Shown piece by piece: positions 1-44,997 of a DNA stretch of 44,997 nt. Each line of letters opens with the position of its first letter. Position 1 is the stretch's first letter. The stretch comes from Candidatus Gastranaerophilales bacterium (GTDB lineage: Bacteria > Cyanobacteriota > Vampirovibrionia > Gastranaerophilales > Gastranaerophilaceae). The stretch lies in contig CALVEB010000016.1 in NCBI GenBank assembly GCA_944326465.1, positions 1 to 44,997 of the forward strand, in the 5' to 3' direction. Position numbers and translations under genes: made by a program. The notes below the pieces were generated by a model that had not been told where the DNA came from, searched no databases, and saw only the letters and a list, made by a program, of their open reading frames with translations.

Positions 1-207
1 GCCACACTTCGGGACACTTTGTCCACAAGTCGGAGCGAAGGACGAGGGACGGGGGCTTTCATATACCTGCCGCCGTTTGTTGTCAGCAGCCCGTTTCACG
101 GTCTGTTTTCGCCCTTTGTAAAGTTTGGCGTGGCGTGTCTTATTGGTGTCATAGGTGGTATAGTTGGACATATTATCAAAGAAACACAAAAGAACAAATT
201 CAAATAA
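1..207 (+). CDS. Possible C-terminal part of a small membrane protein, cut by the left edge
   Basis: The frame is open from base 1 to the TAA at 205-207. An internal TTG at 19 could serve as start, but no ribosome site precedes it, so the gene may begin outside the window. The second half encodes one hydrophobic segment (roughly FGVACLIGVIGGIVGHII) followed by a basic tail, as in a single-pass membrane protein. The first 110 bases are GC-rich, unlike the AT-rich end, and resemble the folded non-coding segment at 2160-2345, so this may instead be non-coding DNA with a chance frame. No family recognised. Confidence 0.3.
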   Translation, partial: ATLRDTLSTSRSEGRGTGAFIYLPPFVVSSPFHGLFSPFVKFGVACLIGVIGGIVGHIIKETQKNKFK

Positions 208-210
208 TAT

Positions 211-624
211 ATGAAAAAACTTCTATTGTTTATAATAATTATTTCAAATATTCTTATCATAAACGATGTAATATTATTGCCTGCAAATGCCTTTGAATAT
301 AATAAACAACAAATTAAAACAACAGACAGTAAAGGTAATACGATTTTTGTTACTCCTGATTATCATAGCTATATAGACCGTAATGACAATGTAGCAGAAA
401 AGGTTGTTGTTATATACGATAAAAAAGCTCCAGAAGGAACATATGGTGCTAGATATACATTATACAAACCAATAGGAAAATATGTAGGATACCATAGACA
501 ACAACAACCAAGTCCAAATGGTTATGGATATGAGCCTGTTTGGGATGGTGGACCGGGAAGTCAGACGCCGTGTTTTAGAACTATTGATGAAGCTCGTCAT
601 TATTATTATCCGCAGTGGTATTAA
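211..624 (+). CDS. Small secreted hypothetical protein of the mobile element
   Basis: 137 residues. The first 27 or so residues form a classical signal peptide (MKKLLLFIIIISNILI then a hydrophobic stretch ending LLPANA), with likely signal peptidase I cleavage after PANA. The mature part is polar and rich in Tyr, Gln and Pro, with no membrane segment and only one cysteine (in TPCFRT), so it is probably periplasmic or extracellular. There is no clear Shine-Dalgarno; it starts 3 bases after the preceding frame's stop, so it may be translationally coupled. Family not recognised. It is followed by the repeat-rich promoter region of the next operon. Confidence 0.55.
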   Translation: MKKLLLFIIIISNILIINDVILLPANAFEYNKQQIKTTDSKGNTIFVTPDYHSYIDRNDNVAEKVVVIYDKKAPEGTYGARYTLYKPIGKYVGYHRQQQPSPNGYGYEPVWDGGPGSQTPCFRTIDEARHYYYPQWY

Positions 625-648
625 CTAAAAAACTCTTTAACAATATAG

Positions 649-775
649 GACGTTCGCAAAACGTTCGTATAACAGACGTAATATTTCTTAAGCAATTTAC
701 GTCTATTTAATAGCTTAACACTATTTAACATACGTCTATTAAATACTTGACATTTTATAGACGTTATGTAATAAT
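649..775 (+). promoter_or_regulatory. Promoter with an array of ACGTCT half-sites
   Basis: A near-consensus promoter, TTGACA at 747-752, a 17-nt spacer and AATAAT at 770-775, stands upstream of the 810 gene. The motif AGACGTWA recurs in both orientations: AGACGTAA at 674-681, TTACGTCT at 697-704, TACGTCT at 731-737 and AGACGTTA at 759-766. The last lies inside the -35/-10 spacer. Two further related ACGTTCG copies sit at 650-656 and 661-667. This is what an operator array or iteron cluster looks like; the binding protein is unknown. Confidence 0.6.
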
Positions 776-809
776 AAGAGTATGGAAATAACAAATAGGA
801 GATAAGATT

Positions 810-1085
810 ATGAACAACAACGAATTAAGAACTACGGTAGCAGAGTTACAAGACCTTTACAGTCAGGCAGAAGCAATAAAAGCAGAAATCACAGCCCGTG
901 AAACACAAATAAAGCAAGAAATGGACAATAGAGAAGTTGAAGTAATCGACCTTGGAACCGCCATTATAAGATTTACGTCAATCCTCTCAAACAAATTTGA
1001 CACCAAAAGATTTAAGGCTGATTTCGCTGACATTTACAACATGTTCCTTAAGCAAGTACCAAGCAGGAGATTTACAATTGCGTAG
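810..1085 (+). CDS. Small coiled-coil hypothetical protein, first gene of the resolvase operon
   Basis: 91 residues. A good ribosome site (AGGAGA) lies 8 nt before the ATG. Residues 1-40 are a charged amphipathic helix (LQDLYSQAEAIKAEITARET) likely to form a coiled coil; residues 45-90 look like a small mixed domain ending in basic residues. I have the impression of a family of short phage or plasmid proteins with a helical N-terminus and a small C-terminal domain, but cannot name it. It is the first gene downstream of the ACGTCT promoter and precedes the 64-aa gene and resolvase on the same strand. Confidence 0.6.
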   Translation: MNNNELRTTVAELQDLYSQAEAIKAEITARETQIKQEMDNREVEVIDLGTAIIRFTSILSNKFDTKRFKADFADIYNMFLKQVPSRRFTIA

Positions 1086-1119
1086 GAGGTGAAAGCCTCC
1101 TACTAATGGGAGATTTAAC

Positions 1120-1314
1120 ATGATAAATTTACAGGAAACATCAGACAAATTGCTTAGTTGTATAGGCTTAACAAATGCTCTCAACTGTATGGCGTGGAAA
1201 ATTGAGGGAGTAGAACCCGAATTCAGAGAGGCATTCAATAGTGTACTCTCAATCGGAGAATGTTTAGATACAGAATTGCGTAATATCTTCAATAGTGTAC
1301 AAACGGAGGTATAA
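1120..1314 (+). CDS. Small hypothetical protein upstream of the resolvase
   Basis: 64 residues, acidic and mostly helical, with two cysteines in the first half and one in the second. A GGGAG ribosome site lies 7-8 nt before the ATG. Its TAA ends at 1314, one base before the resolvase ATG at 1316, and the resolvase ribosome site (GGAGGT at 1305-1310) lies within its last codons, so the two are probably co-translated. No family recognised; small partners of this kind are common before recombinase genes on mobile elements. Confidence 0.5.
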   Translation: MINLQETSDKLLSCIGLTNALNCMAWKIEGVEPEFREAFNSVLSIGECLDTELRNIFNSVQTEV

Positions 1315-1315
1315 A

Positions 1316-1981
1316 ATGGCTGAAAATAGGATATATGCTTATTGTAGGGTATCAAAGAATGACGGCACTATGACGATTGAAAACCAGACTCATGCAATCG
1401 AGCAATGGGCAAAGGCTAATAATATCAAGATTTCAGCTTTTTACAAAGATGAGTGTAAAGGAGATACACCCATTGAAAAGCGTTCACAACTCCCTGTTTT
1501 ATTAGATAACCTCCGTGGCGGTGATACCGTTGTTGTTGTGGAAGTGTTCCGCCTATATCGTTCTGTTAGCGGATTAGAAAAAATTTATAGAACAATAGTA
1601 GAGGATAAGAAAGCTGAATTTATAACGTTGAATGAAAGAGAACAGATACTTTGCACCGCTAACACAAATAAAGACGATATTATGCAGATGTCCATGAAAT
1701 CTCTTGTATTAGTAATGCTTTCATTATTCAGCGAATTAGAGAAACGAAATGTTAGCACACGCACGAAAAGAGCGTTAGATGAACGGAAATCGAGAGGGGT
1801 AAAATTAGGACGTCCTAAGATTGAAATCCCTGAACACTTTAAAGAAATGTTTATTAAAGCAGCAAAAGGCGAATGTACGCATACATCAGTCATGAGGCAT
1901 TTTGCAATGAAAAAAGCTACCTACTACAAGTTAGCCAAAGAATTAGGACTTACGACAAATAAGCGCGAAATTCTGAAATAG
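1316..1981 (+). CDS. Small serine recombinase (resolvase/invertase family)
   Basis: 221 residues from the ATG at 1316, chosen over an upstream in-frame start because GGAGGT sits 6 nt before it. The N-terminal catalytic domain opens IYAYCRVSKNDGTMTIENQ, whose Ser in RVS is the expected nucleophile; VVEVFRLYRS carries the conserved Arg cluster (about residue 75). The long helix LVLVMLSLFSELEKR leads into a C-terminal helix-turn-helix (MRHFAMKKATYYKLAKELGL). Size and order match resolvases and invertases rather than large integrases. Likely jobs are dimer resolution of the element's circular form or inversion of a segment. A dyad just after the stop (1982-2017) could be a terminator or part of its recombination site. 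Confidence 0.9.
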   Translation: MAENRIYAYCRVSKNDGTMTIENQTHAIEQWAKANNIKISAFYKDECKGDTPIEKRSQLPVLLDNLRGGDTVVVVEVFRLYRSVSGLEKIYRTIVEDKKAEFITLNEREQILCTANTNKDDIMQMSMKSLVLVMLSLFSELEKRNVSTRTKRALDERKSRGVKLGRPKIEIPEHFKEMFIKAAKGECTHTSVMRHFAMKKATYYKLAKELGLTTNKREILK

Positions 1982-2025
1982 TATAGCGATAAGAGCGTTG
2001 TGCTTTTATACGCTATAACAGTTTT
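1982..2025 (+). terminator. Dyad with T-run after the resolvase: terminator or recombination half-site
   Basis: TATAGCG at 1982-1988 pairs with CGCTATA at 2011-2017, and a GTTTTT run follows at 2021. As RNA this is a weak terminator with a long loop. Resolvase genes are often flanked by their res sites, which also contain dyads, so a recombination site is an alternative. Confidence 0.35.
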
Positions 2026-2159
2026 TAAGCACCCTACTTCAAAAAATAATTCTATTCAATATCCTTTTTACCTCATGCCGGTCTGATACCGTTTAGAAAT
2101 AAACTTTCGTTAATTGCTGGAAGTTTTTAATATCTGAACACCCCTGACAAAGTTTATAT

Positions 2160-2345
2160 TGTAAAACGCGGAGGGCGCTGTAAACGAGCCGAAGGCGAGA
2201 TTACAGGGAAAGCCCGCCGATAGTGGAGTGAAGTGTAGCCCCGAACGGCGGAACGAACGACACGACACAATTTCGGCGTAGCGGGCTTGTCACGGTAAGC
2301 GCGCGCGAAGCGCGGTGAAAGTGAACCGTAGCGGGGGCTTCTTGC
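2160..2345. other. GC-rich, highly folded non-coding segment
   Basis: This stretch is far more GC-rich than its surroundings and has no supported reading frame. Three nested stems are visible: CTGTAA (2178-2183) with TTACAG (2201-2206) around GCC-GAA-GGC; AAGCCCGC (2210-2217) with GCGGGCTT (2281-2288); and ACGGT (2292-2296) with ACCGT (2325-2329) around CGCGC-GAA-GCGCG. Two of the hairpins have GAA loops, which suggests RNA or single-stranded DNA function. Candidates are an origin of transfer or replication, or a structured non-coding RNA. The rest of 1982-2373 shows nothing else I can support. Confidence 0.5.
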
Positions 2346-2373
2346 ACTTTTTTTACTGCAAAATTTTTTACAT

Positions 2374-2397
2374 AAAAAAGGAGCTTTTAAAAGCCCC
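2374..2397 (-). terminator. Rho-independent terminator of the small-gene operon
   Basis: On the minus strand GGGGCTTTTAAAAGCTCC is followed by six T (the A run at 2374-2379). The stem has one mismatch. It lies 22 bases after the stop of the 52-aa gene at 2420 and would end the RHH-led operon. Confidence 0.7.
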
Positions 2398-2419
2398 TAT
2401 TCCTTATGACAAACAGATT

Positions 2420-2578
2420 TTAAGCCGAGTAATCTTCATACCCCAATAGCGAATTTAACGCGCGTACACATACAATATCTACTCTGGATTTCCCGAATTT
2501 TTCAATAAGTTCTTCGCGCGAAGCATTCATGATTTCTCCTGCTGTCATACCGTTTTCAATAATTCTGTCTTCATTCAT
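2420..2578 (-). CDS. Small hypothetical protein (52 aa), last gene of the RHH operon
   Basis: 52 residues beginning MNEDRIIENGMTAGEIMNAS. Its ATG overlaps the TGA of the upstream gene by four bases (ATGA), which strongly suggests translational coupling and a real gene. The sequence is acidic and helical, with one internal GKSRVDIVCVRALNSLLGY stretch. The operon terminator follows at once. No family recognised. Confidence 0.55.
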   Translation of the reverse strand: MNEDRIIENGMTAGEIMNASREELIEKFGKSRVDIVCVRALNSLLGYEDYSA

Positions 2579-2838
2579 AACTTAATCCCCATTATTATAG
2601 TACTGTACTTTTCTGTATTTAATGCGTGCGCTACCGCTGAAACGACCTTTTTAACGAAAATTTCTTTCAAAACCTCTTGCGATACTCCGCCCCGCGCCAA
2701 ATACAGAGGCATTTTAATGCCGTCGACGGCGCGCAGTGCCAATATGCGGTCTTTACTATTGATAATTTTCATCTTTATATAGGCTTTTGCGCGCGCTCTC
2801 CAGCCGTTAGCCTGTAACATCTCTGTATTTTCCACCAT
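2575..2838 (-). CDS. Hypothetical protein of the RHH operon (87 aa)
   Basis: 87 residues from the ATG at 2838 (MVENTEMLQANGWRARAKAY); an upstream TTG in frame is less likely because the GAGG ribosome site fits the ATG. Strongly basic in the first half, then a hydrophobic-charged helical region. It starts 1 nt after the stop of the 125-aa gene and overlaps the next gene by four bases. No family or motif recognised. Its basic character and operon context would suit a nucleic-acid-binding or replication-linked protein, but that is a guess. Confidence 0.6.
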   Translation of the reverse strand: MVENTEMLQANGWRARAKAYIKMKIINSKDRILALRAVDGIKMPLYLARGGVSQEVLKEIFVKKVVSAVAHALNTEKYSTIIMGIKL

Positions 2839-2839
2839 T

Positions 2840-3217
2840 TTACAAATCCTCAAATTCTACAAAATTGTAATCCGACAGTAACTCCGGCATGTTATTGAGC
2901 AGTATGTCTTCAATATCCTGTATGATTTCAACTAACATGCCAGCCTGTATTCCCAGCGATAAGCGCCCTAGTCGGTCTAATCTTATAACTTCACCCTTTA
3001 ATTCCGCACATATAGCGCGGATTATGTTCTCTCGATATTTCGGATACGCGCTATTAACGTTCATACGCCGTACAAGGCGCACCAAATACAGCTTATGAGC
3101 GCGTTGTACCTTACCTTTTTGCAAGTATCCGATAATATCATCTTTCACTTGATTTACTGTTAACTGTCTTAAATCCGTACTTGGCGGGATTATGCCCGCA
3201 TACCTATTGTTATACAT
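2840..3217 (-). CDS. Hypothetical protein of the RHH operon (125 aa)
   Basis: 125 residues from the ATG at 3217 (MYNNRYAGIIPPSTDLRQL), preceded by AGGAG about 10 nt upstream. It is largely helical: a basic middle (QRAHKLYLVRLVRRMNVN) and a C-terminal half with amphipathic helices ending in an acidic tail. No catalytic motif or membrane segment. Its first 8 bases overlap the end of the RHH gene, so it is translationally coupled to that regulator. It does not resemble the toxins usually paired with RHH antitoxins (RelE, ParE, MazF, HicA). Confidence 0.6.
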   Translation of the reverse strand: MYNNRYAGIIPPSTDLRQLTVNQVKDDIIGYLQKGKVQRAHKLYLVRLVRRMNVNSAYPKYRENIIRAICAELKGEVIRLDRLGRLSLGIQAGMLVEIIQDIEDILLNNMPELLSDYNFVEFEDL

Positions 3218-3368
3218 TGTTTGTGTTCTCCTCTCTTTTCTCAATGTCTTTCATAATTAACGCGTTTATATATGCGCTGATGTTCTTTTGTTCCTGACAT
3301 TTCAATGTGTTCAGGAACTCCCATACTCTCTTTGTGAGGGTAAAAGTTCGTGAAAGTTTTTCTGACAT
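3210..3368 (-). CDS. Ribbon-helix-helix (Arc/CopG-type) DNA-binding protein
   Basis: 52 residues: MSEKLSRTFTLTKRVWEFLN, then a helix and a second helix NISAYINALIMKDIEKR. The beta strand SRTFTLT followed by two helices with the N-[IV]-S-x-Y-I-N pattern is the ribbon-helix-helix signature. The AGAGGA ribosome site is well placed. Such proteins bind DNA as dimers and usually repress their own operon or control plasmid copy number or mobilisation. A perfect 7-2-7 palindrome 23 bases upstream of the start is the obvious operator. The stop lies inside the next gene (8-nt overlap). Confidence 0.75.
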   Translation of the reverse strand: MSEKLSRTFTLTKRVWEFLNTLKCQEQKNISAYINALIMKDIEKREENTNNV

Positions 3369-3391
3369 CTTAATGTCCTCTCTTGTTATGT

Positions 3392-3407
3392 GTTATCACT
3401 TGATAAC
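3392..3407. promoter_or_regulatory. Perfect palindrome, likely RHH operator
   Basis: GTTATCA-CT-TGATAAC, a perfect 7-bp inverted repeat with a 2-nt centre, 23 nt upstream of the RHH start codon. Position and symmetry fit an autoregulatory operator of the dimeric RHH protein (inference). Confidence 0.6.
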
Positions 3408-3420
3408 TACCTACATGGAA

Positions 3421-3752
3421 GAATATAAACAGAGATAAAAATAAGTATGAAAAATAACTTTTCTCATTTAAACATTAAATTCATTACACGAAATCGGGTA
3501 TACATTTATACCTATTTTTAATTTCACCCGCCTTAATTCGCGTCCTAGCGTGTCCATAATTCATTAGAAAAAGAATTGTGGTCAAAAAGTTTGTGAAAAT
3601 TGAGTATTTGCATAATCGGCAAATAAAAACTACCGTAAATATGGGGATAGAGAGGTTAGAACATTGCACCGGCATGCATGTGCTAAACCTCATACAGAGG
3701 GCAGAGTTTACCCGAAATTTTCAATGGGGTCGAAACTATTGATATTACTGGG
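3421..3752. other. Non-coding stretch with two dyads
   Basis: No supported gene; the one minus-strand frame here lacks a ribosome site and recognisable features. Two dyads stand out. GGTATA-CATT-TATACC is perfect, at 3497-3512. A longer imperfect inverted repeat at 3652-3691 has arms GAGGTTAG.ACAT and ATGT.CTAAACCTC around TGCACCGGCATGC. On a mobile element such dyads may belong to an origin of transfer or a recombination site; nothing in the sequence decides. Confidence 0.35.
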
Positions 3753-4199
3753 TTATAACAAAGTAACCTTAATTAATCCTTTTTTCTCACGCCTCTGGGC
3801 GTACTCAACGATATTACGCGTATTACCAATATGATGACAGTATGATATAAGATAATCACTATTTTGAACCATATATTTATTGGCTTGTACGATAGCATAT
3901 CGCAATGGAACTTTTTCTAACCCTTCCGGAAAATAAGACCCATTAAAATCCATTGGCACCTCTGTTTTTTGCGTCAGGGCGTAAGGTGCGAGTAGGTACA
4001 GTTCAATATTAGTATGGCGTTTTTTTAATCCCCTTAAGACTTCTTTTACCATACTGTCAAAACCGCCGTAATGACCAACTGTAAAGGTCGTAACACCATA
4101 TTCTGTTATATGCTTTTCAACGACTTCCGCTAGTTGGTCTCTAATATCACTGGGAGTATGCCTGTTACCGATAAAGAAGCATGATTTACCGTTATTCAT
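3753..4199 (-). CDS. SLOG-superfamily (DUF1273/YpsA-like) nucleotide-binding protein
   Basis: 148 residues from the ATG at 4199 (MNNGKSCFFIGNRHTPSDIR); an ATG 18 bases upstream is possible. The opening SCFFIGNRHTP resembles the CxFTGHR start of the DUF1273 branch of SLOG proteins. GHYGGFDSMVKEVL and DYLISYCHHIGNTRNIVEYA match the later conserved blocks of these Rossmann-like folds, which bind nucleotides or nucleotide-derived ligands. Such genes are frequent on mobile elements, where some SLOG members act in anti-phage signalling; the role here is unknown. No Shine-Dalgarno is visible: TATACT lies 8 nt before the ATG, so the mRNA may be leaderless. Divergent from the XRE gene. Confidence 0.65.
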   Translation of the reverse strand: MNNGKSCFFIGNRHTPSDIRDQLAEVVEKHITEYGVTTFTVGHYGGFDSMVKEVLRGLKKRHTNIELYLLAPYALTQKTEVPMDFNGSYFPEGLEKVPLRYAIVQANKYMVQNSDYLISYCHHIGNTRNIVEYAQRREKKGLIKVTLL

Positions 4200-4273
4200 A
4201 ATAATTAAGTATAGCATAAATATGTCTATATAATTAGTTTTAATCTACCATTAGATAAGTAAAAATTATAGTC

Positions 4274-4585
4274 ATGGGTTATCAAGAACTAATAACTAAT
4301 GGCATAAAACGACTACGAACAAAAAGCAAATTAACGCAGGAACAGTTCGCAGAAAAAATTAATATGAGTGTTCAAGGTTATAGAAATATTGAGCATAACC
4401 GCTATTTACCTACTGCTGAAACTATTGATAAAATCTGTGAAGTATTTAATATTGAACCAGTTGAATTACTGTTACCAGAACCACAAGAGAACCTCGACAA
4501 AATACGGGAACTAATTAATAATAAATTGTGCAACTGCGACTTAGATAAACTCATAAGAATTAACAACATGATAGACCTAATGTAA
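4274..4585 (+). CDS. XRE-family transcriptional regulator of the element
   Basis: 103 residues. Residues 8-65 form a Cro/C1-type helix-turn-helix: IKRLRTKSKLTQEQFAEKIN, MSVQGYRNIEHNRYLP and AETIDKICEVFNIEPVELL are the canonical five-helix pattern. The C-terminal 35 residues are a helical tail (probable dimerisation) with a CNC motif. It is divergent from the SLOG gene with 74 bases between starts, so it may control that promoter and the recombinase promoter 12 bases downstream. No Shine-Dalgarno precedes the ATG. Confidence 0.85.
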   Translation: MGYQELITNGIKRLRTKSKLTQEQFAEKINMSVQGYRNIEHNRYLPTAETIDKICEVFNIEPVELLLPEPQENLDKIRELINNKLCNCDLDKLIRINNMIDLM

Positions 4586-4596
4586 CTCTTATTTAG

Positions 4597-4625
4597 TTGA
4601 GAAAAATTGAGATTTATGATATAAT
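4597..4625 (+). promoter_or_regulatory. Strong promoter upstream of the recombinase leader
   Basis: TTGAGA at 4597-4602, exactly 17 nt, then a perfect TATAAT at 4620-4625. Transcription would start near 4632, about 175 nt before the 47-aa frame and 375 nt before the recombinase, leaving a long structured leader. Confidence 0.7.
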
Positions 4626-4683
4626 TGCTTAGTAGATTAGTGAACACACACCGCTAATAACGCTTATTAAATTAAGAATAAAA

Positions 4684-4799
4684 GGCGGTCAATGGTTAAA
4701 GGCAAGTGACGCCATCCCTGATATAACTAAGGTTTAACCTGTTCAATGATAGAAACAACCAACCCAAGTGGGTTATGTTTTGTTGTCTATCGGAACAGG
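4684..4799 (+). ncRNA. Structured RNA leader (two long hairpins) upstream of the recombinase
   Basis: Two hairpins follow the 4597 promoter. The first pairs GGCG.TCA with TGACGCC (about 4684-4712, one bulge). The second, 4738-4799, is a long imperfect hairpin: CCTGTTC/GAACAGG, GATAG/CTATC, ACAAC/GTTGT and ACCC/GGGT stacked in order. No gene overlaps it. It could be a cis-regulatory leader, an antisense or free small RNA, or DNA structure used in recombination. No known class recognised. Confidence 0.45.
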
Positions 4800-4807
4800 C
4801 TTGGCGC

Positions 4808-4951
4808 ATGAAGCAAATTGTATCGTCTTTTGAGGTTAATGGGGTGACTGTCAATTTAGTAAAACCACAGCAGAGATTAAGCATTGAAGATGATAAAAAA
4901 CAATTAGCCAAATATCTTTATAAACTGTTAAAAATGGGCTTTAAGAAGTAG
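4808..4951 (+). CDS. Possible small protein (47 aa) before the recombinase
   Basis: 47 residues, opening MKQIVSSFEVNGVTVNLVKP and ending with a basic helix LAKYLYKLLKMGFKK. The weak purine stretch upstream (GGAACAGG) lies inside the 3' arm of the leader hairpin, so folding would affect its translation. Small accessory frames like this often sit before large serine integrases, where some act as recombination directionality factors; that role is only a guess here. The 55 bases to the recombinase hold an SD-covering hairpin. Confidence 0.45.
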   Translation: MKQIVSSFEVNGVTVNLVKPQQRLSIEDDKKQLAKYLYKLLKMGFKK

Positions 4952-4983
4952 AGTAGATTGTATTATCTCCATTTTTTAGCTAT

Positions 4984-4999
4984 ACTCCTTTATAGGAGT
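4984..4999 (+). promoter_or_regulatory. Hairpin sequestering the recombinase ribosome-binding site
   Basis: ACTCCT (4984-4989), loop TTAT, AGGAGT (4994-4999): a perfect 6-bp stem whose 3' arm is the Shine-Dalgarno of the recombinase start at 5007. In the folded mRNA the site is hidden, which would keep integrase translation low unless the hairpin is opened. Confidence 0.55.
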
Positions 5000-5006
5000 G
5001 TGTTTA

Positions 5007-6620
5007 ATGGCAAAAAAACGTGATTATGGTAATAAAGCTGTCATATATGCCCGCGTATCTAGCAGAGAGCAAGAAAAGGGTGGATATTCTATTCCCGCGC
5101 AAATTGAACTTTTGCAAGAATATGCAAAAAAGAACAACTTAGAAGTTGTAGAAATTTTTAGGGAAGCAGAAACCGCAAGAAAAGCCGGTCGAAAACAGTT
5201 CAATGCAATGTTGAAATTTTTTGATAAAAACCCAACCGTTCAAAATTTGCTCGTTGAAAAAACCGACCGACTACAACGTAACTTCAAGGATTATGTAACA
5301 CTAGATGATTATAAGCATGTTGCAATCCATTTTGTTAAAGAAGGCGAAATAATTTCTGAGAATGCGACACGTAGTCAGAAATTGACACACGGTCTTAAAG
5401 TTCTTCTTGCAAAAGATTATGCTGATAATCTTTCAGAAGAGGTACGCAAAGGACAGACACAAAAGGCTAAGGAGGGTATATATCCATCCACTGCACCTTT
5501 GGGGTATCTTAATGCCGATAATGGAAACGGGAAAAGAATTATTATAGTTGATAAAGACCGCGCGCCATACATTAAGCGTGCGTTTGAATTGTATGCTACC
5601 GGCTCATATTCAGAGTTGGAAATCTGCAACTTAATGTATGAAGAAGGATTACGAAGCAAAAAGGGCTGTAAAGTTTCTGTTAAGACTTTTGAGAGAATGT
5701 TCAAAAATATTTTCTACATTGGCAAATTTGAGTACAGTGGCTATATTTGCGAAAACGCACAGCATGAAGCAATTATTGATGAACACACATTTAATATCAT
5801 TCAAGAGCGTTTGAATGGTCAAAGTAAAGCTAAAACACATGATGAACAATTCCAGTATCAAGGGTTAATGCGCTGTCCAATATGCGGTGGCGTACTATCC
5901 CCAGAACTAAAAAAAGGAAGGTATGTATATTATCACTGTAATGACTATCATAAAAAGGGCTGTAAGGCAAAATCCTACGTAAATCAGAATACTGTTGATA
6001 CAGCTATTGTAAATATTTTGAAGAGCTTTAAAATCACGAAATCTATATTAGATGACGTTTTGAGGAGTATTAAAGAAGTTCATAATGCTAAGAATGAGTA
6101 TCAGGAACATACTACATCTGAAATAAATAAGAGAATACGCATATTAAATAACCGTATACAACAAGCATACGAGGATAAATGTGATGGAAAAGTTAGTGAG
6201 GAATTCTGGCAGAAAAACAGCAAGAAATGGCATGAAGAAATATCCGACTTGGAAAACCAGCGAGCAAGAATAAACAAGGCGGATGAAGAATTTTATAACA
6301 TGTGCGAAATGTTACTAAAATTCTGTAAAAACGCTCATGAGATGTACTTGAATGGAACGGCGGAAGAAAAACGTTTTATCACGTCAACTGTTATCTCGAA
6401 CATTACATATCATGACAAAAACCTAGACATAGAGCTGTTTCCAGTGTTCTATACACTATCAGATTTAATAAAAGAAGAAGATAAGGAATTTGACACTCTC
6501 GAACCGCCTGAAAGTATTGATTTTACTAATAAAAAAGACCCTCAAAAGGGTCAATTTGTAAATGGCGGGAACGACGAGGCTCGAACTCGCGACCTCATGC
6601 GTGACAGGCATGCGCTCTAA
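5007..6620 (+). CDS. Large serine recombinase (site-specific integrase)
   Basis: 537 residues from the ATG at 5007 (AGGAG 8 nt upstream; a GTG at 4998 is in frame but overlaps that site). Catalytic resolvase domain: AVIYARVSSREQEKGGYSI holds the nucleophilic Ser; EKTDRLQRN has the conserved Arg pair (about residue 90). Then the recombinase domain (APLGYLN, about 165, to NIFYIGKFEYSG), a zinc ribbon with CPICGG and CNDYHKKGC (about 290-325), a coiled coil and a C-terminal domain. It probably integrates and excises this element. Oddity: the last 20 or so residues (GGNDEARTRDLMRDRHAL) are read from the antisense strand of the tRNA-Asp gene, and the codons before them contain the tRNA's terminator. 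This marks the attachment site. Confidence 0.93.
   Translation: MAKKRDYGNKAVIYARVSSREQEKGGYSIPAQIELLQEYAKKNNLEVVEIFREAETARKAGRKQFNAMLKFFDKNPTVQNLLVEKTDRLQRNFKDYVTLDDYKHVAIHFVKEGEIISENATRSQKLTHGLKVLLAKDYADNLSEEVRKGQTQKAKEGIYPSTAPLGYLNADNGNGKRIIIVDKDRAPYIKRAFELYATGSYSELEICNLMYEEGLRSKKGCKVSVKTFERMFKNIFYIGKFEYSGYICENAQHEAIIDEHTFNIIQERLNGQSKAKTHDEQFQYQGLMRCPICGGVLSPELKKGRYVYYHCNDYHKKGCKAKSYVNQNTVDTAIVNILKSFKITKSILDDVLRSIKEVHNAKNEYQEHTTSEINKRIRILNNRIQQAYEDKCDGKVSEEFWQKNSKKWHEEISDLENQRARINKADEEFYNMCEMLLKFCKNAHEMYLNGTAEEKRFITSTVISNITYHDKNLDIELFPVFYTLSDLIKEEDKEFDTLEPPESIDFTNKKDPQKGQFVNGGNDEARTRDLMRDRHAL
6531..6552 (-). terminator. Terminator of tRNA-Asp, embedded in the recombinase gene
   Basis: On the minus strand GACCC-TTTTGA-GGGTC is followed by six T (6536-6531). 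It ends transcription of tRNA-Asp 10 bases after its CCA, while on the plus strand the same bases encode part of the recombinase C-terminus. If integration is at the tRNA end, the element supplies this terminator. Confidence 0.75.
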
Positions 6621-6640
6621 CCAAACTGAGCTACGCTCCC
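6563..6640 (-). tRNA. tRNA-Asp (anticodon GTC), likely integration target
   Basis: 78 nt including an encoded CCA. Acceptor GGGAGCG/CGTTCCC (one G-T pair), D-stem GCTC/GAGC, anticodon stem CATGC/GCATG with loop CTGTCAC (anticodon GTC), T-arm GCGAG-TTCGAGC-CTCGT, and discriminator G as in tRNA-Asp. The recombinase reading frame enters it on the opposite strand through 58 bases. A second copy of its 3' part should mark the other end of the element; none is seen in 1-6562, so the left end lies outside the window. Confidence 0.95.
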
Positions 6641-6684
6641 TTATTTCTTTTATTTTCTCTTGTCAATGTCTCCCGACATCTTTT

Positions 6685-6713
6685 ATTATAACCCGCTGAT
6701 TTTTTTTTTGCAA
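6685..6713 (-). promoter_or_regulatory. Promoter of tRNA-Asp
   Basis: Minus strand: TTGCAA (6713-6708), 17 nt, TATAAT (6690-6685), about 45 nt upstream of the mature tRNA 5' end. The same TTGCAA/TATAAT pair is seen before rpsT. Confidence 0.65.
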
Positions 6714-6762
6714 TACCTTTTTATAATTTTTTTTATTTTTTTCACATCTATATTTATTCGTT

Positions 6763-6792
6763 AAAAAATGACGCCGGATATTATATCCGGCG
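6763..6792 (-). terminator. Terminator of the GH57 gene
   Basis: Minus strand: CGCCGGATA-TAA-TATCCGGCG (6792-6772), a perfect 9-bp stem, followed by a T-run from the A stretch at 6763-6768. It lies 22 bases after the GH57 stop. Confidence 0.8.
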
Positions 6793-6814
6793 CCTCTTTT
6801 AACTATAATATCAT

Positions 6815-8536
6815 TTAATTATACAGTGGTGCTAATTTCTTTGATTGCTGCGGAATTACTCCTTCTTCTATTGATTGATATACTCTGTAATCTATTACAG
6901 GGAAGCAGTTATCAATACTTTCGATTTTCTGTAATTCTGAATCATCAATATTGCCGCTTTCAATCATATCCGCTATTTTCTCAAATCTATCAACATGCTC
7001 TCTGAATCTGTCCGTTGCATAGTCCTTTGCCTGCCATGTCGTAATCAAAAATGGCCAATCTGAACTTTGAAGCAACAGATTCTCTCTCGCAAGTTGATTC
7101 AATGCTCTATGTAACAATTTATCTTCCGGTATTTCCGGATATTTGTCTGCTATAGCATTTATACGTTTTTCACAAGAATGGATTATTGGCCACATCCATT
7201 CTGTTAAATGGTTTTGCCATACATAGAAATGTCCGCCCTGACCCCAAGAACTTTCAGGGATCTGGATAGCTTCTGTCGGCGGATGAGCATGGACATATTC
7301 GCCAGCTGTCATACGCTCTACTTCCGGTAAGTAGGTGTGGAATTTCTTGATAACCTGTTTGATAAATTCAACACCCTCAAACCACCAGTGACCAAATAAT
7401 TCGGTGTCAAATGATACCATCACTAATCCTTCTTTGCCGTTATGCGCCAGCTTGTAATCATTTAACAAATGATATATTAAGGTTGTATAGTGATCTGAGT
7501 TTTCATTTACCTTGTTTAAGGCCAGTACCGGATCATATAACATCTTGTCGCCTAGATCTGTTCTAGGAGAAGTTATTCTCCAGTAGTGCATGCCGGAATT
7601 GCAATCTTTTCTGTGGAATTCACGATAGCAGCCATCTCCCGGATAACCGTCTGCCGCTGACCATACCTGATATCCGGCACGGTCGTTTCTGCCCATTACC
7701 GCAACCTGTGCGTCAGGTAGCCAGTATGCTGAATATGTATCATAACCGGTTGCCGGACGTTCTGGTAACGGTATATATTCTATATTGCCGTAAACCCCGA
7801 TTACACGACGATTCCCGATTGAATTCCCGCCTTCTATAACGTGTGATTCCGTAAAGAAATATTCTATACCGTTGTTTTGAAGTGTTACTTCTATCGCCGG
7901 TCTCCAGTGCTTTTGACCGTCTTTGCCGATATATTCATATCCCTGTCTGTACGCACATTCCGGAAGCCAGCAGCCCTTTGCCTTTTTACCAAATAATCTT
8001 TTGGTTGTATCTGAACCTACTTTAAATTGTGCATTTAAGTTGCTGTCTGTCGCTAAAAGCGGTGAAAATCCGTGGGTCGCTCCGGATGTAGTTATTTCTA
8101 TGCATCCAAGATCTTGATATTTCTTAAATTGCGCAATTAAGTCCATTCCGTATTTATTTACAAAAGAATCTTTGATATGATTAAACCAATCAAAATAATA
8201 TTTAGCAAGATATTTCAAATGTTGAGAATGCGGAACTTTTTCATCCGGATATCTCTCCAGATCCTTCGCAACTTTCGCAATTCTTGAATCTAAATATTTT
8301 ACAAATCCATGCTTCAAGTGCTCATCATTAAGCTGTTCCGCCAAAATTGGTGTAATACCGACTGTTAATTTTGCCTTAATTCCTTCATCATACAATTCTG
8401 AAATTGCATTTAAAAGCGGCACATAAGTTTCTGCCATACATTCATAGAGATTTTCTTCTCCGAAAGGCCACATACCGGCTTTCCTGTAGTATGGAAGGTG
8501 ACTGTGTAACATAAATACGAATTGTCCTACTGACAT
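6815..8536 (-). CDS. GH57 1,4-alpha-glucan branching enzyme
   Basis: 573 residues, GGAGG ribosome site. Family 57 glycoside hydrolase: residues 8-42 carry FMLHSHLPYYRKAGMWPFGE and ETYVPLL, typical of bacterial and archaeal GH57 branching enzymes. The expected nucleophile is Glu193 in GCWLPECAY and the acid/base is Asp377 in VSFDTELFGHWWFEG. The helical C-terminal domain (from about 430, QIPESSWGQGGHFYVWQN) belongs to the same family. It forms alpha-1,6 branches in glycogen in the cytoplasm and fits with glgC at 9731-10966, 1.2 kb upstream on the same strand but separated by rpsT and a kinase. The related 4-alpha-glucanotransferase or alpha-amylase activities of GH57 are less likely given length and motifs. 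Confidence 0.88.
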   Translation of the reverse strand: MSVGQFVFMLHSHLPYYRKAGMWPFGEENLYECMAETYVPLLNAISELYDEGIKAKLTVGITPILAEQLNDEHLKHGFVKYLDSRIAKVAKDLERYPDEKVPHSQHLKYLAKYYFDWFNHIKDSFVNKYGMDLIAQFKKYQDLGCIEITTSGATHGFSPLLATDSNLNAQFKVGSDTTKRLFGKKAKGCWLPECAYRQGYEYIGKDGQKHWRPAIEVTLQNNGIEYFFTESHVIEGGNSIGNRRVIGVYGNIEYIPLPERPATGYDTYSAYWLPDAQVAVMGRNDRAGYQVWSAADGYPGDGCYREFHRKDCNSGMHYWRITSPRTDLGDKMLYDPVLALNKVNENSDHYTTLIYHLLNDYKLAHNGKEGLVMVSFDTELFGHWWFEGVEFIKQVIKKFHTYLPEVERMTAGEYVHAHPPTEAIQIPESSWGQGGHFYVWQNHLTEWMWPIIHSCEKRINAIADKYPEIPEDKLLHRALNQLARENLLLQSSDWPFLITTWQAKDYATDRFREHVDRFEKIADMIESGNIDDSELQKIESIDNCFPVIDYRVYQSIEEGVIPQQSKKLAPLYN

Positions 8537-8688
8537 TTTTGCCTCCGTTTGCTTCTCTCAATTTATTTACATATACTACGCAACATGTTATATAATATGT
8601 ATAGCACAAACGGGTAAAAAATATAATACCGTAGAACTAATTCTTGTGAATACTGTTACAAAAGTTAAAACTTTTGCCCTGTTTTATG

Positions 8689-8762
8689 TTGCAATTAAAA
8701 AATTAGCTGTTATAATATTTTTGCTCACATCCTCGAGTAGCGGGCATCGTCATTAAATGCCC
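8689..8762 (+). promoter_or_regulatory. rpsT promoter and leader hairpin
   Basis: TTGCAA at 8689-8694, 16 nt, TATAAT at 8711-8716. The leader then contains GGGCAT (8742-8747) pairing with ATGCCC (8757-8762), 28 nt before the start codon. Ribosomal protein S20 is autoregulated in some bacteria, so the hairpin may be the control site (inference). Confidence 0.55.
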
Positions 8763-8790
8763 CCAATAATTAGAAAGGATAAATTCAATT

Positions 8791-9057
8791 ATGGCAAACA
8801 TTAAATCTGCAAAAAAACGTGTATTAATCGCAGAAAAAAACAGACTCAGAAATGCTTCTTTTAAATCTTCTATCAAAACTGCAGCTAAAAAAGTTTTAGA
8901 ACTTGCTAAAGGTGATGATAAAGATGCTTTAAATAAAGCTATTTCAAAAGTTTACCAGCTCTGTGATAAAGCTGTTGTAAAAGGTATTTTGCACAAAAAT
9001 ACTGCAGCTAGAAAAAAATCAAGATTAACACTCGCAGTAAACAAATTAGCAAAATAA
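8791..9057 (+). CDS. rpsT: 30S ribosomal protein S20
   Basis: 88 residues, the normal length. MANIKSAKKRVLIAEKNRLRN, the following SSIKTAAKKV and the Lys/Ala/Arg-rich helical composition are the S20 signature; it binds 16S rRNA in the small-subunit body. AAGGA lies 7-8 nt before the ATG. Monocistronic: its own promoter and leader hairpin upstream, a strong terminator 20 bases after the stop, and minus-strand genes on both sides. Confidence 0.97.
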   Translation: MANIKSAKKRVLIAEKNRLRNASFKSSIKTAAKKVLELAKGDDKDALNKAISKVYQLCDKAVVKGILHKNTAARKKSRLTLAVNKLAK

Positions 9058-9077
9058 TTGATTATTTTAACTAAAAA

Positions 9078-9113
9078 CAAAGGCAAACATTTATGTTTGT
9101 CTTTGTTTTTTTA
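9078..9113 (+). terminator. rpsT terminator
   Basis: CAAAG-GCAAACAT-TT-ATGTTTGT-CTTTG (9078-9105, 13-bp stem with a G-T pair) followed by eight T. Confidence 0.85.
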
Positions 9114-9145
9114 ATATTAATCTATTAATATTACTGCTTACAATT

Positions 9146-9670
9146 TTAATTCGTAATCTGCCGTATATTTTCAACAATTTTTTCAACCTGAGATGTAAGC
9201 ATATCATAACCGCCATTATTATCAATTATAAAATCCCAGTCTTTAACATTATCAAGACCTATTTCAGTAATATCATTTTCGCCTACTAGCTGTCCACGGC
9301 CTGCGCGGGTTTCCCGTGAGGCTTCAACTCTTATTGTGATGGCGCCGGCTGCCTTGAATACGTCATATTCATGCTGAACTCTGACATCTGTGACTATTAT
9401 ATTACCTTCTTGCTCAATAATTTTTCTAAGCCAGTAATCGGGTGACTGCGCCCTGCCCCAATTACCCAAATCTATTAAATCCTGCCGGTAAACAGCTTTA
9501 TTCTTTTCTATTTCTTCATAGGTTAACCCTTTTTGTCTGCCGTATGTGAGTTTGATTATATCGCCCATTGCGCATCTTCTGTATTCCGGCATTTTTTCCA
9601 GCATTATTTTTGCGGCAGTATCCTTGCCTGAATATTGTTTACCTGAAAATATTATAATTCTGTCTGCCAT
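9146..9670 (-). CDS. P-loop kinase, phosphomevalonate kinase-like / dNMP kinase-like
   Basis: 174 residues, AGAGGT before the ATG. The P-loop IIIFSGKQYSGKDTAAKIM (residues 5-23) has Asp after GK, as in animal-type phosphomevalonate kinases and phage-type deoxynucleoside monophosphate kinases. Further blocks fit the former in order and spacing: YRQDLIDLGNWGR (about 62), DYWLRKIIEQEG (about 78), IIVTDVRVQHEYD (about 91) and IGLDNVKDWDFIIDN (about 137). A cytoplasmic phosphotransferase is certain enough; the substrate is not. No other mevalonate-pathway gene is in the window, so a nucleotide substrate is quite possible. It lies 60 bases downstream of glgC on the same strand. Confidence 0.7.
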   Translation of the reverse strand: MADRIIIFSGKQYSGKDTAAKIMLEKMPEYRRCAMGDIIKLTYGRQKGLTYEEIEKNKAVYRQDLIDLGNWGRAQSPDYWLRKIIEQEGNIIVTDVRVQHEYDVFKAAGAITIRVEASRETRAGRGQLVGENDITEIGLDNVKDWDFIIDNNGGYDMLTSQVEKIVENIRQITN

Positions 9671-9730
9671 AATTACCTCTGGGTTAATTATACCATAGAA
9701 GAATTTATCTACAATCTTTTTTGAATTTGT

Positions 9731-10966
9731 TTATAATATAGCGCCTTTAGGCACAACAGTTACGCCGCCTGCCGATACATGGAAACCGCGTTTCAGATCT
9801 TCTTCTTTATCATATCCGATCATTGTATTTGGCGGGACTTTTACATTTTTATCAATAATCGCTTTTCTTATTTTTGAATAGCGTCCTATCTCGACATTTT
9901 CCATTAAAATGCTTTCTTCAACCTGAGAAAAACTGTTAATTTTAACCTCAGGAGACAATACACATCTTGACAGACTTCCGCCAGATACTATACAACCTTC
10001 TGAAACCATTGAATTTGTGGCCATACCGACTCTGTCGCCTTCTTCCCAGACAAATTTTGCAGGAGGATAGTTATAATTAAATGTTCTGATAGGCCATTCT
10101 TTAGAATACAAATTCAGTTCCGGATTGTACTTTAGCAAATCCATATTGGCCTGCCAATAGGCGTCAATGCTTCCGACATCCATCCAGTAGCCGCGCTCTG
10201 TGTCTGTCATGCCCGGGAATTTGTTATCATTAAAATTATAGATATATATTTTTTTACCTTCTGCAAGAAGCATAGGGATAACATTTTTGCCGAAATCGTG
10301 ACTTGATGATTGAATTTGTTCATCACGGTTAAGAGCTTCAAGAATGACGTCTTTATTAAATATGTAATTTCCCATAGAAGCGAGACACATTTTATCGTTT
10401 CCCGGAATTGTTTTCGGGCGGTATTGCGGTTTTTCCACGAAATTTGTAAGCCGCCAGTTTTCATCAACTTCGATTATTCCAAATTCTGATGCTTCTTCAA
10501 CCGGAATTGGTATTGCGGAAATAGATAAATCTGCAGAATGTTTTTTGTGAAAATCCAGCATTTGTGAAACATCCATTTTATAAATATGGTCACCGCCAAA
10601 GATGCAAACGTAATCCGGATTTTCGTCAGTAATATGAAAGACATTCTGATAAATAGCATCCGCCGTACCGCGATACCATTCATTACCTGTACGCATTTGT
10701 GCCGGAGCAAGATCAACATACTGGTTTAAGAAAGGAGACAAAGCCCAGCCTCGTGTAATATGTTTGTTTAAAGAATCTGACTTATATTGTGTCAAAACTT
10801 TAATCTTAAAAAAGCCTGAGTTAATAAAATTGTTAAGAACAAAATCAATAATTCTGTACCTGCCGCCAAACGGAACAGCGGGTTTTGCTCTGTCTTTTGT
10901 TAGTGGATATAAACGTTTTCCTTCACCGCCTGCCAGAATCATAACCAATGCATCATCTATAGACAT
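9731..10966 (-). CDS. glgC: Glucose-1-phosphate adenylyltransferase (ADP-glucose pyrophosphorylase)
   Basis: 411 residues. The N-terminal nucleotidyltransferase motif VMILAGGEGKRLYPLTKDRA (residues 8-27) and FGGRYRIIDFVLNN are diagnostic; further blocks are WYRGTADAIYQN, IFGGDHIYKMD and FVEKPQ. The C-terminal left-handed beta helix contains the hexapeptide-type region VSEGCIVSGG. It makes ADP-glucose from glucose-1-phosphate and ATP, the committed step of bacterial glycogen synthesis; the GH57 branching enzyme works later in the pathway. AGGAG lies before the ATG. No glycogen synthase gene is in the window. Confidence 0.96.
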   Translation of the reverse strand: MSIDDALVMILAGGEGKRLYPLTKDRAKPAVPFGGRYRIIDFVLNNFINSGFFKIKVLTQYKSDSLNKHITRGWALSPFLNQYVDLAPAQMRTGNEWYRGTADAIYQNVFHITDENPDYVCIFGGDHIYKMDVSQMLDFHKKHSADLSISAIPIPVEEASEFGIIEVDENWRLTNFVEKPQYRPKTIPGNDKMCLASMGNYIFNKDVILEALNRDEQIQSSSHDFGKNVIPMLLAEGKKIYIYNFNDNKFPGMTDTERGYWMDVGSIDAYWQANMDLLKYNPELNLYSKEWPIRTFNYNYPPAKFVWEEGDRVGMATNSMVSEGCIVSGGSLSRCVLSPEVKINSFSQVEESILMENVEIGRYSKIRKAIIDKNVKVPPNTMIGYDKEEDLKRGFHVSAGGVTVVPKGAIL

Positions 10967-11640
10967 GACATCTCCTTTTTATTAACCCGCTGTATTTAGT
11001 ATACACCATGTTTAAATTTTTTGCATTATGTTAATATCAGTTAATATCTTTGGTGTGTGTCCACCCTCTCCGAGGGGCAGACGAAGGTGGACACAGGCAG
11101 ACACAGTCTGCTCCTATACATTGGACACCCGCTAAGTCCTATCAGTAACTGCTACATTTACCTCTCCAAGGGGGAGGTCGAAATTCTGTGAGCATAGCGA
11201 ACTAGAATTTCGGGAGGGGGTCAAATGTGCATGTCCCACCAACGCCTTTCCGTCATCCCGCAACGGGCATGTGTGCGTCAAGCGGGCATTGTCACCTTGC
11301 GGGATCTCAAGCTAAAAGGCACTCTATGTAGGTCGGATTTACTAATCCGACAGTAAATCAAGCGGCGCACCAAACGACGATCCATTCCTTATTGGTGGGC
11401 ACGCTATCGCTTTGCCCCACCCTACGGGTCTACGTGATTATGGAAGAAAACGATACAAAAACCCTAATCAATTACAATTTGAATGGGCGTTTGAATCGTA
11501 AAATTATCATGGACAGTAGTGGAATTTATTTCAGGATCTGTCCACCGTAACAATTTACGGGATTGTAAAAACAACTCCCTTAAACTCGTAACATGTGCCA
11601 GACCCTGAAACAAGTTCAGGGTGACAGTAAATAAAAATAA

Positions 11641-11666
11641 GGCAACGTGGAAAATCCAGCATTGCC
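11641..11666. repeat. GGCAACGTGG repeat, copy 1
   Basis: 26 nt with self-complementary ends (GGCAA...TTGCC). Copy 2 lies at 11725-11750 in the same orientation; they share GGCAACGTGG, a central AATC and CATTGCC and differ in the middle. Confidence 0.7.
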
Positions 11667-11724
11667 TGATTCTATTAACGAACTTATTCCCCTATTTCCT
11701 TATTCCCTTATTCCCCTAAAAAGA

Positions 11725-11750
11725 GGCAACGTGGGGAATCTCACATTGCC
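11725..11750. repeat. GGCAACGTGG repeat, copy 2
   Basis: Second 26-nt copy, 58 bases after the first, with the same inverted ends. Two copies with a non-unique spacer made of TTATTCCC microrepeats do not make a CRISPR array. Confidence 0.7.
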
Positions 11751-11766
11751 CTATTTTGAAATCCTC

Positions 11767-11800
11767 TTAATCACTTAGTCACTCAATCACTTAATCACTT
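11767..11800. repeat. Octamer repeat (CACTTAAT type), non-coding copy
   Basis: About four degenerate 8-bp units (CACTTAGT, CACTCAAT, CACTTAAT and partial flanks). The same octamers occur in opposite orientation inside the prepilin gene at 12884-12922, so the two arrays form an inverted pair flanking most of that gene. Confidence 0.7.
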
Positions 11801-11830
11801 CGAACTAAGAGGCCAAGCCTCTTAGTTCGA
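11800..11830. repeat. Perfect 14-bp inverted repeat over the prepilin stop codon
   Basis: Arms TCGAACTAAGAGGC (11800-11813) and GCCTCTTAGTTCGA (11817-11830) with a 3-nt centre. It contains the last two sense codons and the TAA of the prepilin gene. No T-run follows on the minus strand, so it is not an ordinary terminator. Hairpins or cruciforms just after the variable region are needed for target recognition in the Bordetella phage diversity-generating retroelement; the resemblance is in position and symmetry only. Confidence 0.7.
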
Positions 11831-13066
11831 CACACATATAGCGCGGCTGTAGCTGTTGTACTTGAGGTTCCAGTAACCGTCACCGCCGCCCGTGTAGGAA
11901 GTGTAGAAGACCCGGCCGTACGCGCCATTCGCACCGTTCTCCTCACTGGACCAGTAGTTGTAGCCATCATATTTGATTGGAGGGTTCTCTTGGTATGCTT
12001 CCTTTACTTTAAGACCTGTTTTGTCTTCGTTCGCTCCTATTGTCACTGCGCTTCCATCGCTTGAGTTTACATATAATTCACTCGCTAATTGGGCTAATTG
12101 CGCTCTTGTTGGTAATTCCATGCCTTTCTGGTCGCATGCTTTTTTAGCTCCTGCCCAATAATTTGTTGAGCAATAGTCGTTGCTATCTCCTGTAGGGTCG
12201 TATGCTTTATCTTCTTCTGTTCCGTCTGAACATGTATTTATTGCTGTATTAGCAGCAAATTCTGTTGACCAGCACATGTCTCCTATCGGGTTATCGCAAG
12301 TTGAAAAGGCTACGCCTGAAGATAATTCAATATCCTTTCCAACTCTATTAGGCCCCTTCTTACCGTTTACATCTACCATGTATGCCATGCAGGATACTTG
12401 TGAACCTTGATCCTCTATAGGATCTTCATAAGGGCATTCCGGCTGGTATGCCATAATTACTGTTGTTCCATCCACAACCACAAAGCTCATGGTATTTGTA
12501 TTAGTTTGCCATTCCTTTAATCCCATGCTGCTTGCAGAAGTGAGACCGTTTGTTTCGATTTCTTCCGGCGCATCATCTTTACCTGTTGTAACGATTTTAG
12601 GTGAATAGCATTTGTTAATGTCTGTGTTATCGCAGGTTTTGATTACTTTCATATAGTTTTTGAAAGTGTTCATGAAATCCTCTGTAGTATCATGCCCTGT
12701 CATTACACCGTCTACGTTCATGCGTCTTACTGTTTCAGTTAACTTCTTTTCCCACAGGTCTTTTGCCGTAGACCATGCTTTTTCATTGTGGTTTTGGATG
12801 AGCCCCGGAAGGGTTAACGCGGCAACGATGCCGATAACCGCTAACGTAATGAGAACCTCGGCTAACGTAAACGCGGCCGCTTTTGAAGTGATTAAGTGAC
12901 TAAGTGATTGAGTGATTAAGTGGTTACTGGAATTAGTGCCTGTGCCTTCGTGACGATTAACGTCTTTTTCAATTGGCTGGATTGCTTCGCGTTCGCTCGC
13001 AATTGTACATGTCAAGCAATTAGGTTCTGTTTTTACGTTTCTGTTTTTGGTATTCTTATTTTTCAT
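11822..13066 (-). CDS. Prepilin-like surface protein with long leader and lectin-like C-terminus
   Basis: 414 residues; AGGAG is well placed before the ATG. Residues 66-92 are a type IV prepilin/pseudopilin N-terminus (FTLAEVLITLAVIGIVAALT) with Glu5 of the mature pilin and Ala at the cleavage -1 position. The leader before it is 65 residues, far longer than usual, and partly encoded by octamer repeats (HLITQSLSHLITSK). The body holds paired cysteines and blocks shared with the paralogue at 30165-31187 (VDGTTVIMAY, VNGKKGPNRVGKDI, YWAGAKKAC). The last 45 residues (YNYWSSEENGANGAYGRVFY onward) resemble DUF1566/Fib_succ_major or C-type-lectin-like tails. Probably assembled by the type IV pilus or type II machinery and exposed outside. 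Divergent from an XRE regulator. Confidence 0.85.
   Translation of the reverse strand: MKNKNTKNRNVKTEPNCLTCTIASEREAIQPIEKDVNRHEGTGTNSSNHLITQSLSHLITSKAAAFTLAEVLITLAVIGIVAALTLPGLIQNHNEKAWSTAKDLWEKKLTETVRRMNVDGVMTGHDTTEDFMNTFKNYMKVIKTCDNTDINKCYSPKIVTTGKDDAPEEIETNGLTSASSMGLKEWQTNTNTMSFVVVDGTTVIMAYQPECPYEDPIEDQGSQVSCMAYMVDVNGKKGPNRVGKDIELSSGVAFSTCDNPIGDMCWSTEFAANTAINTCSDGTEEDKAYDPTGDSNDYCSTNYWAGAKKACDQKGMELPTRAQLAQLASELYVNSSDGSAVTIGANEDKTGLKVKEAYQENPPIKYDGYNYWSSEENGANGAYGRVFYTSYTGGGDGYWNLKYNSYSRAICVSN
11843..11965 (-). other. Variable-region-like GC3-rich tail of the prepilin gene
   Basis: In these 41 codons (from GGC-TAC-AAC-TAC to CGC) 35 end in G or C and none ends in A, while the codons before are AT-rich. 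AAC, TAC, AGC and GGC dominate, as in diversity-generating retroelement variable regions derived from AAC-rich templates. The segment ends 13 bases before a perfect hairpin. No template repeat or reverse transcriptase is in the window. A recent transfer of this domain would also explain the composition. Confidence 0.45.
12884..12922 (-). repeat. Octamer tandem repeat inside the prepilin leader
   Basis: On the coding strand about 4.5 degenerate units of 8 bp: CACTTAAT, CACTCAAT, CACTTAGT, CACTTAAT, CACTTC. It encodes NHLITQSLSHLITS directly before the prepilin motif. Gain or loss of one unit changes the frame, because 8 is not a multiple of 3. Inverted copy at 11767-11800. Confidence 0.75.
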
Positions 13067-13106
13067 ACATGTCTCCTAAAATATCAATATGATGTTATTT
13101 TATATC

Positions 13107-13135
13107 AATATAATGATACCTGCAATCATTATATT
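13107..13135. promoter_or_regulatory. Perfect inverted repeat between prepilin and XRE genes
   Basis: AATATAATGAT (13107-13117), 7-nt centre ACCTGCA, ATCATTATATT (13125-13135). A related direct copy (ATCAATATGATG) lies at 13083-13094. Placed between divergent genes, it is the likely operator of the XRE protein. Confidence 0.6.
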
Positions 13136-13161
13136 CACTTATATTACATTTGTCAACCAGA

Positions 13162-13173
13162 TATAATTTAACA
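13162..13173 (+). promoter_or_regulatory. -10 box 6 nt from the XRE start codon (leaderless mRNA)
   Basis: TATAAT at 13162-13167, then TTAACA, then ATG at 13174. Transcription from this box would start at or next to the A of ATG, and no Shine-Dalgarno exists. TTTGTCAACC stands just upstream; the same pattern occurs at 31265-31287. Confidence 0.6.
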
Positions 13174-13416
13174 ATGGAAAAAAATTTTAAATATATACTG
13201 GGACGTAACATTAAAGCGGAAAGAATGCGTAAAGACATAACTCAGGAACGATTTGCCGAATTAATTAACATGAGTCTGAGTTATGTAAGTAAACTTGAAC
13301 AGGGGCTTATCTCGCCTACGGCAATAACTCTTTTTAAAATGGCTGATATTCTAAGTATTCCAATGGATGAATTTTTTAAAGGTATAGATGTTAAACAATT
13401 GAATACTTATGAGTGA
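13174..13416 (+). CDS. XRE-family regulator divergent from prepilin gene 1
   Basis: 80 residues from the ATG at 13174; an upstream in-frame start would overlap the promoter. Residues 8-64 form a Cro/C1 helix-turn-helix (YILGRNIKAERMRKDITQER, FAELINMSLSYVSKLEQGLI, ILSIPMDEFF), nearly the whole protein, so it is a minimal DNA-binding dimer without a sensor domain. It is a paralogue of the 72-aa regulator at 31288 (shared GRN/ARN-IKAER, LEQGL/LERGL, FKG/LKN ends) with the same genomic position next to a prepilin gene. It likely represses itself and/or the prepilin gene through the 13107-13135 repeat. Confidence 0.88.
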   Translation: MEKNFKYILGRNIKAERMRKDITQERFAELINMSLSYVSKLEQGLISPTAITLFKMADILSIPMDEFFKGIDVKQLNTYE

Positions 13417-13581
13417 TTTTATATTTTGGGGTAAATGTAAACCTGAAGTATATGAATAAAAAATTTCCCTGCTTTTTCTCATTTAAACAAAAGATTAAAA
13501 AACAGGGAAAATAAAAATTGTTCGGATTAGAAAAAATCGCTGCCTGCAGGTAAGACTGAATCCTGACAGTTGAACTGATGT

Positions 13582-14100
13582 TTATTTTTTTTCACGTTCT
13601 TTGCGCTTTTTCTTTTTTATTTCGCATTCAACATCATCTGAAAATTCGCATTCATTACATTCAGCACAATCTTCATCGTAGTCTTCGCACTTGACTCCGG
13701 TAACTTCTGCTTCGTCTTCTGATTCTGCGGCTGGAGTTTCTTCGGGTTGTTCTGTCTCTGTTTCTTCTACAGTTTCAGTTTCTTCTTTAGCAAGCGCTTC
13801 TTTGATTTCTTCTTCGTCCTTAGCTCTGATGACCGGTATAGAAAGCATTAACGCCATCTGATCACCGTCCTGCTCAAGGTTAAGTTCCAGAGCTTCTTTG
13901 TCCATTTCAACATATTTAGAAAGCAATTCAACGAGTTCTTTGCGCATACGCTCCATTAATTCCGGTGTTAAATTTGTTCTGTCCTGCATCAAGACAACAC
14001 GGAGCCTGTTGCAGGCTATGTCTTTTGCATTTGCTTCCTGTTCTGTTTGTCTGAAAAAGCCGATTACTTTATTATATATGTCTGTAAAAATATCTTTCAT
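13582..14100 (-). CDS. minE: MinE, cell-division topological specificity factor, with Cys-rich acidic tail
   Basis: 172 residues; about the first 95 are MinE (NRLRVVLMQDRTNLTPELME, then VEMDKEALELNLEQDGDQMA), preceded by a membrane-binding amphipathic helix. MinE stimulates MinD ATPase and drives the Min oscillation that keeps FtsZ rings at mid-cell. MinE is normally about 80-110 residues; here an acidic Glu/Thr-rich linker (about 100-130) leads to a tail with six cysteines (VKCEDYDEDCAECNECEFSD, then VECEIKKKK) and a Lys/Arg end. The cysteine spacing could bind a metal. It starts one base after the minD stop; third gene of minCDE. Confidence 0.88.
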   Translation of the reverse strand: MKDIFTDIYNKVIGFFRQTEQEANAKDIACNRLRVVLMQDRTNLTPELMERMRKELVELLSKYVEMDKEALELNLEQDGDQMALMLSIPVIRAKDEEEIKEALAKEETETVEETETEQPEETPAAESEDEAEVTGVKCEDYDEDCAECNECEFSDDVECEIKKKKRKEREKK

Positions 14101-14101
14101 C

Positions 14102-14917
14102 CTATTTCTCCTTACCCATTAATCCTGAGAAAAACTTTTTCATTTTACCAACTATACTTGTATCTTCTTCCAGATTGAGGAAAGGAACATCTTCTCCCAT
14201 AATTCTTTTTGCTACATTTTTGTAGGCTTTTCCTGCAGGAGATTTGTCATCATTGACAATAGGCTCTCCTTTGTTTGTTGAGGTAATAATTCCTGTATCC
14301 TCAGGAATTATACCGATTAAATCTGCAGAAAGTATTTCTACAACATCGTCAACACTCATCATATCATTTGATTTTATGAGATTCGGTCGAACTCTGTTAA
14401 TTAAAAGTTTATAAGATTTAATTTCTTCTTTAGCTTCTAAAAGTCCTATAATTCTGTCTGCATCACGTACCGCAGACATTTCAGGTGTTGTTACCACTAT
14501 TGCTTCGCTGGCTCCTGCCACGGCATTTTGGAACCCTTGTTCAATACCTGCCGGACAGTCCACAAGAATAAAATCAAAATCTTTTTTTAATTGTTCACAT
14601 ATATCTTTTAACTGTTGTTCGGTGACTGCAGTTTTGTCACGGGTCTGAGCGGCTGCCAGAAGACACAGATTAGGATTCTTTTTATCTTTAACAAGAGCCT
14701 GTTTTAATTTACAGCGTTCTTCAACAACGTCAACTATTGTGTAAACAATTCTGTTTTCCAGCCCCAGAAGCAAATCAAGGTTACGTAACCCTAAATCAGT
14801 GTCTATCATAACAACTTTTTTGCCTGCTTTAGCCAGTGCTGTTCCTATATTGGCGTTTGTTGTCGTTTTGCCGACTCCGCCTTTACCTGATGTAATTACT
14901 ATTACACGACCGTCCAT
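14102..14917 (-). CDS. minD: MinD, septum site-determining ATPase
   Basis: 271 residues, the usual length. The deviant Walker A ITSGKGGVGKTTTNANIGTA (residues 8-27) with the signature Lys, the switch motif DTDLGLRNLDLLLG and Walker B FILVDCPAGIEQGFQNA are all intact. The C-terminus ends in a basic amphipathic helix (VGKMKKFFSGLMGKEK), the membrane-targeting sequence. It recruits MinC to the membrane and is displaced by MinE. It lies 9 bases after minC and 1 base before minE, a tight operon. Confidence 0.97.
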   Translation of the reverse strand: MDGRVIVITSGKGGVGKTTTNANIGTALAKAGKKVVMIDTDLGLRNLDLLLGLENRIVYTIVDVVEERCKLKQALVKDKKNPNLCLLAAAQTRDKTAVTEQQLKDICEQLKKDFDFILVDCPAGIEQGFQNAVAGASEAIVVTTPEMSAVRDADRIIGLLEAKEEIKSYKLLINRVRPNLIKSNDMMSVDDVVEILSADLIGIIPEDTGIITSTNKGEPIVNDDKSPAGKAYKNVAKRIMGEDVPFLNLEEDTSIVGKMKKFFSGLMGKEK

Positions 14918-14926
14918 TATTTCTCC

Positions 14927-16045
14927 TTAGTTTTCATGTAACTTGCTTATTATAATTTGTTTATTCTTAACTCTTGCTTCTTCAGGAACAAAAGTTTCTG
15001 TTTTCTGGATGTACGGGATATTTATGCTGTCCGGCCGTCTCGCAAAAACATCGGCAATACGTAATTGAATTGCATGCATTTTTAACGCGCGAATTCGGGC
15101 ATATTTGTTGCCGGCAGCTCCGGCATGGGCTATACCGCCCAGAATTCCCCATACTGTTATGTCGCCTTTTGCTTTTATTTCCGAACCCGGGTTTACGTCA
15201 CCTATGATAACAATATTACCTTCGGCTGTAATGCTTTGGCCGGAACGTAATGTCCTTTGGATATATAAAGTAGGTAGCTTTTCTGTCTCCCGTAAACTCT
15301 TTTGCAATTGCGCAAAATCATCACTTTCATCTTCATAAGCTTCTATAACTTCTTTATTCACTTCATCCAGTTTTTTGTTAAAATCTTCAAGTTCGGCAAA
15401 TTCTTCTTTTAAATCTTCTTCATTTTCTGTCAAGGCATCATTTTGAATTATATGTTCAGAAAATTCTGGCGCAGCAACAGATGAAGGTTCTGCGATTTCC
15501 GGCTCTTCTGTTTCGTCCTGAATGTCTGCAGCTTTTGTATCAGTTTCTTCAGATGCAGATTCTGAGGTCTTAAATTCTGTTAATTCAACGGGAGCATTAT
15601 TTTCACTTTCTGCTTTTAGTTTTTGCATTTCTTTGTGAGCGTGAAATGTTTGTTCATCAAGCCCGCTTTCGCCAAAGATTTTATCAAGTGCTTTTTCCAG
15701 TTCTTTGTTAGTTTCCTGCGTTGTATTTTCGTCCTGATCAAACTCGGGTGCCTGAACTCTGTTTTCCAGTTCAGAGACCTTTAAACCTAATTCCATTGCG
15801 GATTCAACAGTAATTCTTGAAAGTGTTGTAACAAATTCTATTTCAGAATTCATTGATTCAACAAGCGCTTTAATGCTCATTAATTCGGACGCGGAAAGAT
15901 CAATATCGCCTAGTTTGAGACATACTTTTTTGCAGTGTGCATCCGGTAAATCAAGAATTGTACTCAACTGATAAATTATTTCAGAAGTTTTTTTTGCATT
16001 GCTGACATCAACAATAAAACCGTTTTCAATATATCCCTGTTCCAT
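14927..16045 (-). CDS. minC: MinC, septum site-determining protein (FtsZ antagonist)
   Basis: 372 residues, long for MinC (about 230). Residues 1-95 are the N-terminal domain that acts on FtsZ (NGFIVDVSNAKKTSEIIYQL; LKLGDIDLSASEL). A roughly 150-residue acidic linker rich in Glu, Ala and Thr follows. The C-terminal beta-helix domain (TLYIQRTLRSGQSITAEGNI, GDVNPGSEIKAKGDITVWG, LGGIAHAGAAGN; about 270-345) binds MinD and is complete. First gene of minCDE. The long acidic linker, like the tail of MinE, is a local peculiarity. Confidence 0.93.
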   Translation of the reverse strand: MEQGYIENGFIVDVSNAKKTSEIIYQLSTILDLPDAHCKKVCLKLGDIDLSASELMSIKALVESMNSEIEFVTTLSRITVESAMELGLKVSELENRVQAPEFDQDENTTQETNKELEKALDKIFGESGLDEQTFHAHKEMQKLKAESENNAPVELTEFKTSESASEETDTKAADIQDETEEPEIAEPSSVAAPEFSEHIIQNDALTENEEDLKEEFAELEDFNKKLDEVNKEVIEAYEDESDDFAQLQKSLRETEKLPTLYIQRTLRSGQSITAEGNIVIIGDVNPGSEIKAKGDITVWGILGGIAHAGAAGNKYARIRALKMHAIQLRIADVFARRPDSINIPYIQKTETFVPEEARVKNKQIIISKLHEN

Positions 16046-16286
16046 TAGATACCTTCCCTAAAATACTGATTTATTCATGAGAATACACGAAATAATATAA
16101 AACATCAACATAATATTTCGAATTGTGAATTATGTAACAGTCTGCATTGTTCTTAAAAATTTCAAAAATCTTTTGCCAGATAACACTATTATTTAAGAAA
16201 TAAAAGATTATACAAAAAATAAAAATTATTTTCAACCAGATACTTGAGTTTGCGGTATAATATTTTTGTCAAAAAAAGGATTGTAT

Positions 16287-17936
16287 ATGAAAAGCGACAA
16301 TATTAAAAAAGGTATTGCAAGAACTCCTCACCGCGGACTATTGATGGCTACAGGAGTCAGTAAAAAGAATATGGATGCGCCATTTATCGGGATTGCCAGC
16401 TCGTTTTCGGATCTTGTTCCGGGGCACATCGGAATGCGGGATTTAGAACGCCAGATTGAAAAAGGTATTCATTCAGCGGGCGGTCAGGCATTTATTTTTG
16501 GCGTGCCCGCTGTTTGCGACGGTATTGCTATGGGACATAGCGGAATGCGATATTCTCTGCCTTCACGCGATCTTATCGCAGATTGCGTTGAAACAGTCGC
16601 TGCCGCGCATCAGCTTGACGGTATTGTATTACTCTCTAATTGCGACAAAATAACCCCCGGGATGCTCATAGGAGCTTTAAGATTAAATATTCCTGCAATT
16701 ATTGTAACCGCAGGTCCTATGCTCGACGGCCACTGGCACGATCAAGACAAGTTAACAATGATTTCCGGCTCTTTTGAAGCTGTTGGGCGCTATAGAAACG
16801 GTGAAATCACGGAAGCATGTTTAAAATGTCTGGAAGAAGAATCCTGTCCATCCGCCGGTTCCTGTCAGGGAATGTACACCGCTAACACAATGGCCTGTCT
16901 CACCGAAGTCATGGGTATGAGTTTGCCTTACTGTGCGTCCGCCTCTGCTGCTTCCTCAAGAAAACGCCGTATCGCCTTTGAAAGCGGATTACAGATTGTC
17001 GAACTGGTCAAAAACAACATTAAACCCGCTGATATAATAACCAAAGCAAGTCTTACAAATGCAATTATAACTTCTCTGGCTGTTGGAGGCTCTACTAATA
17101 CCTTCCTGCATTTACTGGCTATTGCAAACGCAGGCGGCATTGATATCACATTAGATGATTTTGACAGATTAAGCCGCGAAATTCATCAAATCGTTAAAAT
17201 TAATCCGTCATCAAAATTAACTATGACCGATTTTCACAATGCAGGCGGAATACCAGCAGTTATGAAATCTTTGAAAAATGTGCTACATAACGGAAAAACA
17301 GTCAGCGGACTTCAAACTAAAGAAATAATAGAACAGGCCTGGGCTGATACTTCAGTAATCCCTGAATACGATGCATCAAAATATTCACAGGCCGGTCTGG
17401 GGGTCTTATACGGGAACCTTGCAAAAGACGGGGCAGTAATTAAAATTTCAGGTGTTGACGAAAACTGTATGGTATTTGAAGGCACAGCGCAGCCTTTTGA
17501 CAGTGAAGAAGAAGCAATGACAGCATTAGAAGAAAACAAAATAAAAGCCGGCGATGTAATAGTAATTCGTTACGAAGGACCTAAAGGCGGTCCAGGTATG
17601 CGTGAAATGCTCGCGCCGACATCATTGCTTGTAGGGAAAGGATTAGATACTAAATGCGCCCTCATAACAGACGGAAGATTTTCCGGCGGCACACGCGGAA
17701 TCTGTGTAGGACATATCTGTCCGGAAGCTGCAAATGGCGGGACAATCGCACTTGTTAAAAAGGGTGATAGAATAAAAATAGATATCCCTAATCGCTCAAT
17801 AGAACTGCTTGTATCTAAAGACGAACTTACTAAACGCAAAGCTGCCTTAAAACCATTTGAATTAAAATGCAAGTCAGGATATCTGGCCAAGTATGCTAAA
17901 AATGTACAGGATGCCAGCCACGGAGCAATAGTTTAA
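16287..17936 (+). CDS. ilvD: Dihydroxy-acid dehydratase
   Basis: 549 residues from the ATG at 16287, with AAAGGA 6 nt upstream; an in-frame TTG at 16266 is less likely. Iron-sulfur ligands expected in VCDGIAMGHSGM, SNCDKITPGM and GSCQGMYTANTM are present, and GRFSGGTRGICVGHICPEA near the C-terminus is diagnostic. It converts 2,3-dihydroxy-isovalerate and 2,3-dihydroxy-3-methylvalerate to the keto acids of valine and isoleucine synthesis. TATAAT lies at 16256-16261, and no attenuator or T-box is seen in the 240 bases upstream. It stands alone without other ilv genes, divergent from minC. Confidence 0.96.
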   Translation: MKSDNIKKGIARTPHRGLLMATGVSKKNMDAPFIGIASSFSDLVPGHIGMRDLERQIEKGIHSAGGQAFIFGVPAVCDGIAMGHSGMRYSLPSRDLIADCVETVAAAHQLDGIVLLSNCDKITPGMLIGALRLNIPAIIVTAGPMLDGHWHDQDKLTMISGSFEAVGRYRNGEITEACLKCLEEESCPSAGSCQGMYTANTMACLTEVMGMSLPYCASASAASSRKRRIAFESGLQIVELVKNNIKPADIITKASLTNAIITSLAVGGSTNTFLHLLAIANAGGIDITLDDFDRLSREIHQIVKINPSSKLTMTDFHNAGGIPAVMKSLKNVLHNGKTVSGLQTKEIIEQAWADTSVIPEYDASKYSQAGLGVLYGNLAKDGAVIKISGVDENCMVFEGTAQPFDSEEEAMTALEENKIKAGDVIVIRYEGPKGGPGMREMLAPTSLLVGKGLDTKCALITDGRFSGGTRGICVGHICPEAANGGTIALVKKGDRIKIDIPNRSIELLVSKDELTKRKAALKPFELKCKSGYLAKYAKNVQDASHGAIV

Positions 17937-17965
17937 GCTATTTTAAATGAGTATATGCCTTTTCT

Positions 17966-18080
17966 GCCGAATATTAGGGGCTTTTACGCATTCTAAATTT
18001 CTTCAAAAGGCGACAGCTCGGGCATCGATTCAATGTATAGGAGCGGACTTCGTCCGATCGTGCTTCCACACTCTGCAAAA
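17966..18080 (+). repeat. Dispersed repeat, copy 1 (GCCGAATATTAG type)
   Basis: About 115 nt. Shares with copy 2 the blocks GCCGAATATTAGG, CTTTTACGCATTCTAA, TTTCTTCAAAAGGCGAC and GCGGACTTCGTCCG. The last is a hairpin (GGAC-TTC-GTCC). No coding function. Confidence 0.8.
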
Positions 18081-18120
18081 TAATTACCCGACTCGCTAAA
18101 TCATTCATTAATGATAAAAA

Positions 18121-18240
18121 GCCGAATATTAGGAGCTTTTACGCATTCTAAGTTTCTTCAAAAGGCGACGGCTCGGGCACCGTTCCAATGTAGAAAAGCG
18201 GACTTCGTCCGCTCGTGCCTCTGCTCGCACGCAAAAAAAA
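18121..18240 (+). repeat. Dispersed repeat, copy 2
   Basis: About 120 nt, roughly 85 percent similar to copy 1 by eye, same orientation, 40 bases apart. A short reading frame that runs through it is a by-product. Its end abuts the terminator of the candidate small RNA. Confidence 0.8.
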
Positions 18241-18373
18241 CCACTCATAATAATGAGTGGGTCGTTTTCTGCATCCTAATGGTCTCTTTAGTGTTTATTA
18301 TTTAGGAGTTTATATGTTTTGGGGTTAATGAATTCTATTTATATTTAGTGTTTCGACTACACTTAAATCTTAT
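18233..18373 (-). ncRNA. Candidate small RNA with its own promoter and terminator
   Basis: On the minus strand TTGACA (18408-18403), exactly 17 nt, CATAAT (18385-18380), then about 140 nt, then a perfect terminator CCACTCAT-TATT-ATGAGTGG (18260-18241) with eight T (18240-18233). No open frame longer than a few codons lies between. The unpaired middle contains AACTCCTAAATAA, complementary to a Shine-Dalgarno core, as in trans-acting small RNAs. No known class recognised. Confidence 0.6.
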
Positions 18374-18554
18374 GTTATTATTATGCACTAAAGTAGAATG
18401 AATGTCAAGTAATCTTTTTGATAAAATTTTACCCAAAAGTCGAAAATGCCCTATTTAGTGTGGTTTTTACACTTTACAAAACTTAATAATATGTTATGGA
18501 TTAAGTAAATCAGGGTATATTACATGCGCGGGAGGACTATCTAATAAAATTACA

Positions 18555-18570
18555 GTTAACAATTGTTAAC
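18555..18570. promoter_or_regulatory. Perfect 16-bp palindrome GTTAACAATTGTTAAC
   Basis: Lies 11 bases before the shared upstream module of the 18647 gene, so it is a plausible extra operator. It is not found before the other gene with that module (27602). Confidence 0.45.
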
Positions 18571-18581
18571 AAAGCCCAATC

Positions 18582-18630
18582 AAAAAAGGCAATTTTTTAA
18601 TCAGTATATACTTTATATATACAAGAGTAT
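18582..18630 (+). promoter_or_regulatory. Shared upstream module, copy A
   Basis: AAAAAAGGCAATTTT (18582-18596), TATATACTTTATATA (18605-18619) and AAGAGTAT (18623-18630). The same three blocks occur at 27534-27582 with the same distances: 17 nt from GGC to TATATAC and 18 nt from TATATAC to AAGAGTAT. Likely a promoter plus activator or special sigma-factor site defining a small regulon. Confidence 0.6.
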
Positions 18631-18646
18631 AAAAAGGAAAAACATC

Positions 18647-19006
18647 ATGGCTCACCAGAATGATCCAATCGCTCCAATCGGTGGTCCGCAGCTTAACAAT
18701 GTTCAGGATAGATATGAAGCCTATAACACAAGCGCCACCGAAACACGAACGGTTACAACAAATAACAATCCATTAAAAACAAACTTTGTAACCCAGTTGT
18801 ATCAAAGTACAGCTGCAAGGCATGCCGGTACAATTGATTTGACTAATCCGGATGCGTTCAGGGGCTCAAAAGGGCTTGGCTTATTCCAGATAAACTACAA
18901 TGCAGATTCGCCTTTCAGTCCATATGCTGTCGGTGATTTAAGGGGCGCGTATGACGAATTTGGACAGCTTATTCCAAAAGGTCAGAATTTGAATTTATAC
19001 AGTTAA
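18647..19006 (+). CDS. Orphan small hypothetical protein (119 aa)
   Basis: 119 residues from the ATG at 18647 (MAHQNDPIAPIGGPQLNNVQ), chosen for AAAAGG 11 nt upstream; an upstream TTG would put the promoter module inside the gene. No signal peptide, membrane segment or cysteine. Rich in Asn, Gln, Tyr and Gly, so probably loosely structured (LFQINYNADSPFSPYAVGDL near the end). No family recognised. The promoter block is shared with the unrelated 151-aa gene at 27602; one thought is secreted structural or flagellar-type export substrates. A bidirectional terminator follows 5 bases after the stop. Confidence 0.7.
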   Translation: MAHQNDPIAPIGGPQLNNVQDRYEAYNTSATETRTVTTNNNPLKTNFVTQLYQSTAARHAGTIDLTNPDAFRGSKGLGLFQINYNADSPFSPYAVGDLRGAYDEFGQLIPKGQNLNLYS

Positions 19007-19010
19007 AAAA

Positions 19011-19038
19011 GACCCGCTTACAAAAGCGAGTCTTTTTT
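19011..19038. terminator. Bidirectional terminator
   Basis: GACCCGCT-TACAAA-AGCGAGTC (19011-19032; one C-A mismatch), with six A before and seven T after. It serves the 18647 gene on plus and the aminotransferase gene on minus. Confidence 0.85.
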
Positions 19039-19052
19039 ATAATTTTATTAAC

Positions 19053-20177
19053 TTACACAGCAGCCACTGTTTTTGATTTTTCAATGCATTCAATCAAAGT
19101 TTTAGCAACTGTTTGTTGTTCTTCTTTAGTCAATTCAGGGAACATCGGAAGAGAGATTACCATTTCTGTATTTTTTTCTGTCACAGGCAGGGAGCCTTTT
19201 CCAACACCTAAATATGCATGAACTTTTTGCAGATGCAAAGGTATTGGATAATAGAGCATTGCGCCTATACCGTTTTCCTGAAGCATTTTGTGAACAGCGT
19301 CGCGGTTTGGAACTTTAACAGTATACTGGTGATATACGCAGTAAGTATTATCTAATTCTTTTGGAGTTTGAACATCCGGACAATTTGCGAACAGTTCATT
19401 GTAGTAATAAGCGTGTTCGCGGCGTTTTTCGTTCCATTCTTTAATGTGAGGAAGTTTAACACGCAAAATAGCAGCCTGAACTTCATCAAGACGACTATTA
19501 ACACCTATTTCATCATGGTGGTAACGGATAGCGCCGCCGTGGTTTCTCAAAGCAACTACTCTGTCACGGAGTTTTTCATCGCTTGTCATAATCAAGCCGC
19601 CGTCGCCCATACCGCCGAGGTTTTTGGTAGGGTAGAAACTAAGACAGCCAAAGTCACCGAATGTACCTACCATTTTGCCTTTATAAAGAGCTCCTATTGC
19701 CTGACAGCAGTCCTCAATTACGTGTAAATTGTGACGTTTTGCAACATCCATAATTGTATCCATATCACAAGGCTGACCGTAGAGGTGAACAGGTATAATA
19801 GCTTTTGTACGAGGAGTAATTGCGGCTTCAAGTTTTGATGCATCAAGATTAAATGTATCGGCATCAATATCAACGAAAACAGGTTTTGCCCCTACAATTC
19901 CGATAGCTTCTGTTGTTGCTACAAATGTAAATGCAACGGTTACAACTTCGTCTCCTGCTCCAATATCCAGTGCTCTTAATGCAAGGTGGAGAGCATCTGT
20001 TCCTGAGTTAAGCCCGACTGTATATTTGCAGCCGATAAAGTCTGCAAGTTCTTGTTCAAGAGCTTTGGTATTTGGACCGAGGATATATGATCCTGAGCGT
20101 AAAACTTCGCATACTGCTTTTTCTACTTCTGCTCCGATTTGAGCATACTGGCGTTTTGAATCTAAAATAGGTATCAT
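19053..20177 (-). CDS. DegT/DnrJ/EryC1/StrS-family sugar aminotransferase
   Basis: 374 residues, typical length. The N-terminal VLRSGSYILGPNTKALEQEL, cofactor site GLNSGTDALHLALRAL, DCCQAIGALYKGKMVGTFGD and the PLP lysine in SFYPTKNLGGMGDGG (about residue 180) define the family. It is a PLP-dependent transaminase, usually acting on nucleotide-linked keto-sugars for O-antigen, capsule or glycan decoration, in the cytoplasm. Sub-specificity cannot be read from the sequence, and no sugar nucleotide genes are next to it. AAGGAG precedes the ATG. Confidence 0.93.
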   Translation of the reverse strand: MIPILDSKRQYAQIGAEVEKAVCEVLRSGSYILGPNTKALEQELADFIGCKYTVGLNSGTDALHLALRALDIGAGDEVVTVAFTFVATTEAIGIVGAKPVFVDIDADTFNLDASKLEAAITPRTKAIIPVHLYGQPCDMDTIMDVAKRHNLHVIEDCCQAIGALYKGKMVGTFGDFGCLSFYPTKNLGGMGDGGLIMTSDEKLRDRVVALRNHGGAIRYHHDEIGVNSRLDEVQAAILRVKLPHIKEWNEKRREHAYYYNELFANCPDVQTPKELDNTYCVYHQYTVKVPNRDAVHKMLQENGIGAMLYYPIPLHLQKVHAYLGVGKGSLPVTEKNTEMVISLPMFPELTKEEQQTVAKTLIECIEKSKTVAAV

Positions 20178-20271
20178 TTTTATCTCCTTCTTATACTACC
20201 CACATTAATAGTATATCACGTGTTTTTACAGCCTTTATAAAAGCTTAATAATATAAAAAGGAATTTAAGAT

Positions 20272-21285
20272 TTAAGCGCCAAAGTAGTTTTTCAGGCCAA
20301 TTGCGAGTTTTTTATTTTTACACAATTTTTTAAGTTTAGACATTGCGCGGTTTTCAATTTGTCTTATTCTTTCGCGGGAAACACCGTATTGCGTTCCGAT
20401 TTCATCGAGGGTTTTTTTAGCGCCTTCATTATCCAGACCGTAACGGAGTATCAGCACATCACGTTCTTTCTGGCTCAACTGGTTCAGAATTTTTCTTATG
20501 TCTTCAAACAAATTTTCCTGTGTAACTCTGTTTTCCGGAGCAATAGTATCTTCGTCTATAATAAAATCTGAAATTTTTGCAGCGGCATCTTCATCTGAAC
20601 TTGTAGGGGTGTCCATGCTTATTGTTGATTGCGCTGATTTTATTATAGAGTTCAACTTGTTAACAGAAACGCCTAATCTGTACGCAATTTCTTGTTTTGT
20701 CGGAGTATGCCCGAGTTCGGTTGTAAGATCAATTGTTGCGCGGCGGATTTTACTCAAAGACTCTATCATGTGAATAGGAAGTCTTATGATACGAGCCTTA
20801 TCAGCAATTGCGCGGGTTATTGATTGTTGAATCCACCATGTTGCATAAGTTGAGAATTTGTAGCCTTTTGTATAATCAAAGCGGCCAGCGGCTTTGATAA
20901 GTCCCATATTTCCTTCCTGTATTAAATCCAGAAACGAAAGACCGCGGCCGATATATTTCTTTGCAATACTAACGACAAGTCTCAAATTTGCATTTACCAG
21001 TAAATCTTTAGCAAATGAGTCATTATCATGATGAATTTTTTTAGCGATTTCAAGTTCTTGTTCGCTTGACAAAAGCGGGATTTTCCCAATTTGCTGAAGG
21101 TATATTTTTACGCTGTCATCGGCACTTACAGAAGATAAATTTTCTTGTATTTTCGGATCTTCTACAGAATGAAGAACATCTTCACCATCACCTTCTTCGG
21201 CGTTCAGTTGAAGTTCATGGAAGTCAACATTCTCATCTGATATTTCTTCTGAAAGCAGACCGTATTTTTCTATATCTTTCTTCAT
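20272..21285 (-). CDS. sigA: Primary-type sigma-70 factor (SigA/RpoD family)
   Basis: 337 residues. An acidic N-terminal stretch, then region 1.2 (DDSVKIYLQQIGKIPLLSSE, about 58), region 2 (NLRLVVSIAKKYIGRGLSFL, DLIQEGNMGLIKA, GYKFSTYATWWIQQSITRAI), region 3 and region 4 (YGVSRERIRQIENRAMSKLK). Region 2.4 and 4.2 residues are those that read TATAAT and TTGACA, matching the promoters seen here. It directs RNA polymerase. Short for a primary factor (no long region 1.1), as in cyanobacterial-type SigA; a group 2 factor is possible. Confidence 0.9.
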   Translation of the reverse strand: MKKDIEKYGLLSEEISDENVDFHELQLNAEEGDGEDVLHSVEDPKIQENLSSVSADDSVKIYLQQIGKIPLLSSEQELEIAKKIHHDNDSFAKDLLVNANLRLVVSIAKKYIGRGLSFLDLIQEGNMGLIKAAGRFDYTKGYKFSTYATWWIQQSITRAIADKARIIRLPIHMIESLSKIRRATIDLTTELGHTPTKQEIAYRLGVSVNKLNSIIKSAQSTISMDTPTSSDEDAAAKISDFIIDEDTIAPENRVTQENLFEDIRKILNQLSQKERDVLILRYGLDNEGAKKTLDEIGTQYGVSRERIRQIENRAMSKLKKLCKNKKLAIGLKNYFGA

Positions 21286-21335
21286 AAATATACTCTCCTG
21301 ACAATTATATTATCGTATTTGAAAAAATTTTGCAA

Positions 21336-22076
21336 TTATTTACTCTGCTTTATTTTTTGTCGCACCGATTCAAATATAATCGGGCTGAGTGCGTTTGATA
21401 CATTGAGTGAATTAAAATTGTTCATCATTGGAATTTTAACTACAAAATCAGAAATTTTCAATAATGATTTTGATACACCGGCATGTTCTGCGCCCATTAT
21501 TATGGCAAAGTTCATATCGCAATAATTTATATCAAAATAATTATCTTTTGCACTTGCGTCTGTGGCAATTATCCACCAGTCGCTATTTTTTAATTTTTGT
21601 ATTGAGTTAACAAGGCTATTTACTTTTATAATCGGGATATGGTTAATTGCGCCTGCACTTGTTTTTTCTACGACTGAATTAACCTGAACATTACGTCTTG
21701 AAGGTATCATTATAGCTGTAACTCCTGCGCAGACGCATGTTCTGATAATTGCGCCGAGGTTATGCGGATCCTCTACACCGTCCAATATAACAAGTGATGC
21801 GTTTTCATGCTTTTCTGCCAGAAAATCATCAAGATCCGTGTATTTTACAGGAGAAATTTGGGCAATGACACCTTGATGATTGTATTGCGCATAGGGTTGA
21901 AATTTCTCTTTTGCGACAAACTGAAAAACAATACCTTTAGCGCCTGCCAATTCTTTTATTTTATTAAGTTTAGCATCGGAATGAAGATTTTTTGATATGA
22001 GGATTTTGTTTATTTCTCTATTACCGGTTGTAAGGGCTTCCAGTACTGAATTTTTACCAAAAATCATATCATCCAT
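21336..22076 (-). CDS. rlmB: SpoU/TrmH-family 23S rRNA 2'-O-methyltransferase
   Basis: 246 residues. An N-terminal substrate-binding domain (MIFGKNSVLEALTTGNREIN), then the SPOUT knot with its three motifs: DPHNLGAIIRTC, ATDASAKDNYFD...IIMGAEHAGVSKSLL and VKIPMMNNFNSLNVSNALSP. Members named RlmB methylate G2251 of 23S rRNA (E. coli numbering); close relatives act on tRNA, so the target is inferred. Its ATG overlaps the nadA stop by one base (TAATG), so the two are coupled. Confidence 0.9.
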   Translation of the reverse strand: MDDMIFGKNSVLEALTTGNREINKILISKNLHSDAKLNKIKELAGAKGIVFQFVAKEKFQPYAQYNHQGVIAQISPVKYTDLDDFLAEKHENASLVILDGVEDPHNLGAIIRTCVCAGVTAIMIPSRRNVQVNSVVEKTSAGAINHIPIIKVNSLVNSIQKLKNSDWWIIATDASAKDNYFDINYCDMNFAIIMGAEHAGVSKSLLKISDFVVKIPMMNNFNSLNVSNALSPIIFESVRQKIKQSK

Positions 22077-22984
22077 TATTTTGATACCTCAAGCATTCTG
22101 TTAATACAGTTGAGTGCTTTGCCTGCAATATCACGATCAACATCAATCTCGTGTTCTTCTTTTTCAAGCGAGTTAAGAATGTCTGAGAGCGTATGCCATT
22201 TCATATTCTGACAAACAATATTATCCTTGATAAGAATGAATTCCTTATCCGGATAATCGCGTTGGAGCCTGTCAACAACACCTTTTTCTGTGGCTATAAT
22301 ATATTTTTTATCAGGGTGTTCTGTTGTATATTTCATAATACCTGTTGTACTGCCGACATAATCAGCGAGTTTGGTAACAGACTGGTGGCATTCCGGATGC
22401 GCAAGAATTTTTACATCCGGATATTTTTTACGCGCATCAAGAATATCTTGTTCACGTATTCTCAGATGTGTCGGGCAAAATCCCGGATATGTAATTACTT
22501 CTACATTTCCTAATTGTTCTTCTACCCATTTACCAAGATAGGTGTCAGGCAAAAACAGCACTTTTTCTGCATTAAGACTTTTTACTATTTTTAATGCATT
22601 AGAGCTTGTACAGCAAATATCACATTCAGATTTAACTTCTGCCGTGGAATTTATATAACACACTGTCGGGATGTCCGGATTTTTAGCTTTAAATTCCCGT
22701 AACTGTGCAAGATTTATCATATCCGCCATAAGACATCCTGATTCTAATCGGGGCAGCAGAACTTTTTTATCAGGACAGAGTATTTTTGCGGTCTGAGCCA
22801 TAAAATACACGCCTGCAAACAAAATAATTTCAGCATCTGTTCTCGCTGCCATCTGGCTAAGGTACAATGAATCGCCAACATAGTCAGCAACTTCGTCTAT
22901 CTCGGCATTCTGGTAGCAGTGCGCCAGTATTACTGCCTTCTTCTCTTCTTTTAATTCCTTGATTTTTTCTATAATTTCTTTCAC
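22076..22984 (-). CDS. nadA: Quinolinate synthase A
   Basis: 302 residues, the short form without an N-terminal extension. Start GTG with AGGAGA about 12 nt upstream. Cysteines 84 (ESGCLMAD), 170 (PGFCPTH) and 258 (IVCQNMKWH) have the spacing of the three [4Fe-4S] ligands of NadA. Substrate motifs AHCYQNAEIDEVADYVGDSL and AHPECH are present. It condenses iminoaspartate with dihydroxyacetone phosphate to quinolinate for NAD synthesis. nadB and nadC are not in the window; it heads a pair with rlmB. Confidence 0.96.
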   Translation of the reverse strand: MKEIIEKIKELKEEKKAVILAHCYQNAEIDEVADYVGDSLYLSQMAARTDAEIILFAGVYFMAQTAKILCPDKKVLLPRLESGCLMADMINLAQLREFKAKNPDIPTVCYINSTAEVKSECDICCTSSNALKIVKSLNAEKVLFLPDTYLGKWVEEQLGNVEVITYPGFCPTHLRIREQDILDARKKYPDVKILAHPECHQSVTKLADYVGSTTGIMKYTTEHPDKKYIIATEKGVVDRLQRDYPDKEFILIKDNIVCQNMKWHTLSDILNSLEKEEHEIDVDRDIAGKALNCINRMLEVSK

Positions 22985-23098
22985 TTTTGGGGATTTTCTC
23001 CTACGTTTGGTGTAAATTTATGTTAAAATTGTTTTATTTTCAAAATATATTGTATAATAAAAAAAGAAATATTGAGTAAGTAAAATAAGAAAATTTTT

Positions 23099-24853
23099 AT
23101 GAATATTAATATAAACGAAATTTTGTTTCAACTTGGAATAGGCAGCAAAGAGACTGTCTATATGTCAGTTTCGCCAAGCGTAGGGCTGGAAGTCATCAAA
23201 GTAGACACAAGCTCCAAAATGATCACGGCCTATGCAAACAGAAAACTTGAATATAACGAATCTTTACGTGAAATCGCGGATTATGAAGAATTTAAAGCCG
23301 CTGTAAAAGATTTGTTTGAAGAACTTCATATAAGTTTGCATTGTAATATAATTTTGAATTTACCTATGGTACTCTTTGGTACAAAAGAAGTACCGCTTAT
23401 CCTAGGCGACGATGCTATTAATGAAGTTTTGATATCAGAAGTCGAGCAGACATATACATTCAAGCGTCATGATCCGCTTGTGGTATGGCTGGACGCAAAC
23501 AGTAAACCGGCAGGGGAAACAAGAAAAGTTTTTTACTCTGCTTTACAAAAAGATGTTGTTGATAACATAAAAACATCTCTCGCTGAAATCGGTGCGACTC
23601 TTGTTGGAGTAAAAACATCTTTGTCTTCTGAAATTAACGCTTTATATTTTTCAGGACTCGCCGAAGATCAGATGCAGGAAAATTCAACCTGGAATCTACT
23701 GTTTGTCAGTGCTAACGGGTATTCTATCTGCTCTATGCAAGGGTCTAAAATCGTTGATTACTACGAAGAACCGCTTGCACTCAAATCTTTTGAAAGTGAT
23801 GAATTATATAACGCTATTACATCATCAATTCAGTTAGCTCTTATGAACTATCCGGCTGAATTCAATTACATAGTATCAAATACAGATCTGGTCAGCGCAC
23901 AAATTTTATCATCAAGAATATCAGGAACCGGCGGTACTGTCGGATTTCTGGAAAATAATATTTACAGAAAAGATGAATTTATTTCAACAAGTCTTGAAAT
24001 ACTTCCGGATCTGGCGGCAAATATAACTCTTGAAGCTCTGGGAGTTGCGGTTTCACTAATGCCTAATCTGCCGATGCAGATGAATTTCATGGATAGTTAT
24101 TCCGGCGCGGGCGTTGTTGATGATGACTCTCCCGTCGTTATCCGTGTAGGAGAAAAAGAATTTGAAATAACACCGCAGGCCGCATTAAAAATCGTTACTG
24201 TCGTGCTCGCTATTCTAATTATACCGATTCTGGCACTGAATATTCTGCTGCCGCTCGGTAAAAATAATATTCAAAAGAAACTCGATACTCTCACAGAACA
24301 GGCCAAAACTCTTGAAGACGAAGTTAAAAAATATTCCGATGAAGAAGCACAACTTGATTCCTTCAATGTAAAACGCGAAATTCAAGACACTCTTAAATAT
24401 AACAAAATAAAATTAATGACATACAGTGCATTAGGAGAAGCTGTCCCGAAAGGCTTGTGGGTAACTTATTTCTTTACCCAGAAAGACGGAAAAATTGACA
24501 TAAAAGGCGCCTCTACCAATGTTGAAGATGTATATGTATTCTATAAAAATCTGAAAGATTATTTGATAAATGCTAAATTGAGACTTTACCGTCTTGAAAT
24601 GGCAACCCAAAATATTGAAGATGCCGTTGAAAATTCTCAACAAACATACATATTTGAAATTACCAATATGTCAGAAGCAGAACTTCAGGCGCTTTCCGCA
24701 AGTGAACAGCAAGGAGCAACTGCTCAAACAACAGCAGCGCAAAGCGCTCAGGATAAGGCTAAGTCAAATCAGCCGACAAATCCTCAGCCGCGCAAAAATG
24801 AAAACAATAAAAATGATGCCGAAGTACCTAAAACTTTACCTGTAGGATTATAA
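23099..24853 (+). CDS. Type IV pilus PilM-PilN fusion protein
   Basis: 584 residues. Residues 1-350 have the layout of PilM, the actin-like cytoplasmic platform protein, though ATP motifs are weak. A membrane helix at about 366-390 (LKIVTVVLAILIIPILALNI) is followed by a coiled coil (QKKLDTLTEQAKTLEDEVKK) and a ferredoxin-like PilN domain (YSALGEAVPKGLWVTYFFTQ; IDIKGASTNVEDVYVFYKNL). A low-complexity Gln/Ala/Asn tail ends it. In most species PilM and PilN are separate proteins joined through the PilN N-terminal tail; here they seem one chain. pilO follows after 16 bases. It would align the inner-membrane pilus machine that may export the prepilins here. Confidence 0.75.
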   Translation: MNININEILFQLGIGSKETVYMSVSPSVGLEVIKVDTSSKMITAYANRKLEYNESLREIADYEEFKAAVKDLFEELHISLHCNIILNLPMVLFGTKEVPLILGDDAINEVLISEVEQTYTFKRHDPLVVWLDANSKPAGETRKVFYSALQKDVVDNIKTSLAEIGATLVGVKTSLSSEINALYFSGLAEDQMQENSTWNLLFVSANGYSICSMQGSKIVDYYEEPLALKSFESDELYNAITSSIQLALMNYPAEFNYIVSNTDLVSAQILSSRISGTGGTVGFLENNIYRKDEFISTSLEILPDLAANITLEALGVAVSLMPNLPMQMNFMDSYSGAGVVDDDSPVVIRVGEKEFEITPQAALKIVTVVLAILIIPILALNILLPLGKNNIQKKLDTLTEQAKTLEDEVKKYSDEEAQLDSFNVKREIQDTLKYNKIKLMTYSALGEAVPKGLWVTYFFTQKDGKIDIKGASTNVEDVYVFYKNLKDYLINAKLRLYRLEMATQNIEDAVENSQQTYIFEITNMSEAELQALSASEQQGATAQTTAAQSAQDKAKSNQPTNPQPRKNENNKNDAEVPKTLPVGL

Positions 24854-24869
24854 GATAAGGAACTACTAA

Positions 24870-25550
24870 ATGGATAAAGAAACGATTATTCTATATGCAA
24901 AAAAATTAAGATTGCCGATACTTGTATTAATAATGGGTATTATAGCTTGTGCAATGCTTATTAATTTGCTTGTTCCTAAGGTAAAAGATTTTGTAGAAGT
25001 AAATAAAAATGTGGCTGAAAAAAATAAATCTATTGCCACCAACACCAAAAAACTTGAAGAACTTAAAACAAAAATGAAACAAAAAGTTGACAAACAGTCC
25101 GATTCCGTAAAAGAATTTTATAAACCGATAGAATCAGGACTTGACGCTGAAGCTGTTATGGCAGAAGCTTTTGGCGATATCTTACAGTTAATAAGAACAA
25201 ACTCTATTAAGACCCGTGCGGTTAAATATGATTACAATCCGTCAGATGACAATTTTGTCAAAAACGCGTCTGCAAAATATAATGTATGTATTCTGAGCCT
25301 TGAAATGATTGCTGATTACAAACATTTTCAGGCTTTCTTGAGAGATTTATATAAACATGAACATTTTCTGGAAATTTCTAATATAGAAATCGTTCCTTAC
25401 GAAAAAGATAAAAAGATTTTGCTTATAAAATCTCAGATAAAATTATACTCACAAAAATCCGAAGGAGATACAACATCTGAGCAGCCTGCAGCAGCATCTT
25501 CAACCCCGAACGGAGAAATGGCTCCGGCAATTCAACCGTCTGAGAAATAA
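24870..25550 (+). CDS. pilO: PilO-like type IV pilus alignment protein
   Basis: 226 residues, AAGGA 8 nt before the ATG. A short cytoplasmic start, one membrane helix (LRLPILVLIMGIIACAMLIN, residues 13-33), a coiled coil (VAEKNKSIATNTKKLEELKT) and a ferredoxin-like periplasmic domain (about 100-200) ending LFLIK..IKLYS-type strands. A disordered Ser/Pro/Ala tail follows. PilO pairs with PilN in the inner membrane and links the motor complex to the secretin. Position directly after the PilM-PilN fusion supports the call; pilP, pilQ and motor ATPases are not in the window. Confidence 0.78.
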   Translation: MDKETIILYAKKLRLPILVLIMGIIACAMLINLLVPKVKDFVEVNKNVAEKNKSIATNTKKLEELKTKMKQKVDKQSDSVKEFYKPIESGLDAEAVMAEAFGDILQLIRTNSIKTRAVKYDYNPSDDNFVKNASAKYNVCILSLEMIADYKHFQAFLRDLYKHEHFLEISNIEIVPYEKDKKILLIKSQIKLYSQKSEGDTTSEQPAAASSTPNGEMAPAIQPSEK

Positions 25551-25551
25551 A

Positions 25552-26412
25552 CTATTCAAATAGTTTATAGTTTATACCGAAAAATTGTTTTTTGTTTTCA
25601 ATACATACAGCGCAGAAATTTGTTTCAAGCGCTGTTTTGTCAGCAAAATCCTTGAAAGTACTGCCGCAGCGGCCGCGATGATCATTTGCCAGAAACGGAC
25701 AGGTGTAAATACCTTTTGCCGTAAGAATTCTGCCATTTTCGCAATCTAAACTATCCCACTTAATATCATCGCTCAATTCCTGCGGGGATGATTTCTTGTC
25801 ATAATATTTATTAATACTTATATTTGCCTCATCTGCCTGAAAATTTAGTTTTGCGCACAGTTTCAAAAACTCCTCACGTAAAATTCTTTCATCTTCTTTG
25901 TAATAATTAGTCACGCATAAAATCGGATTAAACCCGTATTTTACAAGACTTTTTATGGCATGCAGAACCTGTCTGTAGGAGCCGCGCCCGCGTATATCAT
26001 CACTTTTTACTTCATTATAATGGTCAATACTTAGTTTAAATATTATCTCATAATCACTTTCATCTTCAACGCGTTTCAAAAAACGGGCTTTCTTCTCATT
26101 TATAAATGTTCCGTTTGTAAAAATACACACGTTAGAACGCTTAAGACACATACGCAAAATTGTATTGAAATCCGGATGCGTCATAGGTTCTGCTCCGGTT
26201 AAATAGATGCACTGAATATTACTTTGCATAGTATCATCTAAAGCTTCTTTTATTGTGTCTACAGGAATAAAATCCTTTACTGTCTTACTCAGAGGGAAAT
26301 CAATATAGCAATGCTTGCATCTCTGGTTACAATTTTTTGCTGTCAATTCAATAAAAAGATTGTTTAATTCTTTTAATTCTGCTACAGGTGATTGATAAAT
26401 AATACTCTTCAT
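25552..26412 (-). CDS. Radical SAM protein with C-terminal extra Fe-S cysteines
   Basis: 286 residues. CNQRCKHCY (Cys28, 32, 35) is the CxxxCxxC cluster that cleaves S-adenosylmethionine; YLTGAEPMTHPDF and CIFTNGTFIN are the next conserved strands. After the barrel, cysteines in DCENGRILTAKGIYTCPFLA, GRCGS and NFCAVC suggest a shortened SPASM-like auxiliary cluster. Such enzymes modify peptides, proteins or cofactors. No precursor peptide or partner enzyme is evident nearby, so the substrate is unknown. It converges on pilO with one base between stops. Confidence 0.85.
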   Translation of the reverse strand: MKSIIYQSPVAELKELNNLFIELTAKNCNQRCKHCYIDFPLSKTVKDFIPVDTIKEALDDTMQSNIQCIYLTGAEPMTHPDFNTILRMCLKRSNVCIFTNGTFINEKKARFLKRVEDESDYEIIFKLSIDHYNEVKSDDIRGRGSYRQVLHAIKSLVKYGFNPILCVTNYYKEDERILREEFLKLCAKLNFQADEANISINKYYDKKSSPQELSDDIKWDSLDCENGRILTAKGIYTCPFLANDHRGRCGSTFKDFADKTALETNFCAVCIENKKQFFGINYKLFE

Positions 26413-26500
26413 TTTATACGCTCCACAATATATCTAATTTCATATCTATTGTAGAAACGAAAAAAAATAATAAAATCCGCCGGTATGGTAATTAAAAAAG

Positions 26501-26815
26501 TTAACCGCTAAACCGGTCAGGCAATTTATCATTCAGCCGCTTGCTTAATATAAAATGTTCATAACTCAGTGCATAATTATAAAGGGCATTTACTAATACT
26601 CTGCCGCTGTCTGATTTTCCTACAATAAAAAAGTCGCCGGCTTTATTTTCAGCAAGCATAATCTCACGGTGAACAATTTTATCAACGTGATTTTTTGGAT
26701 TTTTATTGATAACATGTTTAATCCACCTGCAAAGCAGCCCGGTCGCTGTTATTTTGCTGGTTAATATATCATTTTTATGTCGTTGTACGTATACTGAAAA
26801 TGCTTTTAAAATCAT
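26501..26815 (-). CDS. Hypothetical protein downstream of comF
   Basis: 104 residues, basic, helical, with an internal IVGKSDSGRVLVNALYNYAL segment. Its ATG follows the comF stop directly (TAAATG), so it is translated with comF. No membrane segment, signal peptide or motif recognised. A role linked to DNA uptake is possible only through the operon link. Confidence 0.6.
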   Translation of the reverse strand: MILKAFSVYVQRHKNDILTSKITATGLLCRWIKHVINKNPKNHVDKIVHREIMLAENKAGDFFIVGKSDSGRVLVNALYNYALSYEHFILSKRLNDKLPDRFSG

Positions 26816-27463
26816 TTATTCACCAAACGGGGTTGTAGCGGCTAAACATATAATATCCTCAATACCGGATTTTTTCAATTCTCTTATCATCTGTTCAAAA
26901 GTAGTTCCTGTTGTACAGATATCATCAATCAGAAGAACTGTTTTGCCTCTGTAATTTTGAGCATTAACTTCAAAAGCGTTTTCAAGATTTTTTATGCGCT
27001 CCGGCCGTTTCAGATTGTATTGAGGCTTTGTATTTTTTATTCTTTTAATAAGTTCTGTGTTCAGCGTATAGCCTGTAAGTTTACAAAACTCATCTCCAAC
27101 AAGATTCATGTGATTATATCTACGCTGTTTTTCTCTTTTTGGGAATATCGGTACAGGAACGACCTCAAACTCTCTATCTGCTGTAACATGTGACCAGTAA
27201 TCATACATGAATTTAGCGAGAAAATATGCTAAATCCCTTTGATTATGATATTTGAGCCCGCGGATAAGTTTTTGAAGATTTTTAGAATAAATACCTGCAC
27301 AATAAACCTTTTTGCCTTCTACAATTCTTTGCGGCGTTAGTGCAAGATGCTCTAATTCCTCATAGCAGCGCGAACACATTTTTACTGATTCTCTTGAACT
27401 GCGGCAAAAATAGCATTTCTTTTTATAAATCCAGTCTAGTAACGATACCCAAAAATCTTTCAT
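26816..27463 (-). CDS. comF: ComF family phosphoribosyltransferase-like competence protein
   Basis: 215 residues. An N-terminal zinc finger (CYFCRSSRESVKMCSRC, residues 18-34) and a PRTase fold with the PRPP motif TVLLIDDICTTGTTFEQMIR (about 173-192); RYNHMNLVGDEF and IKNTKPQYNLKRPERIKNL are the usual ComF blocks. ComF acts in the cytoplasm during uptake of single-stranded DNA in naturally competent bacteria. Together with type IV pilus genes nearby it hints at competence, though other com genes are absent here. Confidence 0.93.
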   Translation of the reverse strand: MKDFWVSLLDWIYKKKCYFCRSSRESVKMCSRCYEELEHLALTPQRIVEGKKVYCAGIYSKNLQKLIRGLKYHNQRDLAYFLAKFMYDYWSHVTADREFEVVPVPIFPKREKQRRYNHMNLVGDEFCKLTGYTLNTELIKRIKNTKPQYNLKRPERIKNLENAFEVNAQNYRGKTVLLIDDICTTGTTFEQMIRELKKSGIEDIICLAATTPFGE

Positions 27464-27533
27464 AAATATATTTTAACACAGAGAGAAAATATAAACTTTT
27501 ATATTTATTAATATTTCTTTACAAACTCCATCG

Positions 27534-27582
27534 AAAAAAGGCAATTTTCGGGCATATATATACTTTATATAAGTAAGAGTAT
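27534..27582 (+). promoter_or_regulatory. Shared upstream module, copy B
   Basis: AAAAAAGGCAATTTT (27534-27548), TATATACTTTATATA (27557-27571) and AAGAGTAT (27575-27582), with spacing identical to copy A at 18582-18630. The start codon follows 20 bases later. Confidence 0.6.
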
Positions 27583-27601
27583 TAAGAGAAAAGGGATTGC
27601 T

Positions 27602-28057
27602 ATGAATTTAAGTGAAATAAATGCAAAAATTCAGTACGAAAAAGACCCGAATTTGCAGAAAAGATTTGGATCATTTGAAAAATATTTTGAGTTTCAACAA
27701 CTACAGTTGAAACGTGAATCAGCTTGGACTTATGGTAAAAACCTTTCAGACAGTATCAGAGAAGGCGTAAAAGACTGGGTTACAGGCAAAGCAAAAGATA
27801 AAGCGAATGCAGAAGCCAGATATGAAGCTGCAATGCAGGCTGCCAGCGCAATGAATAAAAATTATGATGCAGCGCTTGCTGAACTTCAAACAAAATACAA
27901 CACATTTGGTGACGATACAAGCAAATATTCTGACGAACTTACTGCATATACAGATTTAAAATCAGCAAAATTTGATACTGATTTAGAAGTTAAACTTGCA
28001 AGAACACACTTCAACGATGCAAATGAATTCTACGGCCGCGTATCTTATATGGTATAA
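27602..28057 (+). CDS. Orphan helical hypothetical protein (151 aa)
   Basis: 151 residues, with GAAAAGGG about 6 nt before the ATG. Almost entirely helical and charged, Ala- and Lys-rich (KDKANAEARYEAAMQAASAM; NYDAALAELQTKYNTF), without cysteine, signal peptide or membrane segment; probably a coiled-coil soluble or exported protein. No family recognised. The promoter region matches that of the unrelated 119-aa gene at 18647, so both may be expressed together. Between divergent comF and rpsO. Confidence 0.75.
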   Translation: MNLSEINAKIQYEKDPNLQKRFGSFEKYFEFQQLQLKRESAWTYGKNLSDSIREGVKDWVTGKAKDKANAEARYEAAMQAASAMNKNYDAALAELQTKYNTFGDDTSKYSDELTAYTDLKSAKFDTDLEVKLARTHFNDANEFYGRVSYMV

Positions 28058-28131
28058 TGATTAATTTCTCGTAACATATATCATAGAATGGTGTTGATTT
28101 TTTTTCTTGATATATTATCATTTCCTTTGTA

Positions 28132-28155
28132 GAGTGCTTACGCCAATAATCACTC
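28132..28155 (+). promoter_or_regulatory. rpsO leader hairpin
   Basis: GAGTG (28132-28136) pairs with CACTC (28151-28155), 20 nt before the rpsO start. A TTGATT...TATCAT promoter-like pair lies just upstream (about 28094-28121). S15 represses its own mRNA through leader structures in several bacteria; this small stem is a candidate. Confidence 0.4.
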
Positions 28156-28175
28156 AACAGAAAAGGAAAAATAAT

Positions 28176-28439
28176 ATGAACTTAAAAAACAAACAAGACA
28201 TCATAAAAGAATATGGTGCTAACGAAAAAGATACCGGTTCAGCAGCTGTTCAAGTTGCTATGATGAGCAAAAAAATCAGCGAACTTACTGAGCACTTAAA
28301 AACCAATCAAAAAGATTTTGCAACCAAAAGAGGTCTTTTGATGATGGTTGGTAAAAGAAAAAGATTACTCTCTTACCTGAAATCAAGAAATCTTGATGAA
28401 TACAGAGAATTAATCAAAAAGCTCGGTATCAGAGGTTAA
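28176..28439 (+). CDS. rpsO: 30S ribosomal protein S15
   Basis: 87 residues from the ATG at 28176, preceded by AAAAGGA; a longer in-frame extension upstream runs through the promoter and is rejected. The core S15 signature is visible: [67 protein letters not shown]. It binds the 16S rRNA central domain early in assembly. A strong UUCG-loop terminator follows 14 bases after the stop. Confidence 0.97.
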
Positions 28440-28453
28440 TTTTAAGTTTAAAA

Positions 28454-28475
28454 GCTGCCTTCGGGCAGCTTTTTT
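28454..28475 (+). terminator. rpsO terminator
   Basis: GCTGCC-TTCG-GGCAGC (28454-28469) with A before and six T after: a textbook UUCG-capped terminator. Confidence 0.92.
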
Positions 28476-28493
28476 AGTAATCGGGGTATAGGA

Positions 28494-29687
28494 ATGAAAA
28501 CATTAAAATCAATGCGGCTTCATATAGGGGTTTTCGGGAAAACAAATGCCGGTAAATCTGCATTTGTGAACAGAATTACCGGTCAGGAAGTGTCTATTGT
28601 CTCTGATATTGCAGGCACAACAACAGATGTTGTGGAAAAATCAATGGAACTTTTACCGGTAGGGCCTGTGACATTCCTTGATACTGCGGGAATTGACGAT
28701 AACTCCGAACTCGGCAATTTGCGTATAGAAAAGACAAAAAAAGTACTTAACCGCACAGATATTGCAGTTATTCTTTGCGATTACAACGGATTTGATACAT
28801 ACGAAACAGAAATAATCAGACAACTGGACGAACTGCAAATCCCATATATTATTGTTGTAAACAAAACCGATTTGCAAAACATATCTGACGAAAAACTGGC
28901 TGAACTTCAAAAATTTACGCCCAATATTATACTGACTTCTGTTATCAATGATGATGATATAATTTTCAAGTTTAAACGCATGTTAATAAAACTTTTGCCT
29001 GATGACTTTGTTAATACGCCCAAAATTGCAGGCGATCTAATACCGCCTAAAAGCACTGTCATACTTGTTATTCCGATAGATAAAGAGGCGCCAAAAGGCC
29101 GGATTATTCTGCCGCAGGTTCAGACATTGCGTGATTTGCTTGACAGTGACTGTCTTAGTTATGTTGTGAAAGAAAGTGAATTAAAAGAAGCGCTGGACAA
29201 TTTAAAAACACCGCCTTCACTTGTCGTTACAGATTCTCAGGCATTTAAACAGGTAAGCGAAATTGTACCGGAAGAAATTCCGTTAACCTCATTTTCAATA
29301 CTTTTTGCACGATTAAAAGGTGACCTGAAAGCTTTTATTGATGGTGCCGGAGCCATTGACCGGCTAGAGGACGGTGATAAAGTTCTGATACTTGAAAGCT
29401 GCACGCACCACGCAATAGAAGACGATATCGGCCGTGTTAAAATTCCAAACTGGCTGCGTAAAAAAACAGGTAAGAACTTAATTATAGATAACTATGCAGG
29501 CCATGACTTTCCTGATATCAGCGATTATAGTTTAATAATCCACTGCGGCGCCTGCATGACAAACAGACGGGAAGTGCTTTCGCGTATTTTGACCGCTAAC
29601 AAAAAAGGCATACCGATAACGAATTACGGGGTGACAATATCATACTGCCTTGGCATTCTGCCGCGTGCAGTACAAATATTTAAATAA
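28494..29687 (+). CDS. hydF: [FeFe]-hydrogenase maturation GTPase HydF
   Basis: 397 residues. The GTPase domain has G1 GVFGKTNAGKSAFVN (12-26), the TTT of switch I (AGTTTDVVEKS), G3 FLDTAGIDD and G4 VVNKTDL. The C-terminal scaffold domain carries ESCTHHAIEDDIGR and IIHCGACMTNRREVL, whose cysteines bind the [4Fe-4S] cluster. HydF assembles and delivers the diiron subcluster to HydA, with HydE and HydG, in anaerobes. None of those partners is in the window. Its stop touches the stop of the convergent 29688 gene. Confidence 0.95.
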   Translation: MKTLKSMRLHIGVFGKTNAGKSAFVNRITGQEVSIVSDIAGTTTDVVEKSMELLPVGPVTFLDTAGIDDNSELGNLRIEKTKKVLNRTDIAVILCDYNGFDTYETEIIRQLDELQIPYIIVVNKTDLQNISDEKLAELQKFTPNIILTSVINDDDIIFKFKRMLIKLLPDDFVNTPKIAGDLIPPKSTVILVIPIDKEAPKGRIILPQVQTLRDLLDSDCLSYVVKESELKEALDNLKTPPSLVVTDSQAFKQVSEIVPEEIPLTSFSILFARLKGDLKAFIDGAGAIDRLEDGDKVLILESCTHHAIEDDIGRVKIPNWLRKKTGKNLIIDNYAGHDFPDISDYSLIIHCGACMTNRREVLSRILTANKKGIPITNYGVTISYCLGILPRAVQIFK

Positions 29688-30005
29688 TTAATACTGAAAG
29701 AAACGGTCAAAGTCTACATCATCAAAATTACAAAGCAGTCTATAGACTTCGTCATCCTCGTCAATCCTCTGGAAATTATATTCATCAAACTTCCAGTATT
29801 TAGGGTTTATACCTTTTACACGAACAAGGCCTGCATCTTTTAATACAGTCAATTTCTTTTTAACCACATCAAGCGGTAATTCAACAAGTTTTGCCAGTTC
29901 AACTGCCGTAATACCGTCAGGATGTGAGTATTTTTCGGGCGTCATAAACATAAGCTCCAGCCCGACTTTTTTTAGTTCTAAATCTTCTGTATCCACCTCA
30001 TACAT
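29688..30005 (-). CDS. Winged-helix-like small hypothetical protein
   Basis: 105 residues. Residues 20-75 look like a winged helix: PDGITAVELAKLVELPLDVV KKKLTVLKDAG with a wing LVRVKGINPKYWKFDEYN. The C-terminus is very acidic (DEDDEVYRLLCNFDDVDFDR). It may be a DNA-binding regulator or a protein-interaction wing; family not recognised. The stop codons of this gene and hydF are adjacent with no gap. Confidence 0.6.
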   Translation of the reverse strand: MYEVDTEDLELKKVGLELMFMTPEKYSHPDGITAVELAKLVELPLDVVKKKLTVLKDAGLVRVKGINPKYWKFDEYNFQRIDEDDEVYRLLCNFDDVDFDRFFQY

Positions 30006-30164
30006 AAAACTATACTATAATTAAAAACAGTAATTTTTATCATATCTTTAGAGGATTTGTGAACAAAGTTCCAAAGACGAAAGACCGGATTTATACAATT
30101 CGCCAGACAAATTACCAGGACTATCAGTCTCTTTTGCTGTAACCTGAAAGAAGTGTTGTATATA

Positions 30165-31187
30165 TTAGTTAAGTTCACAGACAGCATAATGTCCGGCAAT
30201 ACCTCTAGATGAGTTATTATTGGAGCCAAAAGAAAAATTATAGTCGGGGGCATATTTACAAATATAGCTGCCTTGAGCGTCGCTACCAGTGCTTGATTCA
30301 TAATTTCGCCAAAAACATACGTCGTCTGTTTGTCCTTGACCATAATTAGTAAACATATTTAGAAGCATTTTATCGTTATCACCATTATTAAGTTTATCTA
30401 CGCCGCCGCATTGTTTAACAGCCCCGGCCCAATAATCACCTTCTGAACAATGCTGGTAACAGCATCGTTTTATACCTAAATCATCTTTGATTTTTTCGCA
30501 CTCTTCTGCAGTAATTGGAGTGGGAATAAAAGGTTGAGAATAACATTTACCATTAATTTCATATACACAAGCATATCCCGGGCCATTTGTATTTAATAAT
30601 CCTATATCTTCTCCAATTTTATTAGGTGCTTTAGCTCCATTTGTTTCTAATATCGCAGAAATACAGCTTGTTGTCGCATTTGTAACCGGTTTGTTATTTT
30701 CTGTTGACCATTGATAATTTTTTAATGGATTTAAATGTTCACACTTTGTATTGTATGATAAAATCATTGATGTACCATCGGCTGTTATTATTCCAACGTT
30801 TGGAGAACTATAATTACTTGTATCATTCGATTGCATCTGCAGTTGAAGTCCGGTTTGTAAAGTAGAAACATCTATTTTTTCATCATCATTAACTTGAATA
30901 GTATTATAAGACCAACAAGAAGCCAATGATGGAACCTGACAAATTTTAATTATTTTAAAATATTTTTTTAGTTCATTAACAAAAGCTGCAGTACTTTCAT
31001 AAGGACCTATTAAATCTTCTGCAGCCATTTTTTCCGTGGCTTGTGTTAATTTATATTTCACTGTACGAATTTTTTCAGCACGTATTTTTTTTTGAATATT
31101 TGGTATAAAAGAAATTATAATTAAAGAAACTACACCAACTATTGTAATTGTGACTAAAATTTCTGCTAAAGTAAATGCTTTTCTCAT
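30165..31187 (-). CDS. Prepilin-like surface protein 2
   Basis: 340 residues, AAGGAG before the ATG. A short normal leader MRKA is followed by the mature N-terminus FTLAEILVTITIVGVVSLII, with Glu5 and Ala at the cleavage -1 position. The body shares blocks with the prepilin at 11822: ADGTSMILSYNTKCEHLNP, ETNGAKAPNKIGEDIG, GDYWAGAVKQCGG. It has many cysteines, probably disulfide-bonded outside the cell. The C-terminal 45 residues (VCFWRNYESSTGSDAQGSYI...) align with the variable-looking tail of prepilin 1 but use ordinary AT-rich codons. Divergent from its own XRE regulator. Confidence 0.85.
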   Translation of the reverse strand: MRKAFTLAEILVTITIVGVVSLIIISFIPNIQKKIRAEKIRTVKYKLTQATEKMAAEDLIGPYESTAAFVNELKKYFKIIKICQVPSLASCWSYNTIQVNDDEKIDVSTLQTGLQLQMQSNDTSNYSSPNVGIITADGTSMILSYNTKCEHLNPLKNYQWSTENNKPVTNATTSCISAILETNGAKAPNKIGEDIGLLNTNGPGYACVYEINGKCYSQPFIPTPITAEECEKIKDDLGIKRCCYQHCSEGDYWAGAVKQCGGVDKLNNGDNDKMLLNMFTNYGQGQTDDVCFWRNYESSTGSDAQGSYICKYAPDYNFSFGSNNNSSRGIAGHYAVCELN

Positions 31188-31220
31188 ATTTTACTCCTTA
31201 TTTAAATCCTAATTACTAAT

Positions 31221-31249
31221 AGTAAACTACTATTAATTAGTAGTTTACT
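31221..31249. promoter_or_regulatory. Perfect 12-bp inverted repeat between prepilin 2 and XRE
   Basis: AGTAAACTACTA (31221-31232), centre TTAAT, TAGTAGTTTACT (31238-31249). Placed 27 nt before the XRE promoter box and 33 nt before the prepilin start, it is the likely operator for both. Confidence 0.7.
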
Positions 31250-31275
31250 CGCTTAATTAAATTTTGTCAACCGCG

Positions 31276-31287
31276 TATAATTTCATT
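31276..31287 (+). promoter_or_regulatory. -10 box 6 nt from the XRE start codon (leaderless mRNA)
   Basis: TATAAT at 31276-31281, TTCATT, then ATG at 31288: same geometry as at 13162-13174, with TTTTGTCAACC upstream in both. No Shine-Dalgarno. Confidence 0.6.
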
Positions 31288-31506
31288 ATGAAAGATGAAC
31301 GAAATAAAATATTCGCCAGAAATTTGAAGGCTGAGCGCTACAGAAAAAATTTAACACAATCTGAATTAGCTGAGTGTATAAATGTTAGCGAAAGTACTAT
31401 CAGTCTTTTAGAAAGAGGGTTACAAACACCTTCTATTTTTCTTGTTTTTGACATAGCAAAAACTTTCGGGATTGATATAAACGAATTATTGAAAAATATC
31501 AGGTAA
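31288..31506 (+). CDS. XRE-family regulator divergent from prepilin gene 2
   Basis: 72 residues from the ATG at 31288. Helix-turn-helix throughout: KIFARNLKAERYRKNLTQSE, LAECINVSESTISLLERGLQ, TPSIFLVFDIAKTFGIDINE. A minimal Cro/C1 protein without effector domain, paralogous to the 80-aa regulator at 13174. Probable autorepressor and prepilin regulator through the 31221-31249 repeat. A terminator shared with ftsZ lies 38 bases after the stop. Confidence 0.88.
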   Translation: MKDERNKIFARNLKAERYRKNLTQSELAECINVSESTISLLERGLQTPSIFLVFDIAKTFGIDINELLKNIR

Positions 31507-31539
31507 TATTAAACAATAAATAATCGCAAGTCGTTATGT

Positions 31540-31567
31540 AAAAAGGGACGGGTGTAATACTCGTCCC
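31540..31567 (-). terminator. ftsZ terminator
   Basis: Minus strand: GGGACG (31567-31562), an 11-nt loop, CGTCCC (31550-31545), then five T (31544-31540). It may act weakly on the plus strand for the XRE gene too. Confidence 0.7.
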
Positions 31568-31608
31568 TTAATCTTTTTATACTTCCAACTTTTTGTTAGG
31601 TTTGTTAT

Positions 31609-32784
31609 TTATTTTTTTAAGAAGTCCGGAATTTCAATATTTGTGAAACTCGGAACAGTTCTTGTCGGAGTAACAGTCGGAGCTGATGAAACAGGTGCTG
31701 TGTTGTTATTGAAAGCACCGGCAAAGAAATCAGATGCACTCAACTGTTTTACTTCCTGTTTTTCCTGCTCTGCAGGCTGATTTTTCAATTCAAAACCGGT
31801 TGCAATAACTGTAACCTGAATTTCGCCCTGAATATTTTCGTTAACTGCAGTACCGATAATAACTGTAGCATCATCAAGAACAGAGTTATGAATGATGTTA
31901 GCGGCATCTGTGATTTCATGAAGAGTCATGTCAGGGCCGCCTGTGATGTTAACGATAACACCGGAAGCTCCGTTGATTGATGTTTCAAGTAATTGTGAAT
32001 TAATAGCGATTTCAGCTGCTTTAACTGCTCTGCCTTCGCCTTGACCGCGGCCAATACCCATTAATGCAGAACCGGAAGCATGCATTACGTTTTTAACATC
32101 GGCAAAGTCTACGTTGATAAGACCAGGAACCGTGATGATATCGGAAATACCCTGTACACCTCTTAAAAGGACTTCATCAACGATAATAAAGGATTCTGTC
32201 AAAGAAACCTGTCTGTCAACTACCTGAAGCAATTTATCATTTGGAATAACAATAACGGCATCAACTGCTTCTCTTAGTTTTTCCAAACCTTGAATAGCTT
32301 GATTTTGTCTTTTTTTACCTTCCCAGGAGAAAGGTTTTGTAACAACACCGATAGTTAATATTCCTAATTCTTTAGCAATTTTTGCAACAATAGGAGCAGC
32401 TCCTGTACCTGTTCCGCCGCCCATGCCGGCTGTAATAAATACCATATCAGCACCGTCAAGAGCTTCGGTAATTTCCTGCTGCGCTTCTTCTGCTGCTTTT
32501 TCCCCAACCGCCGGATCTCCGCCTGCACCGAGACCTGCTGTTGATTTTGCTCCTAATTGAATCTTATTATTTGTCTGACCATATTCCAGAACTTGCATAT
32601 CTGTGTTCATCAACCAGAATTCTACACCTGACAGGCCGGCTTTAATCATTCGGTTTACTGCGTTTCCGCCGCCGCCGCCGACTCCGACTACTTTAATCTT
32701 TGTAGGATTTATAGGTGATCTTCTTGGTTGAGTGTCTGTTGTTTCATCTTTTTTCGCAAAGATATCTGATACGAAATTTTCCAC
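31609..32784 (-). CDS. ftsZ: Cell division protein FtsZ
   Basis: 391 residues, GTG start with GAGGT upstream. Nucleotide-binding [20 protein letters not shown], the tubulin signature [24 protein letters not shown] and [11 protein letters not shown] (T7 loop) are intact. A variable linker and a conserved C-terminal peptide ([12 protein letters not shown]) that binds FtsA/other tethers complete it. FtsZ polymerises with GTP into the division ring; the minCDE system in this window sets its position. It stands alone, without ftsA or mur genes. Confidence 0.97.
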
Positions 32785-32967
32785 TATAATTACCTCTTTT
32801 ATGTTCTATTTTGCTGAAGTTCTTTTTTAGGATGTTCGTCAGGTGAACTAATCCAATAATATAATAACATACTATTTTAAAATGAAAAAAAGTACAATAA
32901 TTTATTGATAATTATGAACAAAAATTAAGAACAATAGGTTAAGATACACTTAAAGTTAATAAAAACG

Positions 32968-33002
32968 GCAGCAAGACCAGCAAATCTATTTTGTACTGCT
33001 GC
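32968..33002 (-). terminator. Possible terminator overlapping the nadK stop
   Basis: Minus strand: GCAGCA (33002-32997) and TGCTGC (32973-32968) with a long loop, then CGTTTTTATT. Weak: 6-bp stem and 23-nt loop. The remainder of 32785-32985 shows no gene. Confidence 0.35.
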
Positions 33003-33807
33003 TATTTTCTATACAAACTGGCGACATTCCCCAGTGCAATTTATTTTTCAGGATGGAATAAAATTCACTGTCATTAAGTAGTGCGAGTTTTGCTGAATAT
33101 GCCGATTTTTTTATTTCAATTTCTGTTTTAAATTCTGAAAACTCTTGCCCGTCAGCGGAAAACAGGTATTTACTTTCCGGATCCGTTCCGCATATAGTTA
33201 TTTTTTCATCATCAGGTATAACAAGCGGGCGTGCGGTCAATGTATGCGGACATATCGGTACTATAACAAAAGCATTAAGATGCGGCGAAACTACAGGCCC
33301 TCCGGCTGATAACCCGTAGGCTGTTGAGCCGGTCGGGGTGGCGATTATTATTCCGTCCGCAAGATAGTCACAAAGCGGTTTATCGTTGATTTTCAGCGAA
33401 AATGCAGATGTACGGCCTGCCAGCGCTCCTTTAATAACAATATCGTTCAGTGCAATATAATTACCGCTTTCAAGCATTATTCTGTTTTCTGTGTAAAATT
33501 CCTTATTTAAAATTTTATTTACCGATTTCTCAATATTTTCTTTAGAGGATTGTGATAAAAAGCCAAGCCGGCCAAGATTAATCCCGAATACGGGCGTTTG
33601 TGTTTTTGCGTAAAAACGCGCGCTCTTTAAAATTGTACCGTCGCCGCCTATTACAAAAACAAAGTCATAACCTGTTTTAAGATTATCTATATCAAGAACA
33701 TCAGCGTTTAAGCCCCTTTTCTGCAGTATTTCAAACAAATCATTTTTTACATCTGTTGAGTGTGATATTTCTTTATTGTAGCAAATAGCATATTTCTTAA
33801 TTTCCAT
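32986..33807 (-). CDS. nadK: NAD kinase
   Basis: 273 residues. VFVIGGDGTILKSARF (about 50-65) is the GGDG phosphate-binding motif, followed by GINLGRLGFLSQ, the NE/D-like LNDIVIKG and DGIIIATPTGSTAYGLSAGG, all conserved in NadK. It phosphorylates NAD to NADP in the cytoplasm. It is the last gene of a run grpE-dnaJ-propeller-methyltransferase-nadK, 11 bases after its neighbour. Confidence 0.95.
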   Translation of the reverse strand: MEIKKYAICYNKEISHSTDVKNDLFEILQKRGLNADVLDIDNLKTGYDFVFVIGGDGTILKSARFYAKTQTPVFGINLGRLGFLSQSSKENIEKSVNKILNKEFYTENRIMLESGNYIALNDIVIKGALAGRTSAFSLKINDKPLCDYLADGIIIATPTGSTAYGLSAGGPVVSPHLNAFVIVPICPHTLTARPLVIPDDEKITICGTDPESKYLFSADGQEFSEFKTEIEIKKSAYSAKLALLNDSEFYSILKNKLHWGMSPVCIENSSSTK

Positions 33808-33818
33808 AAGACATCCTT

Positions 33819-34388
33819 TTATTTCAACTTTCTTGCAAGCGAAAGTCCTGCCGGCAATTCAAGTACAACATTCTCATAATTCGGGTGGGCATTTACTGCT
33901 TCAATATAAGGCCGGCACTTTTCTTCGTGCGAAAGCACATTATCACAGGCTATATAGCCGCCAACCCGTATGTGCGGATCTAAAATTTCAAAATATCTGA
34001 TATATTCACGCTTATTAGCATCAACAAATGCAAAATCTATCTTAAAATCTTCGGGCAGGCTGTTCAAAATTTCGCAAGCATCGCCCTGACGCGGTATGAT
34101 TACGTCTTCAAGCCCGCATTGTTTAAAATTTTCCTTTGCCACGCTCAAACGTTTATCCCAGTATTCAATAGTTGTCAGATGCCCGCCTGTTTCTTGCAGG
34201 GCTTTTCCAAGCCAGATACCCGAATATCCGTTAGAAGTACCGATTTCTACTGCATTTTTAATATTTTCTTCCTTAATCAGAATATACATAAATTCAGCGC
34301 TGACTCTGGCTATGTTCCAGAACTGACGCTGTGTTTTTTCCAGTTCAGTTAATATATTCTGCGTTGTTTGGTCAAATTTTGTAATCAT
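33819..34388 (-). CDS. Class I SAM-dependent O-methyltransferase (COG4122 type)
   Basis: 189 residues. SAM motif I NAVEIGTSNGYSGIWLGKAL (about 40-60), motif post-I TIEYWDKRLSVAKENF, DFAFVDANKREYIRYFEIL (metal/substrate side) and GGYIACDNVLSHEE match the catechol/caffeoyl-CoA O-methyltransferase-like family. Such small bacterial enzymes act on diverse hydroxylated aromatics or tRNA (TrmR); the substrate cannot be told. One base after the propeller gene stop. Confidence 0.85.
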   Translation of the reverse strand: MITKFDQTTQNILTELEKTQRQFWNIARVSAEFMYILIKEENIKNAVEIGTSNGYSGIWLGKALQETGGHLTTIEYWDKRLSVAKENFKQCGLEDVIIPRQGDACEILNSLPEDFKIDFAFVDANKREYIRYFEILDPHIRVGGYIACDNVLSHEEKCRPYIEAVNAHPNYENVVLELPAGLSLARKLK

Positions 34389-34389
34389 T

Positions 34390-35811
34390 TTATTTAATCT
34401 TTTTCACCTTATTTGATACCGCAATACTGCTTACCGGTATGTCAAGAGGATTTGTTGCCAGTATATCGTTTGTATCAAGATTTATTATTGAGTATATAGA
34501 AGATTTTGAATCTGTCACGATAGCAAGGTTAGTATTATCTATACGGTAAATTCTGGTAGAAAATCCGCCGGTTTTCAAATCGAGCTGATCTACAATTTTA
34601 TCAGTTGTGATATCTACAATCTGTATAGCATTATTACCCGCGCTCAAAACAAATATTTTATTTTTATAAGGCAGCATATCAATCGGTTTTGCGCAAACCT
34701 CAAGTTCTGTAATCAGATTAACAGTATCATAATCAATTATCGCAAGGTGATTCTTTGTTCTGCTTGTTATATAAACCTTATTGCCCGCGTAAACTATTCT
34801 GGAAACATTCGGGAATCGGCCTATATCTTTGAGCAAATATTTATTATCAAGTTCTATTGCCCAAATTTCGCGGGTATTTTTATCATTATATAAAAGTTTT
34901 GTGCCGTCCTCGCTCAAAAACATTTTTTCACACATACCGTTAATTTTTATCTGTTTTGACAGTGTCATATTTTCAAGATTGACCACAAAAATACTCGCAG
35001 CCTCACCGCTTGATACATAAGCTACTTTTCGCGGGTTGTCCACTAAAATTTCATCAGGCTGATACTGGAATACAATCTGTCTTATTACAGCATCATCCGC
35101 AAGCGATATAACATCAAGAGTCTTTTTGTCATACGAAGTAACCAGCAAAAACTCATCATTGTATGCTGCAATAGAGATAGGTGTATTTTCCTGTTCCAAT
35201 GCAAAATCAGGAGTTTTATGCCCCTGTGTCAGAACCTGAATATTTTTAGAATACGGTGATGAGATATAAAAAGTCTTGTCTTTCAGTTCAGGGATAACAA
35301 CACCTGTTACACTATCAACCGTATTTTTCGGTTTCATAACCTCAACTTTTAAATCCGGTGTTGTGCCGATTACAAGATTTCCCATTATTCCTTTAAGATT
35401 TTCCGGTATCACAAGCCCTTTCGGCACCAGCAAATCCTGCGGCAAAAGACCGGAACGGAGTTCATAAGGCGGAGCCGGCATATTTATAACAGTATTTTGC
35501 CCTTCTTTGTTCTTTAACATTTTCAGAATAACAAAATTATTGTTAAATACGACAGCATCCGGTTTATCAGACATTTTCTTCCCGGCCGGTATAGTATATT
35601 TTATATTTAACTCCGCGTCATCATAGAAATTTGAAGGGAAAAGCGGAAGATAAACAGTACTGTCCGGCAGCATAATCAATCCGTCAAATCTGTATGTTGT
35701 TTTCGGGAAAGTTGTATCTACAAAACTCCTGACATTATCCGGAATTTTAGCAGCAAAACTTGCCGCTGAACAACTTAACATCAACAACAGTATTATCAGG
35801 ATTTTACGCAT
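34390..35811 (-). CDS. Exported beta-propeller (YVTN-type) protein
   Basis: 473 residues. Signal peptide (MRKILIILLLMLSCSAASFA) with likely cleavage after SFA. Residues about 25-170 form an unknown N-terminal domain. The rest consists of repeated roughly 40-residue blades of the YVTN/NHL type: ISIAAYNDEFLLVTSYDKKT, EILVDNPRKVAYVSSGEAAS, KMFLSEDGTKLLYNDKNTRE, RIVYAGNKVYITSRTKNHLA, and so on. It is periplasmic or surface-linked and may bind proteins or sugars. Its start overlaps the dnaJ end by 8 bases, an odd partner for a chaperone operon. Confidence 0.8.
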   Translation of the reverse strand: MRKILIILLLMLSCSAASFAAKIPDNVRSFVDTTFPKTTYRFDGLIMLPDSTVYLPLFPSNFYDDAELNIKYTIPAGKKMSDKPDAVVFNNNFVILKMLKNKEGQNTVINMPAPPYELRSGLLPQDLLVPKGLVIPENLKGIMGNLVIGTTPDLKVEVMKPKNTVDSVTGVVIPELKDKTFYISSPYSKNIQVLTQGHKTPDFALEQENTPISIAAYNDEFLLVTSYDKKTLDVISLADDAVIRQIVFQYQPDEILVDNPRKVAYVSSGEAASIFVVNLENMTLSKQIKINGMCEKMFLSEDGTKLLYNDKNTREIWAIELDNKYLLKDIGRFPNVSRIVYAGNKVYITSRTKNHLAIIDYDTVNLITELEVCAKPIDMLPYKNKIFVLSAGNNAIQIVDITTDKIVDQLDLKTGGFSTRIYRIDNTNLAIVTDSKSSIYSIINLDTNDILATNPLDIPVSSIAVSNKVKKIK

Positions 35812-36937
35812 TATTAAATACTCCCTTTACTTTATCTATTAATGTATCCGGAGACTTTTTACCGGAATTGAGTTCATATAATTTTTTGTACAAAGTTTTT
35901 TCTTCATCACTCAGCCGTGTCGGAATTTTTACAGAAATCACGATTATATGATCACCTCTTTGTGATGGTCGTGACAAAATCGGAATACCTGCTGACTTAA
36001 TTTTTATTGTATTACCGTTTTGGATACCGGCATGGATCTGAACTTTTTGTTCTCCGTCAAGAGTTTTTACAACAACTTCATCGCCAAGAACAGCCTGTGC
36101 CGGTGATATTTCGAGTTTTGTATATACATCCACACCATCGCGCTGGAAGTATTCTGACGGCTTGACATGAATTACGACGAACAAATCACCGTTAGGGCCA
36201 CCGTTTGAACCAGCGTCACCTTCGCGCGAAACTCTCACCTTTGAAAGATTATCGACACCTGCGGGAATTTTTATTGTAATTTTCTTTTCTTTTTCTACTT
36301 TGCCGTATCCTTTACAGTTTTTGCAAGGATTACTTATCTTCTGGCCGGATCCGTGACAGTCAGGACAAACACTTATCTGCGAAAAAGAGCCAAGCGGAGT
36401 CCTCATAACCTGCTGAACCTGACCTGTGCCGTGGCATGTCGGACACACTACAGGTTTTGAACCTTTTTCAGCCCCTGTACCGTTACATTCAGGACAGGTT
36501 TCAAGATGGTCAAATTTAATTTCTTTTTGCGTTCCGAATACAGCTTCCTCAAATTCTAACTGAATATCAAGTCTTAAATCTTCACCGCGCACCGGTGCAT
36601 TCGGATCCTGATATCCTCCGCCAAAACCAAATCCGCCCAAACCGCCAAAAAATGAATTGAATATATCGTTCAAATCGCCAAAACCGCCGGCAAACGGGCC
36701 GCCTGTATCAAAACCTGCATTTTTTAGACCGTCTTCACCGTAACGATCATAGGTCGCACGCTTATTGTCGTCCATTAATGTTTCATAAGCTTTGCCGAGT
36801 TCTTTAAATCTTTCTTCTGCATCCGGCGCTTTGTTCACATCGGGGTGTAATGTACGGGCTTTTTTACGAAAAGCCGATTTTATTTCTTCTTTAGTTGCTG
36901 TTTTGGATACTTCCAATATTTCGTAGTAATCTGCCAT
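35804..36937 (-). CDS. dnaJ: Chaperone DnaJ (Hsp40)
   Basis: 377 residues. J domain 1-70 with the HPD motif in RTLHPDVNKAP; a Gly/Phe-rich stretch (GGPFAGGFGDLNDIFNSFFG); the zinc region with all four CxxCxGxG repeats (CPECNGTG, CPTCHGTG, CPDCHGSG, CKNCKGYG); and the C-terminal substrate-binding domains. It stimulates DnaK and hands over unfolded proteins. It lies 35 bases downstream of grpE; dnaK and hrcA are absent here. Confidence 0.97.
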   Translation of the reverse strand: MADYYEILEVSKTATKEEIKSAFRKKARTLHPDVNKAPDAEERFKELGKAYETLMDDNKRATYDRYGEDGLKNAGFDTGGPFAGGFGDLNDIFNSFFGGLGGFGFGGGYQDPNAPVRGEDLRLDIQLEFEEAVFGTQKEIKFDHLETCPECNGTGAEKGSKPVVCPTCHGTGQVQQVMRTPLGSFSQISVCPDCHGSGQKISNPCKNCKGYGKVEKEKKITIKIPAGVDNLSKVRVSREGDAGSNGGPNGDLFVVIHVKPSEYFQRDGVDVYTKLEISPAQAVLGDEVVVKTLDGEQKVQIHAGIQNGNTIKIKSAGIPILSRPSQRGDHIIVISVKIPTRLSDEEKTLYKKLYELNSGKKSPDTLIDKVKGVFNNA

Positions 36938-36972
36938 ATTTCCTTTTTCTCTGATTGTCTGGTGTAAATCTT

Positions 36973-37554
36973 CTAATTAGCCTCTGTTGCAACATTAACA
37001 AGTGCAGGACGCAAAACTTTATCTCCCATCTTGTATCCTTTTTGCAGTTCACTTATGATTGTATGCTCAGGATAATCGTTTGTAGGTGTCCGCATTACTG
37101 CATCATGAAAATTCGGGTCAAAACTCTTGCCTTCTGTTTCTATAAGCTCAAGTCCCAATTTTGTCAATGTTTCAACAGTTTGCTTGTGAACAAGGTCAAA
37201 ACTGTCTTTTACCTGCTGGCAATCTTCAACATTTTCCAGTGCTTTTTTGCCGCGCTCAAAATTATCCAGTACTTCGATAAGTTTTTTCAGGGCATTTTCC
37301 GTACCGAATTTTAACAGATTTTCTCTTTCCTGTTCCTGTCTTTTTCGGTAATTGTCAAAATCTGCCGCAAGTCTTATATATTGCTGGTTAAGAGCATCAT
37401 ATTTTTCCTGAAGCTCATTTGTTTTATCTTCATTTATCTCTTTATTTGCGTCATCTTCAGCTGCTGTTTCTTCTGCCGGCTGTTCATTTTTGATCTTATC
37501 AAAATCTTCTGACGTTGTATTTTTAAACGGATTGTTATTGTGATGTTTACTCAT
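36973..37554 (-). CDS. grpE: GrpE, nucleotide exchange factor of DnaK
   Basis: 193 residues. An acidic disordered N-terminus, a long dimerisation helix (NELQEKYDALNQQYIRLAAD FDNYRKRQEQERENLLKFG), a four-helix bundle (LIEVLDNFERGKKAL) and the beta domain (FDPNFHDAVMRTPTNDYPEH; GYKMGDKVLRPALVNVA). It releases ADP from DnaK and senses heat. First gene of the dnaJ run. No CIRCE element is present in the 240 bases upstream, so HrcA control from here is unlikely. Confidence 0.96.
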   Translation of the reverse strand: MSKHHNNNPFKNTTSEDFDKIKNEQPAEETAAEDDANKEINEDKTNELQEKYDALNQQYIRLAADFDNYRKRQEQERENLLKFGTENALKKLIEVLDNFERGKKALENVEDCQQVKDSFDLVHKQTVETLTKLGLELIETEGKSFDPNFHDAVMRTPTNDYPEHTIISELQKGYKMGDKVLRPALVNVATEAN

Positions 37555-37733
37555 ATCTCTACCTCACACTATACTATTAGTAATTATATTATAAGTTATC
37601 AAAAAAAATTAACAAGAAAATTTATTATTTTTTAATAATTCTATTTTAGCAATAACCCTTTTAAAATAAGTAAACCGGCGGATTTTTAGAGAAATATATT
37701 GTTAAGAAAAGACACAATTCTGCTCCGATATAG

Positions 37734-37786
37734 TTGACAAGGAAACAAAAATGAGTTATAATGTTATTGTTGACAGGTAAACAAAA
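37734..37786 (+). promoter_or_regulatory. marR promoter flanked by a direct repeat
   Basis: TTGACA (37734-37739), 17 nt, TATAAT (37757-37762). The 17-mer TTGACAAGGAAACAAAA (37734-37750) recurs as TTGACAGGTAAACAAAA (37770-37786) with two changes, 36 bp apart, one covering the -35 and one covering the start region. This fits two operator sites for autorepression by the MarR protein. Confidence 0.7.
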
Positions 37787-37797
37787 AGGATAACTCT

Positions 37798-38265
37798 ATG
37801 AACCACACAATACTTGACCTGCTTGTCGAATTATGTGAAAATGAAAAATTGCTTGAAAAAGAATACAAAACAAGAACTCAGGGAATTCTCAATGATTTTG
37901 CGATCAGTGAAATGCATTGTATTGATTTTATCCAAACAACAGAAGCCCCGAATGTCACCAAACTTGCAAAAAAAATGAATATCACAAAAGGCGGCATAAG
38001 CAAAATGATTAAAAAGCTTATTAAAAAGAATGCTATTGAAACTTATTCTTCTGAAAGCAACAAAAAAGAAATATACTACAGATTAACAGCCAGAGGTATG
38101 GAGGTATTTCATGCGCACGAAAAAATCCATAATGACTGGTGTCTGAAAGAGAGTGCTTTTTTTGATAATTTTACGGAAGCAGAACTGCAGCCTGCAATAA
38201 ATCTTCTTGAAAAATATAATAATCATCTAAAATCACGGATTAAAAAGATAAATAAGGAGATATAA
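37798..38265 (+). CDS. MarR-family transcriptional regulator
   Basis: 155 residues. Winged helix: LNDFAISEMHCIDFIQTTEA, VTKLAKKMNITKGGISKMIK, KLIKKNAIETYSSESNKKE and IYYRLTARGMEVFHAHEKIH (wing and last helix), with long N- and C-terminal dimerisation helices. MarR dimers repress their own operon and let go on binding a ligand. One base separates it from a metal efflux gene, so it may sense a divalent metal; His and Cys residues (HC at about 38-39, H, HEKIHNDWC) are available. AAGGA ribosome site. Confidence 0.92.
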   Translation: MNHTILDLLVELCENEKLLEKEYKTRTQGILNDFAISEMHCIDFIQTTEAPNVTKLAKKMNITKGGISKMIKKLIKKNAIETYSSESNKKEIYYRLTARGMEVFHAHEKIHNDWCLKESAFFDNFTEAELQPAINLLEKYNNHLKSRIKKINKEI

Positions 38266-38266
38266 T

Positions 38267-38938
38267 ATGTGCGAACATCATCATGAAATTTCAAATGAAA
38301 ATGAAAAACGTACTCTTACTGTAATTATTTTTACCATAGCAGCCATGTGTGCAGAAATTGCTTACGGCTATTTCACCAATTCAATGGCGCTGCTGGCAGA
38401 TGGTTATCACATGGGCACACATGCACTTGCGCTGGGATTAACATACGCGGCGTATGTTTTAACAAGAAAGCTTGCCGCGTCTGACCTGTTTATTAACGGA
38501 ACTGAAAAAATAGGTACATTAACTGCATATACAAGTTCCTTATTTTTAGGATTGACAGGTATATGGATTATTATAGAAGCATTACAGAGATTTATAAACC
38601 CGCTTGATATCAAATTCAACGAAGCCATACTGGTTGCAATCATCGGACTTATCGTAAATGCAGTATGTATATTTATCATGGAAAACAAACACAGCATGCA
38701 CCATAAAGAAAAAGTTGATGCGCACTCAGAAGATTATAATTACAAAGCAGCATATTATCACATACTGGCCGATGCCTTAACCTCTATACTTGCGATAGGT
38801 GCTCTTGTTATCGGTAAATACTTCCATGTTGTTTATTTAGATGCTTTGATCGGTATACTCGGAGGTATATTAATACTGAGATGGTCTGCCGGACTTTTGA
38901 AAAATACTGTCAAAATTCTTGTTGATATGAAACAATAA
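38267..38938 (+). CDS. DmeF-like cation diffusion facilitator (metal efflux)
   Basis: 223 residues. His-rich N-terminus (MCEHHHE), six predicted membrane helices, no long cytoplasmic domain. The metal site in helix 2 reads LLADGYHMGTHALALG, the HxxxH form that I associate with the DmeF branch; in helix 5 YYHILADALTSILAIGAL keeps HxxxD. A His/Glu-rich loop (NKHSMHHKEKVDAHSED) lies between. CDF proteins exchange protons for Zn, Co, Ni or Fe/Mn across the inner membrane. Shorter than typical DmeF (about 300). Co-transcribed with marR (AGGAG 7 nt before ATG). Confidence 0.88.
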   Translation: MCEHHHEISNENEKRTLTVIIFTIAAMCAEIAYGYFTNSMALLADGYHMGTHALALGLTYAAYVLTRKLAASDLFINGTEKIGTLTAYTSSLFLGLTGIWIIIEALQRFINPLDIKFNEAILVAIIGLIVNAVCIFIMENKHSMHHKEKVDAHSEDYNYKAAYYHILADALTSILAIGALVIGKYFHVVYLDALIGILGGILILRWSAGLLKNTVKILVDMKQ

Positions 38939-39004
38939 AATTACTGCAAAATATACGATAAGAGAATAGTTAAATATGATACACTGATAAATAATTCTCG
39001 TACT

Positions 39005-39559
39005 ATGAGATATAGAATTATTAAGGTAACAATTTTACTTCTTATGGTTGTATTTTGCAGCGGCATAGATGATGACAGCAAAATGGCAATGATAACAGTT
39101 AATAAACCTCAGGCAGACAGAATGGAAGCGCTTTTTAAAGCTGCGTTACCTCTTGAAGAAGGGACTGTCATTTATACAAAAGTCCCGCGCGGGCTGATTG
39201 TAAGCGTTGATGAACAGTTATTTTTCGATCGTGGAAGTATAAAAATCCGACAGAGTTCACTGCCTGTATTGAACGCTATTATATCAGTTTTTCAAACACT
39301 TGATACATACTGTATCATAGAGGATCACAGCGATAAAGACGGCGTTGCTGATAGTAATTATCAGTCAAACTGGGAATTAACAATTGCGCGTTCTTCCAAT
39401 ATTGTACAGTATTTTATCCGTTACGGGAATATATCGCCTGACAAAGTTTTTGGATTTGGCTTTGGAGAATTTATGCCCTTCAAGGATAATGTTTCCCCTG
39501 CAGGGGACATGGATAACCGCATAGACTTTGTTTTTATTGATTATGAAGCCAAACGGTAA
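39005..39559 (+). CDS. OmpA/MotB-type peptidoglycan-binding protein
   Basis: 184 residues. N-terminal hydrophobic anchor or signal (VTILLLMVVFCSGI), a linker, then the OmpA-like domain from about 70: VDEQLFFDRGSIKIRQSSLP, DTYCIIEDHSDKDG, WELTIARSSNIVQYFIRYGN and MDNRIDFVFID. The Asp and Arg that hold diaminopimelate are in the last two blocks. It could tie an envelope machine to peptidoglycan. Position right before the convergent flagellar operon invites a MotB-like role, but the MotB proton-channel helix is not evident. Confidence 0.8.
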   Translation: MRYRIIKVTILLLMVVFCSGIDDDSKMAMITVNKPQADRMEALFKAALPLEEGTVIYTKVPRGLIVSVDEQLFFDRGSIKIRQSSLPVLNAIISVFQTLDTYCIIEDHSDKDGVADSNYQSNWELTIARSSNIVQYFIRYGNISPDKVFGFGFGEFMPFKDNVSPAGDMDNRIDFVFIDYEAKR

Positions 39560-39601
39560 TCAGTATGTAAAATAATACGCAGAATCTTCATAACATATAT
39601 T

Positions 39602-40381
39602 TTAGAATATGTTTGCAAAGGACAAAAAGTAATCGGTAATAACATTCACGAGCATTGGCATAATCCAGATTAATATAGCTGCGCCCACAACCGGCTTAAA
39701 CAGAAAGCTTAATTGAAATACGTTAACCTGAGGGGCTGTCTTTGATATAACGCCAAGTATAATATCCTGTCCGAGGGTTGCCAGAAGAACAGGAGAGGCA
39801 ATTTGTAATCCCATAAACAAAACATTTGAAGAAAGTTTTACTATATAATCAAGGTTAACAATCTGATTAAGCGGAATACTCGTTGCGGCTATCGGAAAAA
39901 TTTCAAAGCTTCTGACAAGCGCACGTATAAGCCAGTAAACACCTCCAAGCTGTATGAATATTAAAACGCCGAGCAAAGAAAAAATCTTACCGACCAGCGA
40001 CACCTGTGCGGAGGTTGTCGGATCAAGAACCATAGCAGAAGATAAACCCATTTGCATATTAATCATATCGGCTCCTGCATCAACGGCAAGCAATATCAAC
40101 TGGGCAGTATATCCAATCAAAGCGCCTACAACGATATTCAAAAGTATAGAAAGCAAAAAGGATTCCTGTATAACATGCACATCCGGCTTCAAAAGCGGAG
40201 TCATAATAAATGTCAACAGCAGAACAAGACTCAACTTAACTATAGTCGGTATCTCACGCCTGTTAAATACCGGAGCAAGTCTTACAAAACCGATAAGCCT
40301 CGCAAAGACAAAAATGCCCGCTGCTAAATACGCATTCAGCATCGGAAACATTTTCATTAAGTCATTGAAAAGCCAGTCCAT
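39602..40381 (-). CDS. fliR: Flagellar export gate protein FliR
   Basis: 259 residues, usual size. Multi-helix membrane protein with the FliR pattern: ARLIGFVRLAPVFNRREIPT, LSLVLLLTFIMTPLL, GADMINMQMGLSSAMVLDPT and LQIASPVLLATLGQDIILGV. With FliP and FliQ it builds the export gate for flagellar proteins. Last gene of a minus-strand operon motor switch-fliO-fliP-fliQ-fliR, 9 bases after fliQ. Confidence 0.94.
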   Translation of the reverse strand: MDWLFNDLMKMFPMLNAYLAAGIFVFARLIGFVRLAPVFNRREIPTIVKLSLVLLLTFIMTPLLKPDVHVIQESFLLSILLNIVVGALIGYTAQLILLAVDAGADMINMQMGLSSAMVLDPTTSAQVSLVGKIFSLLGVLIFIQLGGVYWLIRALVRSFEIFPIAATSIPLNQIVNLDYIVKLSSNVLFMGLQIASPVLLATLGQDIILGVISKTAPQVNVFQLSFLFKPVVGAAILIWIMPMLVNVITDYFLSFANIF

Positions 40382-40390
40382 TTAATCTCC

Positions 40391-40879
40391 TTATCTTCCC
40401 AGTATTGTATTTGTCTCAACAAAATCAGGTTTAGGCATAGGCGTTTGAGGCGCCGGCAAGTATTTTATCTTCTGTGAATGATCAATAAACGGAACCTTAC
40501 CCGGATTTTTCATAATTTCATTAATCGTAGGCTGATTTTTAAATTTATCCTTCATCTCACCTTCAAAAGGCGATGTATATTTGTAATAATCTGAAGCTAA
40601 AACGTAATTATCACTCCGCGGCAAATAATTAAATGCAATGGCCATACCTTCAATAAAGAAACCTTTTAACATGTTTATAAAGCCGATACCGCCAATAATA
40701 ATTACCAGAAAAACCCCCAGAATTTTCGGTGCAGCAGCAATTGTTTGTTCCTGTACCTGAGTAACCGCCTGCAAGATACCTACAACAAGACCTATTGCCG
40801 CCGCAACCAGTACGCACGGCATTGATATCGTCAACATTATCAAAAAACCTCTGGCAAGATATTCAACTAAAGCTTCCAT
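40391..40879 (-). CDS. fliQ: FliQ with a long C-terminal extension
   Basis: 162 residues; normal FliQ is about 89. Residues 1-85 contain the two FliQ helices (LIMLTISMPCVLVAAAIGLV VGILQAVTQVQEQTI; PKILGVFLVIIIGGIGFINM). The remaining 75 residues (from LPRSDNYVLASDYYKYTSPF) are soluble, Pro- and Lys-rich and unlike any FliQ I know. The frame is clean and the next gene starts 9 bases later, so it is not a frameshift. The tail may cover the gate or bind a partner in the cytoplasm. Confidence 0.88.
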   Translation of the reverse strand: MEALVEYLARGFLIMLTISMPCVLVAAAIGLVVGILQAVTQVQEQTIAAAPKILGVFLVIIIGGIGFINMLKGFFIEGMAIAFNYLPRSDNYVLASDYYKYTSPFEGEMKDKFKNQPTINEIMKNPGKVPFIDHSQKIKYLPAPQTPMPKPDFVETNTILGR

Positions 40880-40893
40880 ATTTTATATCCTCT

Positions 40894-41535
40894 TTAATTA
40901 TAACTTGTAACCAATCCCTGAACAATCAAGGCCCAGCCGTCAACCGCGATAAAGATAAGCAGCTTAAAAGGCAGTGAAATAATTGTCGGAGACAACATAA
41001 ACATACCGAGTGCCAGCAAGATATTTGCAACAACAAGGTCAAGAACAATAAACGGCACAAATATTATAAAACCTATCTCAAAAGCAGTTTTTAATTCACT
41101 CATAATATAAGCCGGAGCAACCTGCCAGATAGTAATTTCTTCCGGAGTTTTAGGCGGCTCTTTCTTTTGCAGTTCAACAAAAAACGCGAGATCAGACTGC
41201 CGCGTCTGCTTCATCATAAATTCCTTCAAAGGTTTTGACCCCTCTTCTATGGCAAGAATTATATTCTGGCTTTTGTTATACGGAACAGACCCCATTTCAT
41301 ACATTTTTTGAAATGTTGACCCCATTGTATAAAACGTCAAAATCATAGCAAGACCGATGATTACAATTGCCGGCGGCACCTGCTGCGTACCCATTGCGGT
41401 TTTTAACATTGAAAACACAATTACAAATCTCAAAAAACTTGTCATACAACAAAATACAAAAGGCAGTAATGAGAATACTGTCATTACTATCAACATTTGC
41501 AATACCGGATTTAAATTATTAATTACATTATCCAT
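40894..41535 (-). CDS. fliP: Flagellar export gate protein FliP
   Basis: 213 residues. FliP signature: VFSLLPFVFCCMTSFLRFVI VFSMLKTAMGTQQVPPAIVI and, after a loop, APAYIMSELKTAFEIGFIIF VPFIVLDLVVANILLALGM (typical YxxSELxxAFxIGFxxxxPF motif). The N-terminal cleavable signal found in enterobacterial FliP is missing; the protein starts just before the first helix. Core of the export gate. Confidence 0.95.
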   Translation of the reverse strand: MDNVINNLNPVLQMLIVMTVFSLLPFVFCCMTSFLRFVIVFSMLKTAMGTQQVPPAIVIIGLAMILTFYTMGSTFQKMYEMGSVPYNKSQNIILAIEEGSKPLKEFMMKQTRQSDLAFFVELQKKEPPKTPEEITIWQVAPAYIMSELKTAFEIGFIIFVPFIVLDLVVANILLALGMFMLSPTIISLPFKLLIFIAVDGWALIVQGLVTSYN

Positions 41536-41553
41536 ATCCTAATTTCCCTGTTT

Positions 41554-41964
41554 TTATTCAGCTATATCAATTTCGTTTGTTTTAATACCCGAAACCATTT
41601 TTCTAATTATAGACGGTTTTTTATTATTTTTTTGAAAGTTGACGATTGTAGGCAAATCATCCACACTCGGCTGCCTTTCAATTCTCTGCTCAAATACGTG
41701 TTGTTCTTTTTTATTATCATCCAGTTTTGAAATCAAAGCAGTTCTGTCAAGGTCTGCAGCGACGAGGAATCTTTCGTGTCCGGCTCTTATTACATACAAA
41801 CTTTTACGCGGCGAAAGGCTTATAGAATCTTCTATATCCAAGAAATCCGACTTACCGCCAAACCCTGTACCGTCAGTAACTTTTTTATATACAAACAATG
41901 CCGCGAAAATTATCCCCAACATTGCGATTGTATACACAATAAACTGTCCGAAATATACTCCCAT
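41554..41964 (-). CDS. fliO: FliO-like flagellar biosynthesis protein
   Basis: 136 residues. One N-terminal membrane helix (FIVYTIAMLGIIFAALFVYK) and a cytoplasmic domain with SLSPRKSLYVIRAGHERFLV AADLDRTALISKLDD, the FliO pattern in which a strand pair reports a cofactor-like fold. FliO helps FliP assemble and is absent from virulence type III systems, so this operon is flagellar rather than an injectisome. Operon position between the switch protein and fliP is canonical. Confidence 0.8.
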   Translation of the reverse strand: MGVYFGQFIVYTIAMLGIIFAALFVYKKVTDGTGFGGKSDFLDIEDSISLSPRKSLYVIRAGHERFLVAADLDRTALISKLDDNKKEQHVFEQRIERQPSVDDLPTIVNFQKNNKKPSIIRKMVSGIKTNEIDIAE

Positions 41965-41979
41965 ACTAAAATCCTTTCA

Positions 41980-43158
41980 TTAAATATCATCTTCCAATTC
42001 AAAATCGCTGTAGTCAAATTCATCTTCTTCGCCGCCGCCACCGCCGCCTTGAGCAGGTACCGGAGTTTCTTCTGTATCATCACCCGGAGCAGCAGGCATT
42101 TCAGGAACTTCTTCATCAGTTCCTTCAGCAGGAGCAGCAGCTTTGGCAGGCTTTTTAGGAGCGTTGGCAAGTACTTCTTCTACCTTAACCCCATATCTGT
42201 CGTTTACGATAACCAGTTCACCGCGGGCTATAGGCTTATCCTCAACTGACAGAGTAACTTTATTATCGTAAATTGATGTTAAATCAACTACCATATTATT
42301 CTCTATCTTTTTTAAATCGCCGAGAGTAATTTTTACAGCGTCAAAATGAGCAGTCATTTCAACCGCAATTGTATCCCATAAATTAACATTACCTTTGTTA
42401 TCTGCCATTTGTTCCTCTCCCTCATTTTCTACCGGTAACACCAACCCGAGATTAGGGTTTAGTTTAATTTCTTTTTCATAATCTTTTACCCGTAACAGCA
42501 TTTTTTTCAGGTTACTTTCGTCAAAGACAACTATATCATCTTCTTCAAGCTCTTTCAGTTCTAATACCGAAAACTTTGTTGTTCCGATTTTTATGTCTAC
42601 ATCAAGAGTGCTCTGCTCAAAGTTATCATAACTAAAATGCGCACCTGTAGGTACAACAGTATCAGGCTTCATAAGCACATCCGGCAGCGACACTATAAAC
42701 CTTGAAACTCTGTTTTCTTCAATATCTTTTATAAAAAAAGTCAAATGTATAACATCAAAATTTGTCCGCTTTAATGTCGGCGGAGGCGGAGCAAGAAATT
42801 TTACTACATGTGAAAACAGAAAATCATTAAATGCAGTAATAACTTTTGCTTCCAGATCTGTCATCCGGTTAAGATCAAATTTTTTGGGTACTTTTCCCAG
42901 TGCTCTGTCCAGAATTAACGCGACCGCATTCTGCGAACTGCGAAAAAACAAATCGTGTTGTTTATCAATTCTGACCTTAGTTACAAAATAAGAATCTTTA
43001 TCCATCAGCGGATTAATATTTTTACTTATCCCCATTAATCCGAGTTGCAATCCGGGCAGAAAAAATTCATCGGCGGCCTCTTGAATGACCGGCGGAAAAG
43101 TCTTTTTATACCAATTGTATTGTGCATATAATTCTGCACCCGGATTAAGATTTTCCAT
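41980..43158 (-). CDS. Flagellar motor switch protein with two SpoA domains (FliM/FliN-like fusion)
   Basis: 392 residues. An N-terminal FliM-middle-like region (residues 1-180: FFLPGLQLGLMGISKNINPL, LDRALGKVPKKFDLNRMTDL) is followed by one SpoA domain (about 188-240: STLDVDIKIGTTKFSVLELK, LNPNLGLVLP) and a second one (about 255-330: VNLWDTIAVEMTAHFDAVKI TLGDLKKIENNMVVDLT; DRYGVKVEEV). It ends with a Pro/Ala/Glu/Gly linker and an acidic tail. Two SpoA domains in one chain recall SctQ of injectisomes or FliM-FliN fusions. No EIDAL-type CheY-binding peptide is seen. First gene of the fliOPQR operon. Confidence 0.8.
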   Translation of the reverse strand: MENLNPGAELYAQYNWYKKTFPPVIQEAADEFFLPGLQLGLMGISKNINPLMDKDSYFVTKVRIDKQHDLFFRSSQNAVALILDRALGKVPKKFDLNRMTDLEAKVITAFNDFLFSHVVKFLAPPPPTLKRTNFDVIHLTFFIKDIEENRVSRFIVSLPDVLMKPDTVVPTGAHFSYDNFEQSTLDVDIKIGTTKFSVLELKELEEDDIVVFDESNLKKMLLRVKDYEKEIKLNPNLGLVLPVENEGEEQMADNKGNVNLWDTIAVEMTAHFDAVKITLGDLKKIENNMVVDLTSIYDNKVTLSVEDKPIARGELVIVNDRYGVKVEEVLANAPKKPAKAAAPAEGTDEEVPEMPAAPGDDTEETPVPAQGGGGGGEEDEFDYSDFELEDDI

Positions 43159-43306
43159 TATTAGATAATTATCCCTTTTTAAGTCTGTTTTTCCACTAAT
43201 ACAATAGACTAATATTTATATGTTAACATCAATCATTTAATGGATATTTTCGGAAAATCAAGTGAAAAGCATTGATTTTTTACCGCGGATAATTAAAATA
43301 ATTAAT

Positions 43307-43873
43307 ATGATAAAAAAACTGGCAATAATACTATCAATTATACTGCTTGGAACTGCAATACAGGCAGAACCGACAGATTACGAACAAATCTATCGCGATT
43401 TACCGGTACCGGATTTCAGCTATGTTCATGACGTAGACCCCGGTGAATACTATGATACAGAACGTTCTACCTGGTCTCCGTACCCGCTTCTCAGACTCAC
43501 GGCTCCGTTGTATTTCAAAACCGTAAGTATTAATCCGGGGTATTATCTTTTAACCCCGCGTCAACACGAAGGCAGCTGGTATATTTTGTTTAAAGAAGCC
43601 GGCAAAGTTAAATATATAGTTCCGGCATACGACAGACAGCTTACACCGGAAGGGTTTTACGATGAAAATATTCCAAAGCCTAAATTGACTTTTACGCAAA
43701 AATTTCATATCAAAACACTTGACTTCGTCGGTAAAGTATTTCCGACCTCAAAACGCGAACCAGCCCCGCAAACCTATCTTGAAATGACCGATTTAGAAAA
43801 TAATTTTGTTTCAATGGTTATTTACTGGGGAAACTACAAATATTATTTAATACTCCGCACAATAAAATTGTAA
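43307..43873 (+). CDS. Secreted hypothetical protein (188 aa)
   Basis: 188 residues from the ATG at 43307, giving the signal peptide MIKKLAIILSIILLGTAIQA; a GTG at 43262 would add 15 residues in front. The mature part is rich in Tyr, Pro and aromatic strands (SYVHDVDPGEYYDTERSTWS; FKTVSINPGYYLLTPRQHEG; MVIYWGNYKYYLILR), suggesting a beta-rich periplasmic protein. No cysteine. No family recognised; conserved order next to flagellar genes might mean an envelope role. Confidence 0.65.
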   Translation: MIKKLAIILSIILLGTAIQAEPTDYEQIYRDLPVPDFSYVHDVDPGEYYDTERSTWSPYPLLRLTAPLYFKTVSINPGYYLLTPRQHEGSWYILFKEAGKVKYIVPAYDRQLTPEGFYDENIPKPKLTFTQKFHIKTLDFVGKVFPTSKREPAPQTYLEMTDLENNFVSMVIYWGNYKYYLILRTIKL

Positions 43874-43882
43874 CGCAGTAAC

Positions 43883-44050
43883 CTAATCATATCTTTCTCC
43901 GTCGCCTTCTATCCATATAATCGTAATATTAACGGGATCATTATGCGCAAACGGATTTGTTAAATTAAAATTTGCCAGCGCACTTCTGGCTATTTCATCG
44001 TAAAAATTAATCTTTTCAGCGATTTTTTGTGTGTAAGAAAGCAAATTCAT
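43883..44050 (-). CDS. Small hypothetical protein (55 aa)
   Basis: 55 residues from the ATG at 44050, chosen because GGAGG lies 6 nt upstream; longer in-frame starts lack such a site. Sequence MNLLSYTQKIAEKINFYDEI, then a C-terminal acidic end (IWIEGDGERYD). No family recognised. It converges on the secreted protein gene with a 9-base gap. Confidence 0.5.
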   Translation of the reverse strand: MNLLSYTQKIAEKINFYDEIARSALANFNLTNPFAHNDPVNITIIWIEGDGERYD

Positions 44051-44221
44051 AACCGCCTCCATCTTTTTCTTTATTTTCATTATCAAATTTTTTCGACCAA
44101 TAATAATCCCCTTAAAGTAGTGTATTCAATAATAAAAAATAGTCATTACGGTTAATCTTGTAATCTAATTGCACAGAAATACAGATTTTAGAATAATAAA
44201 AACAAACCATAAGGAGGAAAT

Positions 44222-44800
44222 ATGCAGAAAAAAAGTTTAAAAGGAAGCAAGACCGAACAAAATCTTATAAATGCATTTGCAGGTGAATCACAGGCAAGAA
44301 ACAGATATTCATTCTACGCAAAAGCAGCAAAAAAAGAAGGTTATGAACAGATTGCCGCAATTTTTCTTGAAACAGCAGAAAACGAAAAAGAACACGCTAA
44401 GTTGTTTTATGAACCATTAGGTAATATAAGAGGTATTGTAAATGCGGAATATCCGTTTGAACTTGGCACAACCGAGGAAAACCTTGAAAGCGCAGTAGCC
44501 GGAGAAAAGGAAGAATGGGAGTTTCTTTATGCAGAAGGAGAGCGAATAGCCAGAGAAGAAGGTTTTGATAAAATAGCAGAGATTTTTCATCATGTTATCC
44601 ACGCAGAAAAGCATCATCACCAGAGATATTTAAAATTACTGGAAAACGTCAAAAATAATACAGTATTCAAAAAAGAAAAAGATACGAACTGGATGTGCAG
44701 AGAATGCGGTTATGTATATTACGGCAAAGAAGCGCCGAAAGAATGCCCGAATTGCCACCATCCGCAGGCATACTTTGAAGTGCTGTGCGAAAATTATTAA
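44222..44800 (+). CDS. rbr: Rubrerythrin
   Basis: 192 residues, usual length; AAGGAGG lies 5-6 nt before the ATG. The N-terminal four-helix ferritin-like domain has the diiron ligands in EQNLINAFAGESQARNRYSF, ETAENEKEHAKLFYEPLG, LESAVAGEKEEWEF and FHHVIHAEKHHHQRYL. The C-terminal rubredoxin domain carries CRECGYVYYGKEAPKECPNCH (two CxxC, Fe site). It reduces hydrogen peroxide in anaerobes with electrons from rubredoxin or NADH-linked reductases. A strong terminator follows 6 bases after the stop. Confidence 0.97.
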   Translation: MQKKSLKGSKTEQNLINAFAGESQARNRYSFYAKAAKKEGYEQIAAIFLETAENEKEHAKLFYEPLGNIRGIVNAEYPFELGTTEENLESAVAGEKEEWEFLYAEGERIAREEGFDKIAEIFHHVIHAEKHHHQRYLKLLENVKNNTVFKKEKDTNWMCRECGYVYYGKEAPKECPNCHHPQAYFEVLCENY

Positions 44801-44806
44801 ACCAAA

Positions 44807-44826
44807 GCCCCTGAAGGGGCTTTTTT
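44807..44826 (+). terminator. Rubrerythrin terminator
   Basis: GCCCC-TGAA-GGGGC (44807-44820) with AAA before and six T after. Confidence 0.9.
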
Positions 44827-44834
44827 AATAGGGC

Positions 44835-44863
44835 TTGCATTATTGTGAAACATACGCTATAAT
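44835..44863 (+). promoter_or_regulatory. Promoter of the right-edge gene
   Basis: TTGCAT (44835-44840), exactly 17 nt, TATAAT (44858-44863); the start codon is 30 nt downstream. Matches the style of the tRNA-Asp and rpsT promoters. Confidence 0.7.
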
Positions 44864-44892
44864 ATATGTATGAGTACACGTGAGGATTCTTA

Positions 44893-44997
44893 ATGGCTGA
44901 AACAGCAGGGAAAAGATTTAATCGTATGATACATAGATGGTGGCTTGAGTTAGACAATGCTTGCCACGTTAACCCTAATTTGTACAGATGGGGGCTT
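44893..44997 (+). CDS. Start of a gene cut by the right edge
   Basis: 35 codons from the ATG at 44893 (MAETAGKRFNRMIHRWWLEL), then open to the edge. GTGAGG precedes the start by about 8 nt, and the promoter at 44835 supports it. The basic, Trp-rich N-terminus (RMIHRWW) is not diagnostic. Function unknown. A seven-codon frame overlaps its start codon (44870-44893). Confidence 0.6.
   Translation, partial: MAETAGKRFNRMIHRWWLELDNACHVNPNLYRWGL

What the first reader, a model, noticed from the sequence alone, without database searches (positions are those of the whole stretch)
11800..11990. Prepilin tail with the hallmarks of a diversity-generating retroelement target
The last 41 variable-like codons of the 11822-13066 gene have 35 G/C third positions and no A-ending codon, are rich in AAC/TAC/AGC/GGC, and encode a YWSSEEN...YWN...SRAICV tail like C-type-lectin or DUF1566 variable domains. 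A perfect 14-bp hairpin sits over the stop codon, directly after this segment, with no terminator T-run. A cruciform at this place is needed for retrohoming in the Bordetella phage system. The combination (type IV prepilin anchor plus variable lectin tail plus hairpin) would be a surface display system diversified by mutagenic reverse transcription. The retroelement itself is not in the window and would have to act from elsewhere.
Basis: partly seen in the sequence, partly recalled or inferred. Interest (0 to 1): 0.78.

Follow-up and report, generated by a model that had tools for sequence, protein, structure and literature searches.

The report
One retroelement hypermutating thirty-plus surface lectins
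The tail of this pilin-like gene is one of at least 33 related copies in a gut bacterium's genome that appear to be rewritten at random, almost only where a single non-coding template has the letter A, by a reverse transcriptase encoded elsewhere, which could give the cell a large repertoire of changing surface-binding proteins.

Summary
The window's VR (11834-11965, minus strand) matches a non-coding template, TR1, on another contig of the same 2.07-Mb draft genome: 22 of 52 template A's differ, 0 of 80 other sites. TR1 has 33 variable repeats (32 distinct), each ending a reading frame; 21 show a prepilin motif and 11 of the other 12 are cut by contig ends. Over 31 scored VRs, 675/1585 A sites and 159/2447 others differ. 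Hairpins of 10 bp or more cover the stop codon in 30 of 33 VRs and 3 of 117 control stops. The parts are scattered: TR1 with a bAvd gene on C12, the only DGR-type reverse transcriptase found alone on C9, a second TR/bAvd unit without RT on C19. In 12 of 16 named relatives avd, TR and RT lie together (TR by eye). So this is a dispersed, probably trans-acting diversity-generating retroelement with an unusually large target set. Present activity was not tested. The open-access library searched held no paper naming DGRs with Gastranaerophilales or Melainabacteria.

The parts
11822..13066 (-). target gene: type IV prepilin-like protein with C-terminal C-type-lectin-like domain, 414 aa
12801..12880 (-). 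prepilin cleavage/N-methylation segment AAAFTLAEVLITLAVIGIVAALTLPGL
   Evidence: PF07963 and TIGR02532 over cut-off
11825..12304 (-). C-type-lectin-fold domain (model residues 193-352)
   Evidence: AlphaFold2 model, ten-residue blocks 83-95 pLDDT for residues 211-350; VIA-align Z 10.6 to Bd2740 C-terminal domain and 8.8 to Legionella Lcl C-terminal domain
11834..11965 (-). variable repeat (VR), 132 nt, matching TR1 at C12:10073-10204(-)
   Evidence: 22/52 template A sites differ, 0/80 others
11834..11845 (-). nearly invariant 3' end of the VR (CGCGCTATATGT), place of an IMH-like element (assignment inferred)
   Evidence: alignment of the copies and per-codon counts
11800..11830 (.). hairpin/cruciform over the stop codon (14-bp perfect stem, 3-nt loop)
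   Evidence: same motif at 29 VRs; stem of 10 bp or more at 30/33 VRs versus 3/117 control stops

Best explanation
The segment is a variable repeat of a chromosomal diversity-generating retroelement whose parts are dispersed. An RNA carrying a conserved leader plus template TR1 (C12) is reverse-transcribed by the DGR-type RT encoded alone on C9, with the bAvd protein encoded beside TR1. The enzyme misincorporates opposite template A's. The mutated cDNA replaces the homologous 3' end of any of 33 target genes, helped by the conserved 3' VR end and the hairpin over the stop codon. 15 of the 44 TR codons are AAC and 4 are AAT; these become NNC or NNT and cannot become stops. The products are prepilin-anchored proteins with a C-type-lectin fold, so the likely result is a combinatorially variable set of surface or pilus binding proteins. 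Shown: template, A-specific differences, target set, hairpins, presence and lineage of RT and Avd, predicted lectin fold. Inferred: that the C9 RT drives TR1 (and perhaps TR2) in trans, that it is active now, surface location, and the ligand-binding role.
For: A-specificity: 675/1585 A sites differ versus 159/2447 non-A sites over 31 of 33 VRs; 10 of the 31 have no non-A difference. Two targets with a 95% identical 177-nt upstream stretch differ at 21/49 A sites and 0/74 others in the VR. TR1 lies between genes, in a reading frame of 88 aa without prepilin motif. Both avd genes score over the bAvd cut-off (PF22296, 49.1 and 47.6 against 40). The RT has LPIGNLTSQ like all 21 relatives compared, and YVDD like 19 of them (YMDD in the other 2); its best solved match is 8ub7, E 7e-40 (recalled as the BPP-1 DGR RT). 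16 of 18 named RT relatives have an avd1-like gene just upstream; in the other 2 the contig begins 239 and 603 bases before the match. C9 RT groups with the RTs of L056-L061 and L063 (support 0.97), whose leaders share TATCTCGTCGGC with TR1. Hairpin motif: 29 of 30 sites are at VRs, the other at a contig end. Lectin fold.
Against: RT and TR1 are not adjacent, so the partnership rests on lineage and on no other DGR-type RT being found in a 99.7%-complete draft. The avd1 grouping with the same clade has only 0.78 support. Some VRs carry many non-A changes (up to 15, L046) and look old or inactive. Three VRs lack a strong hairpin, and one target (L026) shows no prepilin motif though its frame is not cut. 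G002 has 31 fetched TR1-like VRs, but no RT or avd was found in it, so large VR sets can outlive the machinery, or it is missing from that assembly. No reads or strains were compared. Model residues 1-196 have pLDDT under 50, and Foldseek gave no match at E <= 0.001.
Confidence: 0.9

Rival explanations
1. Fossil system: the VRs were diversified in the past by an intact avd-TR-RT cassette; after the parts were separated the element is inactive and the VRs now drift.
For: RT separated from TR/Avd; several VRs with many non-A differences; G002 with many VRs and no machinery found. T. denticola isolates with targets but no RT or TR are described in PMC4891356 (passages).
Against: RT frame intact with catalytic YVDD; 10 of 31 VRs have no non-A change; paralogues with about 95% identical upstream stretches have different VRs with 0/74 non-A changes.
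Confidence: 0.15
2. Ordinary expanded paralogous gene family diversified by positive selection and gene conversion, without a retroelement.
For: The gene bodies form a conserved paralogous family (mean column identity 79% over 39 sequences).
Against: The hypervariable sites coincide with the A's of one non-coding copy beside a bAvd gene; selection on proteins would not spare all 80 non-A sites in the window VR.
Confidence: 0.02
3. The C9 RT serves another function and a second, unassembled DGR RT drives TR1.
For: Draft genome with 52 contigs, several ending at VRs.
Against: C9 RT belongs to the avd-linked RT family; the only other RVT_1 match is Drt2-like (360 bits, E 1.7e-107, under its cut-off of 390).
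Confidence: 0.08

Closest known systems
Bordetella phage BPP-1 DGR (Mtd target)
   Same: A-specific TR/VR differences, Avd, RT, hairpin holding the target's stop codon just after the VR (PMC3240598 and PMC12875486, passages); lectin-fold target (recalled)
   Different: BPP-1 has one compact avd-TR-brt unit and a structured spacer 3' of TR; here RT, TR and targets are scattered, there are 33 VRs, and the conserved leader is 5' of TR with a terminator-like hairpin right after TR1
Treponema denticola TvpA-type DGR
   Same: One TR with remote paralogous lectin-fold targets; some isolates keep targets but lack RT and TR (PMC4891356, passages)
   Different: 2 to 7 targets there, 62% with lipoprotein signals; RT, TR and one target form a core module
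Thiohalocapsa PB-PSB1 DGRs
   Same: Several loci, some without RT; trans diversification argued (PMC10907252, passages)
   Different: 15 targets over nine loci, linked to defence NTPases and conflict systems
Cyanobacterial DGRs with remote variable proteins
   Same: Remote CLec targets identified by TR homology (PMC7517822, passages)
   Different: 121 DGR-diversified genes over 21 genomes, most DGR variable proteins predicted cytosolic; no prepilins in the passages seen
Highly repetitive TRs of Yan et al. 2019
   Same: A single TR with a dozen to hundreds of VR copies is reported, so VR number alone is not new (PMC6642488, passages)
   Different: The example read has 21 merged VRs within one ORF; here each VR ends a separate reading frame

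Membership tests
Diversity-generating retroelement | Non-coding TR and coding VR differing at TR adenines | tested here: met
Diversity-generating retroelement | DGR-type reverse transcriptase in the genome (GxxxSQ motif, recalled) | tested here: met
   LPIGNLTSQ and YVDD; best solved match 8ub7 (identity as BPP-1 RT recalled)
Diversity-generating retroelement | Accessory protein Avd | tested here: met
   PF22296 over cut-off for both avds
Diversity-generating retroelement | Hairpin just 3' of the VR, absent at TR | tested here: met
   stem of 10 bp or more at 30/33 VRs; TR region best stem 7 bp; motif at 29 VRs and one contig end
Diversity-generating retroelement | RT, TR and at least one VR in one cassette (usual layout, not required) | tested here: not met
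   TR1+avd1 on C12, RT on C9, TR2+avd2+one VR on C19 without RT. Trans activity without a local RT is argued for PB-PSB1 (PMC10907252, passages)
Diversity-generating retroelement | Ongoing RT-dependent diversification | not testable with these tools
   needs reads, strains or culture
Type IV prepilin | N-terminal cleavage/methylation motif | tested here: met
   window protein: PF07963 and TIGR02532 over cut-off. Set: motif in 21 of 33 type-1 targets, two of them with an inserted stretch after a first copy; of the other 12, eleven frames run off a contig end and one (L026) does not
C-type-lectin-fold variable domain | CLec fold of the VR-bearing domain | tested here: met
   model residues 193-352: Z 10.6 (8oks), 8.8 (8q4e, rmsd 6.2), then animal C-type lectins at 8.3 and below; Foldseek best E only 0.21
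DUF1566 / Lcl family | Pfam match | tested here: not met
   no DUF1566 match at E <= 1; fold similarity only

The most novel reading that the evidence does not exclude
A gut bacterium runs one stand-alone RT as a shared hypermutation engine for two template units and 36 target genes (33 for TR1, 3 for TR2), a combinatorial adhesin repertoire. Its DGR RNA has its conserved part 5' of TR and seems to end right after TR1, so cDNA priming may differ from BPP-1, where an adenine in the 3' spacer primes. VR-like expansions of other sequence in G005 and G057 suggest that this is a recurrent strategy in the family.
Probability: 0.35. Interest if true: 0.85.

Novelty: new variant of a known kind. Interest (0 to 1): 0.72.

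Why it matters
[quoted passage not shown] This genome shows how much can be missed: 33 VRs and a template with no RT beside them. If active, a 2-Mb gut bacterium devotes a large shared system to randomising surface lectins. It would make trans-activity, target choice among more than thirty VRs and the role of the 5' leader testable, the first two from sequencing reads alone.

Tried and rejected
Ordinary paralogous family without a retroelement: rejected by the non-coding TR1 and A-specificity. Drt2-like RT on C49 as the DGR enzyme: set aside, its best match is Drt2. Phage-borne targets: one viral-contig scan with the window protein matched one stretch by pattern and no relative; the scan reaches close relatives only. 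Third template: in the hit lists for TR1 (41 rows; 40 of 44 candidates scored) and TR2 (5 rows) nothing else looked like a template; the remainder were coding copies and short weak matches that I did not fetch. Rfam for the leader: a tRNA elsewhere in L119 and a sub-threshold whalefall-1 hit only. PDB sequence search with avd1: best E 0.049. G002 template: the 31 fetched hits are all coding ends (27, 4); the 32nd hit, a 32-nt match, was not fetched.

Rows dropped before counts, and faults: one search scored 31 of 33 VRs (L052 failed the end pattern; the C9 copy was not yet fetched); 14 of the 31 alignments have gaps, and the 17 ungapped ones give 371/884 A against 56/1360 others. One search pairs used ungapped VRs with at least 60 nt of upstream sequence, and the 25 pairs most alike were printed; its flank test used 30 of 33 loci (three have no flank). 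Alignment A1 used 39 of the 47 references, A3 20 of them. Leader alignment A2 used 14 sequences; of the loci printed, L071 (same sequence as L070), L076 (same as L059), L077 and the four with avd touching the RT were left out. One search left out L076 and RT matches of 300 bits or less. In one search the tail printed for L197 is not the VR frame, and L168 and L170 have the same tail. One search's first listing compared the window VR with a 1-nt offset and is void. The TR1 query was shifted by 1 nt. A note says 11 VRs without non-A change; the count is 10.

Full report
Observation. The gene at 11822-13066(-) encodes a 414-aa prepilin-like protein. A perfect 14-bp hairpin (11800-11830) covers the stop codon.

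Organism. The genome (G000, 2.07 Mb, 52 contigs, 99.7% complete) is unnamed. Of 18 named records with an RT relative, 9 are titled Gastranaerophilus, Gastranaerophilales or Melainabacteria. G014, in the same family as G000, has its RT on a contig of the same length and at the same place as the named record CAMUPF010000019.1, a Candidatus Melainabacteria MAG. Placing G000 in Gastranaerophilales is inferred from this.

Template. A BLAST search of 11822-11990 in G000 gave 33 strong copies, the query itself included; one more was found with the template as query (C9:12122). Alignment showed that one copy, C12:10073-10204(-), has AAC or AAT at nearly all variable codons and lies outside any target gene. 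This is template repeat TR1: 132 nt, 52 A's. The window VR differs from it at 22 of 52 A's and 0 of 80 other sites (Fisher p 4e-11). Over 31 of the 33 VRs, 675 of 1585 A sites and 159 of 2447 non-A sites differ; 10 of the 31 have no non-A difference, others up to 15. A to G (339), A to T (200) and A to C (136) all occur.

Targets. The 33 VRs (32 distinct sequences) end 33 reading frames. A prepilin motif is seen in 21 of the 33, in two of them with an inserted stretch after a first copy. Of the other 12, eleven frames run off a contig end and one (L026) does not. The two pairs of targets with about 95% identical upstream sequence (177 and 279 nt) differ at 21 and 19 of 49 A sites and at 0 of 74 others: the body is copied and the VR is rewritten. 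Among 30 loci with a downstream flank, only two pairs share a stretch of 300 bp or more at 95% identity; in one of them (L042) it is nearly the whole flank held. With distinct VRs this points to separate loci and not to alleles of a few genes.

Hairpin. A stem of 10 bp or more lies at the stop codon in 30 of 33 VRs and in 3 of 117 other stops in the fetched loci; in 680 shuffles none exceeded 9 bp. The motif AACTAAG...CTTAGTT occurs at 30 places in the genome: 29 at VRs and one at the end of contig C49, where a further target may be cut off. Stem variants such as TCGAAC and TCCAAC mostly keep pairing through changes on both arms, though in some loci (L027) part of the stem is broken; no formal covariation test was run. 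In BPP-1 a hairpin holding the target's stop codon is important for homing (PMC3240598, passages) though not strictly required (PMC12875486, passages).

Machinery. PF00078 finds two RTs in G000. One is Drt2-like. The other, C9:49540-50670(-), 377 aa, carries LPIGNLTSQ and YVDD, and its best solved relative is 8ub7 (E 7e-40), which I recall as the BPP-1 DGR RT. No avd or TR lies in the 3.7 kb around it that I read; its neighbour is a maf-like gene (name recalled). A bAvd gene (PF22296, 49.1 bits, cut-off 40) follows TR1 on C12. A second unit on C19 has a prepilin target, a bAvd gene (47.6 bits) and TR2, with no RT in the stretch listed and no other DGR-type RT found in the genome. TR2 has three VRs; for the C19 and C22 VRs 20/43 and 19/43 A sites differ against 4/92 and 5/92 others, and the C11 VR is more diverged (17/45 against 19/94).

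Relatives. 16 of the 18 named RT relatives have an avd1-like gene just upstream; in the other two the contig begins 239 and 603 bases before the match. L070 and L071 are the same sequence from two records. In 12 of the 16 an A-rich template-like stretch lies between avd and RT (read by eye, not tested against VRs of those genomes); in the other four avd touches or overlaps the RT. A leader with a conserved core precedes TR in TR1, TR2 and 12 relatives (11 invariant columns, mean column identity 31%). TR1's leader shares TATCTCGTCGGC with L056-L061 and L063, and C9 RT groups with the RTs of just those loci (support 0.97); avd1 leans the same way with weaker support (0.78). TR2's leader and avd2 resemble the G003 type. 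The simplest reading is that TR1, avd1 and the C9 RT come from one cassette that was broken up, while unit 2 lost its own RT.

How it probably works. RNA with leader and TR1 is copied by the RT with bAvd, with errors opposite A's; the cDNA homes to any VR through shared sequence, the conserved 3' end and the hairpin. AAC/AAT codons become NNC/NNT, which avoids stops. TR1 is followed by a 7-bp hairpin and a T-run, like a terminator, so the RNA may end there; in BPP-1 the spacer 3' of TR primes cDNA synthesis (PMC12875486, passages). Priming in this lineage may therefore differ. This paragraph is inference.

Product. The AlphaFold2 model of the window target is poor for residues 1-196 and confident for most of the rest. 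The latter aligns with the Bdellovibrio Bd2740 C-terminal domain (Z 10.6, rmsd 2.0, 97 residues), the Legionella Lcl C-terminal domain (Z 8.8, rmsd 6.2, 105) and many animal C-type lectins, although Foldseek itself gave no match at E <= 0.001. So the VR sits at the end of a predicted C-type-lectin fold, the usual DGR display scaffold (recalled; see also PMC7517822 and PMC4891356, passages).

Spread. With TR1 as query at E <= 0.001, G000 has 34 matches (TR1 and TR2 included), G002 32, G003 5 (its own template included), and three of the six genus genomes none. No RT or avd was found in G002. In 288 family genomes 14 have a match to the lectin tail at E <= 1e-15, with at most 15 candidates scored per genome: G000 15, G002 15, G005 14, G057 14, G206 6, the others 1 or 2. 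The tails of G005, G057 and G206 show the same run of NNC codons at matching sites with other fixed residues (by eye), so other templates are likely; they were not searched for.

Novelty. Multi-target, remote and trans-acting DGRs are known (PMC4891356, PMC7517822, PMC10907252, PMC6642488; passages only). Searches for DGR together with Gastranaerophilales, Melainabacteria and prepilin returned no paper in the open-access library; most subscription papers are not in it. The number of separate target genes, the separation of RT from TR/Avd, two TR units with a single RT found, and prepilin-lectin targets make this a new variant of a known kind.

Noticed in passing
G002 and G005: Same-genus genomes, 97% complete, with many VR or VR-like gene ends but no reverse transcriptase found: lost machinery, or machinery missing from the assemblies.
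   Followed up: partly
L054 (G000 contig C49), 5262-5286: VR-type hairpin at the end of the contig that also carries a Drt2-like RT; a further target gene may be cut off there.
   Followed up: partly
L049 2261-3280 and 5064-6083 (G000 C30): Two neighbouring target genes with identical VRs: recent duplication not yet rewritten, or an assembly artefact.
   Followed up: no
window 11660-11800 and 12880-12930: Short interspersed repeats (GTGATTAAGTGATTGAGTGAC..., GGGAATAAGG...) lie downstream of many targets and a similar stretch encodes part of the N-terminus before the prepilin motif (HLITQSLSHLITS).
   Followed up: partly
L031 3686-3840 (-) and L119 6555-6690 (+): Conserved leader GGGnGTGC..TTT..ATCnCGT 5' of TR in 14 aligned loci, with no Rfam match in the two tested (L031, L119): possible undescribed RNA element of these DGRs.
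   Followed up: partly
window 13150-13416 (+): Divergent 88-aa ORF that looks like an XRE-type regulator (by eye) just upstream of the target gene.
   Followed up: no
window 11158-11221 (L055 3159-3222 +): Sub-threshold whalefall-1 RNA match (26.2 bits, gathering 37), probably chance.
   Followed up: no

Follow-up and report, generated by a model that had tools for sequence, protein, structure and literature searches.

Taken singly, repressors of minimal size encoded divergently from their targets, controller genes without leaders and surface proteins diversified by diversity-generating retroelements (DGRs) are all known. In Enterococcus faecalis, the minimal repressor CylR2 acts on a divergent promoter with which its own promoter overlaps (PMC3709268). 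Like the regulators described here, which it matches in sequence, this 66-residue XRE repressor is encoded divergently from its target, the cytolysin operon, and the two promoters overlap. Unlike them, CylR2 belongs to a single system in which the membrane protein CylR1 is its partner and the inducer is known, whereas the present modules comprise tens of separate pairs with no partner seen, prepilin cargo and apparently leaderless starts. A second likeness is to controller (C) proteins, which are commonly leaderless and autoregulate via two operators (PMC4824078). C.BclI, C.AhdI and C.Csp231I share with our regulators their fold (TM 0.91), a length of 70 to 80 residues, an apparently leaderless mRNA and two candidate operators; they differ in belonging to restriction-modification systems, while here there is no restriction or methylase gene, the divergent gene encodes a prepilin, and the boxes change from module to module.

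DGRs that act on several surface proteins are also described. In photosynthetic cyanobacteria, one template serves several CLec-type targets at scattered genomic sites (PMC7517822). By comparison, the genome studied here has about 30 targets in 2 Mb, these being prepilins that have private regulators, and the reverse transcriptase (RT) and the template-plus-avd lie on different contigs. In Bacteroides, DGR-diversified type V tip pilins are described in a review (PMC12632263); there too a retroelement rewrites a pilus protein of gut bacteria, but the pili are of type V rather than built from N-methylated type IV-like prepilins, and the passage concerned leaves private regulators unmentioned. 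The main text of Roux 2021 mentions neither pili nor Gastranaerophilales, and literature on Gastranaerophilales or Melainabacteria together with prepilins or DGRs came down to a termite paper listing pil genes and otherwise passing mentions. The literature searched, a partial collection and hence weak evidence, held no description of private prepilin regulators in Gastranaerophilales, nor of the combination reported below: most prepilins with a private regulator, a cassette that recurs in several species beside unrelated prepilins, and some 30 gene ends open to rewriting.

Two modules with overlapping divergent promoters

The window analyzed here is a 44,997-nucleotide stretch of a Candidatus Gastranaerophilales genome (contig CALVEB010000016.1). 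It contains two modules, at 11822-13416 and 30165-31506, in each of which a prepilin gene is divergent from a gene for a minimal XRE protein. These coordinates, which had been proposed from the letters of the window, are confirmed. Both prepilins carry the N-terminal cleavage/methylation motif with a hydrophobic helix after it, and both regulators, XRE1 and XRE2, are HTH_3 proteins.

In module 1, prepilin 1 (414 aa, 11822..13066, minus strand) scores above the cut-off for both Pfam N_methyl and TIGR02532, and its Shine-Dalgarno sequence, AGGAG, lies at 13073-13077. The N-methylation motif is preceded by a 63-aa leader, a repeat-derived extension (12878..13066, minus strand) that represents a leader cassette common to several other prepilins. 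The predicted prepilin-1 promoter, TTGACA-17-TATAAT, matches the consensus at 12 of 12 positions with a spacer of 17 nt (-35 at 13151..13156 and -10 at 13128..13133, both minus strand). On the plus strand, the 80-aa regulator XRE1 (13174..13416) follows a TATAAT -10 at 13162..13167 that is conserved among orthologues.

Module 2 is built in the same way. Prepilin 2 (340 aa, 30165..31187, minus strand) is above the TIGR02532 cut-off, with a Pfam N_methyl score just under the cut-off, and no variable region was detected in it. Its Shine-Dalgarno sequence, AGGAG, is at 31194-31198, and its predicted promoter, TTGACA-17-TAAACT, has 10 of 12 consensus matches (-35 at 31265..31270, -10 at 31242..31247, minus strand). 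The 72-aa regulator XRE2 (31288..31506, plus strand) is again preceded by a TATAAT (31276..31281, plus strand), the core of which is invariant in the alignment. Neighbours of the two regulators in the window's open reading frame (ORF) lists are the prepilins and minD- and ftsZ-type genes, the latter assigned by reading. A further XRE-type gene, of 108 aa, is present at 4283-4465 of the window with no listed prepilin alongside.

As had been noticed, a gap of 6 nt separates TATAAT from the ATG of both regulators (13174 and 31288), no Shine-Dalgarno sequence is present, and both genes appear to be leaderless. An in-frame TTG start further upstream is excluded because the distance from TTGTCAA to the ATG shifts by 1 to 2 nt between orthologues, so that the frame is lost. 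Also borne out is a shared box just upstream, TTGTCAACC, which lies 3 nt before TATAAT in both modules. A place for it in the regulator promoter is not supported: on promoter anatomy, TTTGTCAACC is the prepilin -35, which it spells as its reverse complement, GGTTGACAAA, and it abuts the -10 from which the regulator would be read in the other direction. As a regulator -35, TTTGTCAACC was rejected, since just 6 nt separate it from that -10.

Candidate operators and a proposed switch for each prepilin

Each regulator had been predicted to act on a perfect inverted repeat between the two genes. Both repeats are indeed present, and both exceed dinucleotide shuffles (p 0.02 for module 1 and p 0.01 for module 2), but they do not appear to be the binding units: each is a composite, and relatives conserve other boxes. 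The module-1 repeat (13107..13135, arms 13107-13117 and 13125-13135; repeats and operators are given without strand) combines a candidate operator with the -10 region and is not preserved as such in relatives. Its module-2 counterpart (31221..31249, arms 31221-31232 and 31238-31249) joins half of one site to half of another.

The conserved units are TATCAATATATTGATA for XRE1 versus TAGTAGT-N2-ACTACTA for XRE2. For XRE1, putative operator O1 (TATCAATATAATGATA, 13103..13118) is near-invariant across 5 orthologous loci, and O2 (TATCAATATGATGTTA, 13082..13097), a direct repeat of it 21 bp away, is conserved in part. For XRE2, O1 (TAATAGTAAACTACTA, 31217..31232) is conserved in orthologous loci, and a second half-site region (TAGTAGTTTACT, 31238..31249) lies over the prepilin-2 -10. 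The XRE1 loci, five in other genomes (four with a prepilin alongside, plus G001), keep TATCAATATA.TGA, ATATTCACTTA, TTGTCAA and ATATAATTT, and the XRE2 loci, 13 of which were aligned, keep TAGTAGT-N2-ACTACTA, CTTAA, TGTCAA and TATAAT 6 to 7 nt before the ATG.

When the genome was scanned, the XRE1 box matched without mismatch at O1 alone and with one mismatch at O2; one-mismatch copies also exist elsewhere. The best match to the XRE2 box was its own O1, with one mismatch. An equally good second copy of either box was found nowhere else in the genome. XRE1 and XRE2 are 45% identical and their boxes are dissimilar, in agreement with the original prediction of paralogous proteins with different operators. 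With operator and regulator conserved together, each regulator appears, on this comparative evidence, to act on its own prepilin alone, as had also been proposed. Such a genome would offer many naturally occurring repressor-operator pairs that look orthogonal, with repressors of about 70 residues.

In both modules, O1 is predicted to cover about +4 to +19 of the prepilin transcript, a placement that assumes a start about 7 nt past the prepilin -10. Because the conserved operators sit at or just past the prepilin transcription start, repression of each prepilin by its own regulator is likely. That the regulators instead activate their prepilins seems very unlikely to us. Minimal XRE proteins can activate. 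C proteins do so (PMC4824078). Against such a role here, the prepilin promoters are already near consensus (an exact TTGACA serves as -35 in 27 of 40 modules, and module 1 matches at 12/12), and the operators are placed over the -10 or downstream of it.

We favor, with a probability of about 0.72, a model in which every such prepilin has a private repressor switch made of overlapping divergent promoters, a leaderless regulator and an exchangeable prepilin cargo. The prepilin would be transcribed from a strong sigma-70-type promoter (TTGACA-17-TATAAT), and a private XRE protein of 70 to 80 residues would be made in the opposite direction, as a leaderless mRNA, from a -10-type promoter set against the prepilin -35. 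The regulator would block the prepilin promoter by binding its private operators, which coincide with the prepilin start or follow it closely; as these operators are clear of the regulator's own -10, its synthesis could continue. Since the promoters overlap, probably only one is used at a time, which would favor an on or an off state. What the sequences themselves show is the pairing across the genome, the anatomy of promoters and operators, the joint conservation of operator and regulator, the exchange of cargo and the marks of a DGR; we infer DNA binding, repression, leaderless starts, mutual exclusion and a switch deciding which variant pilin is displayed; the promoter geometry further suggests bistability, and positive autoregulation is possible. 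The regulators are minimal and have no sensor domain. Such modules could amount to a modular choice of which prepilin is made, as the original prediction had it.

Regulator fold and class

The anatomy of the modules, as far as sequence can tell, fits a CylR2-like divergent minimal XRE repressor. The XRE2 model (pLDDT 96) has C.BclI as its best PDB match (TM 0.91), with C.AhdI also close, and XRE1 and XRE2 have the traits of controller proteins: a minimal HTH fold in the model, and, judged by sequence only, leaderless anatomy and paired operators.

These resemblances bear on a reading in which the regulators, like controller proteins, are chiefly autoactivators. From a site at about -63 relative to its own start, each would recruit RNA polymerase to its own weak promoter, and repression of the prepilin would be a by-product of polymerase occupancy. 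Besides the closest folds being C.BclI and C.AhdI, the regulators have no good -35, XRE1 has TQE at the place of the C-protein SQE, and C proteins are commonly leaderless, with two operators, and self-activating (PMC4824078). XRE2, however, has TQS there and not SQE, the conserved boxes lie at or past the prepilin start, the place expected for direct repression, and across the genome no conserved operator position relative to the promoter was found. Autoactivation as the chief role is in our judgment rather improbable.

Other contexts in which small XRE proteins might be sought were also considered. No restriction or methylase gene is linked to XRE1 or XRE2 in the window's ORF lists, and reading of the neighbouring ORFs gave no toxin-like ORF adjoining either regulator. 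Their neighbours, again by reading, are housekeeping genes rather than a phage context, and the RstR model scores below its cut-off. Phage and plasmid collections returned no close relative and one distant viral match, and a phage or plasmid origin was rejected for want of a close relative there.

Pairing of prepilins with regulators across the genome

The genome (2.07 Mb in 52 contigs) encodes 53 prepilins by TIGR02532 and 41 XRE relatives of XRE1; its sequence was inspected in the stretches surrounding such hits. Of these 41 genes, 23 are divergent from a prepilin less than 900 nt away (chance rate 3%; binomial P about 1e-24). Reading the ORFs upstream of every prepilin placed a small DNA-binding-type regulator divergent from 40 of the 53, so that the pair is far from peculiar to the window, as the original prediction required. 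Chance pairing, with the boxes as AT-rich noise, can be set aside. In its favor are the AT-richness of the region and the XRE1 boxes with one mismatch found elsewhere; against it stand the strength of the pairing, its absence from other families and the orthologue alignments, which refute it by column-by-column conservation across species.

The regulators of the 40 modules fall into 29 short (51 to 91 aa) and 11 longer (104 to 135 aa) proteins. Among the short ones, 25 of 29 are without a Shine-Dalgarno sequence, and in 23 of 29 a TATAAT-type hexamer (at least 5/6) is located 3 to 9 nt before the start, 6 nt being the commonest distance. In the longer class, a Shine-Dalgarno sequence is present in 9 of 11 and a comparable TATAAT -10 in 0 of 11. 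Part of the regulators are HTH_26 proteins; 6 of 10 less typical regulators tested had no confident Pfam match, and those without a match are so named by size, position and weak similarity. One prepilin (G000:C39:411-476) faces a 51-aa protein that is AbrB/MazE-like by eye, not XRE, and has no Pfam match.

In only 12 of the 40 modules does a palindrome exceed shuffles at p 0.05 or below (combined p 2e-7), and a profile anchored across modules had no clear peak and no single fixed operator position.

Cassettes and their cargo in other genomes

Fifteen further metagenome-assembled genomes, most of them labelled Gastranaerophilales or Melainabacteria, have an XRE2 orthologue (70 to 93% identical), and in 14 of them a recognizable prepilin is adjacent. 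Median identity at these loci is 82% for the regulators versus 26% for the adjacent prepilin bodies, and beyond the regulator just 10 of 120 locus pairs have a flanking gene in common. To judge from these alignments, regulator, operator and promoter are a portable cassette, reused with different prepilins and usually at another site; they would move as one while the attached prepilin is exchanged. In G001, XRE1 and its operators are kept, and the prepilin remnant reads as a 3' end only.

A possible trace of exchange is visible within the prepilins themselves. In about ten prepilins here, a truncated FTLAE-like motif leads through repeat-derived codons into a second complete prepilin start. Long leaders are found at window 12878-13066 and at G000 C39:411, C12:58569, C29:17179, C9:15636, C11:49017, C1:35769, C32:1019, C8:13393, C4:91943 and C15:29418. 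We read the double starts as probable scars of an in-frame swap, in which a resident prepilin was replaced by another body. Octamer-type repeats (TAATCACT, CAATCACT and TAGTCACT) occur at window 11766-11800 and 12890-12920, that is, within the prepilin-1 leader, with inverted copies directly 3' of the prepilin-1 stop codon. A second repeat type, AAGGGAATAAGGGATTAAGG, is present in the leaders of other prepilins, and a similar copy lies downstream of prepilin 1.

Repressors in phage morons keep their cargo silent. By analogy, the regulator could be a guard on a spreading prepilin cassette, silencing a prepilin that is costly or would jam when the module reaches a cell or site new to it, with pilin choice not its role. 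Modules occupying different sites in different species, the scars of in-frame replacement of resident prepilins and the missing sensor domain would all suit a guard. Regulator and operator persist in many species through changes of cargo, however, so the regulator is not tied to one prepilin, and G001 retains its regulator without a prepilin; nor was a recombinase seen next to the window modules, or a close relative found in the phage and plasmid collections, with their one distant viral match. We consider the guard reading unlikely.

In G012, of the same family and another genus, a regulator accompanies 17 of 30 sampled prepilins, and in two genomes from other families of the order it accompanies 0 of 20. 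The 1.9-Mb genome of G012 has 91 prepilin motif matches.

Prepilin ends as DGR targets

Many prepilins vary in their C-terminal ends at NNC-type codons while the frame is fixed. A template predicted by writing A at the variable places matches contig C12 at 134 of 135 bases. By this comparison prepilin 1 is a DGR target: against the template repeat (G000:C12:10070-10208), its variable region (VR; 11834..11966, minus strand, at the 3' end of the gene) is changed at 22 of 52 adenines and at 0 of 81 other bases. Genome-wide there are about 30 VRs, mostly in prepilins, with 655 of 1639 adenines changed versus 173 of 2640 other bases; in about eleven VRs of near-full length, adenines alone are changed. 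A 14-bp perfect hairpin (TCGAACTAAGAGGC-TTG-GCCTCTTAGTTCGA; 11800..11830, minus strand) spans the prepilin-1 stop at the 3' end of the VR, and most VRs tested are followed by a hairpin of 10 to 15 bp over the stop codon, with none at the template repeat.

Template and avd occupy G000:C12:9491-10208. The Avd protein adjoining the template matches phrog_3206 (1.5e-22) and exceeds the Pfam bAvd cut-off, with NCBIfam Avd below its own. An RT of 377 aa with the motifs GLPIGNLTSQ and YVDD is encoded at G000:C9:49541-50671; a template beside it on C9 was sought and not found, and because the template sits on C12, RT and template-plus-avd are on separate contigs. A second, different RT is encoded on contig C49. 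Related sequences were detected in 2 of 5 other genomes of the genus and in 0 of 33 genomes searched outside it.

The variable domain of prepilin 1 gives weak Lectin_C and Lcl_C matches. A PDB profile search with its C-terminal domain returned nothing below E 1, and a prepilin-1 fold predicted from the one sequence failed (pLDDT 35) and was unused.

DGR-type ends are found in 20 prepilins, 16 with a regulator and 4 without. The dominant cargo of the cassettes here would be a prepilin with a C-terminal end subject to rewriting by the DGR. A wider proposal, which we put forward tentatively and would not call probable, is a two-level display in which dozens of one-gene bistable switches choose the prepilins, the DGR continually rewrites the exposed ends of about 30, and bodies enter the cassettes in frame. 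Such a display system, if true, would belong to a non-photosynthetic gut symbiont of the cyanobacterial lineage, and it offers a testable model with two independent routes by which the surface of such a symbiont could be varied.

One further sequence, L124 (G000:C8:105-243), matches the template to the last base, with 25 of 52 adenines and 0 of 87 other bases changed and no hairpin after it; it could represent either another template or an atypical target.
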